A stretch of DNA of 64,000 nucleotides from Phytoactinopolyspora mesophila (GTDB lineage: Bacteria; Actinomycetota; Actinomycetes; Jiangellales; Jiangellaceae): positions 1 through 64,000 of the forward strand of contig NZ_WLZY01000013.1 in NCBI RefSeq assembly GCF_010122465.1, in the 5' to 3' direction. A model generated the notes under the pieces. That model had not been told where the DNA came from. It searched no databases and saw nothing but the letters and a program-made list of their open reading frames with translations. Positions within the stretch are counted from its first letter, which is position 1. Each line of letters opens with the position of its first letter. Shown here piece by piece: positions 1-64,000 of the stretch. A program made the translations under genes and the position numbers.

Positions 1-232
1 CCTGCCCGCGCACTGGCCATGGGCCGCACCATGGCGCACCCTCTACAACGCGGTTTTCGCCACCGGGCCACCAGCAGTGGCCTGAACCCGACCACCGCCC
101 GCGAGGGCACGACCGGAGACCCCGAAATGGAAAGGCTGGCAGGACCAGCAGCATCCTCCTGCCCTTCACCACACCAGCACCGATCAACCAAGATCACGAT
201 CAAGAAGTCCCTGGTTCCACGGATCCAGGCTT
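1..232. other. Window edge with no supported gene
   Basis: Short open frames exist on both strands, but none has a convincing start, ribosome site or recognisable protein. A 71-codon plus-strand frame here is basic and proline-rich and looks like chance reading of GC-rich DNA. I see nothing else before the palindrome that begins at 233. Confidence 0.5.
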
Positions 233-396
233 AGAGGCCGCGCAGAATGGGGCGCCTGACAGCGAGCGGGGTCGGGCGCCTGGATGGCAAGGCGGAGGAA
301 GGAGTCGCACTGGGTTTGTGCGACGACTGACGACAACGCCGCCAGCCAGGATGCCCGGGCACGCGAGCCAGGCGACTCCCATTCTGCGCGGCCTCT
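233..396. repeat. 164-bp imperfect palindrome downstream of dinB
   Basis: The outer arms are a perfect 19-bp inverted repeat (233-251 and 378-396, reading AGAGGCCGCGCAGAATGGG and its complement). The inner part remains partly complementary: blocks such as CGCCTG and CCTGGaTGGC recur in the opposite arm. The centre is a 7-bp hairpin, GTCGCAC/GTGCGAC, with a 7-base loop near 305-325. The right arm touches the dinB stop codon. It could be a MITE-like or REP-like repeat, or a very long terminator; there is no T-run beside it. No target duplication is obvious. Confidence 0.75.
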
Positions 397-1577
397 TAGT
401 CCGGCAGGAGCGGGACCGGTTGGCCGACGCGGCGTCCGAGGGTAGACGCCCTGCCGACGGCGCGGCTGCCATACCGGTCGCGCAGTGTGTCGAGGGCGGT
501 GTCGAGCGAACTGGCGGGGCATCGCTGGATCGGGAGCGCGAGCTGGACGGCGTTCGCCTCGTCCAGGTTGCTGAGCGCCACCCCCAGCAGCGTCAGACCT
601 TTGCGCTCGATCAGCGCTGAGGCATCGCGCAGCAACAGCCGAGCGGTGGCGAGCAAGGCAGGCGTCTCGTCGGTGGCTTCGGCCAGCGTATGGGACCGGG
701 TGGCGCGCGTGAAGTCCCCGAATCGCAGCCGCAGCACGACCGTGTGACAGACCCGGCGCCCACTCCGGAGCCGGCGCGCCACGCGGTCGAGCAACGCGGC
801 CAGGATCGCCTCGAGTTCATCGCCGGTGCGTTCCCGCCGCCCAAGCGCACATTGGGAACCGATCGAACGACGACGCCGGCCGGTCTCCACCGGACGTGGG
901 TCCTGGCCATGTGCCAGGGCATACAGATGGTTCCCCGCGGCGGGCCCCAGCATGGCGGCAAGACTCCGGCGGCGAAGTTGCGCGACCTCACCCACCGTTG
1001 TCAGGCCTTTGTCCCGGAGCTTGCGTGCGGTGACCGGCCCGACTCCCCAAAGCCGCTCGACCGCCAGCGGATGCAGAAACGCCAGCTCCTGGTCGGGCGG
1101 AACGACGAGCAAGCCGTCCGGCTTGGCCACAGCGCTTGCCACCTTGGCGAGGAACTTGGTGCGCGCCACGCCCACCGTGATCGGTAACCCGACACGCTCC
1201 AGCACCTCACGCCGCAGTCGCCGGGCGATTTCGGTAGGCGGGCCGTCTATCCGCCAGAGGCCACGGACGTCGAGGAAAGCTTCGTCGATGGAGAGACCTT
1301 CGACCACCGGCGTGGTCTGCTTGAAGACCTCGAAGACGGCGCGGCTGGCGGCAGCGTATGCGGACATCCGGGGTTGAACGACCACCGCGTCCGGGCACAG
1401 CTGACGGGCCTGACGCCCGTTCATAGCGGTTCGCACCCCGAACGCCTTGGCCTCGTAACTTGCGGCAAGCACCACGCCCGATCCGACGATGACGGGGCGG
1501 CCACGCAGGCGGGCGTCGTCCCGCTGCTCTACTGACGCATAGAACGCATCCAAGTCGGCGTGCAGAATACCTGCCAT
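396..1577 (-). CDS. dinB: DNA polymerase IV (Y-family translesion polymerase)
   Basis: This is a Y-family polymerase of 393 aa that copies past damaged bases during the SOS response. The N-terminal HADLDAFYASVEQ carries the first metal-binding aspartate (about D8), and SIDEAFLDV (about D98, E99) is the second catalytic motif. A helix-hairpin-helix thumb segment (GVGPVTARKLRDKG) and the little-finger domain follow, so the protein is full length. An ATG lies 12 nt further upstream at 1589, but a LexA box covers it exactly, so I start at 1577. No good Shine-Dalgarno is present at either site, so the mRNA may be nearly leaderless. The C-terminus ends LLPD without a clear clamp-binding motif. The gene stands alone. 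Confidence 0.93.
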   Translation of the reverse strand: MAGILHADLDAFYASVEQRDDARLRGRPVIVGSGVVLAASYEAKAFGVRTAMNGRQARQLCPDAVVVQPRMSAYAAASRAVFEVFKQTTPVVEGLSIDEAFLDVRGLWRIDGPPTEIARRLRREVLERVGLPITVGVARTKFLAKVASAVAKPDGLLVVPPDQELAFLHPLAVERLWGVGPVTARKLRDKGLTTVGEVAQLRRRSLAAMLGPAAGNHLYALAHGQDPRPVETGRRRRSIGSQCALGRRERTGDELEAILAALLDRVARRLRSGRRVCHTVVLRLRFGDFTRATRSHTLAEATDETPALLATARLLLRDASALIERKGLTLLGVALSNLDEANAVQLALPIQRCPASSLDTALDTLRDRYGSRAVGRASTLGRRVGQPVPLLPD

Positions 1578-1582
1578 CTCCA

Positions 1583-1596
1583 CGAACATATGTTCG
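1583..1596 (-). promoter_or_regulatory. LexA (SOS) box of dinB
   Basis: The sequence CGAACATATGTTCG is a perfect palindrome and matches the Gram-positive/actinobacterial LexA consensus CGAAC-N4-GTTCG. It lies immediately 5' of, and overlaps, the upstream candidate ATG of dinB. LexA would therefore repress dinB until DNA damage. Confidence 0.85.
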
Positions 1597-1645
1597 CATT
1601 TATCGGGCTGGAAAGCCAGGATCTTCGCGGGGGCTGGGCCGCCGG

Positions 1646-2233
1646 CTACACACGCCGGCCGAGGAAGTTCAGCAACTTTTCGCTGGCATCGGCGGCCCGC
1701 GACACTGGCAGCGGCGGCGCGAATCGCGCCGGACGGTCGGCGTCGACCACCAGAATCCGGCTGAGCTCGATCAAGTCCTCCGCCAGCCCGGTGGGCACTC
1801 GCCGGTTGCTACCACAGGCGCGTGCGACATCCCACCCGTGCACGGCGACTTCCACCGCCCCGGTACCGGCCACGATCCTACTGGTCAGCGAGCGTTCACC
1901 GATGGACACCCGCGCGGGACTGTCGGCGCCGACCCAGACACCCAGAAGCTGGCATGCGCGATCACGCATGCTCTGCACAAGGCCTGTCGCCGGATCGTCG
2001 TCGACGCCAAGCGGGTCGGCGTAGACACGCCCGACATCCGCGGCCTCACACAGCGCCAGCAATGAGTCGTTCATGTGCTCCAGGAGTGCTCGCAAGTCCC
2101 ATTCGGCACATGGCGTCGGCCGGGAGAGCTGCTCCGTGGTGACGAGACGCAAGCTGCCGAGGGTGTAACTCATCGCCCGTTCGAGCATGGCGACACCGTC
2201 GGGCATCGTCAGCGTTCCGGATGCGTCGCTCAT
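1646..2233 (-). CDS. TIGR03086 family metal-binding protein (mycothiol-dependent/maleylpyruvate-isomerase-like)
   Basis: This 195-aa protein has a DinB-fold four-helix bundle of the TIGR03086 type. The typical N-terminal motif TPCAEWDLRALLEHM (about residues 40-54) holds the first metal histidine, and the VAVHGWDVARA motif (about 133) holds the second. Relatives are mycothiol-dependent or of unknown function; the substrate here cannot be read. It lies 18 bp downstream of the SigX5-like sigma gene on the same strand, so the two are probably one transcript. That pairing suggests a role in a stress or detoxification response driven by the sigma factor. The start has no strong ribosome site, and a start at the second ATG is possible. 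Confidence 0.8.
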   Translation of the reverse strand: MSDASGTLTMPDGVAMLERAMSYTLGSLRLVTTEQLSRPTPCAEWDLRALLEHMNDSLLALCEAADVGRVYADPLGVDDDPATGLVQSMRDRACQLLGVWVGADSPARVSIGERSLTSRIVAGTGAVEVAVHGWDVARACGSNRRVPTGLAEDLIELSRILVVDADRPARFAPPLPVSRAADASEKLLNFLGRRV

Positions 2234-2251
2234 GAAGGCGCCCGCGGCCGG

Positions 2252-3256
2252 TCAGGGGGCGGGCTGCGGCGACGACGGATGCGTCATCGGCAGCCCGAAC
2301 GCTGGGAACAGGCTGGTCTCGAAGAACGCTCCGACGTGGGACACCCTCGTCCCGTGCAGTGTGAGTACCTGGATCTGAAATGCCTGGTGGACGCCGCTCT
2401 CGTCGCGCATGTACAAGCCGAACGCGGGCTGGCCATTGGCCGACGTGGGGACCATCAGCTGATCGCCTGGGCCCTTGGCGGGGCATGCGTTGAGTATGAG
2501 CTGGCAGATGTTCTCCGGGCCCTGGAACCAGGCGGTGAACGGCGGCATCTCCCACGCCGCGTCCGAGGTGAATAGGTCCACCAACGAGCGGATGTCGTAC
2601 TTCTCGAACGCCGCGACGTAGCGGTCGAGCAGGTCACGCTGCTCTGTGGTCATCGACTCTTCGACGTCGTCGGCCTGCGGATCGATCTGTTCCAGCTGAG
2701 CGCGTGCGCGTTGCAACAGGCTGTTGACTGCGGTGGTGGTGACACCGAGGGTCTCCGCGACCTCGGCCGCGCGGAACCTGAGCACGTCACGCAGGATCAG
2801 CACCGCCCGCTGCCGTGGCGGCAGATGCTGCAGGGCGGCGATGAACGCCAGCCGGATGCTCTCACGTGAGGTGACGACCAGCGCCGGGTCGGACTCGTCG
2901 GCACCCACGATGGCATCCGGGATCGGCTCCAGCCACGGCACCTCATGCCGCTGAACCAGCGTGACGTCGGGCTCGCTCGGGCCACCGAGACCGGTGGGAA
3001 GGGGCCTGCGGTTACGGCCTTCGAGCGCGGTCAGGCATGCGCTGGTGGCAATCCGGTACAGCCATGTCCGCAGGGAGGACCGCCCCTCGAAGCGGTCGTA
3101 GGCACGCCAGGCTCGTAGATACGTCTCTTGCACGAGATCTTCTGCGTCGTGCACCGAACCGAGCATCCGGTAGCAGTGCGCCAGCAGTTCGCGCCGGTAA
3201 GGATCCGCCAGGCTGGTGAAGTCCTGGTCGACGGGATTCTCGACTACCACAGTCAT
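2252..3256 (-). CDS. ECF sigma factor with C-terminal SnoaL-like domain (SigX5/TIGR02960 type)
   Basis: This 334-aa extracytoplasmic-function sigma factor directs RNA polymerase to alternative promoters. Sigma region 2 spans about residues 18-85, with the DAEDLVQETYLRAWRAY helix. Region 4 spans about 140-190, with LPPRQRAVLILRDVL and the recognition helix TTTAVNSLLQRARAQL. A SnoaL/NTF2-like domain follows (about 205-325). In such sigma factors the tail, rather than a separate anti-sigma factor, is thought to control activity, and no anti-sigma gene is present here. It heads an operon with the TIGR03086 gene and is divergent from the MFS exporter, so it may sense a small molecule. No paired promoter motif could be identified. 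Confidence 0.9.
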   Translation of the reverse strand: MTVVVENPVDQDFTSLADPYRRELLAHCYRMLGSVHDAEDLVQETYLRAWRAYDRFEGRSSLRTWLYRIATSACLTALEGRNRRPLPTGLGGPSEPDVTLVQRHEVPWLEPIPDAIVGADESDPALVVTSRESIRLAFIAALQHLPPRQRAVLILRDVLRFRAAEVAETLGVTTTAVNSLLQRARAQLEQIDPQADDVEESMTTEQRDLLDRYVAAFEKYDIRSLVDLFTSDAAWEMPPFTAWFQGPENICQLILNACPAKGPGDQLMVPTSANGQPAFGLYMRDESGVHQAFQIQVLTLHGTRVSHVGAFFETSLFPAFGLPMTHPSSPQPAP

Positions 3257-3427
3257 GACACTACTGCTCCCAAGCCGTCGGGCATATACGTGTGGAGCGC
3301 GGCACGAGGGCCTTCAGGTGCCGCGCTTTGAGATATGGACTAGAGCCGAGCCGATTTCTCATCGGCCGCCGGCCGAGAATCTGCGCGCGTCCCGCTGGCC
3401 CGGTACCGGCCTGAGAGAATCCGTCGT

Positions 3428-4795
3428 GTGACCCGCGACCGAGAGGGAGTGCCCAACCGGCTCCTTCTCACCTTGACGCTGGGAACACTCCTCAACCCGC
3501 TGAACTCCTCCATGATCGCGATCGCTTTGGTGAGCTTCCAGCGCGAGTTCGAGGTCAGCATCGCCACCTCCACCTGGGCAGCGTCGGGTTTCTACCTGGC
3601 CGCGGCGGTCGGTCAGCCGCTGATGGGCCGGCTAGCCGACCAAATCGGCGCTCGCCGGCTGTTCATCGCGGGTTTGGTCCTGATGGGTGGGGCCTCCGCG
3701 CTGGCCCCGCTGGCTCCCAGCTTCGCTTGGCTGGTGGCAGCGCGCGTCGTCCAGGCCATCGCTACCTCCGCGGCGTTTCCTTGCGCCCACATCCTCATCC
3801 GGGAGGCGGCTGGCACCCGATCGTCCGCGCCGCCGGCCGGTGCCCTGGCCACGCTCAGCATGGCCAGCTCGGCCAGCGCGGCGCTCGGTCCGGTCCTGGG
3901 CGGCGCACTCGTGGCCGTGGCGGGATGGGAGGCGGTGTTCCTGGTCAATGTTCCGCTAGCGGCGGCCGGCGTCATCCTCGCGCTGCGCATCGTGCCGCGG
4001 GCACCGGTGTCCTCCGTCACCAAGCTGAGTCTCCGCGACGTGGACATCGCCGGAATCGTGTTGTTCACCTGCGCGCTCGGAACCTTGATCGTCCTGGTCC
4101 TGTCGCTGGCGGAGGAACCGATCTGGTGGCTTGTGCCGGTGGTTGCCGCCGCCTTCGCGCTGTTCTTGCGGCGTGAGCTCAACGTCACTGAGCCGTTCAT
4201 GGACATCCGTGGCCTGGTCGCCACCCCCGCATTGCGAGCGGTGCTCATCCAGCAGGGCGGCATCAATCTCGTCTTCTATTGCGTGTTCTTCGGCCTGCCG
4301 ATGTGGCTGGAGCATGTCCGCGGATTCACACCCGACGTGGTGGGTCTGCTGGTTCTGCCCATCACTGTGCTGAGCATCCTTGTTGTCCCGATCACGACAA
4401 GAGCGATCCGGCGGGTCGGCTCGGCGCGTACGCTCGTCGTCGGCACCGGCCTGATGCTGCTGGCCACCCTGGCTGTACAGCTGCTGGGCGACACGACGCC
4501 GGTCGTGCTCCTCGTCGGCATCACCGTGTTGCTCGGAATCCCGAACGGAGTGAACCACCTCTCGCTCCAGACCAGGCTCTACGAAGCGGCACCGGCCAAC
4601 CGCGCGGGGGCACTGGCCGGGCTCTTCCAGACCTTCCGATATCTCGGCGCGATTACGGCAACGAGCCTGCTCGGCGTCATCCTGGAGCGCGACCTGTCCA
4701 CCCGCGGGATGCACCAGGTGGGCTATGTGATGACCGGGGTGGCGGCTCTGCTCATGGTGCTGACCGTCCTGGCCGCCCGCCGCCGGCCCGACTGA
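3428..4795 (+). CDS. MFS drug/metabolite exporter (EmrB/QacA-like)
   Basis: This 455-aa integral membrane transporter of the major facilitator superfamily would exchange protons for a drug or metabolite. The GTG start is followed by a short basic N-terminus and TM1 (LTLGTLLNPLNSSMIAIAL). The loop 2-3 signature GRLADQIGARR is at about residues 67-77. Twelve to fourteen hydrophobic segments continue to the end, and the protein stops with a basic tail (AARRRPD). It is transcribed divergently from the sigma-factor operon across a 171-bp gap that holds a small GCCGAT/ATCGGC hairpin. It ends at a long hairpin shared with the convergent carboxypeptidase gene. The substrate is unknown. Confidence 0.88.
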   Translation: MTRDREGVPNRLLLTLTLGTLLNPLNSSMIAIALVSFQREFEVSIATSTWAASGFYLAAAVGQPLMGRLADQIGARRLFIAGLVLMGGASALAPLAPSFAWLVAARVVQAIATSAAFPCAHILIREAAGTRSSAPPAGALATLSMASSASAALGPVLGGALVAVAGWEAVFLVNVPLAAAGVILALRIVPRAPVSSVTKLSLRDVDIAGIVLFTCALGTLIVLVLSLAEEPIWWLVPVVAAAFALFLRRELNVTEPFMDIRGLVATPALRAVLIQQGGINLVFYCVFFGLPMWLEHVRGFTPDVVGLLVLPITVLSILVVPITTRAIRRVGSARTLVVGTGLMLLATLAVQLLGDTTPVVLLVGITVLLGIPNGVNHLSLQTRLYEAAPANRAGALAGLFQTFRYLGAITATSLLGVILERDLSTRGMHQVGYVMTGVAALLMVLTVLAARRRPD

Positions 4796-4814
4796 GGATC
4801 CTTGTGCCGGGTAC

Positions 4815-4886
4815 GGCATGGCACGTTGAATACACGTTGGGAACCGCCTTATCGGCCAGATCCACGTGTACTCAACGTGCCATGCC
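4815..4886. terminator. Long bidirectional hairpin between convergent genes
   Basis: The arms are 22 bp (4815-4836 and 4865-4886) with one mismatch and a 28-base loop. The core reads GGCATGGCACGTTGAATAC. It lies in the 100-bp space between the ends of the MFS and carboxypeptidase genes and probably terminates both. A related hairpin is at 63227-63294. Confidence 0.75.
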
Positions 4887-4896
4887 CGGCCGAAGA

Positions 4897-7809
4897 TCAG
4901 TCGATCACGATCTTCGCCTGGCGATAGTTCCGGCCGGGGCCGTCGGGCCGGTAGTAGTTCTGGGTGTTGCCGGCCACGTCGACGGCGAACCACTTGACCG
5001 TCGTCGTCTCAGTGATGGTGACCGGCTGCTGCCCCTGCCGTGGTCCAGCGAAGTCGATCCGCGGCGAGTCGAACGTCGGCCGGCTGCCGTCGAGGGTGTA
5101 ATACACATCAGCCGGCTCGCTGACATCGAAGGTGATATCCACCGGACCGCTGTACCGGCCGGCGCCGGGTTCCAGTGTCGATCTCGGCGGAATCTTGTCC
5201 CTGCTGTACATGTCAGCCACCTCGAGAATGCCGAGCCAGCCATGAGCGAACTCCATGGCCTGTTCGTGGCCTTCCTCGTACGGCGGGGTGAACCCGACGC
5301 TCGACCATCCGCTACCGGTCCACAGCGGGGAACCTGCCTCGAAGCTCCACGCGAAGATGTCGTTCTCGTAGAAATGGTCGTCGCCGGAGTTGCCCGCGGC
5401 CGAGTACAACACGTCGCTGATCGGGCCCACCCTGCTGGACCAGACCGAGGTGCCCCGGTGTTCCTTCACACGGTTGAGGATCGTGTCCGACGCCTCGTAG
5501 AAGTAGGTCTCCACACCGTAGCTCGGCCGTTCGAGCCCGTCTCGGGTCTGCGGCCGGTAGGCACCCGGAGACCACATGAAGTAACCGCCGTGGGTGTGCG
5601 TGTTCATCGCGAACCGGATGTTCGGATTCTCCTCGACCAACCAGATCTCGTTCTGCGCTTCCGGCTCGGACAACACCCCCGGTCCACGGAACACGTCGCT
5701 GGTACAGACCGTCGAAGCACCGCTGAATCCGTCGTCGAGGGTGCCGACCCGGAAGTTCCGGTTCAGATCCACACCCCAGGAGTTCCGGGCGAGCGGATCG
5801 ACGGGACCGTCGTCCGGACAATGGTTGGTCATGTTGCGCCGTTGCAGCGTGAAGTCGTGAATCGAGTAGTGCGTCCCATCCGGGTTGATCGACGGGACGA
5901 TGAAGATGTCCAGGTTGTCGACCAGCCGCCGGGCGGTGTCGTTGGACGCGTAGTTGCGCAGCAGCCGCTCCGCGGTTTCCAGCGCCACCAGCGGTGTCAC
6001 CCATTCGCGCGCATGCTCCTGTGAATACAGGAAGACGCCGGTCTTCGAACCGTCCCGGTGCTTGCCGATTCGGATGCCCTTGACGGTGAACGGGTCCCGA
6101 GAAACGTGGTCCGGCGCGGACAGGAAGTCGGACAGCTGGGTGGTGCCCGGCTCCCCGTGACACTCGTCTGGGCCGCACGGATAGACGACGCCGTCGCCGG
6201 CATGCCCGCGGAACGTATATGCCTTGACGAGGTCACCGGCCTCGGCGTTCAACCCCGCGACAACCTCCGCCGCGGTGCTGGTGAGAGAGCCGGACGCGTT
6301 CGTCGCCAGGCTCACGTGGATGTCGTCGCCCTGAACCGTCACCGCCAACGGACTGTCCGACACGCCAGGATCGGCCAGCTCCACCGTGATGTCGTTCCCG
6401 CCTTCGTGACCCCAGGCAATCGAGTCGACGACGACGCGGTGCGGGTTGAGGTTCGGACGGTTCAGGCGGCCCTGTGCCGGTAGCTCCGGCTTGACGGTGT
6501 GACCGTCGGCCAGCGAGATCATGGCCGCGGGGATGGTGATGTCCGGCGCGTTCCCCGTCATCGCGAACGGGTCTCCGTCAACATTGTTGATCACAATCGC
6601 GGCGGCGGCGCCCGCCTGCTGGGCGTTGCGCACCTTGTCGACGAACGGACAGGTCCCCCGGTCGATCAGCGCGATGTCGCCGGCTTCAAAGCCGGTCAGC
6701 GGCCCGCATCCCTCGCTGGGGGTACCACTTCCGTCGCTGACGAGGACCGCTCGCCCAGGCACGCCGTCGATCGACGTCGCGCCACCGAAGTCCGCCGCCG
6801 CGGCCGGATAGTCACCGGCGGCCGCGGACGGCTCGTCGATCACCAGCTTGGGCGACGGCGGCTGAAAGATCGCCTGCGCCTTGCGGCGATAGCCGTTCGT
6901 CTCGTACGGCATCTCGATGATCTCGGCGATTCCCGGGAATTCGGCAGCCAGAGCCTCGATCTTCTCGGTCGACTCGGTGGCATCCACATAATGGTCGACG
7001 AAGCCCGTGGCCAGATCACCCCATTCCTTGGGCGCACCTGGTCCTGTCGGGTACTCGCCGTCGAGGAACTCCGTGAAGTCCGTCTCGACCTCGCCGATCA
7101 CCTCGCCGGCCAGCGTGCTGGTGACTCGCATCCGCGAGGGAACGGGGCTCTCGGGGCGGGGCACGTTGGTGCGGTGGAACATGTAGTGGCCCGCGTCTAC
7201 CAGGCGCGAAAGCGTGAACGTCGCGCCGTCGCCGATCTCGGTTCCCGGTCCGGCATCGAGGCTGGCGGTCAGGATCACGTTGGCCGAACTCGAACCGGCC
7301 TCGGACCATACTTCGATCTCGACGAACGTCTCTCCGTGGTTCTCGAACCACGCGGCCCGCTGGACTCGTAGATCGTCCCCGGTTTGCGCGGCTTGAGCCT
7401 CGGCCTTCTCGATCTCGGTGACCATGGCAGCCCGCTCGTCCTGGAGCGACTCGAAGTCTTCCGCCGTCAGTAGTGGTGCACCGACATCGAACCCGAGCGA
7501 GCGCAGCCACTCCTGTTCCGACGGTGTGATGATGGCCTCGACCTGCAGGCCGCTGCCGAGATCGTTGACCATTTCGCCGAGGTCGACGCCGGTGTCCACC
7601 AGCGCGTCGAGCTCGGTGCGGTCGTCCACGAAAATCTCGACGATGTCCGGGTACTCGAGCTCGTCCGGTGGGACGAACTCCGGATGCGCGTGATCGTCCG
7701 GTTCAGTAGCCGAGCCCGGAACGGCCAGAGTGGCCATCACCAGGGCGGCGGGTACGAACACTGCAGTGGTGATGCCGGCGGACCGGCGCGAAAAGGACAG
7801 GCGAGCCAT
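4897..7809 (-). CDS. Secreted M14 zinc carboxypeptidase with PA and chitobiase-C domains
   Basis: This 970-aa exported metallopeptidase removes C-terminal residues from peptides outside the cell. I start at 7809 because AGGAGGGGAG sits just upstream and a signal peptide follows (SRRSAGITTAVFVPAALVMATLAVPGSA). The N-terminal 330 residues are a propeptide-like region. A protease-associated (PA) insert lies at about 345-435. The M14 catalytic domain follows: zinc motif HARE (about 597-600), substrate-binding SINPDG and DLNRNF, the third zinc histidine in MNTHTHGG (about 738), and the catalytic Glu in WSFEAGS (about 823). The C-terminus (about 880-970) is a chitobiase/FN3-associated-like domain with YYTLDGSRPT. 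It is far longer than simple carboxypeptidases (about 400 aa). The upstream region has AAATGTC/GACATTT inverted copies near 7872-7924. Confidence 0.92.
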   Translation of the reverse strand: MARLSFSRRSAGITTAVFVPAALVMATLAVPGSATEPDDHAHPEFVPPDELEYPDIVEIFVDDRTELDALVDTGVDLGEMVNDLGSGLQVEAIITPSEQEWLRSLGFDVGAPLLTAEDFESLQDERAAMVTEIEKAEAQAAQTGDDLRVQRAAWFENHGETFVEIEVWSEAGSSSANVILTASLDAGPGTEIGDGATFTLSRLVDAGHYMFHRTNVPRPESPVPSRMRVTSTLAGEVIGEVETDFTEFLDGEYPTGPGAPKEWGDLATGFVDHYVDATESTEKIEALAAEFPGIAEIIEMPYETNGYRRKAQAIFQPPSPKLVIDEPSAAAGDYPAAAADFGGATSIDGVPGRAVLVSDGSGTPSEGCGPLTGFEAGDIALIDRGTCPFVDKVRNAQQAGAAAAIVINNVDGDPFAMTGNAPDITIPAAMISLADGHTVKPELPAQGRLNRPNLNPHRVVVDSIAWGHEGGNDITVELADPGVSDSPLAVTVQGDDIHVSLATNASGSLTSTAAEVVAGLNAEAGDLVKAYTFRGHAGDGVVYPCGPDECHGEPGTTQLSDFLSAPDHVSRDPFTVKGIRIGKHRDGSKTGVFLYSQEHAREWVTPLVALETAERLLRNYASNDTARRLVDNLDIFIVPSINPDGTHYSIHDFTLQRRNMTNHCPDDGPVDPLARNSWGVDLNRNFRVGTLDDGFSGASTVCTSDVFRGPGVLSEPEAQNEIWLVEENPNIRFAMNTHTHGGYFMWSPGAYRPQTRDGLERPSYGVETYFYEASDTILNRVKEHRGTSVWSSRVGPISDVLYSAAGNSGDDHFYENDIFAWSFEAGSPLWTGSGWSSVGFTPPYEEGHEQAMEFAHGWLGILEVADMYSRDKIPPRSTLEPGAGRYSGPVDITFDVSEPADVYYTLDGSRPTFDSPRIDFAGPRQGQQPVTITETTTVKWFAVDVAGNTQNYYRPDGPGRNYRQAKIVID

Positions 7810-8001
7810 GCTCCCCTCCTCGGTTGAGTGAGGCCCGCCCCGAGGATCGCCCGCGACAAGACCCCAAACCGACAAATGTCTGGTCTCCCCGCAGACCTGC
7901 CACAATCTACTGGTCAGGACATTTACTGACAAGCTTCTTTCTTGGAGCAACCCGCAGCGCACCCCGGGTGGTGGGTGTCGCCGGCCCGGCCGGTTAGATG
8001 A

Positions 8002-8568
8002 TCACGTGTGGGTGGAGCGGTATCGAGCCGCTTTGGCCTGGTTCCCGCAGATTTTCATGTTGCACCACCGGCGGCGCCTGCCGCGGGAGGTGTCGAGGAA
8101 ATACCAGCCGCAGCGATGACAGGCACGCAGCGGCTGCGCCGGCGGGCTCAGCGCCAGCCTGATTCCGCGTAGCGCGAGCGTCGTGAGCGCACCCTGGGCG
8201 GTGCGGGGCGCCACGGTACCGTCCGGGCCGAGCGAGACGTCCCTGCCGACGCTGCGAGCGGCCAGGCTAAGCAGACCGGCGATCGCGTCGGGAGGAAGCT
8301 CACGGCCGTCCTTCCGCGCCTCGAGGATCCCCCAGAGAAGCCCCCGCAACGCACGAGCCTCCCGCAGCACGGCCTGGGGGTCATCGAACCGGACTGGTGT
8401 GTCGCTGAGCGCCGGCAGCAGGCCGGCGCGCTGGAGCCATGAGGTCAGGGAACCGGCGCTGTCGAGAAGGTCGGCGCCCACCTCCGGAGTCCGGCGGTAG
8501 ACGGTGTTCGCGAAGTCGAGTACGACGTCACCAGCGATGAAGTGGTCATCGCTCCACGCGGTGGTCAC
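8002..8568 (-). CDS. CGNR zinc-finger / ABATE-domain regulator
   Basis: This 188-aa protein has an N-terminal ABATE (stress-induced regulator-like) domain and a C-terminal CGNR zinc finger. The finger reads CHRCGWYFLDTSRGRRRRWC followed by MKICGNQ, with four cysteines. The family is thought to bind DNA and regulate transcription. It is the last gene of a three-gene operon and overlaps the GNAT gene by the ATGA tetranucleotide. No other regulator is in the operon, so it is the natural candidate to bind the palindromic operator at 10072-10105. That link is inference. Binding partners and ligand are unknown. Confidence 0.85.
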   Translation of the reverse strand: MTTAWSDDHFIAGDVVLDFANTVYRRTPEVGADLLDSAGSLTSWLQRAGLLPALSDTPVRFDDPQAVLREARALRGLLWGILEARKDGRELPPDAIAGLLSLAARSVGRDVSLGPDGTVAPRTAQGALTTLALRGIRLALSPPAQPLRACHRCGWYFLDTSRGRRRRWCNMKICGNQAKAARYRSTHT

Positions 8569-9143
8569 CGGAGTGAGTATCGCATGACCAGGCGCTCACT
8601 TCGAGGACGAGCAATCTCGGTGAATCCAGCGGCACGGAATGCGCTGGCTATTCCGGTCATCGCGTTGTCCGCACCTGCCTTGCGCCCATCGGCGGGTTCC
8701 ACCGGATAGGCCTCCACCGTTTGCGCCTCGGCGGTCTCGGCGAGGTAACCGCACACGGCGACGATCAGGTCGGAGCACAAACCCTTCCCGCGGTGAGACC
8801 TCTTGACGAACAGGCACGTCAACGAGACAACCTGCTCATCGTCGACAGGTTTGAGCAGCGAGGAGCGCTGCATGCGGGGGAAGTCAGAGCGGTGTCCGAA
8901 CCCGCACCAGGCGACCGGTGTGCCATCGAGATAGCCCACGACCCCCGGTGGTGCCGAACCTTCGGCGAGGTCCCGCATCGCGGCCCTGTTGCCGTCGCCC
9001 TTGCCCGCCATCCACTCCTGAATGCTCAGGCGCCAATGCATGCACCAGCAGCCGCGGGCTCCGCCGTTGGCGCCCATGACGGACTCGAAGTCGTCCCACG
9101 TGTCCGATGTCAGCGGCCGGACTTTCAGTGCCGTAGTACTCAC
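8565..9143 (-). CDS. GNAT family N-acetyltransferase
   Basis: This 192-aa acyl-CoA-dependent acetyltransferase has the acetyl-CoA-binding motif A, VSLTCLFVKRSHRGKGLCSD, with R-x-x-G-K-G (about residues 108-125). A following strand-helix ends FRAAGFTEIARP. The N-terminal half contains a cysteine-rich GARGCWCMHW segment found in a subgroup of uncharacterised actinobacterial GNATs. The acceptor substrate cannot be inferred. It overlaps both neighbours by 4 bp (ATGA), so translation is coupled to the hydrolase upstream and the CGNR protein downstream. Confidence 0.87.
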   Translation of the reverse strand: MSTTALKVRPLTSDTWDDFESVMGANGGARGCWCMHWRLSIQEWMAGKGDGNRAAMRDLAEGSAPPGVVGYLDGTPVAWCGFGHRSDFPRMQRSSLLKPVDDEQVVSLTCLFVKRSHRGKGLCSDLIVAVCGYLAETAEAQTVEAYPVEPADGRKAGADNAMTGIASAFRAAGFTEIARPRSERLVMRYSLR

Positions 9144-10036
9144 GGCCGATTCCGTTCGCGGTCGAGCACGTCACCGACGAAGGAGTTGAGATGTGCCGCG
9201 ACCTCCGCGGCGTGCGTCTCCAGCAAGAAGTGTCCGGCGTCGTAGAGATGAACGTCCAGTGTGGTCATGACCTGGTGGTAGGCCATGACCTCGGCGATAT
9301 CGAAGAAGACGTCGTGCCGGCCCCAGAGCACCAGCGACGGTGGCTGGTGCTCCTCGTGGTAAGCCGCGATATCCGCGAAGCGTGCTACGTGGTTCCGGTA
9401 GTCGTAGAAGAGCTGAAACTGGATGTCGATGTTTCCGGGCCGCGAGAGCCGCTCCCAGTCGAGATGCCAAGACTCACGCGGGTGCAGCTCTTGCAACTCC
9501 TGTCGCAGCCCGCTGAGGTATTGGTCACGGGTGCCCGAGAAGTTCAGCCACTCCGGCAACGCCGCCTTGTTCTCTTCGCTGGGTTCCGCCCAGAACCGGC
9601 GGGGCGCGTCCCAAGCCTTGTTCAGCCCCGCCTCGTGCGCGTTGCCGTTCTGCACGACCAGACCCAGGACGCGCTCCGGATGACGCATCGCCATGGAGTA
9701 CCCGACGGGTGTGCCCCAGTCGGTCACGTAGAGCACATAACGCTCCACTCCGAGGTCAGCGATCAGCGCCTCGATCACATGAGAGAAGCGTTCGAAGGTG
9801 TACTCATACTCATCGAGGGGCGGCGCGTCCGAGAACCCGAACCCAGGCAGGTCCGGCGCGATCGCGTATACGTGCTCCCCCAGAGACGGCAGCACATCGC
9901 GGAACGAGTAAGACGAGCTGGGAAAGCCGTGGAGCAGAAGAACCGCCGTCGACGACGGCACCCCCGTTTCGCGGTAGTGCAGCTTCACTCCCTCCAGTTC
10001 CCGATACAGATGCCTTGTCTTAGCTGCGCGCTTCAC
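9140..10036 (-). CDS. Alpha/beta hydrolase, epoxide hydrolase/haloalkane dehalogenase-like
   Basis: This 298-aa alpha/beta hydrolase has the oxyanion motif HGFPSSS. The nucleophile is Asp in VTDWGTP, as in epoxide hydrolases and haloalkane dehalogenases rather than esterases (Ser). A later Asp is in LWGRHDVFF and the catalytic His in DAGHFLLETH. Epoxide hydrolase is the likelier role; the substrate is unknown. I choose the GTG at 10036, preceded by GAAGGGAG. An in-frame ATG at 10081 falls inside a -10 box and operator and so cannot be the start if that promoter is used. First gene of the operon with GNAT and CGNR. Confidence 0.88.
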   Translation of the reverse strand: MKRAAKTRHLYRELEGVKLHYRETGVPSSTAVLLLHGFPSSSYSFRDVLPSLGEHVYAIAPDLPGFGFSDAPPLDEYEYTFERFSHVIEALIADLGVERYVLYVTDWGTPVGYSMAMRHPERVLGLVVQNGNAHEAGLNKAWDAPRRFWAEPSEENKAALPEWLNFSGTRDQYLSGLRQELQELHPRESWHLDWERLSRPGNIDIQFQLFYDYRNHVARFADIAAYHEEHQPPSLVLWGRHDVFFDIAEVMAYHQVMTTLDVHLYDAGHFLLETHAAEVAAHLNSFVGDVLDRERNRP

Positions 10037-10071
10037 TGGGCTCCCTTCAACAGGTGGGGACCGTCCATCCC

Positions 10072-10107
10072 GAGTAACCATTCTAATGGCTTTAAATGGT
10101 TACTCAA
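10072..10107 (-). promoter_or_regulatory. Promoter and palindromic operator of the hydrolase operon
   Basis: On the minus strand a -35 TTGAGT (10102-10107) and a -10 TAGAAT (10080-10085) are 16 bp apart. A perfect 11-bp inverted repeat, GAGTAACCATT and its complement (10072-10082 and 10095-10105), covers both boxes. A third AATGG half-site lies inside. This layout fits repression by a dimeric regulator and sets the transcription start near 10073. Confidence 0.75.
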
Positions 10108-10187
10108 GGCAAGAACCGCCTGACCCAGCGTCTGGCGGGGATGGACGTCACTGGCACCCGGAGCCATCGGCACCCGCGGCCCGGCGC

Positions 10188-10709
10188 CTATCCGCGGCTC
10201 CGCAACGCCGACTCGAACGCTACGTAGGCATCGTCGCCGAAAAGCACGAATCGCACCTGTTCAACCTTGGTCCTCGCGGAGGCGGCGGACTCGACGGCGA
10301 TACGTGCGGCGTCAACCATCGGCCAGCCGTAGATCCCGGCCGACACAGCGGGAAATGCGACGGTACGGGCGCCCAGTTCATCGGCTACCGCCAGTGCGTT
10401 CCGGTAGCACGCGGCCAGCAGCGACGAGCGGTCCTCGCGCTCGGACCATACCGGCCCCACGACGTGGATCACCCATCGTGCCGGCATGTCACCCGCCTCG
10501 GTGGGAGCCGCCTCACCGGTCGGCAACGAGCCGATCCGCTCCACCAGAGCCTTTCGAGCCTCGCGCTGGCGCGGGCCGCCCGCCCGGAGGATCGCACCGT
10601 CGACGCCGCCGCCACCCATGAGGCCGCTGTTGGCGGCATTCACGACTGCGTCGGCGTCTTGTGTCGTGATATCGCCGCGCACCAGGATGATCTCGGGCTG
10701 TGTCGTCAT
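10188..10709 (-). CDS. Macro-domain ADP-ribose hydrolase (O-acetyl-ADP-ribose deacetylase-like)
   Basis: This 173-aa single macro domain binds ADP-ribose and, in close relatives such as YmdB, removes acetyl or ADP-ribosyl groups. The start motif VRGDITTQDADAVVNAANSGLMGGGGVDGAI shows the catalytic Asn/Asp and the glycine-rich distal loop. A second loop reads FPAVSAGIYGWP (about residue 122). Length is normal for the family. No ADP-ribosyltransferase partner is visible nearby, so it is probably a housekeeping detoxifier. It lies downstream of a small hypothetical gene on the same strand. Confidence 0.9.
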   Translation of the reverse strand: MTTQPEIILVRGDITTQDADAVVNAANSGLMGGGGVDGAILRAGGPRQREARKALVERIGSLPTGEAAPTEAGDMPARWVIHVVGPVWSEREDRSSLLAACYRNALAVADELGARTVAFPAVSAGIYGWPMVDAARIAVESAASARTKVEQVRFVLFGDDAYVAFESALRSRG

Positions 10710-10774
10710 GTCGCGGACATACCCCGATGTGCCGGGTGGATGCGTGCCACGGCTCCGCCGGTCCGTGCGGCCGG

Positions 10775-11047
10775 TTACGGAACGGACAACCGCGCGGGAG
10801 CGCCGTCACGCCCGCCGCGGTCTGCGGCATCAAGACGGGCGGCCCATTCGGCGGCCACGCGGGCGAAGGCTCGCTGACGGACGACTTCGGGCTCGCGGGG
10901 GTCACACATGACGGCCAGGAGGAAGGGCTCGACGCCCTCGATCGCAGCCAACCAGGCCAGCTCGGCGAGTTCAGGCCCCACCGCATCCGGTCCGAGTTCG
11001 GCCACCCGGTGGGCGAGCCCGTCCATCTCATCACGGCGGTATTCCAT
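10775..11047 (-). CDS. Small hypothetical protein
   Basis: This 90-aa acidic, helix-rich protein (MEYRRDEMDGLAHRVAELG...) is rich in Ala, Glu and Val and has no motif I recognise. The start is supported by GGAAGGG upstream, with spacing of about 8. It lies between the TPP enzyme and the macro-domain gene on the same strand and could be co-transcribed with the latter. Overlapping frames are equally open, so it could be spurious. Confidence 0.5.
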   Translation of the reverse strand: MEYRRDEMDGLAHRVAELGPDAVGPELAELAWLAAIEGVEPFLLAVMCDPREPEVVRQRAFARVAAEWAARLDAADRGGRDGAPARLSVP

Positions 11048-11158
11048 CGCCGGTCCCTTCCGATGCGTTCACGACGTCACGACCATCATGGACCGATCAA
11101 CTGGCATAGCGGCAGGGCCAGTTCCCGCATAGTTGCCTGGTCCAGCTGGCGTCGCGCG

Positions 11159-12946
11159 CTACCGTCGGGGGCGGGCTTCCTGCAGTTTGGTCTTCACTCC
11201 CTGGACGAGAACATGCCAGGCGTTCGGGTCACCCTTCAGCAATGCCTGGGTGGTGTCCTTCATCTGCTCGAACGTGGCCTGCGGCGGGATCGGCGGCATC
11301 TCCGGGTCACACCTCACGTCGAGCAACGCGGGACGGCCGGCGGCGAACACTTGGTCCCAAGCGTTGCCCAGATCGTCCGGCGTATCGACGCTCACCGCCT
11401 CCATGCCCATGCTCCGGGCGATGTCGGCATAAGAAACGTCCGGGAGGTTCTGGGATTCCTCGAATTTGGGGGCGCCTCCCATGGCTCGCAGCTCCCACGT
11501 GACCTGGTTGAGGTCGTTGTTGTGGAAGACACAGACGATGAGCCGGCCGTCACTCCACAGGTCTTTGTATCTGGAGATCGTGAGCAGTTCGGCCATTCCA
11601 TTCATCTGCATGGCCCCGTCGCCGACCAATGCGACAACCGGCCGGTCGGGATGAGCGAACTTGGCGCCGATCGCGTAGGGCACCGCGGACCCCATACTGG
11701 CCAGCGTGCCGGACAGCGACCCGCGCATCCGGCCACGCATGCGCAAATGCCGCGCGTACCAGTTCGTGGACGAGCCGGAGTCCGCGGTGACGATCGCATC
11801 GTCCGGAATGCGGGACGAGAGCTCGTGGACGACCCGCATCGGATTCACCGGTTTCGCCTCGAGCATCGCCTGCTGCTCCATCGTCGACCACCACGAAGCG
11901 ACATTCGACTCGACAGTCTCCCGCCACGCGCGATCCTCCTTGCGCTCCAGCATCGGCAGCATCCGGCGCAGCGTGGCCTTCGCCTCTCCGACCAGGTTCA
12001 CCTCGATCGGGTAGCGAATGCCGATCATGGTCCCGTCGATGTCGATCTGCACTGCGCGGGCTTGCCCGAGCTCAGGCATGAACTGTGTATAGGGCAAATT
12101 CGAGCCCACGATGAGCAACACGTCGCAGTCCCGCATCAGCTCGTAGCTCGGCCTGGTGCCGAGCAAGCCGATGGCACCCGTGACATAGGGAAGGTCATCC
12201 GGGAGGACGTCCTTGCCCAGCAGCGCCTTGGCAACCCCCGCACCGGTCACGTCGGCGACCAGCTTGACCTCCTCGGCAGCGTTGCGTGCGCCTTGGCCGG
12301 CCAGAATCGCGACCCGTTCACCGGAGTTGAGCACTTCGGCAGCCTGGGCGATCTCGTCCTCGGGCGGCACCATGACCGAACGTGACGTACTGGGCGGGCT
12401 GGACGGCACGTGCTGGAACTCGTGCTCGGGTGCGCTGTAAGGCTCTTCCTGCACGTCGGACGGGATGATCACGGCCGTCGGCGCTCGCCTGGCCTCGGCT
12501 GTACGGAATGCCCGGTCCAGTGCGTTGGGCAACTGCTCCGGCACGGTCACCTCGACGACGTAATCGGAGGCGACATCCTTGAACAAACTCCGGAGATCGA
12601 CCTCTTGCATGTAATTCCCGCCGATGGCACTACGTGCCGTCTGTCCCACGATCGCGACCACCGGCACGTGATCCAGTTTGGCGTCGTACAGGCCGTTGAG
12701 CAGATGGATCGCCCCAGGCCCGGAGGTCGCCAGGCAGACACCTGCCCGGCCGCTGAACTTCGCATAGCCAACGGCTTGGAATGCCGACATCTCCTCGTGC
12801 CTCGACTGCACGAAACGAGGCTCATTGTCCGCTTCGCCGAAGGCGGCGACAATACCGTTGATGCCGTCGCCCGGGTAGCCGAACACTTCCGTGACTCCCC
12901 ATTCCCGGAGCCGTTGCAACAGATAATCAGCGACCGTCTGGGCCAT
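11159..12946 (-). CDS. Thiamine-diphosphate enzyme, pyruvate oxidase / acetolactate synthase-like
   Basis: This 595-aa, three-domain TPP enzyme begins with the pyrimidine-binding domain, where the catalytic Glu is in RHEEMSAFQAVGYAK. The central nucleotide-binding-like domain comes next. The C-terminal diphosphate-binding domain carries VGDGAMQMNGMAELLTI...NN (the GDG-N TPP/Mg motif). The closest type is the pyruvate oxidase/PoxB-like 'TPP-requiring protein' of actinobacteria and proteobacteria, often stress-induced. Acetolactate synthase is less likely because there is no IlvN small subunit beside it. The start at 12946 follows AGGAGGAAG. The substrate (pyruvate or another 2-oxoacid) is not determined. 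Confidence 0.88.
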   Translation of the reverse strand: MAQTVADYLLQRLREWGVTEVFGYPGDGINGIVAAFGEADNEPRFVQSRHEEMSAFQAVGYAKFSGRAGVCLATSGPGAIHLLNGLYDAKLDHVPVVAIVGQTARSAIGGNYMQEVDLRSLFKDVASDYVVEVTVPEQLPNALDRAFRTAEARRAPTAVIIPSDVQEEPYSAPEHEFQHVPSSPPSTSRSVMVPPEDEIAQAAEVLNSGERVAILAGQGARNAAEEVKLVADVTGAGVAKALLGKDVLPDDLPYVTGAIGLLGTRPSYELMRDCDVLLIVGSNLPYTQFMPELGQARAVQIDIDGTMIGIRYPIEVNLVGEAKATLRRMLPMLERKEDRAWRETVESNVASWWSTMEQQAMLEAKPVNPMRVVHELSSRIPDDAIVTADSGSSTNWYARHLRMRGRMRGSLSGTLASMGSAVPYAIGAKFAHPDRPVVALVGDGAMQMNGMAELLTISRYKDLWSDGRLIVCVFHNNDLNQVTWELRAMGGAPKFEESQNLPDVSYADIARSMGMEAVSVDTPDDLGNAWDQVFAAGRPALLDVRCDPEMPPIPPQATFEQMKDTTQALLKGDPNAWHVLVQGVKTKLQEARPRR

Positions 12947-13080
12947 GCTTCCTCCTCGTGCCGGACACACCACGCCACTACCCGATACCCGGAATTCCAG
13001 ACAGCAGAGCGCCCGAACGCGACCGGCCCAGCTCACTATCCGGCGTCTCGACCCGCCCGGCCTCTAATACGATCAGACAC

Positions 13081-13956
13081 ATGAACGAGGTGATCGTGCG
13101 CGACGGCACATGGACGTTCGACGGCGAACTCGTTCGTATAGTCCCGGGCCAAGACCGCCAGGTACACCACCTTCGGCAGGCGCTGGGCGAACTGACCGTC
13201 CCGTTGCTCGCGATCGCCGGCGTCGCCTATGAGCCCGGCCGCAAGGGCGGTCGCCTCCGGCTGCGCCTCCGCGACGGTGCCGACCCGTTCCTCCAGGTCA
13301 CTGGCGGAAAATTGGCAGAAAACGCCGATCCTTACCGATTGGCCGTAGACCGCGACACCACCGGCGCGGCCGAATACCTGGTCGACGAGATCCGGCAGGC
13401 TCTGATGCTGGAGCAAGTGCCACCGGGCACCTGCGACCACTATCTGCTTCCGGGACCGGCGGTACCGCTGACCGCCACCGCGGGCGACGGCACGGCGTCG
13501 TTCGACGGCAAACAGATCCACATCGAGTGGACCGAGTGGGCCGAAGACGTCAAGAAGTCCGCCGGCACGCGGCAGATCACACTCGACGACATCACCGGCG
13601 TGGAATGGGTGCCGATCGTCGGCTGGACCAACGGCTTCCTCCGCTTCCGGGTCAGCGGCGCATCGTCACTGCTACCCAAACACGATCCCAATTGCATCAC
13701 CTGGGGAATGCGCCGCGAGGGCGGGACAACATCCTTGCTGGCCGCTGCCGTCGTCGCGCGGCTGCCACACCCGGCCTCGCCCTCCGTAGCCGTCCCCCGA
13801 TCCGAGCAGCCATCCAATGCCGCCTCGGGCGCCGAGGAAAACGACCACGACGCCGTCCTGCGCCGGCTGCGTGAGCTTGGGGATCTTCACCGTGAGGGTG
13901 TCCTGACCGACGCCGAGTTCGCCTCGGCCAAGCAGGCGCTGCTCCGAAAACTCTGA
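13081..13956 (+). CDS. DUF4429 and SHOCT domain protein
   Basis: This 291-aa protein has two tandem DUF4429 modules (about 1-105 and 120-225). Each is a pleckstrin-like beta fold with WTFDGELVRI and ASFDGKQIHIEW starts. A linker and a C-terminal SHOCT helix pair follow (LRELGDLHREGVLTDAEFASAKQALL). The family is common in actinobacteria and is thought to sit at the membrane or bind partners through SHOCT; its function is unknown. I start at the ATG at 13081, since the repeat fold begins there. It is divergent from the TPP enzyme. Confidence 0.85.
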   Translation: MNEVIVRDGTWTFDGELVRIVPGQDRQVHHLRQALGELTVPLLAIAGVAYEPGRKGGRLRLRLRDGADPFLQVTGGKLAENADPYRLAVDRDTTGAAEYLVDEIRQALMLEQVPPGTCDHYLLPGPAVPLTATAGDGTASFDGKQIHIEWTEWAEDVKKSAGTRQITLDDITGVEWVPIVGWTNGFLRFRVSGASSLLPKHDPNCITWGMRREGGTTSLLAAAVVARLPHPASPSVAVPRSEQPSNAASGAEENDHDAVLRRLRELGDLHREGVLTDAEFASAKQALLRKL

Positions 13957-14114
13957 CCTCCTCTCCGTCGCGGCTTCTTCGTCCGCTGCGTAACCCCACG
14001 AAGCAGCCCGGCGGGGCATGTAGTGCGGGCCACATGTCGCACGTGATTGACCGGAACACTGTGGGGTACAGGCAGCGCAAGAGACAAACGCAACCGTGCG
14101 CGCAGGAGGACACC

Positions 14115-14813
14115 ATGCCGGAGCGTGGCAGCAGCAAACATGGACCCCGGCAGGACGACGAGCTCAAGCATGAGCTGCACGGATTGGAGCAGGCCGACCG
14201 CCGGGCGCGTGCCGAGGAGTGGCGGGATCCCGAGCCTCCGGCCGACGATGATCCCGCCACCTACACGCCGTCCGATCCCGACATGCCTCCCGCCGACGCC
14301 GGGACCCGACCGCCGGTTTATGAAGCGGACAACGCCGACGCGACGGTCGGCCCATCAGCATCCGGGTCGGCTTCACCGGAGGCCGGCATCGTCGCCCAGA
14401 CCGTCTCCGATGTCATGACCCGCCGGGTCATCGCCTTGTCCATCGACGCCTCTGTCACCGACGCCGCGATCGCGATGAAGAACAACGACGTAGGCGAAGT
14501 CGTCGTCGCCCACGACGGTGCCGTGCGCGGAGTGGTGACGGATCGAGATCTCACGATCCGGGTGGTGGCCGAAGAACTGGATCCGGACCGCACCCCTCTC
14601 GAGGAGATATGCAGCGAGGAGGTCGTGGCCGTACGCCCGGACGCCCCGGTGGACGAAGCCGTCGCCCTCATGCGGGCACGTGCGTTGCGCCGCCTTCCGG
14701 TCGTCGACGAGGACACGCGCCCGCTGGGCGTTCTCTCGCTCGGCGACGTCGCGGTGTCGAGGCAGCCGGAATCACCGCTCGCGGACATCAGCGCGGCTCC
14801 GCCGAACCGCTAA
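14115..14813 (+). CDS. CBS-domain pair protein
   Basis: This 232-aa protein has a hydrophilic, proline- and acid-rich N-terminus (1-95) and two CBS domains. The first starts VSDVMTRRVIALSIDASV and the second EEICSEEVVAVRPDAPV, a Bateman module that binds adenine nucleotides. Such stand-alone CBS proteins in actinobacteria are stress- or hypoxia-linked; the partner is unknown. The start at 14115 follows GCAGGAGGACACC. Its stop overlaps the stop of the convergent PEP-mutase-like gene by 4 bp. Confidence 0.87.
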   Translation: MPERGSSKHGPRQDDELKHELHGLEQADRRARAEEWRDPEPPADDDPATYTPSDPDMPPADAGTRPPVYEADNADATVGPSASGSASPEAGIVAQTVSDVMTRRVIALSIDASVTDAAIAMKNNDVGEVVVAHDGAVRGVVTDRDLTIRVVAEELDPDRTPLEEICSEEVVAVRPDAPVDEAVALMRARALRRLPVVDEDTRPLGVLSLGDVAVSRQPESPLADISAAPPNR

Positions 14814-15601
14814 TCGGCCGCGAACGCGGCGTCGCGAACCTCGGGGGCCAGACTGCTCGTCAAATAGGACGTCGTCCCGTCGGACAGCAACTCACGTGCG
14901 GCCGTCGCCAGCGCGCCGTAAGCGACCCACGCCAGCGATCCGCCCACGGACACCCGGCGAACCCCGAGTGCCGCCAGCTCCGCCGTGGATGGAACACCGG
15001 GCAGGGTCAATACATTGACCGCGCCGCCCACCTCGCGCACCAGGCGTTCGATGTCGACTGCCGCCGTCAGGCCCGGCGCATAGACCACGTGCGCTCCTGC
15101 CGCCCGGTAGGAGGCCAACCGCTCGACCGTATCGGTAAGATCGTCGACGCCGTACAGATGATTGTCCGCCCGGGCGGTCAGGACCAGACCGTGCCGGTCG
15201 GCCACCTCAGCCGCGACCCGCACTCGCTCGGTGGCCAGATCGACAGGAAGTACGCCAACCGAGGGCTCGTAGTCCTCGATCGAGCATCCGGCCGCGCCGG
15301 TGCCGGCGATCAACTCGACCGTGCGGGCGACGCCACCCGGCGAGCTGGGATAACACCCCTCCGAGTCCACGCTGACCGGAACGGACACCGCTTCGACAAT
15401 CGCCTCGGCGTGAGCCAGCATCTCTTCGCGGCGTACATGCTGATCGAGGCGCCCCAGCGAGCTCGCGTGGCCAGAGCTGGTGGTGGCCAGCGCCGCACTG
15501 CCCAGGTGCTCAAGTATTCTCGCCGAGCCAGCGTCCCATGCGTTCGGCATGATGAACAGGCCGTCGTCGTGCATAGATCTGAAGCGATCCGTCATATCCA
15601 T
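14810..15601 (-). CDS. Isocitrate lyase/phosphoenolpyruvate mutase family protein
   Basis: This 263-aa (beta/alpha)8 enzyme of the ICL/PEPM superfamily cleaves or forms C-C or C-P bonds next to a carboxylate. Seen motifs are MPNAWDAGSARI, SVDSEGCYPSSP (superfamily D/E metal site), GCSIEDYEP and LTARADNHLYG. The isocitrate-lyase KKCGH loop is replaced by SEGCY, so it is not a true isocitrate lyase. A 2-methylisocitrate lyase- or oxaloacetate hydrolase-like activity is possible. The start ATG at 15601 follows GAGGAGCA. It convergently overlaps the CBS gene. Confidence 0.86.
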   Translation of the reverse strand: MDMTDRFRSMHDDGLFIMPNAWDAGSARILEHLGSAALATTSSGHASSLGRLDQHVRREEMLAHAEAIVEAVSVPVSVDSEGCYPSSPGGVARTVELIAGTGAAGCSIEDYEPSVGVLPVDLATERVRVAAEVADRHGLVLTARADNHLYGVDDLTDTVERLASYRAAGAHVVYAPGLTAAVDIERLVREVGGAVNVLTLPGVPSTAELAALGVRRVSVGGSLAWVAYGALATAARELLSDGTTSYLTSSLAPEVRDAAFAAD

Positions 15602-15670
15602 TGCTCCTCGTGAAGTCTGGCCCTGCAGCGTCTGACGTGTGGAGCCTAGCGGCCGGGTGATGCCACCCAC

Positions 15671-15689
15671 TGGCGGGTTTCAGCCGCCA
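15671..15689 (-). terminator. Weak hairpin after plsC
   Basis: TGGCGG and CCGCCA are 7 bases apart, about 40 bp past the plsC stop on the minus strand. There is no T-run, so termination is only possible. Confidence 0.35.
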
Positions 15690-15729
15690 ACCAGACTTGG
15701 CCTCGGACACGCGTTGAATGGTCCAGCGG

Positions 15730-16434
15730 TCAGCTGGCACCACGTACCCCGGGCAGTTCACGCCCGGTCAACGCGCAGGCGTGGCGGACGTGATCTCGCA
15801 GCGAATCCGCGAGTTCGTCGGCTCGTTCCCGGACCATGTCCCGACGACGCGGCCACGGCACGGGCCGGGTCTGGATCGGTGCGCCGGCAACGACATCGAT
15901 CGACGTGCGCAACCGTGGCAGGCCTTTGGCCGATCCGGGCGCCGGGCTACAGCCCAGGGCGGCCACCGGGACGACGGGCGCCCCCGTGCACAGCGCCAGA
16001 TAGGCCACGCCGGGTTTGATCTGTTCGAAACCGCCGGGGCCACGGGTTCCTTCGGGATAGATCGCGAGGACGTCACCGCGATGTAAGACCGCAAGGCAGT
16101 CTTTGACCGCTACCGGGTCGCATGCGAACCGGTCTACCGGGATCTGACCGATCGCTCGAAGAGCCACGCCGGCTGGTCCGGCGAACATCTCCTGCTTCAC
16201 CAGGGCATGGACTGGCCGTTTGACCAGTGCGTACAACAGCGGGCCATCAAGGATGCTGGTGTGATTGGACGCGAGGATCACCGGCCCGCCTGCGGGAATC
16301 ACGTCAAAGTTGTGCAGCCGGACCTTGAATGCGGAACGCACGAGCGCGGACGCGAGTGGACGCGCTGCGCGCGCGGCCCGCGCTCTCGGGCCGGGAACGT
16401 CATGCCAATAGTCCGGAGCTGCGGCAACCGTCAT
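15730..16434 (-). CDS. 1-acylglycerol-3-phosphate acyltransferase (PlsC family)
   Basis: This 234-aa membrane-associated acyltransferase moves an acyl chain from CoA or ACP to a glycerol-phosphate hydroxyl. The catalytic HX4D motif is in SNHTSILD (about H58, D63), and the phosphate-binding motif is YPEGTRGPGG. I start at the ATG at 16434 after GGGAAAGG. It lies 157 bp downstream of the ferritin-like gene of the proposed ether-lipid locus and may be the sn-2 acyltransferase finishing an alkyl-acyl phosphatidate. The gap contains one operator half-site (CTTCGTT at about 16456), so it may have its own promoter. Confidence 0.87.
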   Translation of the reverse strand: MTVAAAPDYWHDVPGPRARAARAARPLASALVRSAFKVRLHNFDVIPAGGPVILASNHTSILDGPLLYALVKRPVHALVKQEMFAGPAGVALRAIGQIPVDRFACDPVAVKDCLAVLHRGDVLAIYPEGTRGPGGFEQIKPGVAYLALCTGAPVVPVAALGCSPAPGSAKGLPRLRTSIDVVAGAPIQTRPVPWPRRRDMVRERADELADSLRDHVRHACALTGRELPGVRGAS

Positions 16435-16591
16435 GATCCTTTCCCTTCCCGGCGAGCTTCGTTCACAAGGCAATGGAGACGTCTAAGTGACGTCGACGCG
16501 ACTCATGCCCCGTCGTGCCAGGTCCAGTACCCAGAATGGTCTCGCTGAGCCGACCGTCGTTGAGAAACGGGGTCACCGCGTCGCGTATTCG

Positions 16592-17386
16592 TCAGGCCGC
16601 GACGCCGCGACTGCGCATGGCGTCCTCGACTATCGTCAGCCCTTCGAGGCCGGGCATACGGGCGATGTGGCCGTCGATCTTGCGTATCTCCGCGAGCCCG
16701 TCCGGTCCGCTGAACAGGTGGCTCATCACGTGCACGACCTCCTCTTCCGGCATCACGCCGGAGCCGACCGGCGCCCAAGCCTTACGCAGGGCGAACCGGG
16801 CGAAGAGACGTGCCTTCTTGCTGTCTTCCAGCCGCTTACGGGCCTGAGTTGCGTAGAAGGCGACATGCCGGGCCTCCTGTTTGGCGATCCGCCGGAGCAA
16901 CTCGGCGAGCGCCGGATGGCCTTCGAGCGTCGCCAGCCGGGTATAGGCGGCACTCGCCGACCATTCGTTGACTGCGCCCCAGATCATGTGTGTCGCGATG
17001 AGGTCGGCGCCCAGCACGTTGCCGAGCACCGATTGTTTCACCGGGTCGAGACGGTCCTTCCAGCCGACCTTGAGCCGCTTGGCTTTGAGCGCGTCGAAGT
17101 CGACGGTGATGCCGTGCAGTCCCAGCACCGCGGCCAGCGCTTCACCGTGCCAGAACTCTTCACGGTTCCAGATCGTGAAGAAGGTGGCGACGTCGCCGTC
17201 CTTGTGCGCCGGGGTGACCAGCAGATCGCGGAGATAGCAGACGGTGTGGTACTCGACATCGCACATGTACCGAAGACTCCGCAGCGTGTGCGCCGGGAGC
17301 GGATTCTCCCGGAAATCGTCGAACGACAGGTCCTGCCACTGCACACGCTCGGACTTGGTCGCGAAACGATCGATGTCAAAAGCCAT
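16592..17386 (-). CDS. Ferritin-like di-iron carboxylate protein (intact ligands)
   Basis: This is a 264-aa all-helical protein with the full ferritin-like di-iron pattern E45 ... E77-x2-H80 ... E141 ... E171-x2-H174. The last two are in REEFWHGE and QEARHVAFY. The spacing is close to that of aldehyde-deformylating oxygenase and other di-iron oxidases, but I do not recognise a named family. Its start lies inside the 3' end of the fatty-acyl-reductase gene (11-bp overlap), so the two are translated together. A role in oxidising a fatty aldehyde, alcohol or alkyl ether chain is an inference from context. Iron binding follows from the ligands; the reaction is unknown. Confidence 0.8.
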   Translation of the reverse strand: MAFDIDRFATKSERVQWQDLSFDDFRENPLPAHTLRSLRYMCDVEYHTVCYLRDLLVTPAHKDGDVATFFTIWNREEFWHGEALAAVLGLHGITVDFDALKAKRLKVGWKDRLDPVKQSVLGNVLGADLIATHMIWGAVNEWSASAAYTRLATLEGHPALAELLRRIAKQEARHVAFYATQARKRLEDSKKARLFARFALRKAWAPVGSGVMPEEEVVHVMSHLFSGPDGLAEIRKIDGHIARMPGLEGLTIVEDAMRSRGVAA

Positions 17387-19712
17387 GAGATGTCCTGTCG
17401 TCGGTCTCGTCGCCGCGATCTGTCCACGGCGCCTTCTTCCGCGATCCGACCGAGCGGCGCGGTGTCTGACCAGCGTGCCGGTCCGTTATTGCGGTCCGCC
17501 CCCAGTCGAAGACTGTCCACGATTGCCTGCGCGCGTGCCGGTAGAGCTTGCTGTCAGGGTTGACGGCCGCGGGGTGGCCGAGCAACTGCAGCCAGGCCAC
17601 GTCCGCATGGCTGTCTCCGTAACCGTACGAATGCCGTAGATCCATACCGTGGTGATCGGCGTATTGGACGAGCCAAGCCGCACGGGCTTCGTCGACCAGC
17701 GGCGGAGCGTCGAGATAGCCGGTCAGCACGCCGTCGTTCTGGTGCATACGCCCGGCGATGACGTCATCGAAGAGGTGTGCGATCGGCTCGACGAGGACGT
17801 CGATCGAACCGGTCACGAGCACGGTGTGATGCCCGGCGGCGCGGTGTGCCTGGGCGCAGGCAACCGCGTCAGGGAGCACTCGTTGCCGCAGTGCTCGGCC
17901 GAACGCGCCCTGTGCCTGCCGTTGTATCTCGCTGGCCGGAAGACCCTCGTAGCGGCGGGTGAAGGCACGGATGAACTCGCCTCGGTTGCGCAGCTCACTG
18001 CGGACGTAACCGGGCAACGACACCGCGAGACTGCCCAGTTCGCGCGGCCAACGCGACATCGGCGCCATGGAACGGCACAGCCAGAGGTACTGCTCGATGA
18101 GGTTCCAGTCGAGTACGGTGCCCTCGAGATCGAACACGGCCAGCGCATCGGATCGCACGGACAACATGCGGGTGGGCTGTGGTCGCGAGGCGGGGCGGTT
18201 CACGAACGCGCGGCTCAGCGATGTGACGGCCGGGAAATGAACCTCTTGCAGATAGTGCCGCCAGTCGATCTCGGTGACGTCGAACCCGCGGTGGCCACGT
18301 TCGGGCTCCGGAATAGACCTGTGCAACTCCCGGGCCCGTGCATCGTCGAAAACGATCTCGGTCTGCACATAGGGCCGGTAGAGGTCGGTGAGTTTGCGCA
18401 GCGAACGGAGGTCGCGCTGGAGGCTGTGCACTTTGTCGGCCCACCCGCGCGAACGCGTAGTCATCGGCAACCGGGTCAGCAGCCAATCCGCACTGGTGAC
18501 CAGCGCTTCTCGCTGCCGCATCGCACGGTCCACGCGCGGGCCGCCGGCCAATCGCCAGCTCGGCACCTGGACGTGTCCGTCGTCCTTCGGTAGCGGCGAG
18601 TTCACGAAGAACTCGCGGACATTCTGGTACATCTCGTGGAATGCCAGCGGATTGCTGGCGCCGGAACCGAGATGGAAGTAGCGGCGCCCAGCCGGCTCCG
18701 GCGGTGTTAGCGCCGCGGCGATAATCGCGTTCACGACAAAGTCGACCGGGATGATGTCGAGGATGCTGTCCGGCAACGCCGGGAAGTCGGGCAGCTGTCC
18801 ACGGCCGTAGGCCAGGATCAGCGGGTCGGCCACTTTGAAACCGTCGATCCATCCCGGGAATGGATGCCGGAGTGCGCTTTCGATGATGGTGGGTCGCAGC
18901 ACCGACAGCCGCTGCCCCTCCCGGTACCACAGGTCTTCCGCAGCCCGCTCGGCCAACGCTTTGGTGAAGGTGTAAACGTCTGTCCAGCCGAGCGTCTCCG
19001 CCCGTAGTCGCCCCTGGTCGATTAGCCGTTCGTTGACCCACTCCTGCCTGGCCTGCTCGGCGGCGTTGGTGACCGCCTGGGGGCCCACCTTGCCGTGCTC
19101 AGCACGAGCTTGGTCCAGCAGCTGGCGCAACACCACGGGGTCGCGTGAGGCGAGTTCGAGGCTTCGCCGGGCCGTGTGCGCCATCTCGGCCTCGGCACGC
19201 CAGTCGACGTCGTGGTTGAGCGACTGCTCAGGCGTGATCCCTTTGCGCAGCCCGCCCACGTAGGCGGTAGAGACGTGGATCACGTGGGGTGTCGCGCCGG
19301 CAGCCCGCAGGCCTCCGTACAGCCCCAGCGCCCCGCCCACATTGGTATCGAACGCTTCGTCTATCGGTGGATCGAACTTCACCGCGGACGCGCCATGGAT
19401 AACCGTGTGGAGATCGGCCGGTAGCTCCGGCATATCCGTGAGATCCCCGGCGATGACGGCGATGCGTTCACGGGCGATCCGGTCGGCTTCAGCCGCGCCG
19501 ATGGACCGCCGCCACGTGCGGAACACCGGCTTGCGCAGCAGTTTGGCGAGGCGGTCTTCGGCCGTGAGGCTTCCTTTTGGCCGGATGATCACTGAGATCC
19601 GGGTATCCGGGTGCCCGGACAGCAGCCGTTCCAGCACTGCCTGCCCGACGAAGCCCGTGGCTCCGGTCAGCAGGACATGAGCGTCCGACAGCGTGGACCC
19701 TGGCGTGGTCAT
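17376..19712 (-). CDS. Fatty acyl-CoA reductase fused to a HAD-IB phosphatase-like domain
   Basis: This is a 778-aa two-part enzyme. The first 500 residues are an extended SDR of the male-sterility/FAR type (NAD_binding_4). The cofactor loop is LLTGATGFVGQAV and the catalytic Tyr/Lys pair is in YTFTKALAE, with a FAR-C-like stretch after it. FARs reduce acyl-CoA to fatty alcohol. The C-terminal ~230 residues are a HAD domain of the SerB/HAD-IB type: VFDLEGTVLDW in place of DxDGT (second Asp is Glu), VLVTGSIDV and GYGDSHADVAWL. The start follows GGAG and overlaps the preceding stop (ATGA). Fatty alcohol is the alkyl donor needed by the AGPS encoded 2.7 kb away. Confidence 0.86.
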   Translation of the reverse strand: MTTPGSTLSDAHVLLTGATGFVGQAVLERLLSGHPDTRISVIIRPKGSLTAEDRLAKLLRKPVFRTWRRSIGAAEADRIARERIAVIAGDLTDMPELPADLHTVIHGASAVKFDPPIDEAFDTNVGGALGLYGGLRAAGATPHVIHVSTAYVGGLRKGITPEQSLNHDVDWRAEAEMAHTARRSLELASRDPVVLRQLLDQARAEHGKVGPQAVTNAAEQARQEWVNERLIDQGRLRAETLGWTDVYTFTKALAERAAEDLWYREGQRLSVLRPTIIESALRHPFPGWIDGFKVADPLILAYGRGQLPDFPALPDSILDIIPVDFVVNAIIAAALTPPEPAGRRYFHLGSGASNPLAFHEMYQNVREFFVNSPLPKDDGHVQVPSWRLAGGPRVDRAMRQREALVTSADWLLTRLPMTTRSRGWADKVHSLQRDLRSLRKLTDLYRPYVQTEIVFDDARARELHRSIPEPERGHRGFDVTEIDWRHYLQEVHFPAVTSLSRAFVNRPASRPQPTRMLSVRSDALAVFDLEGTVLDWNLIEQYLWLCRSMAPMSRWPRELGSLAVSLPGYVRSELRNRGEFIRAFTRRYEGLPASEIQRQAQGAFGRALRQRVLPDAVACAQAHRAAGHHTVLVTGSIDVLVEPIAHLFDDVIAGRMHQNDGVLTGYLDAPPLVDEARAAWLVQYADHHGMDLRHSYGYGDSHADVAWLQLLGHPAAVNPDSKLYRHARRQSWTVFDWGRTAITDRHAGQTPRRSVGSRKKAPWTDRGDETDDRTSHGF

Positions 19713-20587
19713 GTGCGGCTCCTGAACGCGGATTGGGTGAGTCGGCGCCACGTACCCGACAGCGATGCCGGGGTGCGCGGCAACGTTGACGCTGCCACCG
19801 AGGCACGCGCCAGCGCAAGCTGTTCCAGGCCAGGCAGTGTCTGGATGCGCCGGTCGATCCTGTCGACAAGCCTCGGCGCCGGCGCCAGGACGTGTCCGAA
19901 AAAGAATGCGGCGTCTGGCGTGGCGTCCTCGTCCAGGCTCGATGGCCACCCGGCACGTCGCAGCCTCACTTTGGCCAGCCTCTGGGCCCGTGGGGCGCCA
20001 CGGAGCCGGTCGTGCGCCTCGGCCTCGAAGAACTCCAGATGCCGCGCCTTGATGACGAGCACCTCGCCGAGGAACCGGGCCAGTTCCGGGTGCCCGTCGA
20101 GCGACAACAAACGTTCATACCCGGCCTGGCACAACAGCTCGTCCAACGTGCCCGCGGCCATGTGCACGGCGACGACATCCTCGCCGAGGGTGTTGTCAAC
20201 CAGTGACCGCCGGATCGGGGCGATTCTGTCCGAAAACCGGCGCCACGCGACCACGCCGTTGGCCCCCTGGCGGCTGACCTGCGCCGGTTGGAATTCGTGC
20301 CTGGCGAGCATCGCGTCCACAGCGTCGGCCACCCAGTACTTCTCGAATGCCCATGTGGTCAGGAACGCCGTGACCCGCGCGTCCTTGTGCGTTGGTGTCA
20401 CCAGCACCGTGCGCAGGTAGCGCATCGTCGAGCGTTCGAGATCTCGCATGTATCGCAGGCTGCGCAGCGTTGACTGCCCAAGCGGACGCACATCGAACTG
20501 GACGAGATCGAGTCGATCGCGGTGGCTCCCGGTGGCCGTCCGGGCGAACTCCCGGATATCGAAGGTGTTCTTCGGCTCGACGCTCAC
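19709..20587 (-). CDS. Degenerate ferritin-like paralogue (three iron ligands lost)
   Basis: This 292-aa paralogue is related over most of its length to the di-iron protein encoded 2.3 kb downstream (shared LRSLRYM, LVTPxHKD and ARH). Three of the six expected ligands are changed: the first ExxH is K83-x2-V86 and the second is K180-x2-H183. E51 and E150 remain. It probably cannot hold a normal di-iron centre and may be a structural partner of the intact paralogue. The GTG at 20587 follows AAAGGGTGATGAG and gives an N-terminus matching the paralogue (NTFDIREFA versus AFDIDRFA). Its stop overlaps the acyl-reductase start. Confidence 0.75.
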   Translation of the reverse strand: MSVEPKNTFDIREFARTATGSHRDRLDLVQFDVRPLGQSTLRSLRYMRDLERSTMRYLRTVLVTPTHKDARVTAFLTTWAFEKYWVADAVDAMLARHEFQPAQVSRQGANGVVAWRRFSDRIAPIRRSLVDNTLGEDVVAVHMAAGTLDELLCQAGYERLLSLDGHPELARFLGEVLVIKARHLEFFEAEAHDRLRGAPRAQRLAKVRLRRAGWPSSLDEDATPDAAFFFGHVLAPAPRLVDRIDRRIQTLPGLEQLALARASVAASTLPRTPASLSGTWRRLTQSAFRSRT

Positions 20588-20601
20588 CGGCTCATCACCC
20601 T

Positions 20602-20658
20602 TTACGAGCACCGGTGACCTCGCTTGTTCGGGGAACTGACCGGACACGACGCCTGCAT
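20602..20658 (-). CDS. Possible 18-codon leader ORF
   Basis: A start ATG at 20658 follows CGGGAGTGATCA, the same 12-mer that serves as ribosome site of the divergent SDR gene. The frame runs 18 codons to TAA and ends 14 bp before the GTG of the next gene. It could couple translation to that gene, or be a relic of promoter duplication. The peptide (MQASCPVSSPNKRGHRCS) resembles nothing I know. Confidence 0.35.
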   Translation of the reverse strand: MQASCPVSSPNKRGHRCS

Positions 20659-20691
20659 GATGATCACTCCCGACAGTTTGCCTCAACCACC

Positions 20692-20718
20692 AAAAACGAA
20701 CCTTCGTTCTCTTAATCT
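20692..20718 (-). promoter_or_regulatory. TetR operator A, left arm promoter
   Basis: A perfect palindrome AACGAA-CC-TTCGTT lies at 20695-20708. On the minus strand the surrounding 27 bases (AGATTAAGAGAACGAAGG...) match those before the divergent SDR gene at 25 of 27 positions and in the same orientation to transcription. It controls the ferritin-like/FAR operon. Confidence 0.8.
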
Positions 20719-20780
20719 CCCACACCCGACCCAAGCCTGAGACACCGCCCCCCAACGGACTACCCAATCCGAACATGCCC

Positions 20781-21377
20781 TCACGGCGAACCGCGCAAGG
20801 CGTCCAGGCCGCCTGCATACAGGCTTGCTTCAACATTGCCCACGAACAGGCCTTGCAGGATGTAGCCCATGATCACTCCGAACAGCACCTTGGCGACCTC
20901 GTCAGGGTCAGCGCCGGCCGCGACGCGACCAGCCCGTTGCTCGGCCGCCACGAGATGGGAGATCATGCCTTGAATTCTGCTATATCGCCCTCGGAGCATC
21001 TCCAGCAGTTCGTCGTCACGCAGGGCCTCGGCCCACACCTGAGGCGCCAGCCGGGCAAAACCCTGCTCGCCGAACGCGAAGCCGCTAGCCGCCTCCAGCC
21101 CTTGCCGCATGGCGTCGGCCAAGCCGAGCGGAGGCTCTCGTGTGAAAATCGACTCGACCAGACGATCGACTTCACCAGTCACTTCCTCAGCGATGACCGT
21201 GATGATCTCGCCCTTGCCTCCGAAATGGCCGTAGACCGCTCCCGCCGACAGTCCAGCCTCGGCGAAAATATCGGTCATGGAGGTTTGGTGAAATCCCTCA
21301 CGGACAAAACATCGGCGTGCCGCGGCAAGAATCTGCTGGCGGCGCCGATCGCTATGCTCTTGCGACACTCGAGGCAT
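20781..21377 (-). CDS. TetR family transcriptional regulator of the lipid locus
   Basis: This 198-aa one-component repressor has an N-terminal helix-turn-helix, RRRQQILAAARRCFVREGFHQTSMTDIFAEAGLSAGAVYGHFGGK (about residues 11-55). A variable ligand-binding domain follows with the usual nine-helix length. I start at the ATG at 21377 (MPRVSQE). It sits between the two divergent arms of the proposed ether-lipid locus. Matching AACGAAnnTTCGTT sites precede the left arm, the right arm and the gene itself. It is therefore very likely the regulator of all three promoters, with fatty acyl-CoA or a lipid as a plausible ligand. Confidence 0.9.
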   Translation of the reverse strand: MPRVSQEHSDRRRQQILAAARRCFVREGFHQTSMTDIFAEAGLSAGAVYGHFGGKGEIITVIAEEVTGEVDRLVESIFTREPPLGLADAMRQGLEAASGFAFGEQGFARLAPQVWAEALRDDELLEMLRGRYSRIQGMISHLVAAEQRAGRVAAGADPDEVAKVLFGVIMGYILQGLFVGNVEASLYAGGLDALRGSP

Positions 21378-21391
21378 GCCATGAACCGTAA

Positions 21392-21410
21392 AACGAACGT
21401 TCCTTCTATA
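21392..21410 (-). promoter_or_regulatory. TetR operator B with -10 box of tetR
   Basis: AACGAA-CG-TTCCTT (21392-21405) is the same palindrome with one mismatch. A -10-like TATAGA (minus strand, 21405-21410) touches it. The site ends about 15 bp from the tetR start and fits autorepression. Confidence 0.7.
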
Positions 21411-21534
21411 CAAGGAAAGGGAGTAGTCCGGTGACAACTCGCAAGAGCTGGCCCGACCCTTCGACCGACTCGCGCGCACGCGCGCCGGAGGGGGCGAGCA
21501 CCACCTCGATCGACGGTCGGCAGCCACCTATGGC

Positions 21535-21561
21535 AGATTAAGAGAACGAAGATTCGTTTTA
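21535..21561 (+). promoter_or_regulatory. TetR operator C, right arm promoter
   Basis: A perfect palindrome AACGAA-GA-TTCGTT lies at 21545-21558 within a 27-base block nearly identical to operator A. It lies 38 bp upstream of the SDR start. A shared CGGGAGTGATCA ribosome site follows. Confidence 0.8.
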
Positions 21562-21598
21562 GGCGAGCACGAGAACGACAAGGCGGGAGTGATCACAC

Positions 21599-22420
21599 GT
21601 GTCGCTACGTGGAACGGCGCACACATCGACCGCGCTCATCACCGGCGGCACCTCAGGCATCGGCCTTGCCTTCGCCCAGCTTCTCAGCCGCCAAGGCCAC
21701 AACGTCATCCTGGTGGGCCGGAACACTGATCGGCTGCATCAGACCGCCCATCAGTTGAGTTCATCCACCGGGCAGCAGGTTGACACCATTCAGGCCGATC
21801 TGGCCGATCGCGCCGACGTCCAGCGCGTCGCCGAACGGCTTTCATCGCAGGACGAACCGGTTGACCTGCTGGTCAACAATGCCGGTTTCGGCGTTCACGC
21901 CCGCTTGACTTCTGAGGACGTCACGGTCCACGACGAAGCGTTCGACGTCATGTGCCGGGCAGTCCTCGTACTGGGCGGCGCCGCCGCAAGAGCGATGCTG
22001 GCGCGCAAACGTGGCACGATCATAAATGTGTCTAGTACCGCCGGATTCATGGCCATGGGAAGCTACTCAGCGATCAAGGCGTGGGTGACGACCTACAGTG
22101 AGAGCCTCGCCGTTGAACTCCGCGGCACCGGGGTTCAGGTGACCGCGCTCTGCCCGGGCTGGGTGAAAACGGAGTTTCACCAGCGCGCCGGCATCAACAC
22201 AACCTCCATCCCCTCGTGGCTTTGGACCGACAGTGAACGGGTTGCCGCCACGTGCCTCAAGGACGCCGCCCGCGGCAAGGTGATTTCCATCCCCAGCAAG
22301 AGATTCCGGGTCTTGATGTGGGGTATTCGTCACCTACCCAGGAGCGCCATCCACGCCGCGTCGGGAAGAATCACATCGAAGCGAAGGGCACCACAGTCAG
22401 AAAACGGGGAGGTCCGTTGA
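21599..22420 (+). CDS. Short-chain dehydrogenase/reductase, candidate acyl/alkyl-DHAP reductase
   Basis: This 273-aa classical SDR has NAD(P) loop TGGTSGIG, LVNNAGFG, catalytic Ser in INVSSTAG and YSAIK (Tyr/Lys). An extended basic C-terminus (RVLMWGIRHLPRSAIHA...) resembles the membrane-near tails of SDRs acting on lipids. The GTG start follows GCGGGAGTGATC. Its stop overlaps the start of the acyltransferase-AGPS fusion (TTGA). In animals the 1-acyl/alkyl-DHAP reductase (PexRAP/DHRS7B) is also an SDR, so that step is the best contextual guess. A fatty-aldehyde or ketone reductase remains possible. Confidence 0.85.
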   Translation: MSLRGTAHTSTALITGGTSGIGLAFAQLLSRQGHNVILVGRNTDRLHQTAHQLSSSTGQQVDTIQADLADRADVQRVAERLSSQDEPVDLLVNNAGFGVHARLTSEDVTVHDEAFDVMCRAVLVLGGAAARAMLARKRGTIINVSSTAGFMAMGSYSAIKAWVTTYSESLAVELRGTGVQVTALCPGWVKTEFHQRAGINTTSIPSWLWTDSERVAATCLKDAARGKVISIPSKRFRVLMWGIRHLPRSAIHAASGRITSKRRAPQSENGEVR

Positions 22421-24819
22421 ATCTGAAGATGGCCCCGAGCGGCACAACCCGCACGAAGCGCTACCGGCGGTTCAACTCACGTGCCCTGGCGATCCCACGT
22501 TTCTGCATCCAGCGAATGATGCTGAAGCCACTGGTGTGGTCCTTGACGTCGGTTCGGGTGCAGTCCGAGTCGGACGTGAACAAGATGCCGCTGCCGTTCA
22601 TCGTGGTCGCCAATCACGCTAGCCACCTCGACACACCGCTCGTCATCGGCGCACTTCCCCGGCGCTTGTCCCGTTACCTGGCCGCCGGGGCTGCCGCTGA
22701 TTACTTCTTCGAAGTGCGCTGGCGCAAATGGCTCACGTCGTTGGTCTTCAACACCTTCCCCGTCGATCGCACCGGCAACCGCTCCCACTCCGGCGTCTCC
22801 AGGGAGCTTCTCCGGCGCGGGGTACCCCTGCTGATCTTCCCCGAAGGCGGTCGGTCCGCCTCGGGCCGTATCGGTTCCTTCAAGCCTGGCGCTGCCGCCC
22901 TGGCGATCACCTGCGACGTGCCCTGCCTGCCGGTGGCCATCGTGGGAGCCCATGAGGCCATGCCCCGCGGGAAGAACTGGCCGGTGCGCGGACGGCCGCC
23001 CATCGTCGTGTCGATCGGTTCGCCCGTGCGCGCTGAACCGGATGAGACCGCCGGCGCATTCACTCAGCGGCTGGCGGAAGAGATCCGCCGGCTCCATGCC
23101 AGGAGCGATTCGAGCGGGGACAGCAATTCTCGCGTGGTGAGGGGAGATCAGATGACTGCCGTCAAACACATGAAGTGGTGGGGCTGGGGTGATGAAGGGG
23201 TTTCGTTTGAGTACCGGAACAAGCCGGAGTTCGCGCCCTTCGTCCAGAAAGCGGTAGGGCTCGACGTCACCACTCCCCCCGTTCCGCCGTTGTCGTTCGA
23301 CGAACTCGAGGTGCCGGCGCCGCGTATCGGTGAGCAGTTACAAGAACAACTCACCGACATTCTCGGAGCCGAGCACGTTCACACGGACAAGATGAGCCGA
23401 GTCGTGCACACCCTTGGCAAGGGCATCCGGGATCTGCTGCGGATCCGGTCCAGCGACCTGAACCGCTGTCCGGACGTCGTCGTCTATCCGGCCGACGAGG
23501 AACAAGTGCGGTTGGTCGTCGAGGCGGCCGTCGAAGCCGACGCGGTGGTCATCCCCTTCGGGGGCGGCAGCAACATCTCCGGCAGCCTCGAGCCTCCTCC
23601 GGAGGAGCAACGCGTGGTGATCTCGCTGGACCTCGGCCGGATGAACCAGGTCCTGGAGATCGACGAGAACTCGGGACTCGCCCGAATCCAAGCAGGCGCG
23701 CAGGGTCCCGACCTCGAACGCGCACTCGCGGCGCGCGGCTGGACCATCGGCCATTTCCCCGACAGCTTCGCCCACTCCACGCTAGGCGGCTGGATCGCCA
23801 CCCGCTCTTCTGGAATGCAGTCCGACAAGTACGGCGACATCGCCGACATCGTCCGTGGCCTACGGCTCGTACGGTCAGGCGGTACCGTCGCCCTGCGCCC
23901 CCTCCCCAGCACGTCCACCGGCCCGAGCATCAGGGAGATGATTCTCGGCAGCGAAGGCCGGCTCGGGGTGATCACCGAGGCGACGGTCAACGTCCACCGG
24001 ATCCCGCCGGTACGTAAGGTGCTGGCTTACCTCTTCCCGTCATGGGATGCCGGCCTCGCCGCCATGCGGGAGATATCCGAGAGCGACGCCAGCCCGTCGG
24101 TGACACGGGTGTCCGACGCTCCGGAGACCGCGTTCTCATTCGCCACCCGCACAGCGAGCAAAGGGCTCAAGTCAGCCAGCACAAAGGCCCTGACCAAGGT
24201 TTTGACCATGCGCGGCTGGGACCTCGATCAGCTCTGCCTGTCCTTCATCGGTTACGAAGGTAGTGAATCCCACGTCAAGTACGAGAAGAAGCTCGTCAAA
24301 CGCATCGTCAGCAAACACGGCGGGATGTACATCGGCGAAGGGCCCGGGGCGCTGTACGACCAGAAGAAATTCGACACGCCCTATATCCGCGACTTCCTGC
24401 TCGACCGCGGCGCCGCTGCCGATGTCTCCGAGACGGCCGCGCCTTGGTCCAAGCTCCGGCATCTCTACGACACCACGATGGCCGCCGCCCACAGCGCGTA
24501 CGACGACCTCGGAGTACGCGGTTGGATCATGTGCCATCTCTCACACTCGTACCACTCCGGGGCGTGCTTGTACTTCACCTTTGCTTTCGTGCATGGCGAC
24601 GAACCGCTCAAGCAGTACGACCACGTGAAGTCGGCGATCCAACAAGCGTTTATCGACGCAGGCGGGACATTGTCACACCACCACGCGGTCGGCGTCGAGC
24701 ATGCGCCTTGGCTCACCGACGACATCTCCGAGGAGGGGGTCTCGTTGATGCGTGGTCTCTTCGAGAGCGCCGACCCGCGGAGAAATTTCAATCCGGACAA
24801 GATCATTCCCCGCTCCTAG
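22417..24819 (+). CDS. PlsC acyltransferase fused to alkylglycerone-phosphate synthase (AGPS-like)
   Basis: This is one open frame of 800 aa. Residues 1-245 are a PlsC-type acyltransferase (NHASHLD, H67-x4-D72; FPEGGRS). Residues 246-800 are a FAD-dependent AGPS-like enzyme: it starts with the KWWGWG hallmark, has the FAD loop PFGGGSNISG, STLGGWIATRSSGM and GSEGRLGVITEAT. Its C-terminus reads SHSYHSGACLYFTFAF and GGTLSHHHAVG, as in animal AGPS. AGPS swaps the acyl chain of acyl-DHAP for a fatty alcohol, forming the ether bond; the acyltransferase would make acyl-DHAP. The TTG at 22417 follows GGGGAGG and overlaps the SDR stop; an ATG at 22429 is the alternative. A strong internal start lies at the domain border. 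Confidence 0.87.
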   Translation: MNLKMAPSGTTRTKRYRRFNSRALAIPRFCIQRMMLKPLVWSLTSVRVQSESDVNKMPLPFIVVANHASHLDTPLVIGALPRRLSRYLAAGAAADYFFEVRWRKWLTSLVFNTFPVDRTGNRSHSGVSRELLRRGVPLLIFPEGGRSASGRIGSFKPGAAALAITCDVPCLPVAIVGAHEAMPRGKNWPVRGRPPIVVSIGSPVRAEPDETAGAFTQRLAEEIRRLHARSDSSGDSNSRVVRGDQMTAVKHMKWWGWGDEGVSFEYRNKPEFAPFVQKAVGLDVTTPPVPPLSFDELEVPAPRIGEQLQEQLTDILGAEHVHTDKMSRVVHTLGKGIRDLLRIRSSDLNRCPDVVVYPADEEQVRLVVEAAVEADAVVIPFGGGSNISGSLEPPPEEQRVVISLDLGRMNQVLEIDENSGLARIQAGAQGPDLERALAARGWTIGHFPDSFAHSTLGGWIATRSSGMQSDKYGDIADIVRGLRLVRSGGTVALRPLPSTSTGPSIREMILGSEGRLGVITEATVNVHRIPPVRKVLAYLFPSWDAGLAAMREISESDASPSVTRVSDAPETAFSFATRTASKGLKSASTKALTKVLTMRGWDLDQLCLSFIGYEGSESHVKYEKKLVKRIVSKHGGMYIGEGPGALYDQKKFDTPYIRDFLLDRGAAADVSETAAPWSKLRHLYDTTMAAAHSAYDDLGVRGWIMCHLSHSYHSGACLYFTFAFVHGDEPLKQYDHVKSAIQQAFIDAGGTLSHHHAVGVEHAPWLTDDISEEGVSLMRGLFESADPRRNFNPDKIIPRS
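23139..23154 (+). promoter_or_regulatory. Internal ribosome site and ATG at the PlsC/AGPS junction
   Basis: GAGGGGAGA followed by ATG at 23152 lies in frame, exactly where the AGPS homology begins (MTAVKHMKWWGWG). It could yield a free 555-aa AGPS as well as the fusion. There is no in-frame stop before it, although a TGA occurs in another frame just upstream, as if the two genes were once separate. Confidence 0.6.
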
Positions 24820-24824
24820 TCGGA

Positions 24825-25277
24825 ATGAACGTGGTTTCTCCCCGCTCACCACGCGAGACACCCCCGGACCTGGCCGTCGGCGAGGTCGTGGCCGAACGCG
24901 TCTATGCGCTGACCCGCAACGACCTCATCCGCTACGCCGGTGCTTCGGGCGACTTCAACCCCATTCACTGGAACCAGCGGATCGCGGCGTCTATGGGTAT
25001 GCCGGGCGTCATCGGCCACGGCATGCTGACCATGGCGCTCGCCGGGAGGCTGCTGACCGACTGGCTCGGAGATCCGGGGGCCGTCATCGAATACGGCGTC
25101 CGCTTCTCCAAACCGGTCGTGGTGCCGGATGACGACGTCGGGATCAAAGTCCACGTGAAGGCGACGATCACGGCTGTGCGCGACGACGGCGTGCGCGAGA
25201 TCACCCTCGAAGCGCTGGTGGACGACAACAAGGTGCTGACGCGGGCTCGGGCGCTGGTCAGGGGTTCGTCGTCGTAG
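24825..25277 (+). CDS. MaoC-like (R)-hydratase/dehydratase
   Basis: This is a 150-aa single hot-dog domain. The hydratase-2 motif is YAGASGDFNPIHW, with the catalytic Asp and His, followed by GVIGHGMLTMALAGRLL. Such proteins hydrate or dehydrate (R)-3-hydroxyacyl thioesters, e.g. HadB-type FAS-II dehydratases. It starts 5 bp after the AGPS stop, so it belongs to the same transcript. Its place in an ether-lipid operon is unexpected; it may tailor the acyl or alkyl chain supply. No strong ribosome site is visible, which suggests translational coupling. Confidence 0.85.
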   Translation: MNVVSPRSPRETPPDLAVGEVVAERVYALTRNDLIRYAGASGDFNPIHWNQRIAASMGMPGVIGHGMLTMALAGRLLTDWLGDPGAVIEYGVRFSKPVVVPDDDVGIKVHVKATITAVRDDGVREITLEALVDDNKVLTRARALVRGSSS

Positions 25278-25363
25278 TCGCCGAGATTGACAGGCGGTCC
25301 GTCGCAATCTGGGCCGCGCGACGCCTACAGTAGTCGTCGTCGCCTGCGTTGATTGGATTGCTT

Positions 25364-26416
25364 GTGCCTGTTCCCACCCGTGCCACCTATGCCGCCCTGG
25401 CTGGAATCGGTCTTCTCGTGCTCAGCGCCTGTGGAAACGGTGACGATTCCACGGCAGCCACCGTGAACGGCACCGAGATCTCGGCTGAAGACGTCGAGGC
25501 CCAGTCCGAGATCATCGCCGAGAATCCCGCAACCCAGCAACAGATGGAAGGCGCGGACGAGGAGCAGGTCGAGCAGCAGCTCAACGCCGACGCGCTGAGC
25601 CAGCTGATCTTCGAGATCGTCATGACGGACGGCGCGGCCGAGCTGGGTGTCGAGGTCACCGACGACGACGTCACACAGACCACCGAAGAGATCGCCATGC
25701 AGTTCGGTGGCGAAGACGCCATGTACGAGGAGCTTGAGGAGCAGGGCCTCGATCGCGACGAGGTCGACCGCCAGCTGCGGTTCGCCGCATTGCAGGACGC
25801 GATCATGGTGGAGCTCGGTGCCGGCGTCGACGACGAGGCCGTCGAGGAGGCGTACGCCGAAGGCACGCCGGCCAGGCACATCCTCGTCGAGGACGAGGAC
25901 GAGGCCAACGAGGTCTTCGACCGGATCGACGGAGGTGAGGATTTCGCGGAGGTTGCTCAAGAGACTTCGCTCGACGGTAGCGCCGAGGCCGGTGGCGACC
26001 TCGGTTTCATCCAGCCCGGCATGACCGTGACGGAGTTCGAGGAGGCGCTGTTCGCCGCTGACGAAGGCGAAGTGGTCGGCCCGGTCCAGAGCGACTTCGG
26101 ATACCACGTGATCCAGCGGCTCGAGAAGCCCGAATTCGAAGAAGTGCAGGACGAACTCCGCGCCAACCTCGAGCAGGTCAGCATGCAAGAAGGCCAGATG
26201 GCGTTCCAGGATTTCATCACCGAGCAACTGCAGGCGGCCGACGTCGACGTCGACCCCGAGTACGGCGAGTGGAACGCCGAGATGGGTCAGGTCATGCCCG
26301 ACGACCCCGTCCAGCCCCCGCAACCGGAGCAGCCGCTACCCGAGGATCTCGATGACCTCGACCTCGAGGATCTCGACCTCGAAGACCTCGAGGATCCCGA
26401 AGACTCCGACGACTGA
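25364..26416 (+). CDS. Lipoprotein peptidyl-prolyl isomerase (SurA/PpiC type)
   Basis: This is a 350-aa membrane-anchored foldase. The signal peptide ends with a lipobox (LLVLSAC), so Cys is lipidated and the protein faces outward. A SurA-N-like chaperone region follows (about 30-150). The parvulin domain (about 165-265) contains ARHILVEDEDEA, GGDLGFIQPGMTV and FGYHVIQ. The C-terminus is extremely acidic, with repeated DLxDLE units (about 325-350). I prefer the GTG at 25364 (MPVPTR before the hydrophobic core); a TTG 15 nt upstream is possible. A TTGACA lies at 25287-25292, but no well-spaced -10 does. Confidence 0.87.
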   Translation: MPVPTRATYAALAGIGLLVLSACGNGDDSTAATVNGTEISAEDVEAQSEIIAENPATQQQMEGADEEQVEQQLNADALSQLIFEIVMTDGAAELGVEVTDDDVTQTTEEIAMQFGGEDAMYEELEEQGLDRDEVDRQLRFAALQDAIMVELGAGVDDEAVEEAYAEGTPARHILVEDEDEANEVFDRIDGGEDFAEVAQETSLDGSAEAGGDLGFIQPGMTVTEFEEALFAADEGEVVGPVQSDFGYHVIQRLEKPEFEEVQDELRANLEQVSMQEGQMAFQDFITEQLQAADVDVDPEYGEWNAEMGQVMPDDPVQPPQPEQPLPEDLDDLDLEDLDLEDLEDPEDSDD

Positions 26417-26573
26417 CCCGGTCGTTGATCATTGGTGGTGAGCCATCCAAGCAAGGCGACGACCCCGGTGTGACTTCCACCGCAGCTCCGAGGCGTTCGC
26501 CCAGCAGCGATGCCGGCCACGATGGCCCCACGAGCCAGGCAGCCATCGCTTGAACCCCGGGATCGAGAGCGTC

Positions 26574-27533
26574 TCAGATGCGGAAGGCCGTGCGATAGGC
26601 GGTTGGGCTGACGCCGACGGCGCGCTGGAAGTGTCGTCGCAGGGTGGCAGCGGTGCCCATCCCAGACTGAGCGGCGATCTGCTCGACGGAGGCGCCGGTG
26701 CGCTCGAGAAGGTCTTGGGCCCTGGTGATCCGCTGGTGATGGAGCCAGGTCAGTGGAGCGAACCCGGTTTCGGCCAGCATCCGGCGGGCCAGCTGCCGGG
26801 TACTCAGGCCCGCCCGGCGGGCGAGTTCCTGGACAGTGAGAGGTTTGTCGAGGTGAGCACGGGCCCAGTCCAGTGCCGGGCCGAGCTGATCGGTGACCCG
26901 CGGATCAGCCGGCGGAGTGATGAACTGCGCTTGCCCGCCAGGCCGGTGTGAGGGAACCACGAGGCGACGCGCCAATCCGTTGGCCGCGGCGGCGCCGTGG
27001 TCGAGGTGTACCAGGTGGAGGCACAAGTCGAGCGCCGCGGTTTTGCCGGCGGAGGTCAGCACCTGTCCGTCGTCGACGTAGAGCACGTCGGCTCGGACAT
27101 CGATCCCGGGATGGAGCCGGGCCAGCTCCTCGGCATGCATCCAGTGTGTGGTCGCGGTACGCCCATCCAGCAATCCTGCCGCGGCGAGCACGAACGACCC
27201 CGTGCACAGCGCGGCGATTCGCGCTCCCCCCGCGTACGCGAGGCGTAGCGCGTCCAACAAGGCAGGATTCGGCTGCCCGTGGAGGACGCTGGTTGATGGA
27301 ACGATGACGGTGTCGGCCTCGGCGAGTGCCGCCAGGCCTTCGGTCTGAAAGTTGGGCAACCATCGGGCTGGGCTGCCGTCAGGAGTGCAGGCGATCAGCT
27401 CGTACCACACCCCCGAGGGTGACAGGTCGCGGCGATCCACGCCGAAGACTTCGGCGGCGATCGCGGTCTCGTAGAGCATCGAGTCCTCGTGAAGAGCGAT
27501 TCCGACCACTGGCATGTCTGAAACTGTACGCAT
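26574..27533 (-). CDS. GlxA-type AraC regulator with DJ-1/PfpI domain
   Basis: This is a 319-aa transcription regulator. The N-terminal DJ-1/PfpI amidotransferase-like domain (about 1-170) has IAALCTGSFVLAAAGLLDG, the nucleophile-elbow Cys region. Two AraC helix-turn-helix motifs follow at the C-terminus (about 215-315, LTVQELARRAGLSTRQLARRM and SVEQIAAQSGMGTAATLRRHF). It is divergent from the saccharopine-dehydrogenase-like gene with 53 bp between starts, so it probably controls that gene. The ligand is unknown. Confidence 0.9.
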   Translation of the reverse strand: MRTVSDMPVVGIALHEDSMLYETAIAAEVFGVDRRDLSPSGVWYELIACTPDGSPARWLPNFQTEGLAALAEADTVIVPSTSVLHGQPNPALLDALRLAYAGGARIAALCTGSFVLAAAGLLDGRTATTHWMHAEELARLHPGIDVRADVLYVDDGQVLTSAGKTAALDLCLHLVHLDHGAAAANGLARRLVVPSHRPGGQAQFITPPADPRVTDQLGPALDWARAHLDKPLTVQELARRAGLSTRQLARRMLAETGFAPLTWLHHQRITRAQDLLERTGASVEQIAAQSGMGTAATLRRHFQRAVGVSPTAYRTAFRI

Positions 27534-27586
27534 AGCGTCAGATCGGACTATCGCGCCTGAGCCCGCGGCGTGATGGGATCAGGGTC

Positions 27587-28597
27587 ATGGACAGAAAAGT
27601 GCTGGTGTACGGCGCCTACGGACATACCGGTCGGTTCGTGGTCGCCGAGTTGCTGCGACGCGGGTTTCTGCCGGTTTTATCCGGGCGGAACCAAGCTGCC
27701 CTCGAGGCACTCAGCGGCCGCTTCCCCGGATCGGAGATACGCCCAGCGACTATCGACGACGAGGCGTCGCTGCGGGACGCCGTCGGCGGCGTCTCAGTGG
27801 TCGTGAACTGCGCGGGCCCGTTCCTGGACACGGCTATTTCGGTAGCGACTGCCGCCGTCGGCGCCGGGGTCCATTACCTAGACGTCGCCGCGGAGCAGGC
27901 AGCGGTCCAAGGCGTCTACCGCGCTCACGAGGACCTCGGGTGGCCAGCCGATGTCGCCGTGATCCCGGCCATGGCGTTCTACGGTGGGCTGGCTGACCTC
28001 CTTGCATCCGCCGTCATGGGCGACTGGGACACGGTCGATCGGATCAGCGTCGCGGTCGGGCTGGACCGATGGTGGCCCACCCAAGGCACGAGGATCACGG
28101 GCCGGCGCAACACCGCGGCCCGCCTCGTCGTCGACCACGGCCGGCTGATACCCGCCCCAGCACCACCTCCGGTCCTGCACTGGGACTTTCCGGGCGCCAT
28201 CGGGCCGCAGACCGTTGTCGGGACCCCCTTCACTGAGATCATCACGATGACCCGCCACTTGAACGCGTCCCAGATCGACACCTACCTGACGACGAACGCG
28301 CTGGAAGACATCCTGGATCCAGCAACGCCGGCCCCGCGTGCCGTTGACGACTCCGGCAGATCGGCCCAGCAATTCGTCGTGGACGTCGTCCTACGCCGCG
28401 GGGAACAACAACGCCGGATCTCAGCCGAAGGCCGCGACATCTACGCCGTCACCGCGCCCCTCGTGGTGGAAGCGGTCCAGCGACTCAGCGACGGCCGGAC
28501 GCAGATATCGGGCGCGGCCGCGCCCGGTGAGGTCTTCGACCCCGCCGACTTCTTGGGCGCACTCAGCCCGCGCCACCTGACGATCCGCCCCCACTAG
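27587..28597 (+). CDS. Saccharopine dehydrogenase-like NAD(P)-binding protein
   Basis: This 336-aa oxidoreductase has an N-terminal Rossmann domain of the Sacchrp_dh_NADP type: VLVYGAYGHTGRFVVAELL and VVNCAGPF. The family includes trans-acting enoyl reductases and uncharacterised NAD(P) reductases. The C-terminal half is a substrate domain without a motif I can name. Start ATG at 27587. It is divergent from the GlxA-type regulator, the likely controller. Its end is convergent with the WYL regulator. Confidence 0.8.
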   Translation: MDRKVLVYGAYGHTGRFVVAELLRRGFLPVLSGRNQAALEALSGRFPGSEIRPATIDDEASLRDAVGGVSVVVNCAGPFLDTAISVATAAVGAGVHYLDVAAEQAAVQGVYRAHEDLGWPADVAVIPAMAFYGGLADLLASAVMGDWDTVDRISVAVGLDRWWPTQGTRITGRRNTAARLVVDHGRLIPAPAPPPVLHWDFPGAIGPQTVVGTPFTEIITMTRHLNASQIDTYLTTNALEDILDPATPAPRAVDDSGRSAQQFVVDVVLRRGEQQRRISAEGRDIYAVTAPLVVEAVQRLSDGRTQISGAAAPGEVFDPADFLGALSPRHLTIRPH

Positions 28598-28681
28598 CCA
28601 TCGCCGGCGCGTGCGGCCCACCCTTGCCACAACTCACCAGGCACGCGCAGCAGATGGCTTTATCGCCGATCAGGGCAGCGC

Positions 28682-29656
28682 TCAAGATGACACTCCGTAG
28701 CGGGCGGCGAGCGCTGCGGCGCGGGCACCCACGGCGGCGCGCAACCATTCCGGATCGAGCGCTTCGGCGTTCGTGGAGAGCTGCCACAGCGCCCATTCAG
28801 CGTGTCTCGAATCTTGGAAGGTGACCTCGAGGCGCCGCCAGCCGTCCGCGTCGGTCTCCTCGGCGAGGATGGCCACCGCGGTGTCCACCAGGTCCTCTCG
28901 CCTGGCCGGATGCACTCGTACCAGCACGGTGACTTGGTCACCGCCGGCCCGGAACCGCGCGCTGCGTTCCTGCCAGATCCGGTCCAGATCGACCTCGCTT
29001 GGTCGCTGTGCTGGTTCGTTGAGTTCCTCAGCAGCCAGTACCCGCGACAGCCGGTAGGTGCGGTCCGCTCCGGATCTCTTAGCCAGCAAGTAGCCCCGGT
29101 CGCGTACGGTGACCAGGCCGATCGGGTCCACCGTGCGCCATTTCGGTTCCTGGTCCGTGGCCGCGTAGTGGATGCGCAGCTTGTGTCCGGCGAACACCGC
29201 GCTGCGGACTTCGGCCACAATGGTGTCAGGTAGCTCCTCCGCGACCAGCCGGCGCGAGAGAAGGTCGGTCTCCGGGTCGACGAGCAATCGTTCGGCCACG
29301 TCGGCAGCAGTGCCTCGATGGCTCTCGGGCAACGCGTCCACCACCTTGTGCATGGCCGAGGCGAGCGCTGAGCCGAGCCCGAATGCCTGCGTGCCACGCC
29401 GCGACCCAGCGATCAGCAGGGCTAGGGCCTCGTCGTTGTTGAGCCCGGTGAGGTCGGTCCGGAAATCGGGCAGCAAAGCGAACCCGCCGTTCCGGCCGCG
29501 TTCAGCGTAGACGGGGACGCCGGCCGCGGAGAGCGCCTCGATGTCGCGCAGCACCGTGCGCGTGGATACCTCGAGCTCGCGGGCCAGCATCGCCGCGGAC
29601 AGCCGGCCGCGCTGACGCAGCAGCAGAACCAGCGAGACCAACCGGTCGGCGCGCAT
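28682..29656 (-). CDS. WYL-domain transcriptional regulator (YafY/DeoR-like)
   Basis: This 324-aa regulator has an N-terminal winged helix (RADRLVSLVLLLRQRGRLSAAMLARELEVSTRTVLRDIEALSAAGVPV, about 1-50). A WYL ligand-binding domain occupies about 135-225 (LRIHYAATD, VDPIGLVTVRDRGYLLA), and a WCX-like C-terminal domain follows. Such proteins respond to nucleotides or nucleic acids. It is divergent from the RidA-family gene (131 bp between starts), which it probably regulates. Confidence 0.9.
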   Translation of the reverse strand: MRADRLVSLVLLLRQRGRLSAAMLARELEVSTRTVLRDIEALSAAGVPVYAERGRNGGFALLPDFRTDLTGLNNDEALALLIAGSRRGTQAFGLGSALASAMHKVVDALPESHRGTAADVAERLLVDPETDLLSRRLVAEELPDTIVAEVRSAVFAGHKLRIHYAATDQEPKWRTVDPIGLVTVRDRGYLLAKRSGADRTYRLSRVLAAEELNEPAQRPSEVDLDRIWQERSARFRAGGDQVTVLVRVHPARREDLVDTAVAILAEETDADGWRRLEVTFQDSRHAEWALWQLSTNAEALDPEWLRAAVGARAAALAARYGVSS

Positions 29657-29787
29657 GCGGAAACCCTACCGGAATACACGACACAAGATGTCGTGATTGG
29701 CTGCGAAGCTGATCAACAAGTCATCAAAAGATGGCGGCTACCGAGCCGACGGACCTACGTACCGTCGATAAACCGAACGGAGCAAAA

Positions 29788-30189
29788 GTGGCAATGGAAA
29801 AAGCGGCGGTCAATCCGTGGACATGGTCGTCGGAGCTGGGATACAACCAAGGTGAGATCGTCTCCGGGCACACCCGGACCCTGTACTGCTCCGGACAGAC
29901 CGCGATGAGCGGCGACGGCAAACCCCAACATCCCGGCGACATGGCAGCCCAGCTGGCGCTGAGCCTCAACAACCTCGAGGCAGTCCTCAGCGAAGCCGAC
30001 ATGGCCCTCACCAACCTCGTCCGGCTCAACGTCTACACCACCGACGTCGATCTACTCTTCCAGCACTACGGCGTACTGGCGTCCCGGTTGGGTGCCGCCG
30101 GGGTAGCGCCAACCACCACTATGCTCGGGGTGACCCGGTTGGCAATCCCCGTCCTGATGGTCGAGCTGGAGGGAACCGCCCTCGCCTAG
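29788..30189 (+). CDS. RidA family enamine/imine deaminase-like protein
   Basis: This 133-aa YjgF/YER057c/UK114-family protein hydrolyses reactive enamines or has related roles. Seen are LYCSGQTAMSGDG, HPGDMAAQLALSLNNLEAVLSEAD, VRLNVYTTDVD and TMLGVTRLAIPVLMVELEGTA. The conserved Arg of canonical RidA (in RNCVLVEI-type contexts) is not obvious, so it may belong to another subgroup. I start at GTG 29788, which follows CGGAG with good spacing; the ATG two codons later is possible. Its end is convergent with the sulfatase remnant. Confidence 0.85.
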   Translation: MAMEKAAVNPWTWSSELGYNQGEIVSGHTRTLYCSGQTAMSGDGKPQHPGDMAAQLALSLNNLEAVLSEADMALTNLVRLNVYTTDVDLLFQHYGVLASRLGAAGVAPTTTMLGVTRLAIPVLMVELEGTALA

Positions 30190-30199
30190 TTCCCGGCAA

Positions 30200-30489
30200 T
30201 TGCTCAGGGGGATCCACCTCTCGGTAGCCGGTCGTCCGAATGATCGGCGAGTAGTAGTCGTACTGTTCGCGGTCTCCCACGGAGGTCGCGCGATTCTCGC
30301 GATACCGGGCGAGGTACCGCTCGTCGAGCGGCAGCACACCGTATTTCTCCGCTTCCTGCCACCACTTGGCGATGAGTTCTTCGACGAGCTGCGGATGCTG
30401 TCCGGCCAAGTCCGTCGACTCGGCGAAATCTCATCCAGGTGGTACAACTCCCAGTTGCCGTCGGCGACGTCGCCCCCGTGGGCAGGATT
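30200..30489 (-). pseudogene. Arylsulfatase C-terminal remnant (frameshifted)
   Basis: The minus strand encodes an arylsulfatase-type tail in two frames. First comes NWELYHLDE (near 30440-30470). After a one-base shift near 30429, FAESTDLAGQHPQLVEEL and IAKWWQEAEKYGVLPLDER follow. That order (WELY, DLA, WW-EA, VLPLD) is the conserved end of arylsulfatases. The catalytic N-terminal 650 or so residues are absent: the fragment begins right at the GH32 stop codon. It has no start or ribosome site of its own. It is probably a deletion scar from insertion or rearrangement at the edge of the fructan locus. Confidence 0.75.
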
Positions 30490-30495
30490 GCGCGA

Positions 30496-31914
30496 TCAGA
30501 TGACCGACCGGAGCTCCCAGATCTTGATGTCGGCGGCCACGGACCCGCTCGGCGCGCTGATGGCGACCCCGGTGCTCTCTGGCAAGGCGGGATAACACCT
30601 GCTGGTCAGCGCAACGCGATCCTGGGCGAAGATCTCGATCGTCGATCCGTCGACGATGACGTCCAGGCGCAGCACGCCGTCGTGGACGGTGAGCGGTGCC
30701 CGTTCAGCTACCGTTATGGCCTCGGGCGACAGCGTCGACGTGCTCCGGTCGAGTACGAGTTCGGCCGCCACGCGGTCATAGCTCAGCGTCGTCGATTCGC
30801 GTCCGGACGGATCACTGAGGACGTGCAGCTCCACGCTGTCGGCGTGTCGAAGATCTACGGTCAGCTCGATCCACGCGTGCCCGGCGTTTGCCAGCACGTC
30901 AGCCCGATTGCCCGACCCCAACTCAACGTGCTCATCCAAGAGGACACGGTGGCGCAGACCCGCCGCCTCCGCTACCGGGCGGCTACGCAGGCCCCCCGTC
31001 TCGTCGATCCACACCTCTCTCGGCAACGTGAGGGCCCCGGACCAGCCCTGCTGCGCCTGTCCGGCCGGCGACTGTGTCTCCTGGATCCACCCCCACATCA
31101 GCGTGCGGCCGACCCCGTCGACGGTTACAGCGGGCGCGTAGAAGGCGGATCCGTGGTCTACCAGATCGATGCCGGACTCCTTGAACCCGTCGCCGACGCG
31201 CCGGCCCGAGAAGCCCACCACCTTCCGTCGACCGATGTCGAGGTGGTCGTGGACGGAGACGATGAGGACATCGGCGTCGGCGCTGCGGACCAACTGCGGG
31301 CACTCCCACATCACCCCGGTGTCCATCGGATCGCCGAGGCTGGCGAGTCCGCGGTGGAACACCCCGGCGTACTCCCAGTCGACCAGGTCGGCGGACCGAT
31401 AGTGGTACACGATCCCGCCGGTCTCACGGCTGCCGGAACCTACGAGCTGGTGCCAGCCGTCATCCTCCCGCCAGACGAAAGGATCCCGGAAGCCCTCAGT
31501 GGCTTCGGCATCCGGAGGCCCTGCGACGACCGGGTTCGACCGGTGCGGCACGAGCTGTCGGAGACCGTCGGTCGCCCGCGCGAGGCACGTGGACTGGACC
31601 TCTCCGCCATCACTGTTGCGAACGCCGGTGTAGACAGCCAGCGGACCGTCGCCACCGTCGTCGACCATGCAACCGGAGAAACAGCCGTCGGCGTCCGGAC
31701 CGCCTGGCGTCGGCCGGAGTGCGATAGGCAGCTGCCGCCAGGTCACAAGGTCGGTACTGACTGCGTGTCCCCAATGTGGGACGTCCCAAGACGTCGAGAA
31801 CGGGTTGTACTGATAGAAGACGTGATACTCGCCGCGCCAGTGAATCAGCCCGTTTGGGTCGTTGAGCCAGCCGGAAGGCGCGGTCAGATGGGCACGCGGT
31901 CGGGGAGCGAGCAT
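30496..31914 (-). CDS. GH32 beta-fructosidase (sucrose/levan/inulin hydrolase)
   Basis: This 472-aa glycoside hydrolase of family 32 releases fructose from sucrose or fructans. The nucleophile is Asp in WLNDPNG (near residue 19), the transition-state Asp is in FRDP, and the acid/base Glu is in MWECPQL. A C-terminal beta-sandwich follows (TLSYDRV... LDVIVDGSTIEIFAQDR). No signal peptide is seen, so it acts in the cytoplasm on imported oligofructosides. It is the last gene of the operon with two ABC permeases and a binding lipoprotein. Confidence 0.93.
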   Translation of the reverse strand: MLAPRPRAHLTAPSGWLNDPNGLIHWRGEYHVFYQYNPFSTSWDVPHWGHAVSTDLVTWRQLPIALRPTPGGPDADGCFSGCMVDDGGDGPLAVYTGVRNSDGGEVQSTCLARATDGLRQLVPHRSNPVVAGPPDAEATEGFRDPFVWREDDGWHQLVGSGSRETGGIVYHYRSADLVDWEYAGVFHRGLASLGDPMDTGVMWECPQLVRSADADVLIVSVHDHLDIGRRKVVGFSGRRVGDGFKESGIDLVDHGSAFYAPAVTVDGVGRTLMWGWIQETQSPAGQAQQGWSGALTLPREVWIDETGGLRSRPVAEAAGLRHRVLLDEHVELGSGNRADVLANAGHAWIELTVDLRHADSVELHVLSDPSGRESTTLSYDRVAAELVLDRSTSTLSPEAITVAERAPLTVHDGVLRLDVIVDGSTIEIFAQDRVALTSRCYPALPESTGVAISAPSGSVAADIKIWELRSVI

Positions 31915-31992
31915 GAAGCGGTTCTCCTCGGTAGATGTGTCGATCGGTGGTGCGCTTCGGTCCGAAACGGGGGATAGTCGTGTGCGTATTCG

Positions 31993-32937
31993 TCAGCCCT
32001 TCAGGCCACCTCGCATGAGCCCTTCGACGACGAATCGCTGGGCGATGATGAACAGGGCGAGCACGGGCAACAGCGAGATGACGATGCCGGCGAGCACCAC
32101 CGAGATCGAGCCGGTCCCCATGTAGCCCTGCAGGTTCACCAGCCCAAGCGGGAGTGTGAACTTCTCCGGCGAGGACAGGAAGATCAGTGGCCGGAAGAAC
32201 TCGTTCCAGTGGAAGTTGAACGCCAAGATCGCGACGACGGCCAGTCCAGGTTTGGCCAGCGGCAGGTAGACGCGGAAGAAGATCTGCCACTCGCCGGCGC
32301 CATCGATCGCTGCCGCCTCGGCGAGCTCGTGGGGGATCGTCTTGAAGTACTGCCGGAGCAGAAACGTGCCGAAGGCGGTGGGCCAGGCCGGCACGATCAA
32401 TGCCACCAGGCTGTCTGCCCAACCGATCTCGGAGATGAGGATGAAGATCGGCACGATCGTGACCTGGATCGGCACCATGATGGTGGCGAGGACGAGGCCG
32501 AAGAGGACGCCGCGCCCGGGGAACCTCAGGCGCGCGAAGGCGTAACCGGCGAGGCTCGCGGTCGCGAGCTGGCCGAGGACGATCGCGACGGAGACGACCA
32601 CGTTGTTGGTCACATAGTTGGCAAACCGGGACACCTCGAATACCTGCCGGTAGTTCTCCCAGGCGAAGTCGGTCGGCAGCCACATCGGCGGCAACGTGAA
32701 GGACTGCGCGGGCGTGCGCAGTGACGTGCTGAACGCCCATACCAGCGGGGCCAGCATGAGCACGGCCGCCCCGATGAGCAGCACCAGGACGAGGTAGCGC
32801 GTGACCCGGTTGTCCGGTTTTCCCGGCCGACCGGGGCGGCGGCGCAGCGTTCGCCGGCCCGACGGCGCCCCGGTGGACGCAGCTCCCGGTTCCGCCCAGG
32901 CGTCAGCGGCCCGGGACTGGGACGTGTTGAGCGCCAT
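31993..32937 (-). CDS. Sugar ABC transporter permease (MalG-like)
   Basis: This 314-aa membrane permease has six predicted helices and a long cytoplasmic N-terminal tail rich in Arg and Pro. The EAA loop reads EAAAIDGAGEWQIFFRVYLPLAKPG, which docks the ATPase. It pairs with the permease 10 bp upstream to import a sugar, by context a fructo-oligosaccharide. No ATPase gene is in the cluster, so a shared MsiK-type ATPase encoded elsewhere is expected. Confidence 0.92.
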   Translation of the reverse strand: MALNTSQSRAADAWAEPGAASTGAPSGRRTLRRRPGRPGKPDNRVTRYLVLVLLIGAAVLMLAPLVWAFSTSLRTPAQSFTLPPMWLPTDFAWENYRQVFEVSRFANYVTNNVVVSVAIVLGQLATASLAGYAFARLRFPGRGVLFGLVLATIMVPIQVTIVPIFILISEIGWADSLVALIVPAWPTAFGTFLLRQYFKTIPHELAEAAAIDGAGEWQIFFRVYLPLAKPGLAVVAILAFNFHWNEFFRPLIFLSSPEKFTLPLGLVNLQGYMGTGSISVVLAGIVISLLPVLALFIIAQRFVVEGLMRGGLKG

Positions 32938-32946
32938 GTCGGCCTC

Positions 32947-33894
32947 CTACTGGTAGTGGACCCAGCGGTTGCTGAGGCGGAACTGGACCGCTGTCAGCAA
33001 CATGATCACTGCGAACAGGACGACGGATATGGCCGCGCCGTACCCCAGGTCGAGGTTGCGGAAGGCCGCGTCGTAGATCGCCATGACGACGGTGCGGCTG
33101 GAATCGCCCGGTCCGCCCTGGGTCATGACGAAAGGCTGGTCGAAGACCTGCATGGCGCTGATGAACCCGATGACGCTGGCGACGAGCAGCGACGGGCTCA
33201 TCAGCGGGACGATGACGCGACGTAGCCGGGTCCATCCGCGGGCACCGTCGAGGTCGGCGGCGTCCAGGACGTCCTGCGGGAGGTTGGCGACGCCGCCCAG
33301 CAGGATCAGGAACGTGAACCCGAGCTGATGCCAGACGAAGGCGAGCGCCACGGCGACGAGCGCCCACCGCGATGAGTTCAGCCAGGCGATCGGTTCGATT
33401 CCGAGCAGACCCAGGTAATAGTTCACGATCCCGAAGCTCTCGCTGAACATATAGCTGAGCACGATCGAGATCGACGCCGCCGACGTGAGCAGCGGGAAGA
33501 CGTAGGACGCCCGGAGGAGTGTCCGCAGCCAGTTCGGCATCCGTCGCTGCAGCCCCAAGGCGAGGAAGAGGGCAAGCGACAACTGCAGGGCCACGGCGAG
33601 TACGACGAATACGGCGGTATTGACGAAGGTCGTCAGTAGGCGCGCGTCGCCAATGAGCCGCGTGTAGTTGTCCAGGCCGATGAATTCGGGCGGCCTGATC
33701 ATGTTCCACCGGAACAGGCTCAGCACAAGGGACGCCACGATGGGGATCGCCACGAACACGGCGATGCCGCCGAGGCTGGGTAGCAGGAAGAGATAGCCCA
33801 GCGCGGCGCGCCGCCGCCGGACTCCATGGAGGCTGTCCGCCGCGAACGCCCGCGTGAGCGGGCTTCGTGGCGCGGGTGCGAGATCAGGTGTCAT
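32947..33894 (-). CDS. Sugar ABC transporter permease (MalF-like)
   Basis: This 315-aa inner-membrane permease begins with helix LGYLFLLPSLGGIAVFVAIPIVASLVL. The EAA-type loop is DAADLDGARGWTRLRRVIVPLMSP. It is the partner of the MalG-like permease that follows and lies 21 bp after the binding lipoprotein gene, in one operon ending with GH32. Confidence 0.92.
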   Translation of the reverse strand: MTPDLAPAPRSPLTRAFAADSLHGVRRRRAALGYLFLLPSLGGIAVFVAIPIVASLVLSLFRWNMIRPPEFIGLDNYTRLIGDARLLTTFVNTAVFVVLAVALQLSLALFLALGLQRRMPNWLRTLLRASYVFPLLTSAASISIVLSYMFSESFGIVNYYLGLLGIEPIAWLNSSRWALVAVALAFVWHQLGFTFLILLGGVANLPQDVLDAADLDGARGWTRLRRVIVPLMSPSLLVASVIGFISAMQVFDQPFVMTQGGPGDSSRTVVMAIYDAAFRNLDLGYGAAISVVLFAVIMLLTAVQFRLSNRWVHYQ

Positions 33895-33915
33895 CGTTTC
33901 GGTCCCGCCGTCACG

Positions 33916-35349
33916 TCAGTACTGGTCGCCGTAGTCGGCGACGATCTGTTCGAGCTCCAGCTGCAAGCTGTCCATGGCCTCCTGGGGGGTCTTCTCCCCG
34001 TTCATGGCCTGCTGTGTCCAGCGGACGAATGCCTCCGTCATCGGGTTAGCAACCGGTGGCGCGGGGATGGGCGCGGTGTCGGGGTGGTCGTCGAGCGTGG
34101 CGTAGAAGATCGCCGAGTTGGACGGGCCGGTGCTGGCGTAGCGCTCGTCGGTCACCATCGACCTGCGGACCGGAGTGGTGACGTTGCCCTCGAACTCCGG
34201 GCGCAGCTCCATGACCTCGCGCTTAGCAGTGTGCTTCATCCACGCCCACGCGGCCTCCGGGTTCGCGGTGTCGGCCGCTATCGCGAAACCGGCCGTGCCG
34301 AACTGGTGCCGCTGGCTCTGCCACGCGGGAAAGAGCTGGACGTCGAAGTCGTCAGGCTCCAGGCCGGCCTCGGCGAGACCGCCGGCCCAGAAGCCACCAG
34401 CGGGTGTCATGCCGAGCTCGTCGGACGCGAACAGCCCTTCGAGCAGGCCGCCGCCGCCGATCTCGACCGCGGGGGTGAGATCGTCGTCGCGCAGCCGCAT
34501 CATGAACTCGAGAGCCTCGACCACCTCGGGCGAGTTCGCCGTAGGCTGCTCCCACCGCCAACCGCCTCCCCGGTTCTCCGCGGCCGGGTCGTCGGCGTAG
34601 AACCGGTCCCAGAGCCACTCACCACCAGGCGCGCGTTCTTCGGTGAAGAGGTTGCCGTCGTTGACGAATATCCACGGCATCCAGGAACCCCACAAGCGGT
34701 TGGTCCAGCCGTAGCCGTATTTCCCGGTGGCGCCCTTGATCTCGCGGGCATAGTGCTCGAATTCGTCGACGTCCCAATCAGGCGCGGGCATCTGCAAGCC
34801 GGCCTCTTCAACGAGGCTGGCATTGAGGTACATGTTCGCCGCGTTGAAGTCGTCCGGCAGCTGGTACAGCGAGCCCTCGTACATCATCGCCTCAACCAGG
34901 GCCGGGTGGACGTCGGCGAAGTACTCCTCGAGCTCCTCGGCGTCGCGCTGGACGAACTCGTCGAGCGGCTGTGCCAGCCCTTGCCCGGCAAACAGTTGCG
35001 TGCCTTCGGTGGCGACGTTGATCAGGTCCGGCGGGTTCCCTGCGGCGACCTCAGTCAGGATCTTGCTGAAGTAGTCTTCCCAGTCGGTGCCGTTAATCGG
35101 CACGAACTCGATCTTGATGTCCGGGTACTCCTCGTTGAAGCTCTGGACGCGCGGATCATCGATCGCGTCATTGGCCGTGAACATCGCGATCCGAAGCGTC
35201 CCGCTCTGCCCGTCCCCGGCGGTCGCGCCGCCGTTGTCGTCGCCGCCACAGGCGGCCGCGATTAGGCCGATAGTGAGAACCCCGACGCTGAGTTGGAACG
35301 CACGGCGACGCGCGAACGGACGTGGCCTACGGGTGGCTGGATGAGTCAT
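33916..35349 (-). CDS. Extracellular sugar-binding lipoprotein
   Basis: This is a 477-aa solute-binding protein of the family-1 extracellular type. The lipoprotein signal has a basic start (RRPRPFARRRAF), a hydrophobic core and lipobox LIAAAC. The mature part starts with a GGDDNGG linker. It captures the sugar and hands it to the two permeases downstream. The ATG at 35349 follows GGAGACAACGCC. It is the first gene of the transport operon, and its promoter carries two LacI operators. Fructan-derived oligosaccharide as ligand is inferred from the GH32 gene. Confidence 0.92.
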   Translation of the reverse strand: MTHPATRRPRPFARRRAFQLSVGVLTIGLIAAACGGDDNGGATAGDGQSGTLRIAMFTANDAIDDPRVQSFNEEYPDIKIEFVPINGTDWEDYFSKILTEVAAGNPPDLINVATEGTQLFAGQGLAQPLDEFVQRDAEELEEYFADVHPALVEAMMYEGSLYQLPDDFNAANMYLNASLVEEAGLQMPAPDWDVDEFEHYAREIKGATGKYGYGWTNRLWGSWMPWIFVNDGNLFTEERAPGGEWLWDRFYADDPAAENRGGGWRWEQPTANSPEVVEALEFMMRLRDDDLTPAVEIGGGGLLEGLFASDELGMTPAGGFWAGGLAEAGLEPDDFDVQLFPAWQSQRHQFGTAGFAIAADTANPEAAWAWMKHTAKREVMELRPEFEGNVTTPVRRSMVTDERYASTGPSNSAIFYATLDDHPDTAPIPAPPVANPMTEAFVRWTQQAMNGEKTPQEAMDSLQLELEQIVADYGDQY

Positions 35350-35406
35350 GGCGTTGTCTCCTGTCTTGCCGGTGCCGACCGGCAACGGGCTGATGCCGAG
35401 ACCATG

Positions 35407-35451
35407 CACAGAATCGACTCACTTACAGTGCAGAATCGATTCTGCAGTGAA
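35407..35451 (-). promoter_or_regulatory. Tandem LacI operators before the fructan operon
   Basis: A perfect 18-bp palindrome, TGCAGAATCGATTCTGCA (35429-35446), has the central CG typical of LacI-family sites. A second, half-conserved copy (CAGAATCGActcac) is centred 22 bp away at 35415, two helical turns. On the minus strand TTCACT (35446-35451) and TGTAAG (35422-35427), 18 bp apart, are possible -35/-10 boxes, placing one operator in the spacer and one at the start point. Confidence 0.8.
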
Positions 35452-35559
35452 CCGGACCCTAGCCCGCGATGTCGGGCGCGTCAAGACCGTGTTAGCCGTG
35501 CGTTACGCGGCCACAGCAGGGAGCAAGGTGGCAAGCCTGCTTGTCAACGGCCGGAAGGA

Positions 35560-36600
35560 TCAGCCTCGGGAGTAGTCCGATGGCGGCGCGACAGATTGGC
35601 GGACGACGAGCGGACATGGCATGAGATGCTGCACCGGTTCCAGATCCGGATCCTCGATGTGGCGAAGAAGCTGCTCGAGAGCCCAATGGCCCATGGCCTC
35701 GTGCGGGAGCTGCATCGTGGTGAGGCCAGGGCTGATCCACTCCGTCAGCAGCTCAAGGTTGTCGAAGCCGACGATCGACACGTCGTCGGGAACACGGAGA
35801 CCGAGCGTTTCCGCCGCGTCGTACGCGGCCGTGGCTGGCCGGTCACTGAAGCAGAACAACCCGGTGGGCCGGTCGGTCCGGTCGAGCAGATGTCGCGCGC
35901 TCGCCGTGGCCGTGATGCGATCTTCGGGAACCGTGATCTCGACCAGGCTGGGATCGAACGGGATCCCGGCGTCGGCCAGCGCCCTGCGATAGCCCTCGAG
36001 GCGGAGGAGCGTGGCCGGGATGTCGGCGACGTTCTGCAGGTATCCGATCCGCCGGTGACCTGCCTCGATGAGCTGCGAGACTGCGTCGTAGGCGCCCGTG
36101 ATCTCGTCGGGCACCACGCTGCTGAGGCTCCCCCGAGGATCGCGGGCGTCGAGCATGACGGTGGGGGAATCGGCGAGCTCCGCGGGTGGCTCCTTGACTT
36201 GATGGTACGTGGTGGCGTATAAAAAGCCGTCGACCTGTCGCTGGCGGAGGTCCCCGATCGCGCGTCGCGCCCGCTCCTCATCCGCCATCGTCTCCAGCAC
36301 CACCAGCATGAAGCCGGCCTTCCAGGCTGCTTCGTGTGCTCCCCTGATCATGGCGCCAGCGAACGGCTCCGACGCGATGTCGTCAGAGATCAGGCCGATC
36401 GTCAGCGACCTCTGCAGGCGAAGCCCGCGGGCCAGGCTGTTCGCCCGGTATTCGAGTTCGGCGGCCGCCTGCTCCACGCGGCGCTGTGTCTCCTCCGGGA
36501 TACGGTCGGGCTTGCCGTTGAGAACAACCGATGCGGTGGTGCGCGAGACACCGGCTCGGCGTGCCACGTCGGCCAGCCGGACCCGCGTCGGCTTAGGCAT
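35560..36600 (-). CDS. LacI family repressor of the fructan locus
   Basis: This 346-aa regulator has an N-terminal LacI helix-turn-helix (RLADVARRAGVSRTTASVVLNGKP, about 6-30) and hinge helix (NSLARGLR). A periplasmic-binding-protein-like sugar domain follows (TIGLISDDIASEPFAGAMIRGAHEAA... DVSIVGFDN). It lies upstream of the GH32/ABC operon on the same strand, and the CG-centred palindrome between them is its expected site. The ATG at 36600 follows GGGGG, which sits in the loop of a GCGAGA/TCTCGC hairpin (36603-36620); this may limit translation. Confidence 0.92.
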   Translation of the reverse strand: MPKPTRVRLADVARRAGVSRTTASVVLNGKPDRIPEETQRRVEQAAAELEYRANSLARGLRLQRSLTIGLISDDIASEPFAGAMIRGAHEAAWKAGFMLVVLETMADEERARRAIGDLRQRQVDGFLYATTYHQVKEPPAELADSPTVMLDARDPRGSLSSVVPDEITGAYDAVSQLIEAGHRRIGYLQNVADIPATLLRLEGYRRALADAGIPFDPSLVEITVPEDRITATASARHLLDRTDRPTGLFCFSDRPATAAYDAAETLGLRVPDDVSIVGFDNLELLTEWISPGLTTMQLPHEAMGHWALEQLLRHIEDPDLEPVQHLMPCPLVVRQSVAPPSDYSRG

Positions 36601-37008
36601 GTGCGAGACCCCCTTCTCGCGCTCAAGTCTACGTGGTGGCCAACAGGCGGGATCCGAGACGGCAATAAGGGTGCGAGGGTTTCCGCCACTGCTTCGGCCA
36701 TGTCCACGCCACATCGATTACATCAATTGGCCTCGATCGGCCACGTCCGCGATTGCCTGGTCCGGTCATCGGCTGCCTCCTCGGCGGGACTTCTGTAAGG
36801 GGGCGAGGACGGAAGGTGCCGGAACGCCATAGGAATTGCCTATGGCGCCTGTTGACATTTCGTCTTTGCATCTCAATCTTTTCCGTACGAACCTTGAAAC
36901 AGCTCGCACGAGATGCCCACCGCGAATTCTTGCGAAAGATTCGCGCTCTGCGCACCTCGATACTTCTTCCGTCGAGCGGACGAATACGCAATCGAGAGGA
37001 CATGTGGC
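36601..37008. promoter_or_regulatory. Divergent intergenic region (LacI / SDR pair)
   Basis: This 408-bp gap has no credible gene. The right half is A+T-richer than the surroundings. It holds a TTGACA (36852-36857) and a 7-bp inverted repeat CGCGAAT/ATTCGCG with an 11-base spacer (36921-36945), a possible operator for the SDR pair. The left end contains the small hairpin over the lacI ribosome site. Confidence 0.5.
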
Positions 37009-37797
37009 ATGCCCACAATCGAAAACGGACCGGAAACGCGAGAATTCGCGGGAAAGCGGGCCGTAGTCACGGGTGGATCTCGCGGAATAGGAGCGGCCAT
37101 CGTAAGCCAACTCCTGGCCACGGGCGCCGAGGTGCTCACGACCGCCAGGGCGGCGGCGGGCACAGTGCCGGAGGGGGCCACCTTCGTGCAGGCCGATGTG
37201 GGGACACGGGCTGGAGCGCAGACTCTCGCCACGGCCACGCAGGACATTCTCGGCGGGGTGGACGTCCTGATCCACAACGCCGGTGGGGCGCGACCGCAAG
37301 AACGCGCCTCGGCCATCCCCGACGAGGAGTGGCAGGCCGCGCTGGACCTGAACTTCCTCGCCTCCGTGCGGTTGGACTCGCTGCTGGTACCGGGGATGCG
37401 GGAACGGAGTTCGGGGGCGATCGTGCACGTCTCCTCGGCCGCGGTCCTTACCCCGGCAGGACCGTTCCTGCACTACACCACCGCGAAAGCGGCGCTGGAA
37501 AACTACAGCCGGGGAATGGCCATGGAGCTGGCCCCGGTCGGAATCCGGGTCAACACCGTGACTCCCGGCAGAGTCGCCACTCCCGGCGGCGAAGCAACGC
37601 GGGAGCAGTGGGCGGAGGTATCCGCACGCATGGGGGCGCCGCTGGCGGAGACCAACGCCGACGACACCCCGCCGCTGGGGCGCGATGGTCAGCCCGACGA
37701 CATCGCCCACGCGGTGCTGTTCCTCGTGTCCGACCGGGCCAGCTGGCTGACCGGGAGGAATCTCATCGTGGACGGCGGCGAATTCCCCGTGGACTAA
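37009..37797 (+). CDS. Short-chain dehydrogenase/reductase 1
   Basis: This 262-aa classical SDR has cofactor loop VVTGGSRGIGAAI, HNAGG, catalytic HVSSAAV and YTTAKAALENY, and the C-terminal LTGRNLIVDGGEFPVD. The ATG at 37009 follows GAGAGGA. It is one of a tandem pair with the SDR 89 bp downstream. The substrate is unknown; LysR- or TetR-linked pairs of this sort often modify small xenobiotics or secondary metabolites. Confidence 0.88.
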   Translation: MPTIENGPETREFAGKRAVVTGGSRGIGAAIVSQLLATGAEVLTTARAAAGTVPEGATFVQADVGTRAGAQTLATATQDILGGVDVLIHNAGGARPQERASAIPDEEWQAALDLNFLASVRLDSLLVPGMRERSSGAIVHVSSAAVLTPAGPFLHYTTAKAALENYSRGMAMELAPVGIRVNTVTPGRVATPGGEATREQWAEVSARMGAPLAETNADDTPPLGRDGQPDDIAHAVLFLVSDRASWLTGRNLIVDGGEFPVD

Positions 37798-37886
37798 CGC
37801 CGGCGGGATTCCGGAACGCCGGTCTCGACAAAGTGCATTCATTGACGCACGCCGAGGCGCATCACCGAGTTTGAGAGAAAGAGCGA

Positions 37887-38642
37887 ATGGATTTTCACAT
37901 GGGTAAGTACAGCGACAAGAATGTCGTGATCACGGGCGGCGGCCGCGGCATGGGATTCGCGCTGGCGAAGTTGCTGGTGGACGGCGGAGCCCGCGTGGTG
38001 ATCACCGGTCGTTCTCAGGCCCCGCTCGACGCCGCGCGAGAGCGGCTCGGCACGAACGCGGTGACCGTCCGAGGTGATGTGGCTGTACTGTCCGATCTGG
38101 ACGCTCTGGCCGACCGGGTGAAAGGCGAGTTCGGCACGGTCGACGCCCTCTTCGTCAATGCCGGTATCGCACCCCTCACCCCCTTCGAGTCGACGACAGA
38201 GAAGACGTACGACGAGCTGTTCGCCATCAACGTCAAAGGCGCCTACTTCACTGTGCAGAAGCTCGCCCCGCTGCTGAGCACAGGCGCCGGCGTTGTCCTC
38301 ACCACGTCAATCGCGAACGTCATCGGCATGCCGGACATCAGCATCTATGCGGCAGGCAAAGCAGCGCTGCGCTCGATGGCCCGCAGCCTCTCCCGCGAGT
38401 TGCTTCCGCGCGGAATCCGGGTCAACGCGGTCAGCCCCGGTCCCATCGACACGGGAATTCTGGAGAACACGATGACCGAAGGGGCCGCCGAGGAGTTCAA
38501 AGCTCAGGTGGTCGCGAACATTCCTATGCAGCGCTTCGGCACCCTCGACGAGTTCGCCAGTGCGGCCGCATTCCTCGCCTTCGATGCCACATACACCACC
38601 GGCGCAGAGTTCGCCGTCGACGGAGGCCGTACCCAGCTCTGA
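37887..38642 (+). CDS. Short-chain dehydrogenase/reductase 2
   Basis: This 251-aa classical SDR has VVITGGGRGMGFALAKLL, FVNAGIAPL, catalytic TTSIANV and YAAGKAALRSMARS, and the C-terminal YTTGAEFAVDGGRTQL. The ATG at 37887 follows GAGAGAAAGAGC; the ATG five codons later (MGKYSDK) fits the family start as well. It is of the type commonly annotated as glucose/3-oxoacyl reductase, but the substrate is unknown. It is convergent with the LysR gene. Confidence 0.88.
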   Translation: MDFHMGKYSDKNVVITGGGRGMGFALAKLLVDGGARVVITGRSQAPLDAARERLGTNAVTVRGDVAVLSDLDALADRVKGEFGTVDALFVNAGIAPLTPFESTTEKTYDELFAINVKGAYFTVQKLAPLLSTGAGVVLTTSIANVIGMPDISIYAAGKAALRSMARSLSRELLPRGIRVNAVSPGPIDTGILENTMTEGAAEEFKAQVVANIPMQRFGTLDEFASAAAFLAFDATYTTGAEFAVDGGRTQL

Positions 38643-38698
38643 GCTCGTCCTAGCCGTTCTGCATGGACTCAGGCCCTCCTATGACCGACCAGGAGGTT

Positions 38699-39595
38699 TC
38701 ATCCCACCGATGCGAGGGGAACGGACTGCGACCAAGCCTCCTGGCGCAGCAGTTCGAGCAGGGCCGTCTCCGCGGGGCCCGGGTCATGCCGGACCACGGC
38801 GACGACGGGCTGCGACACGGCCGGGAACACCGGGCGCGCGAGGTGCTCGTAACCGTGGGGCACTGCGGAGGCCGGGATCAGCGTCACCCCTAGCCCGTCG
38901 GCGGCCCAGCGCGCGGCCGTCGCCGTCTGGGAGACGCGGGCGGCCGTGGTTGGGGTCACCTCGCTGGTCCGTAGCACGTCGCGCAGCACGCCATCGAGCG
39001 CGCTGTCGCGGTCGAACCTTACCCAGGGCTCACCCTCCAGGTCGTGCAGCTCGACCCGGTCCGCGGCGAGCTTCCGGTGCCCGGTGCCCAGCACCACGAC
39101 GAACTCCTCGTCGCCCAGGTGGTGGGCGTCGTCGGGGGTCTGCTTGCACTCTGCCATCAGTGCGAGGTCCAGCACGCCCCGGCGTGCCAGCCTTTCCAGA
39201 TCAGCGGAGCTCGGTTCCTCGAAGACGGTGACCTCCAGCCGCGGGAAGCGGCGACGCAGCTCGCCAAGCGCGCTCGGAAGCTGCCGCGTGCCGAAGCCCA
39301 TCTGCACCGAGGCCACCAGCTCGCCCACCAGCTCATCGGCTCCGGCCTGGGCCGTCGCGCGCGCCCGCCGTGACGCGTTCACCGCGACCTCCGCCTCCCG
39401 CAGGAACGCGCGGCCGACCACGGTGGGAACCAGTCCGGTCGGCGTGCGGGCGAACAGGCTCACGCCGAGTTCCCGCTCCAGGCCGCGGATCTGCTGGGAT
39501 ATCGACGGTTGAGCGACGTGCAGCAGTTCAGCCGCCGCGGTCACCGAGCCCTCCTCGGCAACGGCCAGGGCGTACTCGTACTGACGAAGGCTCAT
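38699..39595 (-). CDS. LysR family transcriptional regulator
   Basis: This 298-aa regulator has an N-terminal winged helix (YEYALAVAEEGSVTAAAELLHVAQPSISQQIRGLERELG, residues 6-45) and a LysR substrate-binding domain (about 90-290). It converges on the SDR pair rather than diverging from a target, so its target is uncertain. The SDR pair is the nearest candidate. The 196-bp region upstream to the AbiE toxin gene shows no divergent gene I trust. Confidence 0.9.
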   Translation of the reverse strand: MSLRQYEYALAVAEEGSVTAAAELLHVAQPSISQQIRGLERELGVSLFARTPTGLVPTVVGRAFLREAEVAVNASRRARATAQAGADELVGELVASVQMGFGTRQLPSALGELRRRFPRLEVTVFEEPSSADLERLARRGVLDLALMAECKQTPDDAHHLGDEEFVVVLGTGHRKLAADRVELHDLEGEPWVRFDRDSALDGVLRDVLRTSEVTPTTAARVSQTATAARWAADGLGVTLIPASAVPHGYEHLARPVFPAVSQPVVAVVRHDPGPAETALLELLRQEAWSQSVPLASVG

Positions 39596-39791
39596 CGGCT
39601 TCTCCCTGCGGTGGACCGTGGTCTACCCGTTGTCATCGCTGTAGATTCGAGCGCTACAACACAGGAAGCGGCGCGCTTACTCCATATCCGTCACCGGCCG
39701 CGGGCGATCCTGGCGGGACACCTTCAGGCGTCAGGACGGCGACCTCGCCGGACAGCCGGGTTCAACAACACGGACTTGGCGCGAACAGGGA

Positions 39792-40682
39792 TCAGGAAGC
39801 GGCGATGACCCACTGCTGTGCGTCGGGGCTCCACGTTCCGATCCGGATCTGTTCGTTGAGGACCGGATCGAGCATCGCCGCTACCACGCTATGGCCAGCC
39901 TCGATATTGTGATCCAAGCCGACGGCCTGTGCCAGCTGGCCGAACGGTGCCCGCCATTGCGCAGGCGGCGCCGGCACGGTCCGTGGTGGTTGGTGCGTGG
40001 CACGCGTGGCGAACACATCTTCGATGGCTCGCACCGACTGCCCAGCGTCGAGGGCGAACAGCTGCGCAATGAGAGCGAGATCGACGAGATCTTTGGCCCG
40101 ACTACTGACCCGCCCACCTTCATAAACACGGGTGTACGCATGCAGCTTCTCTGCCACCTGCACGGCGATCGGAATCGTCGGCACCGCGACAGGTTCGATG
40201 CCCGCGAAGCCGAGCAAGTCAGGAGTCGTCAAGACCTCAACTCCGACAGCCTCACGCGCGTCGCCGACATCGAGCACGAACGTCTCGAACGTGCGGCCGG
40301 CCAGATTCGCCGCGGCTCGGAAGCGGTAAGCCCCACCGAACCGCTCGGGAGGCTCCTGTGTGCGTTCCACGGCGAAGGTGAAGAAGTCACCGAGATCATG
40401 GGTAGCCACGTCGATCAGAGTGTCGAGCAGCTCATCCGCGCCGGTCTGCCATGCCAGATCGATGTCCTTGGTCGACCGTGCACGGTCCTCTAGTCGCAAG
40501 TCGAGCGCGAACCCGCCCTTGAGCACCCACTCCCCCGGCGCTACGTCCACGAGACGCGCCAGGAACCGGTCGAACACAACGCGCTTGCGGTCCCTCGCGA
40601 TACGTGCGCCGTCCCCGCCTGCCCGCGCTTTCAGGCGATCCTCGAGAGCGCGGCGGAACGCCGGCGCGGTGCCATACCTCAC
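39792..40682 (-). CDS. abiEii: AbiEii-type nucleotidyltransferase toxin
   Basis: This is a 296-aa DNA-polymerase-beta-like nucleotidyltransferase of the AbiEii/AbiGii family. Motif GGFALDLRLEDRARSTKDIDL carries the GG and DxD metal residues. AVQVAEKLHAY and SRAKDLVDL are the other family signatures. In characterised systems the toxin modifies tRNA or nucleotides and halts growth or aborts phage infection. Its start overlaps the stop of the antitoxin gene by 4 bp, the standard AbiE order. It is close to tRNA-Lys and gene remnants, as expected for a defence or mobile patch. Confidence 0.88.
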   Translation of the reverse strand: MRYGTAPAFRRALEDRLKARAGGDGARIARDRKRVVFDRFLARLVDVAPGEWVLKGGFALDLRLEDRARSTKDIDLAWQTGADELLDTLIDVATHDLGDFFTFAVERTQEPPERFGGAYRFRAAANLAGRTFETFVLDVGDAREAVGVEVLTTPDLLGFAGIEPVAVPTIPIAVQVAEKLHAYTRVYEGGRVSSRAKDLVDLALIAQLFALDAGQSVRAIEDVFATRATHQPPRTVPAPPAQWRAPFGQLAQAVGLDHNIEAGHSVVAAMLDPVLNEQIRIGTWSPDAQQWVIAAS

Positions 40683-41278
40683 ACCTGCACCTCCATCGTG
40701 TCGTCCACGAACTCACGCACACGCCTCGACCGGCGGACCGCCATCGTGTGCAGTCGTCGCCTGGTGGTCAGTCCTCGAGCGAGGGATTGCCGAATGGCCA
40801 GCTCGATCTGCTCGGGCTGGGCACCGTCCTCGAGACAATCGATGATGCTGCGCTCCGGACTGGTCACCGCCACCCCAGCCACCATGCGAACCTCCCGGGA
40901 GTCAAGAGGCTCAACCAGAGTGTGAATCCGCACCCCAGGCCGCGGCCTCTGGCCACGTTTAGCCCGCGGCACCGACACATGAACAACATCCGGGACCATA
41001 TCGGACAGCTCATGCAGCTCCAGCGCGCTCGCGTGCGACACGACCGCTTCAGCGGACCGCAGGGGTAACCACGCCGCCATAATGTGCTCGACCGGACTCG
41101 ACGGGAAATGCCGCAGCCGATACAGCCCTCTGCGGGCCCGCTCATACCGGCCACCCGGCCGAGCGTGATATCGCAGCGTACTCGGGTCCATCCCTGCCTC
41201 CGCCGCCTGGCCCGCCGTGAAGTACCCGGCCTGCGCCTCCGCTTGCTGATACAGCCTGTCGTGATCGATGTCCGACAT
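40679..41278 (-). CDS. abiEi: AbiEi-type antitoxin (winged-helix regulator)
   Basis: This is a 199-aa type IV antitoxin. The N-terminal AbiEi_4-like winged helix reads AGYFTAGQAAEAGMDPSTLRYHARPGGRYERARRGLYRLRHFP. A C-terminal domain follows (SPERSIIDCLEDGAQPEQIELAIRQSLARG). It represses its own operon and counters the toxin without touching it. Upstream, ACATAACAGGGATATTATCGC includes an AT-rich stretch, GATATTATC, likely part of the promoter. Confidence 0.87.
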   Translation of the reverse strand: MSDIDHDRLYQQAEAQAGYFTAGQAAEAGMDPSTLRYHARPGGRYERARRGLYRLRHFPSSPVEHIMAAWLPLRSAEAVVSHASALELHELSDMVPDVVHVSVPRAKRGQRPRPGVRIHTLVEPLDSREVRMVAGVAVTSPERSIIDCLEDGAQPEQIELAIRQSLARGLTTRRRLHTMAVRRSRRVREFVDDTMEVQV

Positions 41279-41389
41279 AACAGGGATATTATCGCATCAA
41301 CGTCGGACACAACAACTCATCGCGTTGTGATCGGGAGGAACGGCATGTCTGCGGCCGCCTACACGTCCTCCATGCGACGCCAGAAGGAG

Positions 41390-41650
41390 ACATGCGAGAT
41401 GCCCTTCAGCGGCACGGTCAATCCCCATCGTCGTCGACGAACGCCTTCGTCAGATCGACAACGGTCCGAAGTACACCGGCATGGACTTCGATATCGGCAA
41501 GCGGGACTACCTCGACTTCATCGACAAGCCGTTCCCAGGGTGAATCGTTCAGAGACTTCACTCGACGAGTTCGCGAGTTCCTGGATGAGAAGGCCGAACA
41601 ACACCGAGAGCACACTATTCTCACCATTGGATGGCGACATCTTCGCGCAC
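41390..41650 (+). pseudogene. Histidine phosphatase (phosphoglycerate-mutase-like) remnant
   Basis: The frame starting at 41421 reads VDERLRQIDNGPKYTGMDF and ends PFPG at a TGA (41541). Shifting frame at 41539 gives GGESFRDFTRRVREFLDEKA...ILTIG. Together these are the LREIDNG, GGESYRDVxxRVRxFL and ILxIGH blocks of histidine phosphatases. The N-terminal catalytic RHG segment is missing or only echoed (LQRHGQS in another frame), and the sequence beyond 41650 degrades. The rest of 41279-42125 has no credible gene. It lies between the AbiE pair and tRNA-Lys. Confidence 0.65.
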
Positions 41651-42125
41651 ATCTGCCGTGGCATGAGCTTGCAGGCAGCAATCACCGACAACACGAACAT
41701 CGGCGGGCGACGTCTGGCACACGATGCAGACGGCCTACTGCAACGCGCTGGTCGCGGCTGGTTGGCCAGGCGACCCGCGGCGGCGTCCCGATCGATGGCC
41801 GAATCAAACGCGCTACGCCTCGGCTGGACGATCGACACTTCCTCGCCATCGCGGATCAACTCCCAGACGACGCATTTACCGCCATGGCGACAAGACTCTC
41901 GTTCCTCGCCGAGCTGGCATGAGACTCCACCAGCCAAGATAGGGCTCTATTGGTCGACACAAACGCCCTCGCTCCAGCCGAGCCCAAGAACCTCGGCCGT
42001 TGCGGCGCAGGTACCCCGGTGAAGCGGGCAGGACATGCCTGCCTCGATGAAGCGCCCGTCAACACCATTTGGCACCACGAATGGCACCACACGACGAGCC
42101 GATCGCATCGCCGCAGCTGAAGAGG

Positions 42126-42197
42126 TGGGCCCCCCGGGACTCGAACCCGGAACCTACGGATTAAAAGTCCGCAGCTCTGCCATTGAGCTAGAGGCCC
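42126..42197 (-). tRNA. tRNA-Lys (UUU anticodon)
   Basis: A 72-nt cloverleaf is complete on the minus strand. The acceptor GGGCCTC pairs with GGGGCCC (one G-T), with a D-arm GCTC/GAGC. The anticodon stem GCGGA/TCCGT encloses loop CTTTTAA, giving anticodon TTT. The T-arm is CCGGG-TTCGAGT-CCCGG and the discriminator is A. CCA is not encoded. It is a possible integration point for the AbiE patch, but no attachment-site duplicate is visible in the window. Confidence 0.95.
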
Positions 42198-42566
42198 CGA
42201 AGAGACAGGCTACCTGAGCCCGCGCCTCCCGAAACAACCGAGGAGGCCCGGAGCCGCGGGACCGCCTGCGTGAACCACCCACCGGATGCTGGATTCCTGC
42301 TGCGGACGAGGGCGTTGACCGCGGCACACCGCTCAGTGGCCGCCTCCGGCCCCCAACGGCCGTCTCCGAAAGCTCAGCGTCCTTCTTCGGCGCATCCGCC
42401 AAAGAATCGGCATCACTTCTCATGCGACTTCCGCTCACGGGCATTTTGACACCGTTCGCACGCGAGTTTAGCCCGCTCGCAACACGGCCCACACATTTCC
42501 CTATGACAGTCGAATTCTCTGCAATATCTTCATCGCACCCCCGGACCCGCGGCAGAGAGGACACCC
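42198..42566. other. Intergenic region between tRNA-Lys and the amidohydrolase gene
   Basis: These 369 bp hold no supported gene. The left part must carry the tRNA promoter (minus strand), and the right part, less GC-rich, the promoter of the exported amidohydrolase. I see no clear -35/-10 pair and no strong repeat. Confidence 0.5.
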
Positions 42567-45500
42567 ATGGCCCACCATGCGGACAAGGACGCCGCCGTTC
42601 AGTCGGACCATCCGGACTCGGAGATCACGATGCCACGGCTCCGGCGACGCCGTGTCTTGCAAGCGGCGGCGCTGGGCGCATCAGCGGCGGCACTGCCCGA
42701 TGTGTTCCGCCAACCCCCGGCCACAGCCGCACCGTCCGCCCATGAGGATCAAGCCGTCCTGCGAGAAGGCACCAACATGATGGTCGCGGCCTCACCCGAC
42801 GGACAATGGCTGGCCATCGACCTGGCGGTTTCCATCTGGGTGGTGCCAGTCCAGGGAGGCACGGCGCACCGGCTGACCGATGACGAACAAGATGCGACCC
42901 GGCCCGCGTGGTCGCCGGCTGGCGAGTTGATCGCTTTCCAGTCATACCGCGACGGCAACTTCCACCTCTGGACGGTCCGTCCTGACGGCAGCGAACTGAC
43001 CCAGCACACCTCTGGCCGCTTCGACCACCGCGAACCCGCTTGGTTTCCCGATGGAACAACACTGGCCTTTTCGTCCGACCGGGCCGCAACCGGAACATAC
43101 GGGATATTCCGCCTCGATCTGGCCTCTGGCGAAATCGAACCGATCACCGACGACATTGGCGAGAAGGGCGAACCGGCCGTGTCCCCCGACGGTGAGCGGG
43201 TGGCGTTCACCGTCGATGCGGCCCGGGTGGATGAGGTGATTCTCGCCACCGGACAACAGCGCACCATCATTCCGGAAACGGACACGAGCCAGCTTTTCGG
43301 TCCGGCCTACTCGCCTGACTCGTCGCGGTTGGCCTATGTCCGCCTCAGCGGTGCGCATAGCGACCTGATGGTGGACGAACGTCAGCTCACCCAGGGCGAC
43401 GACGTCTTCTGCCTGCCGGTCAGCTGGACAGGCGAGAACGAGGTCACCTACACGGCGGACGGCCACATCCAGCGTCGCTCGCTCGGGGACGATACCAGCG
43501 AGGTCACCGACTTCGAGGCGACCGTTCCGGTCGTGACCCGCCGGCCGGAACCAGCGCCACTCGATCTCGAGTCGACCGGGCAGCGGCAGGTACTCGGCAT
43601 CGCCAGCCCCGTAGCTTCTCCTGACGGCAAGAGCATCGCCTTCCGGGCCCTCAACGCGCTGTGGCTGGCCAATGTCCAGAATTCGAGCAGCCCGCGGAAA
43701 CTGGTGAGCGACGGCTACTTCAATTCCGATCCGGATTTCTCCCCGGACGGGCAGCGCCTCATATATGCCAGTGATCGTGCCGGCGAGGCGGACTTGTGGT
43801 TGCACGATCTCGGAACCGGTGAAGACATCCGGCTCACCGCGCTGCCCGGAGCTCAGACCGCGCCACGTTTCTCACCCAACGGCAGACAGGTGGCGTTTCA
43901 AGACGAGAACGGAGTGGGCTACGTCCTCGACCTCGATACCGAGGATCTGCGTGCGGCCACTCCCGCCCTGTTCCAGCCAGGCCGGATCAGCTGGTCAGCC
44001 GACGGAAAGACGCTTGTGCTCGCCGCCGTGAAGCCGTCCACCGGGCGCTTCCGGGAAGGGACCAGCCAGCTCCTCTATGTCGACGTGGCGACCGGCGACC
44101 TAGAGTACGTCGAACCCCTGCCGTTCCGGTCGCTGGCGACTCGCGGCGACGACGGTCCGGTCTTCTCGCGCGACGGCCGCCACCTCGCATTCGTGGTGGA
44201 GAGCCGCCTCTACGTCGTGCCGGTCGACGGCAGGGGACGTTTCCTCGACGAGCCCGAACCGATCACCCGTGAGGTCACCGACTCACCCGTGTGGCTCGAC
44301 GACCAGACCCTGCTCTACCTCAACAACGGCCGCCCACGCCGGGTCCGGCTGAACGGCCAGCGACTCGAAACGCACAAGATCAACCTCCGGTATCGCCGGG
44401 CACGGCTGCGCCAGCCCAAGCGAATCCACGCCGGCCGATTGTGGGACGGCACAACAGAAGAGCTGCGCAGCGACGTCGACATCATCATCGATGGTTCCGG
44501 AATCGCCGACATCCGCTCGCACGAGCCAGGGCGGCCGGCTGACGTGGACGCCTCGGACCTCACCGTCATACCGGGCCTGATAGACGCCCACAACCACTGG
44601 CATTTGCGTGGCCGCGCGTGGGGTGCCCGGCAAGGTCGGCTCTGGCTCGCCTACGGCATCACGACGACCCGCTCCCCAGGGGACCCCGTCTATCAGTTGG
44701 TGGAGACCCGCGAGGCGCTCGTAGCCGGCGAGCTGGTGGGCCCTCGGTTGTTCGGCACCGGGGAAGCGATCGACGGCTCCCGCATCTACTACAACTTCAT
44801 GCGCCCCACGCTGTCGCACCGGCAGCTCAAACGCGAGATCGACCGGGCGGCGGGCCTTGGCTACGACATGGTCAAGACGTATGTGCGGCTTCCGGTCCAC
44901 TACCAGCGCCGCGCCGTGGAGATGGCGCACGAACTCGGCATACCGCTCTCGTCGCACTATCTTTATCCCGCGCAAAACCTCGGGATGGACGGCATGGAGC
45001 ACACCGGCGCCACCAATCGCCTGGGCTACTCGCACACAGTCAGCCGTTTGGGCCGGGCATATCAAGACGCGATCACGCTGTTCGCCCGGTCCGGCATGTC
45101 AATCACGCCGACGTTGTTCACCTCCACGCCGGTCCACGCCGACGACCCGTCACTCGTCGAGGATCGCCGCACCCGGGTGCTCTTCACCTCGTGGGAGTAC
45201 CAATGGTTGCTCGAACGGGTGGAAGCCGCTGCCGGCCCGGAGGGCGAGGCGACTCGTGCCCGGCTCGCGGGCAACGTCGACATGCTCCTACGAATCCAGC
45301 GGGAAGGCGGGTTCGTCATCGCCGGGACTGACGCACCGCTGGACAACATGGCGATCTCTTTCCACGCGAACCTTCGGGCGATGGTCGACGGCGGCTTCAC
45401 ACCCTACGAAGCGCTTGTGACCGCCACGGCGAACCCGGCCCGCTGGATGGGGGCGGACGGGCGGCTGGGTGTTGTCGCGTCCGGAGCACAGGCCGACCTG

Positions 45501-45767
45501 ACCTTCATCAATGGCGATCCGTTGAGCGACATCCGTGCGGTCGCCGACGTCGAGATGACCATGGTGGCCGGGCAATTGTTCACCGTTGACGACCTGCTCG
45601 CCCCCTACGACGACGACACGCTGGCCAATGCCAGAGCAAGCTCCGCGCCAGAAGTCGACGCCGACGCAGGCGTCATACCCGAATGGCAACTCGGAGACCA
45701 CCAGCATGACCGGAACTTCTGGTGGCATGAACCCGAATGGTTGCACCGCCAGTGCTGTGAAGGCTGA
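42567..45767 (+). CDS. Tat-exported TolB-like beta-propeller amidohydrolase
   Basis: This is a 1066-aa enzyme with a twin-arginine signal (RRRRVLQAAALGASAAALP, about 26-44). The middle (about 70-590) is a WD40-like PD40/TolB propeller with repeated SPDG-x-x-(I/L)-AF units. The C-terminal amidohydrolase (about 630-1035) has the metal motif DAHNHWH (about 673-679), the carboxylated-Lys site MVKTYVRLP (about 768), SSHYLYP (about 797) and the metal Asp in GTDAPLDN (about 920). It is full length for this two-part family, seen in actinobacteria and Bacteroidetes. The hydrolysed bond is unknown (peptide, imide or carbamate). The start follows GAGAGGACACCC. Confidence 0.9.
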   Translation: MAHHADKDAAVQSDHPDSEITMPRLRRRRVLQAAALGASAAALPDVFRQPPATAAPSAHEDQAVLREGTNMMVAASPDGQWLAIDLAVSIWVVPVQGGTAHRLTDDEQDATRPAWSPAGELIAFQSYRDGNFHLWTVRPDGSELTQHTSGRFDHREPAWFPDGTTLAFSSDRAATGTYGIFRLDLASGEIEPITDDIGEKGEPAVSPDGERVAFTVDAARVDEVILATGQQRTIIPETDTSQLFGPAYSPDSSRLAYVRLSGAHSDLMVDERQLTQGDDVFCLPVSWTGENEVTYTADGHIQRRSLGDDTSEVTDFEATVPVVTRRPEPAPLDLESTGQRQVLGIASPVASPDGKSIAFRALNALWLANVQNSSSPRKLVSDGYFNSDPDFSPDGQRLIYASDRAGEADLWLHDLGTGEDIRLTALPGAQTAPRFSPNGRQVAFQDENGVGYVLDLDTEDLRAATPALFQPGRISWSADGKTLVLAAVKPSTGRFREGTSQLLYVDVATGDLEYVEPLPFRSLATRGDDGPVFSRDGRHLAFVVESRLYVVPVDGRGRFLDEPEPITREVTDSPVWLDDQTLLYLNNGRPRRVRLNGQRLETHKINLRYRRARLRQPKRIHAGRLWDGTTEELRSDVDIIIDGSGIADIRSHEPGRPADVDASDLTVIPGLIDAHNHWHLRGRAWGARQGRLWLAYGITTTRSPGDPVYQLVETREALVAGELVGPRLFGTGEAIDGSRIYYNFMRPTLSHRQLKREIDRAAGLGYDMVKTYVRLPVHYQRRAVEMAHELGIPLSSHYLYPAQNLGMDGMEHTGATNRLGYSHTVSRLGRAYQDAITLFARSGMSITPTLFTSTPVHADDPSLVEDRRTRVLFTSWEYQWLLERVEAAAGPEGEATRARLAGNVDMLLRIQREGGFVIAGTDAPLDNMAISFHANLRAMVDGGFTPYEALVTATANPARWMGADGRLGVVASGAQADLTFINGDPLSDIRAVADVEMTMVAGQLFTVDDLLAPYDDDTLANARASSAPEVDADAGVIPEWQLGDHQHDRNFWWHEPEWLHRQCCEG

Positions 45768-45793
45768 CCCACAGCACAGGTAGCGTTGGCAAT

Positions 45794-46552
45794 ATGCCTG
45801 TCCACTGGCTGGTCGCCTTCATCGACCGACCGGAAGCATCGTTCGCCGCGGCCACTGATTTCTGGCTCGAGGTCACTGGCTCCACCCTGTCCAGCTTCCG
45901 TGGCGAACACAAGGAGTTCGCGACCATCCTGCCGCCAGAAGGAGATGCCTACCTGCGAGTGCAACGTGTCACCGACGGGCCGGGCGGCAGCCATCTCGAC
46001 CTGCTGGTCGATGACATGACCGCGATGGCTGCGCACGCTCAGCGCCTCGGAGCACGGCCGGTCCGGGAACTGGCCGACGTGATCGTGATGCACTCACCCG
46101 CGGGTTTCGCATTCTGCCTGGCGAGCCACAACGCAGAATCGTCCCGCCCGGGCCCCGTGTCATTAGGCGCAGGTCCGCACACCATCGTCGACCAACTGTG
46201 TATTGATGTGCCGCGCACCCGCTTCGAGAGCGAGTGCGCCTTCTGGACCGAGCTCACCGGCTGGCCGCTTCGCCCCGGCAGCCGTCCGGAGTTCTCCTAC
46301 CTTGAGCGGCCACCGGCGATGCCCCTCCGACTACTACTCCAACGCACCGACATCGCCGCGCCGGGCGCCCGGGCACTCGCGCACCTCGATCTCGCGTGCG
46401 ACGACGCCACGGCGGCAGCAGCCGTCCACGAGGAACTCGGTGCCGAGGTACTCGCTCGGCACGAGCATTGGATCACGATGAAAGATCCCGCTGGTGTCGC
46501 CTACTGCCTCACCCGGCGCAATCCGGACACCGGACGACTCACCAGTCCCTGA
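45794..46552 (+). CDS. VOC (glyoxalase/bleomycin-resistance-like) protein with two modules
   Basis: This 252-aa protein has two vicinal-oxygen-chelate modules (about 1-120 and 130-240). Each is a pair of beta-alpha-beta units (HLDLLVDDM...VMHSPAGFAFCL and HLDLACDD...ITMKDPAGVAYCL). VOC proteins chelate a metal and act on or sequester small molecules; the ligand is not predictable. It follows the amidohydrolase by 26 bp on the same strand, so the two may be co-transcribed. Confidence 0.85.
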   Translation: MPVHWLVAFIDRPEASFAAATDFWLEVTGSTLSSFRGEHKEFATILPPEGDAYLRVQRVTDGPGGSHLDLLVDDMTAMAAHAQRLGARPVRELADVIVMHSPAGFAFCLASHNAESSRPGPVSLGAGPHTIVDQLCIDVPRTRFESECAFWTELTGWPLRPGSRPEFSYLERPPAMPLRLLLQRTDIAAPGARALAHLDLACDDATAAAAVHEELGAEVLARHEHWITMKDPAGVAYCLTRRNPDTGRLTSP

Positions 46553-46692
46553 GCACCATGTGCGCCCCGAGAGACGCGGGTCCCGGATGATCAGGTCACT
46601 GGACCGATGCTGAACCCGGCAGGCAGCCGGCTCGGAAGGTCCGGGAACGAGAGAAACTGACCTCCATTCAATTCGATGCAATCTTGCACTAG

Positions 46693-46714
46693 TATGTAGT
46701 ACATGTACTACATA
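46693..46714 (+). promoter_or_regulatory. 22-bp perfect palindromic operator before the ABC exporter
   Basis: The palindrome has the half-site TATGTAGTACA and its complement, centred between 46703 and 46704. A -10-like TAGTAT (46690-46695) overlaps its left edge. The ATGTA...TACAT form recalls PadR or GntR/YtrA sites. No such regulator is encoded next to the operon; only an XRE-type protein is. Confidence 0.75.
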
Positions 46715-46752
46715 CCTTCGCACGATGACAACGACACTCGAGGGGCTCGACA

Positions 46753-47721
46753 GTGGTAGGCGACATCCGAGCCGACCTCGACGCGGGACCGCAGTCTGCT
46801 ACCCACTCCGCCGTCGTCGAGGTTCGTGACCTGCACATGCGCTACGGCACAAAGGACGTGCTCAGCGGCGTCGAATTCAGCGTGTCTCGCGGCGAGGTCG
46901 TGGCCCTACTCGGACCCAACGGGGCCGGCAAAACCACGACCATCGAAATCCTCGAAGGTTTCCGGGCCAGATCCGGGGGCCACGTCAGCGTGCTGGGCAC
47001 CGACCCGGCGCATGGCAGCGAACATTGGCGAGCGCGCTTGGGTATCGTGCTGCAGTCCTGGCGTGACCACGGCCGGTGGAAGGTCAAGGATCTGCTCCAC
47101 CACCTGGGTCGCTACTACGGTCCATACTCGACGTCCGGCCGGCAGCGTCCCATCCCCACCGAGCAGTTGATCGACATGGTGGGCCTTGGTGAGCAACAAG
47201 AGCAGAAGATCAGCAAACTGTCCGGAGGCCAACGGCGCCGCCTCGACGTCGCGATCGGCATCGTCGGCCGGCCCGAGTTGCTGTTCCTGGACGAGCCGAC
47301 CGCCGGGCTGGACCCGCATGCCCGCCGTGAGTTCCACGACCTGGTGCATCAGCTGTCCGACATGGAGGAGACCACCATCTTGCTCACGACTCATGACCTC
47401 AGCGAAGCCGAGAAGCTGGCCGACCGGATCCTCATCCTCGCCGGACACCGGATCATCGCTGACGGCAGCGCAGAGCAGCTTGCCCGGCAGGTCTCTAACC
47501 AGGCCGAGGTGCGCTGGAGCCAGGCCGGACAGTTCTATGTTCACTCGACCGACGACGCCACGACGTTCGTCCGCCAACTGTTCCACCAGCACGGCGATCA
47601 GATTGGCGACCTCGAGGTCCGGCGAGCCAGCCTGGAGGACACCTATTTGAGCATGGTGCACCGGATCGAGACCGGTCACGACGACGCCGCAGTCACCACG
47701 CTGGAGGGGGCGCCGCGATGA
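46753..47721 (+). CDS. ABC-2 exporter ATP-binding protein
   Basis: This is a 322-aa ATPase. Walker A is GPNGAGKTTT, the signature is LSGGQRRRLDVAIGIVG, Walker B is LLFLDEPTAGLD, and the switch His is in LLTTHD. A C-terminal extension of about 90 residues follows, as in daunorubicin- or YadG-like exporters. It powers export with the membrane protein encoded next (4-bp overlap). The GTG start lies 38 bp after the palindromic operator. Transport of a drug, lipid or peptide is possible. Confidence 0.92.
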   Translation: MVGDIRADLDAGPQSATHSAVVEVRDLHMRYGTKDVLSGVEFSVSRGEVVALLGPNGAGKTTTIEILEGFRARSGGHVSVLGTDPAHGSEHWRARLGIVLQSWRDHGRWKVKDLLHHLGRYYGPYSTSGRQRPIPTEQLIDMVGLGEQQEQKISKLSGGQRRRLDVAIGIVGRPELLFLDEPTAGLDPHARREFHDLVHQLSDMEETTILLTTHDLSEAEKLADRILILAGHRIIADGSAEQLARQVSNQAEVRWSQAGQFYVHSTDDATTFVRQLFHQHGDQIGDLEVRRASLEDTYLSMVHRIETGHDDAAVTTLEGAPR

Positions 47722-48572
47722 ACTCCACCGCATACGCAGCCCGGCTCGGGCTCAGCCGGGGTTGGATGGAATTCAGGATCAGCCTGCGAAGCATGGACGA
47801 GGTCGGCTTCAAACTGACGTTCGCGGCCTCGTTCGCGCTGGTCCTGTACTTCCAGCGGGACTCGACTGTCGCTGGCACGACGCAGTCCCTGGCCAGCGTG
47901 GTGTTGCCGAGCATAATCGGCATGATGGTCATGGCTGGAAGCATGCTCGGCGCCGCAGCGGTTCTCTCGGTCGAACGCGAGGACGGCACTCTTCTGCGGG
48001 CCAAGGCCATCCCCAACGGCATGGTCGGGTACTTCGCCGCGAAGACTACCGCTACCAGCCTGGACACGGTCATCAGTGTCGTGGTGATCCTGGGCGCGGG
48101 CCTGATCTTCGTGCCGGAGTTGCTCTCCACACGTCTCACCGGGTGGCTGGCGCTGCTCGGCATTGTGGTCCTGGGCCTGCTCGCCACCCTGCCATGGGGA
48201 GCGATGGTCGGTGCGTCGGTCAAGAATCCGCAAAGCGCCTTTGGGCTGGTCATGCTCCCCGTCGGGGGTCTCGCCGCGATCTCCGGCATCTTCTATCCGA
48301 TTACGGCGCTGGCCGGCTGGGTGCAGAGCGTCGCGCAGGTCTTCCCCGTCTACTGGCTCGGGCACGGCATGCGATGGGCGCTCCTGCCGGATTCAGCGGC
48401 CGCGGCTGAGATCGGCGGCTCGTGGCGGCCGCTGGAAGCCATGGCCGTGCTGCTGGCGTGGGCCGTCGTCGGGTTGCTCGTCGTTCCCCCTGTCCTTCGC
48501 CGTATGGCGCGCAGGGAGTCCGGTTCAGCGGTTGCCGAGCGCCGCCACCAAGCGATGCAGCGCTACGGCTGA
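47718..48572 (+). CDS. ABC-2 exporter membrane protein
   Basis: This 284-aa protein has about six transmembrane helices of the ABC-2 type. It starts with a long first cytoplasmic segment, then FAASFALVLYF and further hydrophobic segments such as VVLPSIIGMMVMAGSMLGAA and FGLVMLPVGGLAAISGIFYPI. The end is basic and soluble. It overlaps the ATPase gene (ATGA) and pairs with it. A small XRE regulator follows 15 bp later. Confidence 0.9.
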   Translation: MNSTAYAARLGLSRGWMEFRISLRSMDEVGFKLTFAASFALVLYFQRDSTVAGTTQSLASVVLPSIIGMMVMAGSMLGAAAVLSVEREDGTLLRAKAIPNGMVGYFAAKTTATSLDTVISVVVILGAGLIFVPELLSTRLTGWLALLGIVVLGLLATLPWGAMVGASVKNPQSAFGLVMLPVGGLAAISGIFYPITALAGWVQSVAQVFPVYWLGHGMRWALLPDSAAAAEIGGSWRPLEAMAVLLAWAVVGLLVVPPVLRRMARRESGSAVAERRHQAMQRYG

Positions 48573-48587
48573 GATGATGGGCATCCG

Positions 48588-48881
48588 ATGAGTGAGACCG
48601 TCTACAACAGGATCGCGATGCTCCGCGCTGAGCGGCGTATCTCGCGCCGTGAGCTGGCTGATGCGCTCGGGGTTCATTATCAGACCGTGGGTTACCTCGA
48701 GCGGGGCGAGTACAGCCCGAGCCTGTATCTCGCCCTGAAAATCGCCGAGTACTTCGAGGTCCCGGTCGAGGTGATCTTCTCCACCACCGAGTTCCCCCGG
48801 CTCGGGACCACCGAACACGCAGCCGCGGCCGGACCCTCAAGCCCCGCTGAACCCCTGAACTCCACCGAACGCTCCGCCTAG
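48588..48881 (+). CDS. XRE/Cro-type small transcriptional regulator
   Basis: This 97-aa protein consists mainly of an HTH_3 domain: YNRIAMLRAERRISRRELADALGVHYQTVGYLERGEYSPSLYLALKIAEYFEVPVEVIF. It belongs to the short regulators often found with ABC-2 exporters. A low-complexity tail (AAAAGPSSPAEPLNSTERSA) ends it. It may control the operon it belongs to, but the operator form (ATGTA/TACAT palindrome) is not typical of XRE sites. Confidence 0.88.
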   Translation: MSETVYNRIAMLRAERRISRRELADALGVHYQTVGYLERGEYSPSLYLALKIAEYFEVPVEVIFSTTEFPRLGTTEHAAAAGPSSPAEPLNSTERSA

Positions 48882-48952
48882 CCCGGCCACCAACCAGCCC
48901 GCCAACCAGCCCCAGCCAGCCCGCACTTCGCCATTCCTCACCCCTCTTCTCA

Positions 48953-49346
48953 GTGATCGTTGGCGGTTGACTTATGTGGGGGTGGACGTACGGCCTCAAC
49001 GATGTCGTCTACGTGACGTCCACCTGTGAACCGCGCGTCGTCGCTTCAATGCCGGCCCGGCGCTTCACCGACGACAACGCCGGACTGGCGGTCGCCATCG
49101 GGGCCGGTCTACCACCCCGGCCCCGACGGCGACGTGCGGCTCCGCCCGGGCTCTGCGCCTGCTCAGGCGCAGAGCACCTCGCGTGATCGAGCTCGGCCCT
49201 TCGATGTCACATCGATCTCAGACAGGTGGTGACCTGCGGAAAGTCACAGAGGTCAGCCGGACCCCCAGATAACATTCCTGCTGCAGACCCACGACAGCAA
49301 GCCGCCCATGATCACCAGGCAGCAGCAGTCAACCGCCAACGATCAC
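48953..49346. mobile_element. 394-bp element with 20-bp perfect terminal inverted repeats (MITE candidate)
   Basis: Ends are GTGATCGTTGGCGGTTGACT (48953-48972) and its exact complement (49327-49346). The interior carries a near-central hairpin with 12-bp arms (49150-49175) and an 8-bp GTGGACGT/ACGTCCAC pair (48982-49023). No transposase and no credible gene is inside. No target-site duplication is seen next to the ends. It occupies most of the gap between the XRE gene and the GH30 gene. Confidence 0.65.
49150..49175. repeat. Perfect hairpin inside the 394-bp element
   Basis: Arms GCTCTGCGCCTG and CAGGCGCAGAGC are 12 bp with a 2-base centre. It lies within 13 bp of the middle of the element. 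There is no T-run, so it is probably structural rather than a terminator. Confidence 0.65.
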
Positions 49347-49348
49347 CG

Positions 49349-49378
49349 AAGGGGGAGGGCGGTGTTGCCCTCCCCCTT
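49349..49378 (-). terminator. Strong hairpin terminator of the GH30 operon
   Basis: AAGGGGGAGGGC pairs perfectly with GCCCTCCCCCTT across a 6-base loop. It lies 39 bp past the GH30 stop on the minus strand, and one end abuts the 394-bp element. Confidence 0.85.
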
Positions 49379-49416
49379 AGCCGGCGGAGATCAGCGGCGG
49401 GTGTGAGCGGCGTGGG

Positions 49417-52400
49417 TTAGCGGCGCGCCAGGCGCAGCGTGTACTCCCTCACCTCTGAACCGTCCTCGCTCTCGACGGTGATCTCGAAGTCCCGCGCCCC
49501 ACGTTCATCAGCGTCGACCTCCTCGACATTGACCGTCGCGTAGGGGTCGCGGGTCGTGGCCGACACGGTACTGCGGTGCGGCGGCCGGGCAACCACCCGG
49601 TAATCGGTGGTCTCCGGGTCGAACCCATCGATCACCGCACCGTCGACCTCGATCGAACCAGCCGCCGCGTCCGCCGACACACCGGGTGCGGCCGCGAAGA
49701 CCTCGATCTCGCTGAGCGTCATGTACCCGCTCGGCCGGGCCGTCATCACCACGCGGACGGCGTCTGTGCTCGCATCCACGTCGACGTCGACGACCGGAGC
49801 GTCGGCCGACGGGTCCCAGTCGATCTCGACCTCTCCGCTAGCGTCAGCCCATTCACCGGAGTCGTCACGGACCTCCACGCGCAAGCTCTCGGCGACGCTC
49901 GGGTTGTTGCCATCACGGTAGAAGTGCGTCACGACGCGCGTGACGTCGCGCGTCGTGGGCAACTCGAAAGTGATCGTGTCAGTGGGGTTCTTCGTGTCGC
50001 CCGACTTCCAGTTCGACCACGCCTTTTCCGTGGTGTTGCCGCTGCGCAACCGATCGGCGGAGTAGCCACTCTCGGTGAACGTCGCGCTGGCCACCACACC
50101 GTCGTCGAGTGCGGCATTCGCCTGCACCGGCTCGGTGACCTGTACCCGGACGGTCGCGTCCACGATGCTGCCGTCGACTACCTCCGCCGTCCCGTCCAGA
50201 ATCACCACGCCGACGTCGTCGAACGCACCCTCGGGCGCCGACGACCAGGTCACCGGCAGGTCGATCTCAGCGCCATTGTCACCCACGCCGACGACGGTGT
50301 CCGGCAACTGGTCCGGAGCCGCACCGGTGTAGGTCTTGGCCCGGCCCGGTGCCGTCGACGAGATGACGTCCACCGTCACCACGGCCTCGGCGGCATACGC
50401 CTGTCCCAGCGCGTCGGTGGCTTCTCCACTCACCTGCACGGTTCCCGGCCGGTTCCAGCGGTTGGGCCGGACATCGTCCCAGGTCACCGGCAGGTCACCG
50501 CGAACTCCATCCCGGTAGACGCCGGCAACGGTCTCCGGCAGGTCCGGTGCGACCCCGGGCACGGTGAAGCTTTCGACGGTCTCGGTACCGAGCAGGGTTT
50601 CGTCCATGACCGCCCAGCGCTGGTTGGCACCCGAGGTAGGCGTCCACGTCGTCACCGGCGAGCCGTCCGCGGTGGCGTTTCCGGACACGTCGATCACCCG
50701 TCCGGTGGCCACGTTGACGAAGGTGTAGGTGCCGTCGCCTGTCGTCGACATCTGCCACTGCGCGCCCGCGTCGGGAGCGTCGTCGTCGTTCTCGAGGACA
50801 AGCGATCCGTCACGAAGAGCCAGTCGCTGGCCGGTCTCTACGTTGCTCACCGCATAGCGCTCCCGGTTGCTGAAGCCGTCCGTCACCTTCTCCACCGACC
50901 ACAGCTGCTCCGCGCTGCCGGCGTCGTCGGTGCGGATCACCACGCCGGTTCCGCTCGCGTCCGGTGCGAGAGAGCGCCCGCTCTGCACGCCCTGAAGCCG
51001 ATACACGTGCTCCGGCTGAATCAGCGCCGCGTCGTCGGCCACGCCCGACACTCCGTCCACGACGAAGGTGGTGACCGATTTGGCCGGAACGACGAGCGTC
51101 GCCGAGTTGTCGGAGACCGCCACCGGCTCTGCCTCGACCAGCCCGCCGTCGGCGCTGGACACGATCGGGGTGACGGTGGCCTGGTCGCTGACGCTGCCGA
51201 ACAGGGACAGGTCCAGGGTCACCGCACGAGAAGACGTGTCGTTGTTCACGTGTACGACGCTCGCCGCGTCACCCGACTGCCTGATCGCCGCCACGCTGGA
51301 TGTGTCGTTGACCTTGACCATCCGGTCGCCGGGGCGGATGTGGTGGGTGAAGTTGCGGATGGTGTCGTACTTCGTGTTGGTCTGGATCGGGCAGGTCTCG
51401 AGCGTGTCCTCGGCCGTACAGGTGAAGGGGATGTGGATGCTGCCCCAGTTCCCGTTGCCGGCCACCTGCGGCCCGGTGTCCTCGATCGGCTGCCACAGCA
51501 CCCATGCCGACGGCTCGAGCTCGCGCAGATCGTTGACGATGCGGGAGGCGATGCCGAGGCCGGTCTCCATGGTGGTGTAGTCGGTCGGTGAATGGAACGA
51601 ACCCTCGACCTCGCTCTGCCAGAGCACCTTGTCTTCGCCCTTGGCGATGTCGCGCACCGCGGTGCGCTGCCCGGTGCCGTAGGTGTGGACGTTGAGCTGG
51701 TCGACGGCGGCTCGCCCGGCAGCGGAGTAGCCGTTCCAGTTCTCGATGAAGATGCCGGGGTTGGTCTCGTCCATCGCGGAGATCACCGCGTCGGTGGCCG
51801 CGCCGTCCAATTCTTCCCGCAGTGCCAGGATCACCTTCTCCTGCAATGCCGGCCCGGCATGCACGCCTTCCTGACGTCCGCCGACGGGCTGCCCGTCCGG
51901 TCCGAGGGTGGTGGTCCAATACGGCGTGTTCGGCTCGTTGAGCGGGTCGATGGTGTCGAACTCGATGCCGTGGACGTCCTCGATGTGCTCCATGACACGC
52001 ACCATGTACGTGGCGAAATCGTCCAGAGTGTCCTCACGGATCGAGTCGGTGCGGGCGACGAACGGCCCGGAGACGTATCCGTTGTTCGTCTGGAACCACG
52101 GCGGGGAGTTGCTGAACGCCTCCCAGTGGTCCACCCGGTCCTTGATGGCGTCGATCCACCAGCGCTGGTTCGCATCAGCGTCCCAGTTCCAGTGGTCCGG
52201 GTTGTCCGGGTCCCACCAGTCCATGTCCTCCTGCGTGATGCCCTCGGGGGCGTTCCAGAAGCCTTCCATGGTGGCGCCGAGCTTCATGTAGTCATCACGT
52301 ACGTCCGGGGCGTTGCCGCCGCCGATGTTGTAGCGGGCGATGTTGAGGCGCAGACCGTCGTCGCCGAACACCATGTCGACGAGCTTGTCGCGGATCTCGT

Positions 52401-52632
52401 CCGGATAGCCGCCGGTGATGTTGGCCGACCAGACCAGGCTGGCACCCCATCCTTCGAATTCTTGCTGCTGGTACGACGGGTCGATCTGGACGGTGACCGC
52501 GCTGCCAGGCTCGTCGGCGCCGGCCGGGACGATCCCCGATCCGACGGGACCGACGACGAGCCCGGCGCACAGCGCCATCGAACTACTTCCTGTGAGCGCT
52601 AACGTTCGGACTGTGCGATGTCTTCTGGGCAT
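49417..52632 (-). CDS. Secreted GH30 glycoside hydrolase with lectin, Big_4 and F5/8-C modules
   Basis: This 1071-aa exported enzyme starts with a signal peptide (1-42). The GH30 (beta/alpha)8 domain runs to about 520 (FEGWGASLVWSANITGGYP, LRLNIARYNIGGGNAP), with acid/base Glu in DPLNEPNT (about 231) and nucleophile in LWQSEVEG (about 340). The sequence style is that of endo-beta-1,6-galactanase-like GH30. A ricin-B lectin fold (about 541-677), two Big_4 Ig-like domains (about 679-837), an F5/8-type-C/CBM32-like domain (about 839-980) and a cadherin-like sandwich at the end follow. ATG at 52632 after TGAGGAG. Last gene of the transport operon. Confidence 0.92.
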   Translation of the reverse strand: MPRRHRTVRTLALTGSSSMALCAGLVVGPVGSGIVPAGADEPGSAVTVQIDPSYQQQEFEGWGASLVWSANITGGYPDEIRDKLVDMVFGDDGLRLNIARYNIGGGNAPDVRDDYMKLGATMEGFWNAPEGITQEDMDWWDPDNPDHWNWDADANQRWWIDAIKDRVDHWEAFSNSPPWFQTNNGYVSGPFVARTDSIREDTLDDFATYMVRVMEHIEDVHGIEFDTIDPLNEPNTPYWTTTLGPDGQPVGGRQEGVHAGPALQEKVILALREELDGAATDAVISAMDETNPGIFIENWNGYSAAGRAAVDQLNVHTYGTGQRTAVRDIAKGEDKVLWQSEVEGSFHSPTDYTTMETGLGIASRIVNDLRELEPSAWVLWQPIEDTGPQVAGNGNWGSIHIPFTCTAEDTLETCPIQTNTKYDTIRNFTHHIRPGDRMVKVNDTSSVAAIRQSGDAASVVHVNNDTSSRAVTLDLSLFGSVSDQATVTPIVSSADGGLVEAEPVAVSDNSATLVVPAKSVTTFVVDGVSGVADDAALIQPEHVYRLQGVQSGRSLAPDASGTGVVIRTDDAGSAEQLWSVEKVTDGFSNRERYAVSNVETGQRLALRDGSLVLENDDDAPDAGAQWQMSTTGDGTYTFVNVATGRVIDVSGNATADGSPVTTWTPTSGANQRWAVMDETLLGTETVESFTVPGVAPDLPETVAGVYRDGVRGDLPVTWDDVRPNRWNRPGTVQVSGEATDALGQAYAAEAVVTVDVISSTAPGRAKTYTGAAPDQLPDTVVGVGDNGAEIDLPVTWSSAPEGAFDDVGVVILDGTAEVVDGSIVDATVRVQVTEPVQANAALDDGVVASATFTESGYSADRLRSGNTTEKAWSNWKSGDTKNPTDTITFELPTTRDVTRVVTHFYRDGNNPSVAESLRVEVRDDSGEWADASGEVEIDWDPSADAPVVDVDVDASTDAVRVVMTARPSGYMTLSEIEVFAAAPGVSADAAAGSIEVDGAVIDGFDPETTDYRVVARPPHRSTVSATTRDPYATVNVEEVDADERGARDFEITVESEDGSEVREYTLRLARR

Positions 52633-52742
52633 GGCACTCCTCATACAACGTTTGCGGATCAGCGCCGACCAACGTGTCGGCACGGATGACATGGCGCCGT
52701 CGACGCCGCCCCGTGTTTTCCCTCCTTCCGTCTCGAGACTCC

Positions 52743-53495
52743 TTAATCCCCCGGGACCGACGCGGGGTCTCCTTCCGACTCGGCGGAGAGTATCGGTGAC
52801 AGTGCGAACCGGGTGTTCGCCCACACCACATACAGCAATGGCGACGATGTGACGAAGATCCCGATGGCCGGCTTGGCGAGCACGATCGCCACCGCCAGCC
52901 CGAGCACCACGACGTTCATCACCACCAGGTACCAGCGCCGCGCCAGCAAATAGACACACGGGCGCAGCAGCTCACGAAGTCCGCTACGCCGACGTTCGAC
53001 AGTCAGGACGACGACGCCGACGACGACCGCCACTACCAGCACGGACGTCGTCACGAAGAACGGCACCAGGGCGCCGCCCCACGCGGTGCGCGCGACGATG
53101 ATGCCGTCCAGCACCAGCACACCGACGACGACGGCGCCGGCCGCCCATACGATCAGCGCCCGGCGGGCCGCGGCGCGGTATGCGGACCAGAACGGGCGCA
53201 GCACCACGGTGCCGCCGGCTTGGAGCGCGGCGAAACAGCCGAAGGCCCCCGCGAGGGCGGGCGCACACAAGCAGGACAGCACGAGGAAGAACGGCCACGA
53301 CGCCAGCGGATTGCGCACGATCGCCAGGGCGGCGATCAGCGGTGAGCACGCCACCGCCAGCAGCAGGTTCGTCATCAGCCCCACGTACACGGTGCCGAAG
53401 ATGTTCTCGTAGGTTGACTGGCGGGCCGGCCGGAGCAGCGTGCCTACCACGCCACCCTGGGCGGCGCCGGTAGAAACCGCGGTCGATGTGGTCAT
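52743..53495 (-). CDS. YesL family (DUF624) membrane protein
   Basis: This is a 250-aa membrane protein with about six helices (ENIFGTVYVGLMTNLLLAVACSPLIAALAI... YLLARRWYLVVMNVVVLGLAVAIVLA). YesL proteins recur in rhamnogalacturonan and other plant-polysaccharide loci; their function is unknown and may be in transport. The ATG at 53495 follows GGGGTGAG and lies 5 bp after the permease stop, so it is in the same operon. Confidence 0.87.
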   Translation of the reverse strand: MTTSTAVSTGAAQGGVVGTLLRPARQSTYENIFGTVYVGLMTNLLLAVACSPLIAALAIVRNPLASWPFFLVLSCLCAPALAGAFGCFAALQAGGTVVLRPFWSAYRAAARRALIVWAAGAVVVGVLVLDGIIVARTAWGGALVPFFVTTSVLVVAVVVGVVVLTVERRRSGLRELLRPCVYLLARRWYLVVMNVVVLGLAVAIVLAKPAIGIFVTSSPLLYVVWANTRFALSPILSAESEGDPASVPGD

Positions 53496-53500
53496 CACAC

Positions 53501-54397
53501 TCACCCCTTCAGCCCCGTCGTCGCGATACCGCGGATGAAGTACCGCTGGCCGAGCAGGAAGATGAGCACGATCGGCAGAACCGAGATGACGGCGCCGGTC
53601 ATGATCATCGCGTACTCCGCGTCGTACTGCCCGATGAACGAACGCAAGCCCAGCTGTACGGTCCATAGTTCGTTGCTCGTCAGGTAGATGAACGGCCCCA
53701 TGTAGTCGTTCCAGGTGTTGACGAAGGTCAACAGGGCCAAGCTGGCCAACGCCGGCTTCGACAGCGGCAACATGATCCGCCGGTAGATGCCGTACTCGCT
53801 CAGCCCGTCGATGCGAGCCGCCTCGACGAGTTCGTCCGGGATAGACATGTAGTACTGACGCATCAAGAACACGCCGAACGCGCCGAAGGCCTGCAGGAGA
53901 ATGATCGACCAGAACGTGTTGGTCAGCCCCGCCTCCTGCATCATGATGTACTGCGGCACCATGTAGGCCTGCCAGGGCACCGCGATGGTGCCGATGTAGG
54001 CCAGGAACAGTGCGTCCCGACCCGGAAAATGCACCTTCGAGAAACCGTAGGCAGCGAAGCTTCCGGTGAGCACCTGGAGGAACGTGATGGTGATCGCCAG
54101 GAACGCGGAGTTGCGCAGGTACAACATCATCGGGATCCGGTCCCAGATGTCGACGAAGTTCGACCACCGGAACTCGGTGGGGATCCATTGAATCGGAACG
54201 GTGAAGACCTCGTTGTTGCGTTTCAGCGACGACGAGATCATCCATATGAACGGCACCAGCACCAGCAACGCCGCGGCGGTCAAGAGCACGTAAGTCGCGG
54301 CCTTGCGGATCAGACCCTTCGGGCGGCGGGCCGGCAAGGGCGCTGCCGGTGCACGTGGGGGTGCACCGGTCGACGCCGCATCAGGCAGAACGGTCAT
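53501..54397 (-). CDS. Sugar ABC transporter permease (MalG-like), second locus
   Basis: This 298-aa permease has an Arg/Pro-rich start and six helices. Its EAA loop is VEAARIDGLSEYGIYRRIMLPLSKPA. ATG at 54397 follows GGGGGAAG and overlaps the previous stop (ATGA). It pairs with the MalF-like protein upstream to import an oligosaccharide released by the GH30 enzyme. No ATPase gene is in the locus. Confidence 0.92.
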   Translation of the reverse strand: MTVLPDAASTGAPPRAPAAPLPARRPKGLIRKAATYVLLTAAALLVLVPFIWMISSSLKRNNEVFTVPIQWIPTEFRWSNFVDIWDRIPMMLYLRNSAFLAITITFLQVLTGSFAAYGFSKVHFPGRDALFLAYIGTIAVPWQAYMVPQYIMMQEAGLTNTFWSIILLQAFGAFGVFLMRQYYMSIPDELVEAARIDGLSEYGIYRRIMLPLSKPALASLALLTFVNTWNDYMGPFIYLTSNELWTVQLGLRSFIGQYDAEYAMIMTGAVISVLPIVLIFLLGQRYFIRGIATTGLKG

Positions 54398-55380
54398 CGG
54401 TTCTTCCCCCGTTCGTTGATCCGGAACTGAACCACCGTCACGGTCAGCACGATGAAGAACAACACCAGCGCGATCGCCGACGAGTATCCGAACCGACCTT
54501 CCCTGATGCCCTCCCGGTAGATGAGCTGAGCCAAGACCAAGGTGCTTCGGCCCGGTCCGCCGTCGGTCATCACGACGATCAAGTCGAGGATCTTGAAACT
54601 CTGGATAGTGAGCATCACGACGACGAAGAACGTCACTGGCCGCAGTCCTGGCAGGGTGACGTGCCAGAAGCGCTGCCAGGCATTCGCCCCGTCCACCCGG
54701 GCGGCCTCGTAGTACTCCTCCGGGATGGTCTGCAGGCCGGCCAGATAGAGCACCATGTAGTACCCCATGTCCCGCCACACGCTGGTGATGATCACCGCAG
54801 GCATGGCCCAGTCGGTACTGGCCGTCCATCCTGGAGGATTGGTGACGCCGAGAAACTCCAGGAACTGGTTGACCGGACCGAGGGTGGGGTTGAACAGCAT
54901 GTTCCACACCACGGCGACGGCGACCAGCGACGTGATGTATGGGAAGAACGCGGCGGTCCGGAAGAACTTCACGCCGCGGATCTTCCGGTTCAGCACAATC
55001 GCCAGGGCCAAGGCGGCGACCAGCGTCAACGGAATATGGCCGCCGGCATAGAACAGGGTGTTGAACAGGGCCACCCGGAAGTTCTCGTCACCGATCATCC
55101 GCTGGAAGTTGGCCAGCCCCACCCATTGCGGTGAGCTGAACGAGTTCCACTCCATGAAGGCCAGCGCGAAGGCCGCTGTGACCGGAACGAGGGTGAAAAC
55201 CGCGAACCCGACAAAATTAGGCAGGATGAAACTCCAGCCCACGAGCGTGTTGCGCCGTATTTGCCGACGTCGCTCCGGGCTGCGCGGCGGGCGGCGTCGC
55301 GCTGGCCGGCCCGCCGCACCTGAGGACGCCGGCGCCGGGTCCGGCCGAGCCGAATCCGGCGGCGTCTTCACTTCAGACAT
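54394..55380 (-). CDS. Sugar ABC transporter permease (MalF-like), second locus
   Basis: This 328-aa permease has a long Pro/Arg-rich cytoplasmic N-terminus, then helix LVGWSFILPNFVGFAVFTLVPV. The EAA loop is YEAARVDGANAWQRFWHVTLPGLRP. It is coupled by 4 bp to the MalG-like gene. A 102-bp gap with a hairpin separates it from the binding lipoprotein gene. Confidence 0.92.
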   Translation of the reverse strand: MSEVKTPPDSARPDPAPASSGAAGRPARRRPPRSPERRRQIRRNTLVGWSFILPNFVGFAVFTLVPVTAAFALAFMEWNSFSSPQWVGLANFQRMIGDENFRVALFNTLFYAGGHIPLTLVAALALAIVLNRKIRGVKFFRTAAFFPYITSLVAVAVVWNMLFNPTLGPVNQFLEFLGVTNPPGWTASTDWAMPAVIITSVWRDMGYYMVLYLAGLQTIPEEYYEAARVDGANAWQRFWHVTLPGLRPVTFFVVVMLTIQSFKILDLIVVMTDGGPGRSTLVLAQLIYREGIREGRFGYSSAIALVLFFIVLTVTVVQFRINERGKNR

Positions 55381-55408
55381 TGATGTCCTCTCCGGTGTCC
55401 GCGGTGAA

Positions 55409-55449
55409 CGTCAGCGACTCGCTGTGCGTGCTGCGACGGGCCGCTGACG
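55409..55449 (-). other. Intercistronic hairpin, binding protein to permease
   Basis: CGTCAGCG and CGCTGACG form an 8-bp stem in the gap after the binding-protein gene. It may protect the upstream mRNA segment so that the binding protein is made in excess, a common arrangement in such operons. Confidence 0.5.
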
Positions 55450-55482
55450 CTCACGGGGCAACTGCCTCCGGGCGTGAGCTCG

Positions 55483-56754
55483 TCAGCGGACTTCGTTCTC
55501 CACACGCTCACCCATCGTCTTGAGGCCGTCCTCGACCGACTTGTCGCCGACCATGATGAGCTGATGCTCCTCGTTGAGGATGGTGTCGATATCCGAGGCG
55601 GTCTCGCTGACCGGCATCTCGAGCACAACGGAGTCCGGCTCGAACGCCGTCTTGGACAGCTCGTCCTCCGGCATGCCGTCGAGCGCGAAGTAGGCATCGG
55701 TGATCTCGGAGCTCTGCAGTGCGGGCACCACCCCGATGGCGGCGATGGCTTTGGCGCCTTCCGCACTGGCCGCGAACTCCACGAACGTCTTGGCCGCATC
55801 GGCGTTCTTCGCGTTCTCGTTGACCGCGAACGCGGTGGGCGAACCGAACGAGACGACGTCGTCGGACCCGGGGACCTGCGGCATCGGAGCCAGGCCCCAG
55901 TCGACGTCCGTGTCGCCGCTCTCCGCGGCCGCCAAGAGCGCGGCGATGTACCAGGTCCCCATCGGCAGCATCGCGGTCGCCTCGGTCTCGAACATCGACT
56001 GATAGCCGGTCTGCTGCGATGTCGCGGTGCCGAAGTCGAGCGTGGCACCGGATTCCTGCAGCCCCACGGCCATGTCGTACTGATCGGCGAAGAAGGAATA
56101 GTCACCGCTCAGCTGGTCGCCGCCCGTTTGGGCGGCGGAGATCGCCTGGATCACCGACCTCCAGGTGTGGTGGTAGGTGCCGTAGACCTTGTCACCGCCC
56201 TCACCCTGGGTGAGCTCCGCGGCTAGATCCGCGTACTCGTCCCACGTCAGGTGGTCGGGATAGTCGAGCCCGGCCTCGTCGAAGAGCCCCTTGTTGTAAT
56301 AGAGCAACCAGAAGTCCTGGCGATACGGCAGCGCGTAGTACTGCCCGTCGATGTCGTAGGCATCCAAGCCGGCGAGGTTCGAGGTGTCGATCGAATCAGC
56401 CATGTCGGTGATGTCCATCAGCTGCCCGCGATTGGCGTAACGGGAATAGCCGATGACGTTCTTCATGGTCAATACGTCGGTATCGTCGCCACCGGCCAGC
56501 ATGGCGGTGATCTTGTCGTCATAGTCGTCCGCCAGGATGTCCACCGGCTTGATCGTGATGTTCGGGTGCGCCTCTTCGAAGGCGTCGAACAGTGCGCGGA
56601 ACTCCGGCGTGCCCTCGATGTTCCACACCGAGACCGACAACGTGACGTCACCGCCGTCGCTCGACGCGCTGTCGCCGTTGTCGCCGCCGCATGCCGCCAA
56701 CACGAGCGCCAGCGCCGCTGCGGAGACAAGGCCTTGACCTAACCGTCCTTGCAT
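55483..56754 (-). CDS. Extracellular sugar-binding lipoprotein, second locus
   Basis: This is a 423-aa family-1 solute-binding protein. The lipoprotein signal reads GLVSAAALALVLAAC followed by GGDNGDSASSDGG. The body shows the usual segments (VSVWNIEG, FEEAHPNITIKPV, MLAGGDDTDVLTM, YALPYRQDFWLLYYNKGLFDEAG). It feeds the two permeases downstream. By context the ligand is a galactan- or uronate-type oligosaccharide, an inference. Confidence 0.92.
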   Translation of the reverse strand: MQGRLGQGLVSAAALALVLAACGGDNGDSASSDGGDVTLSVSVWNIEGTPEFRALFDAFEEAHPNITIKPVDILADDYDDKITAMLAGGDDTDVLTMKNVIGYSRYANRGQLMDITDMADSIDTSNLAGLDAYDIDGQYYALPYRQDFWLLYYNKGLFDEAGLDYPDHLTWDEYADLAAELTQGEGGDKVYGTYHHTWRSVIQAISAAQTGGDQLSGDYSFFADQYDMAVGLQESGATLDFGTATSQQTGYQSMFETEATAMLPMGTWYIAALLAAAESGDTDVDWGLAPMPQVPGSDDVVSFGSPTAFAVNENAKNADAAKTFVEFAASAEGAKAIAAIGVVPALQSSEITDAYFALDGMPEDELSKTAFEPDSVVLEMPVSETASDIDTILNEEHQLIMVGDKSVEDGLKTMGERVENEVR

Positions 56755-56811
56755 CTGTTTCTCCTCTCGTCAGGCCTCGCGTCGAGTCCTGTCGGCTGTT
56801 CCCCGTGTCTG

Positions 56812-56853
56812 AGAGTCTGTTCCTAACCCCGGCCGGGTTTAGGGACAGACTCT
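56812..56853 (-). other. Large intercistronic hairpin after DUF2264 gene
   Basis: Two 21-bp arms (19 of 21 paired) meet at a GGCC centre with no loop, 5 bp past the DUF2264 stop. There is no T-run on the minus strand. It may attenuate read-through into the transport genes or stabilise mRNA ends. Confidence 0.65.
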
Positions 56854-56857
56854 AAAA

Positions 56858-58909
56858 TCAGTTCGTTTCCGGTCCCGGCACGTTCTCCACTGGTGCAGGC
56901 GGCAGCTCCACCTCCGTCCACTGCTCGTCCGGCCAACCGATACGTATGTGGGCACGCTCGGAATCCAGCACGATCGTGGGCTCCCGCTGGAGGGCCGATC
57001 CGTCTCCCGGTTCCGGCTCGCCCCAGAGCCCGACGACGACGCTGCGCCACTGTCCGGGCAGCACCGGCCCGGCCACCCACGGTGTCGCGCTGTGTGTACC
57101 GAGCGGGCTAGCGTCGTCGTCGGTGTGCACCCCTGCCTCGTCGAACCCGTCGCCAGCCGAGATCACCGACTCGAGGGACGCGCGGCGGACCCGTGCGCCT
57201 GGCCGGGCCGGCGGCTCATCCGCCACGCTCTGGACCGATATCTGGTCGGCCAGCGCCCAGCCGCCGATGCGCAGCCTCTGCGCCAGGCTCACGGCTCCAG
57301 GCTGGTCCGGCAGCGAGTCGACACGGACGCATCGCACTTCCCAGGACCCGCGCAAGATCGACACGACGGTGATCGCCGCGGCATCCCTGGTCTCTCCCGG
57401 GCGACCGGATCCATGGTCGCGCTGCTCATGGTCGGCACTCACCCAACGGGCTCGGGCGACCGACGCGCCGACGGCAGCGCGCTGAGCGCCATCTCCGACG
57501 ACACCGATCCGCAGCGTGTGCATGCCGGCCCGGTGCGTCGCCCGTCCGTCGACGTCGAGCAGCGCGACGCTCTGGTCCACGGGATTTCCCCAGGCGCGAG
57601 TCGACAGCAGCGGGGCGGTGGCTGTCGAATACCCGAGCCGGGCGTACAGCGGAGAATCCCCGACTTGCGCCCCCTCGACGGCATGGTCGGTGCCGTGGTT
57701 GATCACCCGCACAGTTCCGTCCCGCTTTGTACCGCTGAGCAGCCAACCGGGCGCGTGGACGACCGAGACGCCGTCGGCCCGCTCCACCGGGAGGGGCTCT
57801 TCGGCTGCCGTCCACACCGGGTGTTCAGCCGGCAGAGCCAGCCCGAGCATCCCCTTCGTGGCCCAGTAGGGCGACGACGGTCCGGAATAGCTCTGAGCAA
57901 GGTGCCGCCACTCGCCGTGCCACCCCAGCGTCAGCAGATCTCTGCCGTCCGGCGCACCGTTCTCCGCGAAGTGCGCGACAATCCCCGAGGCGGCCCGGCG
58001 CAGCTGACCTGGCTTCCCGACACCAGCGAACGCGCCGAGCCACAGCGGCGCCGCGGCGGCGAACCGGTACACGAGGCTGCGCCCCTGGATCAGCGGCGAC
58101 CCATCGGCACCGACCAGGCGGAGATAGTCCTGCAGAAATCGCTCGAGCCGGGCACGGTCCACGTCCTGCCTGCTCGCGGCCAGATCCAGCACGCCCGGCC
58201 CGCCCGAGTCGCCCGTCGCGCCGCGCATCCTGGACCACAGCACCGGATACAGGTGCATGGCCCAGCCGACGTAGTGGTCGAAGGACCGCTCGTCACCGTC
58301 GGCATACCAGCCGTCCTCGCGGTAGAACGACTCGTGGGTCGCCAGATCGTCCTCGATGTCCGACGCCGACCAGGGTCCGCCGACCGACCTGAGGAAGGTC
58401 TCCACCACAATCCGGAACCACACCCAGTTGCAGCGCGGATATCCCGAATCTCCGACCACCGAGCCGAGGTAGTCGACCACCCGCTCCTGGACACTCGACG
58501 ACAGCCGATCCCAGATCCACGGCCGGGTCAGGTCGAGGATCAGCGCGATCGAGGCGGCCTCCACCTTCGCCTGAGCGTGTTCCTCCGGACGCACCCAGCG
58601 TTCCGGCGACGACGGATCGACTCCCGCCGCGATCCCGTCCGCATACCACTCGGCGAGACCAGGGAGGCGTTCTGGATCACGCCCGTGTTCACCAGCCAGC
58701 CGGAACCCGGCGAGAAGGAACGTCCGGGCGAAACCTTCCAGCCCGTCGACGTCGGAGCCATAGCCACCCGCGGCACCGGGAAGGGTGATGCGGGCATGAC
58801 CGGCGGAGGCGTACGGGCGCACGCCGAGCAACATCCGGTCCGCCAGTGCCGCCCAGGTTTCCCGGGTCCAACCGGTGATCGGCGACGATGTCATGGCATC
58901 GCTCCTCAT
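56858..58909 (-). CDS. DUF2264 domain protein
   Basis: This is a 683-aa soluble protein of the DUF2264 family: an alpha/alpha-barrel-like N-terminal part (WAALADRMLLGVRPYASAGHARI, NWVWFRIVVETFLR, DGWYADGDERSFDHYVGWAMHLYP) and a beta-rich C-terminal part. Family members occur in plant-polysaccharide loci and are probably glycoside hydrolases or lyases; the reaction is not known to me. Either the ATG at 58909 (overlapping the preceding stop) or that at 58894 (after GAGGAGCG) may be used. Second gene of the minus-strand operon. Confidence 0.85.
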   Translation of the reverse strand: MRSDAMTSSPITGWTRETWAALADRMLLGVRPYASAGHARITLPGAAGGYGSDVDGLEGFARTFLLAGFRLAGEHGRDPERLPGLAEWYADGIAAGVDPSSPERWVRPEEHAQAKVEAASIALILDLTRPWIWDRLSSSVQERVVDYLGSVVGDSGYPRCNWVWFRIVVETFLRSVGGPWSASDIEDDLATHESFYREDGWYADGDERSFDHYVGWAMHLYPVLWSRMRGATGDSGGPGVLDLAASRQDVDRARLERFLQDYLRLVGADGSPLIQGRSLVYRFAAAAPLWLGAFAGVGKPGQLRRAASGIVAHFAENGAPDGRDLLTLGWHGEWRHLAQSYSGPSSPYWATKGMLGLALPAEHPVWTAAEEPLPVERADGVSVVHAPGWLLSGTKRDGTVRVINHGTDHAVEGAQVGDSPLYARLGYSTATAPLLSTRAWGNPVDQSVALLDVDGRATHRAGMHTLRIGVVGDGAQRAAVGASVARARWVSADHEQRDHGSGRPGETRDAAAITVVSILRGSWEVRCVRVDSLPDQPGAVSLAQRLRIGGWALADQISVQSVADEPPARPGARVRRASLESVISAGDGFDEAGVHTDDDASPLGTHSATPWVAGPVLPGQWRSVVVGLWGEPEPGDGSALQREPTIVLDSERAHIRIGWPDEQWTEVELPPAPVENVPGPETN

Positions 58910-59922
58910 GCGCTGACCTCCAGTTCGTCAGCCGTGACAGCCGCACGCGGCGGTTGTCCCGTCACATAGCGCTCCAACTCGTCGAGCGCGCTCTCGCTCA
59001 TCCGCTGTGTCTCGGAGCCGAGAGAGCCGGCGATGTGCGGCGTGATCATGACGTTCGGCAGCTCGTAGAGCACAGAGTCACCAGGCAACGGCTCTGGATC
59101 GGTGACGTCCAGGATCGCGTCGATCCGACGGAAAGCGCATTCCTTGACTAGCGCGTCAGTGTCGATGACGGCACCACGCGCGGTATTGATGACCGTCGCG
59201 CCGTCGCGCAGCAGCGCAAGCTCCGCGGCACCGATCAAATGCCGGGTGGAAGGCAGCGCCGGAACGTGCAGGGTCAGGATGTCGCAGGCACGCAGGAGTT
59301 CAGGAAGCTCCACGAGGCGAGCACCGGCGTCGGCCACCGCCGCCTTGTCCGCATGCGGATCCGCCACCAAGATTTCGACGTCGAGAGTCCGCAGCCGCTC
59401 GACCACTCGCTGACCCACTCGGGAGAAGCCGACCACACCCACCACGCGCCCGCGGTTGGACAACTCGCCACGCCGGTCGACGAACGACCAGTCGGCCCGG
59501 TACTTACGTGCATCCTGACCGAGGAACGGCGCCTTCTTCCCGGCGAAGACCACGGCAGCGAAGGTGAACTCGGCCACCGGCACCGCATTCTCTTCCGCCG
59601 CGTTCGTGACGAGAATCTGGCGCCTCCATACTTCCTCGCTGACGAACGGGCGCACGGTGCCGGCGCAATGGAAGATGGCCCGCAACGCGGGAGCGCCGGC
59701 AAGGCGATCAGCCGTCAGCTCCGGACATCCCCACGAGGTGATCAGGACTTCGACTTCCCGTAACCGCCGAAGCACCGAGGGCGAATCCAAATGATCAGCA
59801 TGCAAAGGCTCCCCCACCTCGGCCAATAAGCGCAGCCGCCGAAGCTGAGACTCGCTGAACTGCATGGCGAAGCTGCGCTGGTCCATCAAGAGCAACGCAT
59901 GCGGCCGTGGTCGGCTTCTCAA
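58906..59922 (-). CDS. D-isomer-specific 2-hydroxyacid dehydrogenase
   Basis: This 338-aa NAD-dependent dehydrogenase has a nucleotide fold with GVVGFSRVGQRVVERL, catalytic Arg in NTARGAVIDTDAL, Glu in DPEPLP and His in TPHIAGS. It is likely to reduce or oxidise a sugar acid from the polysaccharide. I start at TTG 59922 because a perfect GAGGAGG lies 8 bases upstream; an ATG at 59985 has no ribosome site. It is the first gene of the operon and divergent from the lyase/regulator pair. Confidence 0.87.
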   Translation of the reverse strand: MRSRPRPHALLLMDQRSFAMQFSESQLRRLRLLAEVGEPLHADHLDSPSVLRRLREVEVLITSWGCPELTADRLAGAPALRAIFHCAGTVRPFVSEEVWRRQILVTNAAEENAVPVAEFTFAAVVFAGKKAPFLGQDARKYRADWSFVDRRGELSNRGRVVGVVGFSRVGQRVVERLRTLDVEILVADPHADKAAVADAGARLVELPELLRACDILTLHVPALPSTRHLIGAAELALLRDGATVINTARGAVIDTDALVKECAFRRIDAILDVTDPEPLPGDSVLYELPNVMITPHIAGSLGSETQRMSESALDELERYVTGQPPRAAVTADELEVSA

Positions 59923-59988
59923 CAGTGGGGCCTCCTCGTCGATGATGCTGTTCCGACTCGTTAAGACGTGATCGGCATCGATCATTTC

Positions 59989-60012
59989 TGTTCGTTCGAA
60001 CGTGTTGGAACA
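59989..60012. promoter_or_regulatory. Divergent operator of the polysaccharide locus
   Basis: TGTTC...GAACA ends (59989-59993 and 60008-60012) enclose a perfect palindrome, CGTTCGAACG (59993-60002), and a further GTTGGAAC copy. It lies between the two divergent operons and is the likely site of the DeoR-LacI regulator. Confidence 0.6.
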
Positions 60013-60107
60013 GTAAACTCGGTGGACATCTTCTCGTCAAGACCTTGAAACAATCAATTGCGATCAGCGATGATCGGGCTAGCACTTCCACTCCGGTCAG
60101 GATGGTT

Positions 60108-62051
60108 ATGTCTCACACACAGCTCCACACCCCGGGTCCACTGCTGGCCGCGTGGGGTTCAGCCGCCACGGTCGACGCGGTGGAGCGGCAACTGCTGCCT
60201 CCACCGGACGCGCTGCCCACTCTGGACTTGGGCGGGGCGGACTGGCACCGTTCTGCCGCGAGCACCCTCAGCATGCTCAGCGCTGAAGCCGAAGCCGAAC
60301 GTGGCACACCGTGGCCGCAACCACTTGCCAGCCACTACGCGCGCTACTTCCGCGACGGTGTCCGGACGGCACACGAGGACCGGGTCTTCGCGCGGCAGCA
60401 TCGGCTCACACGTGCGGTAGTCATGGCCGCCGTGACCGGCGAGGATGCTTGGGTGGACGAGGCCGCCGACGGCGTAGTCCTGCTGTGTGAGCAGAGCTCG
60501 TGGTGCTGGGCGGCACACGACCATTCGCCCCGCAAGAACGGCACCGTCCTGCCTGATCCCGACGACCCTCATCTCGACCTCGGTGCAGGTGAGGTTGCCG
60601 CGCAGCTGGCCTGGGCCGACCACACCCTGGGCACGGCCTTCGACCACCACGTGCCCGGGCTGCGGGCGCGGATCCGCCGAGAGGTCGAACAACGGGTGCT
60701 GGCGCCGTTCCTGCAACGTGACGACTGGCACTGGCTCGGCTGGGACGGCAACGTACACAACTGGTGTCCGTGGATCTGCGGCAACGTGCTCGTTGCCGGC
60801 TTGCGCCTCATAGACGACGAACACCGCCGGGCGCGCGTCGTCGTACGAGCACTCGAGGGCGTGGACCGCTATCTCGCCGCCTTACCCACCGACGGTTCGG
60901 TAGACGAGGGATACGAATACTGGTGGAACGGCGCCTGCCGAGCGCTAGAGGCTCTAGATGTTCTCGCCTACGCCACTTCCGGGGCACTCGACGCAACGCG
61001 AGTACCGACGGTGCGCGAGACCATCGCGTTTCCGCATCGCATGCATCTGGGCGGCGAGTGGTACCTCAACCTCGCCGATGCGCGCGCCCGGCCACCGGGC
61101 AACCAGCCTTGGCACGTCCTGCACCGGTGGGCGCTCCGGATCGGCAACGAGGAGGCCGCGCGGCACGCAGCGTCGCATCGCGTGCCCGGGCCGGCGGCAT
61201 ATGCCGAGTACGGGCTTGGACGGCTGCTCGGCGCGTTGACCGATGCCGACTGGCTGGATGCCGAACCGGCGTCGCCGCCCCTGGTAGCCAGCGTGTGGCT
61301 GCCCGGCACCCAGGTCAGCCTGGCCCGCGAGACGGCCGGCAGCCCGCGCGGGCTCACCCTCGCTGTCAAAGGTGGCCACAACGACGAAAACCACAACCAC
61401 AACGACGTCGGCTCGGTGGTCGTCGCGGTCGACGGCGTGCCAGTTCTGATCGACGCCGGAAGGCCCACCTACACCGCCCAGACATTCAGCCCGGACCGCT
61501 ACTCGATCTGGACCATGCAAAGTAGCTGGCACAACGTGCCTGAGGTCCGCGGAACACCTCAATCTCAAGGCCGTGCGTTCCATGCGCGGGACATGACACG
61601 GGTTGACGACGGCCGGCTCGACCAGGTGCGCCTCGATCTCAGCGCCGCCTACCCCGCAACAGGGCTCGAGCGCTGGTGGCGGACAGCGACCCTCGACCGC
61701 CACAGCCAGCGGGTGACCATCGAGGACGCCTGGACCTTCGCGGGGGGCGAGATGTCCCGGACATCTCCGGTGGGCGCCGCGGAGGGGCAGGCGCCGACCG
61801 TCGTGCATTATCTGCTGGCTGGTGACGTCGAGACGCCCGCGCCTGGGCGACTCGTCATCCGTCCCCTCGGGGGAGCCCGCACTATCCTCCTCACCTGGGA
61901 TCCCGCCCACGCGACAAGCCATGTGAGCACCGCCGAACTGCACGATCCGATGCTCACGGGGGTATGGGGAAAGCGCGTGAGAAGACTCGAGCTGCGCGTC
62001 CCAGACGACGTACAGGGCACACTCGTGATCACGGCGGAGGTACGCGCATGA
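60108..62051 (+). CDS. Heparinase II/III-like polysaccharide lyase
   Basis: This 647-aa protein has an N-terminal alpha/alpha toroid (about 40-360; HWLGWDGNVHNWCPWICGNVL) and a C-terminal beta-sandwich. The Hepar_II_III signature is GGHNDENHNHNDVGSVVVAVDGVPVLIDAGRPTYT, followed by IWTMQSSWHNVPEV. These enzymes cleave uronic-acid polysaccharides by beta-elimination. There is no signal peptide, so it acts on imported oligosaccharides. The ATG at 60108 follows AGGA; an ATG two codons earlier is possible. Its stop overlaps the regulator start. Confidence 0.88.
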   Translation: MSHTQLHTPGPLLAAWGSAATVDAVERQLLPPPDALPTLDLGGADWHRSAASTLSMLSAEAEAERGTPWPQPLASHYARYFRDGVRTAHEDRVFARQHRLTRAVVMAAVTGEDAWVDEAADGVVLLCEQSSWCWAAHDHSPRKNGTVLPDPDDPHLDLGAGEVAAQLAWADHTLGTAFDHHVPGLRARIRREVEQRVLAPFLQRDDWHWLGWDGNVHNWCPWICGNVLVAGLRLIDDEHRRARVVVRALEGVDRYLAALPTDGSVDEGYEYWWNGACRALEALDVLAYATSGALDATRVPTVRETIAFPHRMHLGGEWYLNLADARARPPGNQPWHVLHRWALRIGNEEAARHAASHRVPGPAAYAEYGLGRLLGALTDADWLDAEPASPPLVASVWLPGTQVSLARETAGSPRGLTLAVKGGHNDENHNHNDVGSVVVAVDGVPVLIDAGRPTYTAQTFSPDRYSIWTMQSSWHNVPEVRGTPQSQGRAFHARDMTRVDDGRLDQVRLDLSAAYPATGLERWWRTATLDRHSQRVTIEDAWTFAGGEMSRTSPVGAAEGQAPTVVHYLLAGDVETPAPGRLVIRPLGGARTILLTWDPAHATSHVSTAELHDPMLTGVWGKRVRRLELRVPDDVQGTLVITAEVRA

Positions 62052-63208
62052 CGTCATCCGAGCCGACGGTGCTCCTACCGGACGAGCGCCGTGAGCACGT
62101 CCTCGAGGTACTGCATCGACATGGGACGGTCCGGGTGAACGACCTCGCCCAGATCCTGGGTGTCACGCCCATCACGGTTCGCCGCGATATCGCGATGCTG
62201 GCTGAGCAAGGCCTGCTCCGGCGCATTCACGGTGGCGCCACGGTTCCCGACGCCGGGCCCGACACAACCTCGCGTGCCCACGCGCAGAACTCCGGCGTCG
62301 CGGCGGGTGAGCCGCCGCCCGACCAATCCGGCGGGACGTCGGCACAGCTCACCTTCGGCATGGTGGTGCCGTCGCTCGATTACTACTGGCCGGACGTGAT
62401 CCGCGGCGTCCGTGAAGCGGCGGCAGCCGCGCATGCGCGGGTCGTTCTACGCGGAGCGACATACGAGGCGGCCGACGAACGCCACCAACTCGATCGCCTG
62501 GTGGAGGCGGTCGGCGTGGACGGCCTCCTCGTCGCGCCGACCACCACCGGCCCGGAAGGACAGGAACTCGTGCGGTGGCTGGAGTCCACCACTACCCCCG
62601 TGGTGCTGGTGGAGCGCTCAGCTGTGGTCGGGCCGTACAACGAGCCAATGGAGTCCGTGGTCAGCGACCACACCCTCGGAGCCGAGGTGGCCGTCAGGCA
62701 CCTGGCCGGCCTGGGGCATCGCCGGATAGGGCTGGCTGCGTCCGTGGGTAGCCCCACTGCACCACACGTGCGGCGTGGCTGGCGCAAGGCGACCGAAGAA
62801 CTCGGACTCTCGAGCGATGCCACACCCGACCTGCACACCGCGGATCACCGGGATGCCGGCTGGCCGGCCACCGTCGACCAGATCATCGACGCCTGCCTGG
62901 CGAGCGGCACCACCGCGTTGCTCGTGCACTCCGATCCAGAGGCGATCTCCATCGTCGAACGGTGCCAGGAACGCGGTATCAAGGTTCCCGGCGACCTCTC
63001 CGTCGTCGCTTACGACGACCAAGTCGCTGGCCTGTCCGATCCGCCGCTCACCGCGGTGCGCCCACATCGAGAAGCCATCGGCCACGCGGCGATCGCCCTG
63101 CTGATGGCCAGGTTGCGGGACCCTGCCGCGGACCGGCCGCTCCACCGCGTGGTGATCGGCCCCCAGCTCGTGGTGCGTGAGTCCACCGCCGCCCCGGTTA
63201 TGGACTGA
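62048..63208 (+). CDS. Chimeric regulator: DeoR helix-turn-helix with LacI-type sugar domain
   Basis: This is a 386-aa regulator. Residues 10-68 form a DeoR winged helix (RREHVLEVLHRHGTVRVNDLAQILGVTPITVRRDIAMLAEQGLLRRIHGGA), not a LacI one. Residues about 95-380 are a LacI/periplasmic-binding-like domain (FGMVVPSLDYYWPDVIRGVREAA, LVERSAVVGPYNEPMESVVSDH, DLSVVAYDDQVAGLSDPPLTAVR). Coupled by ATGA to the lyase gene. It probably senses a product sugar and controls the divergent operons through the site near 60000. Confidence 0.9.
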   Translation: MTSSEPTVLLPDERREHVLEVLHRHGTVRVNDLAQILGVTPITVRRDIAMLAEQGLLRRIHGGATVPDAGPDTTSRAHAQNSGVAAGEPPPDQSGGTSAQLTFGMVVPSLDYYWPDVIRGVREAAAAAHARVVLRGATYEAADERHQLDRLVEAVGVDGLLVAPTTTGPEGQELVRWLESTTTPVVLVERSAVVGPYNEPMESVVSDHTLGAEVAVRHLAGLGHRRIGLAASVGSPTAPHVRRGWRKATEELGLSSDATPDLHTADHRDAGWPATVDQIIDACLASGTTALLVHSDPEAISIVERCQERGIKVPGDLSVVAYDDQVAGLSDPPLTAVRPHREAIGHAAIALLMARLRDPAADRPLHRVVIGPQLVVRESTAAPVMD

Positions 63209-63226
63209 GCAGCCCGAAACTATGGC

Positions 63227-63294
63227 ACTTCAATACCGCCAGGTGGCAAAACCGCGCTCTCAAGCCGGTTCTAGCCACCTGGCGGTATTGAAGT
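63227..63294. terminator. Long perfect hairpin between convergent genes
   Basis: Arms of 21 bp (63227-63247 and 63274-63294) are perfectly complementary around a 26-base loop. The left arm reads ACTTCAATACCGCCAGGTGGC. It separates the regulator gene from the convergent phosphotransferase gene and shares the ATGGCAC-TT-AATAC core with the hairpin at 4815-4886. Confidence 0.75.
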
Positions 63295-63322
63295 CGTGAT
63301 CGCCAGCCGGCCGTACTTGATG

Positions 63323-64000
63323 TCAGTCTCCGGCTAATACCTGCTTCAGCGCGTGCGTACCCATCGCGGCCATACGTGGGTTGTCGTCGGAGTGTGCGGC
63401 CAACGCCGTACCCAGGCAGAGCGCCCAGGCGTGCGCCCGCTTCCAGGTGTGGTCGTCGACGCCGGAAAGCCGATCCACATGCGCCCGGAAGTCAGCGCGG
63501 GCGTCGGCTTCGAAGACCATCCAGGCGACCGCCAGATCTGTCGCCGGATCGCCGCTCGTGAGGTCGCCGAAGTCGATGACGGCGGCTAGCCGCGCGGACC
63601 CGTTGCCATCACCGGTGTCAATCACGATGTTGGCCGCGTGGAGGTCCCCGTGCACCCACAGAGCCGGACCGGCCCAGGGTGCGGTCGCGCTGAGCTCCTT
63701 CCAGAGCCGCCGCAGCTCCTCGGCGCGCGGGACGGCGCCACTGTCCAGGCGCTTCTCCACCGCGTCCGCGCGGACGCTGAGCGGGACGCCCCGCACGGGG
63801 TTGGCGGGCACGGACGCCGGTGCCGGAACATGGAGCTCCGCGAGGAAGCTCGCCAAGTCCGCGGCGATCGGGGCCCGCTCCGACGGTGGCATGTCCGCCG
63901 CCGCCTGCCCTTCGAACCACGGCCCGATCGTCCAGTGCCAGGGATAACCTTCGCCGGGTACACCAATGCGCACCGGGCCCGGTATACCCACGCTGACCCG
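63323..64000 (-). CDS. Aminoglycoside phosphotransferase-family protein (5' end outside window)
   Basis: At least 226 residues of a protein-kinase-like small-molecule phosphotransferase are visible. The catalytic loop is LWVHGDLHAANIVI and the metal motif is AVIDFGDLTSGDPATDLAVAWMVF. The open frame continues past position 64000, and the family is normally about 290-300 aa, so roughly the first 70 residues (ATP-binding lobe) are missing from view. The substrate may be an antibiotic or a cellular alcohol such as a sugar or choline. Confidence 0.9.
   Translation of the reverse strand, partial: RVSVGIPGPVRIGVPGEGYPWHWTIGPWFEGQAAADMPPSERAPIAADLASFLAELHVPAPASVPANPVRGVPLSVRADAVEKRLDSGAVPRAEELRRLWKELSATAPWAGPALWVHGDLHAANIVIDTGDGNGSARLAAVIDFGDLTSGDPATDLAVAWMVFEADARADFRAHVDRLSGVDDHTWKRAHAWALCLGTALAAHSDDNPRMAAMGTHALKQVLAGD

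Follow-up and report, generated by a model that had tools for sequence, protein, structure and literature searches.

The 64,000 nucleotides of Phytoactinopolyspora mesophila DNA analysed here (the window) contain a divergent gene cluster that very probably directs the synthesis of ether lipids. We also lean, more cautiously, towards a fuller reading in which TetR-controlled, aerobic ether-lipid synthesis of the peroxisomal type is combined with CarF-independent desaturation by a soluble protein, FLP1. This reading is built on gene content, the identity and active-site residues of an alkylglycerone-phosphate synthase (AGPS), conserved clustering, and the ligands and predicted fold of FLP1, all observed here, and it predicts every catalytic step in P. 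mesophila, the FLP1 reaction included.

In the proposed route the FAR would convert fatty acyl-CoA or acyl-ACP to a fatty alcohol, the operon PlsC would acylate glycerone phosphate (DHAP), and AGPS would exchange the acyl chain for the alcohol, creating the ether bond. The SDR would reduce the ketone, after which a PlsC would add the sn-2 chain. FLP1, helped by the ligand-poor FLP2, would most likely use O2 to place a 1'-2' double bond in the alkyl chain and so give plasmalogens; this step may fall where the intermediate is alkyl-glycerone phosphate or alkyl-glycerol phosphate.

Gene content of the locus

When checked on the sequence, all features of the 15730-25277 region were found where the first-pass annotation had placed them, including the motifs KWWGWG, GGGSNISG and SHHHAVG in the FAD enzyme (Table 1); several start codons are inferred. 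The Pfam E-values, the match to solved ADPS and the recurrence of the same core in 51 of 80 related loci put these sequence-based gene assignments beyond chance.

Table 1. Features of the candidate ether-lipid locus (window coordinates)
Feature	Position	Strand	Evidence
Second PlsC-type acyltransferase, candidate for sn-2 acylation	15730-16434	-	Pfam PF01553, E 2.6e-21; start inferred
FLP1, soluble acyl-ACP-desaturase-like di-iron protein, candidate alkyl-to-alk-1'-enyl desaturase	16592-17386	-	Ligands and predicted fold
FAR (NAD_binding_4 + Sterile-like) with HAD-IB phosphatase-like domain, predicted alkyl (fatty alcohol) donor	17376-19712	-	PF07993, E 2.8e-43; PF12710, E 7e-31; start inferred
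FLP2, FLP1-like fold without full ligand set	19709-about 20605	-	Predicted fold; start codon approximate
TetR-type regulator	20781-21377	-	Pfam PF00440, E 1.1e-14; start inferred
Operator-like element, arm 1, upstream of tetR	21389-21407	.	Inverted-repeat pair with 21543-21561
Operator-like element, arm 2, upstream of SDR operon	21543-21561	.	Inverted-repeat pair with 21389-21407
SDR, candidate alkyl-glycerone-phosphate (ketone) reductase	21599-22420	+	Pfam PF00106, E 2.7e-45
Operon PlsC-type acyltransferase, putative GNPAT role	22417-23154	+	Pfam PF01553, E 1.2e-19; start inferred
AGPS (alkylglycerone-phosphate synthase)	23152-24819	+	2uuu/4bby matches, tree, active-site residues, own ribosome-binding site and ATG
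MaoC/HadB-like hydratase, peripheral	24825-25277	+	PF01575, E 5.7e-22

The best solved match to the FAR family profile is a fatty acyl-CoA reductase (7eoz, E 1.4e-68), and residues Y247 and K251 are invariant across 13 aligned rows. At its C terminus the protein also carries a HAD-IB phosphatase-like domain that the first-pass annotation did not mention. The SDR could plausibly act as the ketone reductase, although the protein itself is generic: its matches to solved structures are generic short-chain dehydrogenases, and its best NCBIfam match, mycolate reductase, scores 170.6 bits, far below the cut-off of 380. Ketone activity of the SDR and a DHAP preference of the operon PlsC are presumed from their places in the pathway.

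The operon PlsC, a possible TTG start of which overlaps the SDR stop, and AGPS occupy one open frame up to 24819, as had been described under the name of a fusion. Despite the shared frame, a ribosome-binding site and an ATG at 23152 belong to AGPS itself. Most relatives carry PlsC and AGPS as separate genes, frequently with an ATGA overlap. A shared frame recurs in just two of the 80 other loci (L021, and L009, which is cut by a contig end), both from the same genus as the window. The one-frame arrangement is real in the window but not a general feature, and a general bifunctional PlsC-AGPS enzyme is rejected on both counts.

The two operator-like arms form an inverted-repeat pair of 19 nt with 84% complementarity, and arm 2 contains the palindrome aacgaa-ga-ttcgtt, read by eye. 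We infer that the locus is under TetR control.

The FAD enzyme groups with AGPS

The FAD enzyme contains FAD_binding_4 (E 3.9e-36) and FAD-oxidase_C (E 3.9e-37) domains. Its closest solved relative is the ADPS of Dictyostelium (2uuu, E 1.6e-121, 410 bits), followed by a second solved ADPS (4bby, E 9.4e-86, 292 bits), and the next solved relative reaches at most 77 bits. A tree places it with eukaryotic ADPS and apart from three FAD oxidases of its own genome; the support of 100/100 applies to this AGPS/oxidase split and not to how eukaryotic and bacterial AGPS branch relative to each other, and long branches were flagged. Six active-site positions (R419, R515, Y578 and H615-H617 in guinea-pig numbering), which we take to serve AGPS catalysis, are kept in 29 of 29 AGPS rows, whereas five of the six differ in all three own-genome oxidases. 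Judged from sequence, the enzyme is thus an alkylglycerone-phosphate synthase, with alkyl-for-acyl exchange its predicted reaction, and the first-pass assignment to AGPS rather than to the glycolate/lactate-type oxidases survived the phylogenetic comparison on which it had been staked. AGPS homologues in Actinobacteria had already been described from metagenomes (PMC11868695).

The cluster recurs across actinobacteria

The first-pass annotation had suggested looking for AGPS homologues beside FAR and ferritin-like genes in other genomes. Of 80 related loci, 51 contain the core FLP1-FAR-FLP2 // SDR-PlsC-AGPS, and in 48 of those 51 AGPS is encoded on one strand and FLP1, FAR and FLP2 on the other. 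Among these 80, every locus with FLP1 also has FLP2, FAR, SDR and PlsC (51/51). An SDR lies within 76 of the 80 loci and the operon PlsC within 79; FAR, SDR, PlsC and AGPS occur together in 63 (patterns of 51, 11 and 1), and neither FLP was seen in 28, some of them cut by contig ends. The Microlunatus loci are without FLP1. MaoC, previously listed as a pathway member, was found at the threshold used in a single locus, and the second PlsC, previously given the sn-2 step, was scored by phmmer in three, all of them Phytoactinopolyspora. Both are ruled out as pathway core on conservation and are better described as peripheral. These counts use the window proteins as queries and leave diverged members uncounted, such as an extra PlsC-like frame in L058 (62 bits).

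In a class draw of 296 genomes, this AGPS (at least 700 bits) was found in 33, of which 20 also have FLP1 (at least 370 bits) and 13 do not at that threshold (Fisher p by genus 1.2e-5). Conversely, 5 of the 25 genomes with FLP1 do not have this AGPS: G110 has an AGPS relative of 386 bits, and G086, G144, G090 and G148 have none at E 1e-30. G090 and G110 are also without this FAR. With FLP1 relatives scoring 285-352 bits included, seven FLP1 genera are without this AGPS and the genus p rises to 3.8e-4. The co-occurrence favours the fuller reading; the exceptions in both directions, and the 28 loci with neither FLP, weigh against it. FLP1 occurs in 1 of 72,556 plasmid records, a Streptomyces megaplasmid.

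The ether-lipid pathway of the first-pass annotation thus stands in its AGPS identity and in the co-conservation of FAR, SDR and PlsC, but not in the fusion as a general feature, in MaoC or in the di-iron pair considered below.

FLP1 has a predicted desaturase-like fold and conserved di-iron ligands

The FLP1 ligands E45, E77xxH80, E141 and E171xxH174 are kept in 52 of 52 rows (the window and 51 others). The AF2 model of FLP1 (pLDDT 86.4) has as its best fold match the castor stearoyl-ACP desaturase (4v0j_F; Z 18.8, rmsd 3.0, 234 aligned), and other di-iron folds reach Z of at most 15.9 among the matches listed. FLP1 resembles the soluble stearoyl-ACP desaturases (castor, ivy, DesA2 of M. tuberculosis) both in fold (Z 16.6-18.8) and in the ligand order E / ExxH / E / ExxH, which we take to be that of the castor enzyme. 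It differs from them in sequence (about 18% identity), in falling just below the Pfam cut-off (22.1 against a gathering score of 22.7 bits for PF03405) and in having a ligand-poor second subunit. Its Pfam matches are FA_desaturase_2 and Rubrerythrin, both below cut-off.

FLP2 is also predicted to adopt this fold (pLDDT 88.3; best match castor desaturase, Z 17.4), and it has no Pfam or NCBIfam match at E 0.01. The full six-ligand set is present in 0 of 53 FLP2 rows, with E77 in one and H80 and E171 in none. For this reason FLP1 and FLP2 do not form the di-iron pair that had been proposed; FLP1 alone keeps all six ligands, and FLP2 is probably a non-catalytic partner. Outside the AGPS cluster (L097-L099 and L101-L110), FLP2 lies beside FLP1 in only two loci, L101 and L102. 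A flavin reductase adjoins L101, and L110 contains a FAR, a PlsC and a Lar_N protein; the Pfam run behind these contexts covered five proteins from the L101 and L110 loci, and partners at the remaining loci may therefore have gone unseen.

Whether FLP1 is a Delta1' desaturase is in our estimate evenly poised. CarF/TMEM189 (PEDS1), a membrane enzyme of another fold, does the same job as is proposed for FLP1, the O2-dependent conversion of alkyl to alk-1'-enyl chains. FLP1 as a desaturase would therefore be a stand-in for this membrane enzyme. We tentatively suggest, a little short of an even chance, that FLP1 with FLP2 represents a second, unrelated class of O2-dependent plasmanyl Delta1' desaturase, soluble and di-iron, such that the plasmalogens of aerobic Actinobacteria evolved independently of CarF/PEDS1 and of PlsA/PlsR; this class may act on single-chain alkyl-glycerone phosphate and not on the finished membrane phospholipid.

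Plasmalogen markers in species with the cluster

A link to plasmalogens was absent from the first-pass annotation. Subtercola vilae DB165 has about 22% dimethyl acetals, or DMAs (i-16:0 17.0%, a-15:0 3.2%, a-17:0 1.9%), and DMAs are also reported from S. boreus, S. frigoramans and S. lobariae (PMC5945732). We find the full cluster in S. vilae DB165 (L058), in other S. boreus strains (L059, L071, L075) and in S. lobariae (L062). DMAs are described as indicative of plasmalogens, and in Kineococcus rubinsiae GC-MS identified as a-15:0 DMA a peak that the MIDI system had named C14:0 2-OH, a result termed surprising at first sight in 2020 (PMC7472656). A report of DMAs in aerobic Subtercola dates from 2000, according to PMC5945732 and PMC7472656. 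Agreia counts against the fuller reading: its loci (L041 and others) have the full set, yet it is listed with a little iso-15:0 DMA only (PMC5945732). For Frigoribacterium faeni 17.0% 'C14:0 2-OH' is on record, and two loci of this species (L068, L082) have the full set. The phenotype-genome pairs of DMA and cluster all lie within the Microbacteriaceae, and a wider chemotaxonomic literature search yielded no more of them. Also on the contrary side, these Subtercola species were studied again later, and the available text of that work lists 2OH-C14:0 and no DMAs (PMC9287328); the available text of PMC11767043 contains no DMA data. The literature searched names no genes for the DMAs of aerobic Subtercola or Kineococcus.

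The CarF/PEDS1 family (PF10520) was found in 0 of 10 cluster genomes and in 0 of 14 control genomes; the same search was positive in 11 of 296 actinobacteria. PF09989 and PF06050, which we take to be PlsA domains, were found in 0 of 10 cluster genomes and 0 of 13 genomes, respectively, with 4 and 2 of 14 controls positive (G000 was covered by the PF09989 search and not by the PF06050 search). CarF and PlsA as hidden makers of the vinyl ether are accordingly set aside for the cluster genomes searched. FLP1 is present in 0 of the 11 CarF-positive genomes, in a search where its profile gave no match at all although it had done so in the class draw; this says little about mutual exclusion, because only one of the 11 has any AGPS relative (402.6 bits).

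Alternative readings

A less probable account, which we nonetheless take seriously, is that the cluster makes saturated alkyl ethers only, that FLP1/FLP2 accompanies it as a conventional soluble desaturase of fatty acyl chains (anteiso-C15:1 or the sn-2 chain being examples), and that the Subtercola DMAs are the work of an enzyme encoded at another place in the genome. It accords with a predicted FLP1 fold nearest to the acyl-ACP desaturases and with the five FLP1 genomes without this AGPS, two of which have no copy of this FAR either. The invariable presence of FLP2, FAR, SDR and PlsC in the 51 linked FLP1 loci argues against it; moreover, vinyl-ether lipids are implied in Subtercola, yet neither a CarF nor a PlsA-type family was seen there in a search that covered those families.

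The adjoining FAR and FLP1 genes also recall the cyanobacterial alkane pair of an acyl reductase and a ferritin-like di-iron protein, so that FLP1 and FAR might act on fatty aldehydes in the manner of an aldehyde-deformylating oxygenase to give hydrocarbons, AGPS being a separate use of the alcohol. We consider this very unlikely: FLP1 has no Pfam match to the aldehyde-deformylating oxygenase family, and its best folds are desaturases. No such oxygenase is among the fold matches listed, but that does not count against this reading. As for AGPS, identity as a D-lactate or glycolate oxidase is ruled out by the tree split and the active-site residues. That the protein is another member of the FAD-oxidase superfamily and not an ether synthase is scarcely credible; its best NCBIfam match is GlcD, but at 128.5 bits this lies below the cut-off of 567.9, and the ADPS scores and the six AGPS positions point the other way.

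Comparison with known systems and implications

The animal peroxisomal route runs through FAR1, GNPAT, AGPS and PexRAP and then PEDS1 (PMC9131029), and the roles of FAR, DHAP acyltransferase, AGPS, reductase and later acyltransferase have likely counterparts here. The present genes differ in their bacterial operons, in the HAD domain on the FAR, and in a soluble desaturase-like pair where the animal route has PEDS1, the family missing from the ten cluster genomes searched. Myxococcus xanthus is likewise an aerobic bacterium with AGPS, FAR, an acyltransferase and a dehydrogenase-type protein: its MXAN_1676-1674 operon encodes AGPS, a FAR-GNPAT fusion and an NAD-dependent epimerase/dehydratase, it also has an elb operon, and MXAN_1676 makes a minor contribution to its ether lipids (PMC9131029). 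There, however, the FAR is fused to GNPAT and not to a HAD domain, the vinyl ether is made by CarF, and the available account mentions no FLP1 or FLP2 (PMC9131029). The anaerobic plasmalogen synthase PlsA/PlsR arrives at the same end product by reducing diacyl lipids (PMC9702350).

For a large group of bacteria, the locus supplies a definite set of genes for making ether lipids, and perhaps plasmalogens, aerobically. Should FLP1 prove to be the desaturase, the plasmalogen vinyl ether would have a third enzymatic origin, and a soluble enzyme for vinyl-ether formation would be on hand for study. In that case, what the descriptions of some actinobacterial species record as 'C14:0 2-OH' may derive from plasmalogens.

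Genomic organization and conservation of the cluster

All the genes named in the first-pass annotation are present in the window, arranged in two divergent units, in a 6.51 Mb genome assembly of 27 contigs. Between the units lies an imperfect 19-nt inverted repeat, each of its two arms being close to one divergent start and the arm beside the SDR operon containing a palindrome (read by eye). This placement would suit a TetR repressor acting on both units. No link to the cluster is seen for either flanking gene.

Genes of the cluster, in order of transcription within each unit, and flanking genes
Feature	Coordinates	Strand	Unit
TetR	20781-21377	-	minus-strand
FLP2 (ferritin-like protein)	19709-about 20605	-	minus-strand
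FAR-HAD (fatty acyl reductase with HAD domain)	17376-19712	-	minus-strand
FLP1 (ferritin-like protein)	16592-17386	-	minus-strand
Second PlsC	15730-16434	-	minus-strand
SDR	21599-22420	+	plus-strand
PlsC	22417-23154	+	plus-strand
AGPS (alkylglycerone-phosphate synthase)	23152-24819	+	plus-strand
MaoC	24825-25277	+	plus-strand
PEP-mutase-type protein	14810-15670		flanking
PpiC-type rotamase	25349-26416		flanking

A genome-collection scan returned 374 related stretches, the best 80 of which were examined. These include loci from Phytoactinopolyspora, Jiangella, Herbiconiux, Plantibacter, Agreia, Subtercola, Frigoribacterium, Microlunatus, Kocuria, Kribbella and Streptomyces (all Actinobacteria), the closest of the 80 being that of Phytoactinopolyspora limicola (81% identity in the best segment). 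Scored by phmmer with the window proteins as queries (>60 bits), a procedure that misses diverged members and in which contig ends cut some loci, AGPS is present in 80 loci, PlsC in 79, SDR in 76, FAR in 63, FLP2 in 52 and FLP1 in 51, and TetR (5), the second PlsC (3) and MaoC (1) are rarer. Where a locus extends 8 kb or more on each flank (60 loci), FLP1 is found in 46. FLP2, FAR, SDR and PlsC accompany FLP1 in 51/51 loci, with the FLP and FAR genes opposite in strand to AGPS in 48 of them. The other patterns are SDR-PlsC-AGPS (13 loci), FAR-SDR-PlsC-AGPS (11), PlsC-AGPS (3), FLP2 without FLP1 (1) and AGPS alone (1). The neighbourhood search that had been proposed for AGPS beside FAR and ferritin-like genes in Actinobacteria finds FAR and both FLPs at 51 of 80 loci. 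Support for an aerobic ether-lipid locus of the peroxisomal type is good.

The Subtercola vilae locus also encodes a Lar_N (lactate racemase N-terminal, PF09861) protein between FLP1 and FAR (L058:4241-5938). Relatives occur in 8/80 loci, every one Subtercola, and a Lar_N protein (L110:11903-13966) is also encoded by a member of the window's family whose genome has no cluster-type AGPS.

Identity of the predicted AGPS

The best solved matches of the FAD enzyme are the eukaryotic counterparts (ADPS) from Dictyostelium (E 1.6e-121, 410 bits) and guinea pig (E 9.4e-86, 292 bits), the next non-ADPS solved relative scoring 77 bits. A maximum-likelihood tree was built from 32 rows, comprising 29 AGPS sequences (19 cluster-type, 8 representing a second type from Actinobacteria, 2 eukaryotic and none from Myxococcus) and three FAD oxidases from the window's genome. 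The tree splits the AGPS sequences from the oxidases with support of 100/100; long branches meet in it (a program warning), and our claim is restricted to this split. Six active-site positions, with roles assumed from guinea-pig ADPS, are conserved in 29/29 AGPS rows, and the three oxidases have in common with them the last position and none of the other five. The enzyme does not group outside AGPS, the placement set beforehand as a refutation, and on sequence grounds we consider it a real AGPS, as originally proposed.

At E 1e-120, 71 AGPS places were listed in an even sample of 296 genomes of the class (the class draw), and 38 of these places score 404 to 443 bits. Eight second-type members (six from this list and two of 382-386 bits; L113-L119, L123) form their own clade with 100/100 support and have all six active-site residues. 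In several of them the match to the cluster profile begins only at positions 25-51, so their N-terminal KWWGWG region may be absent or different. Our guess is that these families perhaps include mycobacterial agpS.

PlsC and AGPS are read in a single frame in the window, and had been described as a fusion. This does not hold as a general feature. A strong ribosome-binding site and ATG directly precede the AGPS part, and in many relatives the PlsC stop and AGPS start overlap as ATGA. Just ahead of the ribosome-binding site, the window (23110-23170) differs in length from aligned relatives, and consequently the PlsC frame runs on into AGPS. Among 81 frames (80 related loci and the window's own copy, L004), PlsC is separate in 78 and in one frame with AGPS in two (L004, L021); L009 starts at a contig end within PlsC, whose tail continues into AGPS in one frame. 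The two other one-frame loci (L021 and L009, 2/80) are both from Phytoactinopolyspora, and three loci of that genus (L008, L010, L011) do not share the frame. The one-frame state may be a real event within part of one genus and is irrelevant to the pathway.

FLP1 resembles a desaturase

FLP1 scores 22.1 bits against FA_desaturase_2, just below the Pfam cut-off of 22.7. Its AlphaFold model (pLDDT 86.4) has castor stearoyl-ACP desaturase as its nearest structure (4v0j_F; Z 18.8, rmsd 3.0, 234 aligned, 18% identity), with lower scores (Z at most 15.9) against ribonucleotide reductase R2, R2-like oxidases and hydroxylases. The FLP2 model (pLDDT 88.3) has the same fold (Z 17.4 to the castor enzyme). 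The proposed di-iron pair stands for only one partner: E45, E77, H80, E141, E171 and H174 are kept in 52/52 FLP1 rows (the window and 51 others), whereas all six positions are kept in 0/53 FLP2 rows (E45 52, E77 1, H80 0, E141 46, E171 0, H174 49). Judged from sequence and models, FLP1 is a predicted desaturase-like di-iron protein and FLP2 a ligand-poor copy; in our reading FLP1 would be catalytic and FLP2 a helper. Two loci carry an adjacent FLP1-FLP2 pair with neither FAR nor AGPS alongside (L101:9820-11466, L102:8588-10328), and in L101 a flavin-reductase-like gene adjoins the pair.

In the class draw, 33/296 genomes have a cluster-type AGPS (at least 700 bits), 25 have FLP1 (at least 370 bits) and 20 have both; matches to FLP1 below the cut-off, at 285-352 bits in nine genomes and lower in some, are excluded from these counts. 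Both are present in all 12 drawn genomes of one genus (g3, probably Jiangella), and in the three of these inspected (L097-L099) FLP1 is separated from the rest of the cluster. By genus, 8 of 105 have AGPS, 7 FLP1 and 5 both; Fisher's p (1.2e-5, or 3.8e-4 with the 285-352-bit relatives included) is a guide only, because genera are non-independent and the cut-offs were chosen after the scores were seen. Thirteen genomes have the AGPS without FLP1 at this cut-off. Five have FLP1 without cluster-type AGPS (G086, G144, G090, G110, G148), and it is these that most weaken the desaturase claim. FAR, PlsC and a Lar_N protein are encoded near FLP1 in G086, and FAR is also absent from G090 and G110. FLP1 may therefore serve other purposes, or parts of the pathway may have been lost in these lineages.

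Candidate route to plasmalogens

The known aerobic vinyl-ether enzyme, CarF/PEDS1 (PF10520), is found in 0/10 cluster genomes, including those of S. vilae, one S. boreus, S. lobariae, Frigoribacterium faeni and the window. Control genomes gave no match, and the search was therefore run on 296 genomes of the phylum, where matches in 11 (at L111, L112 and further places; 10 of the 11 genomes in one family, f51) show that it can detect the enzyme. FLP1 occurs in 0/11 of these genomes and an AGPS relative in 1/11. PF09989 and PF06050, which we take to be domains of the anaerobic plasmalogen synthase PlsA, are found in 0/10 and 0/13 cluster genomes, with 4/14 and 2/14 controls matching, respectively. 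Of the cluster genes and the families searched for above, FLP1 is the one desaturase-like candidate linked to the cluster. Searches of an open-licence library, from which most subscription journals are missing, yielded no paper with a link between these genes and actinobacterial plasmalogens.

Dimethyl acetals (DMAs) are described by the authors of the Kineococcus rubinsiae report as plasmalogen indicators usually found in anaerobes; a-15:0 DMA was identified there by GC-MS in a peak that the MIDI system had named C14:0 2-OH (PMC7472656). In another report, S. vilae DB165 contains i-16:0 DMA (17.0%), a-15:0 DMA (3.2%) and a-17:0 DMA (1.9%), and DMAs are also given for S. boreus, S. frigoramans and S. 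lobariae, with little in Agreia and none in Frondihabitans (PMC5945732). The full cluster is present in S. vilae DB165 itself (L058), in S. lobariae (L062) and in other S. boreus strains (L059, L071, L075). The table examined from a later Subtercola paper lists no DMAs and instead 2OH-C14:0 (S. vilae 15.6%, S. boreus 10.4%, S. frigoramans 9.9%, S. lobariae 3.9%, S. endophyticus none; PMC9287328), values that fit, without proving, the miscall seen in Kineococcus. F. faeni KACC 20509, with 17.0% 'C14:0 2-OH' (PMC7033078), belongs to a species that has the full set (L068, L082), and we infer that this peak may be a DMA. Plasmalogen formation through FLP1 is our best single explanation of the published DMAs in cluster-bearing bacteria, a proposal that we judge about equally likely to prove right or wrong.
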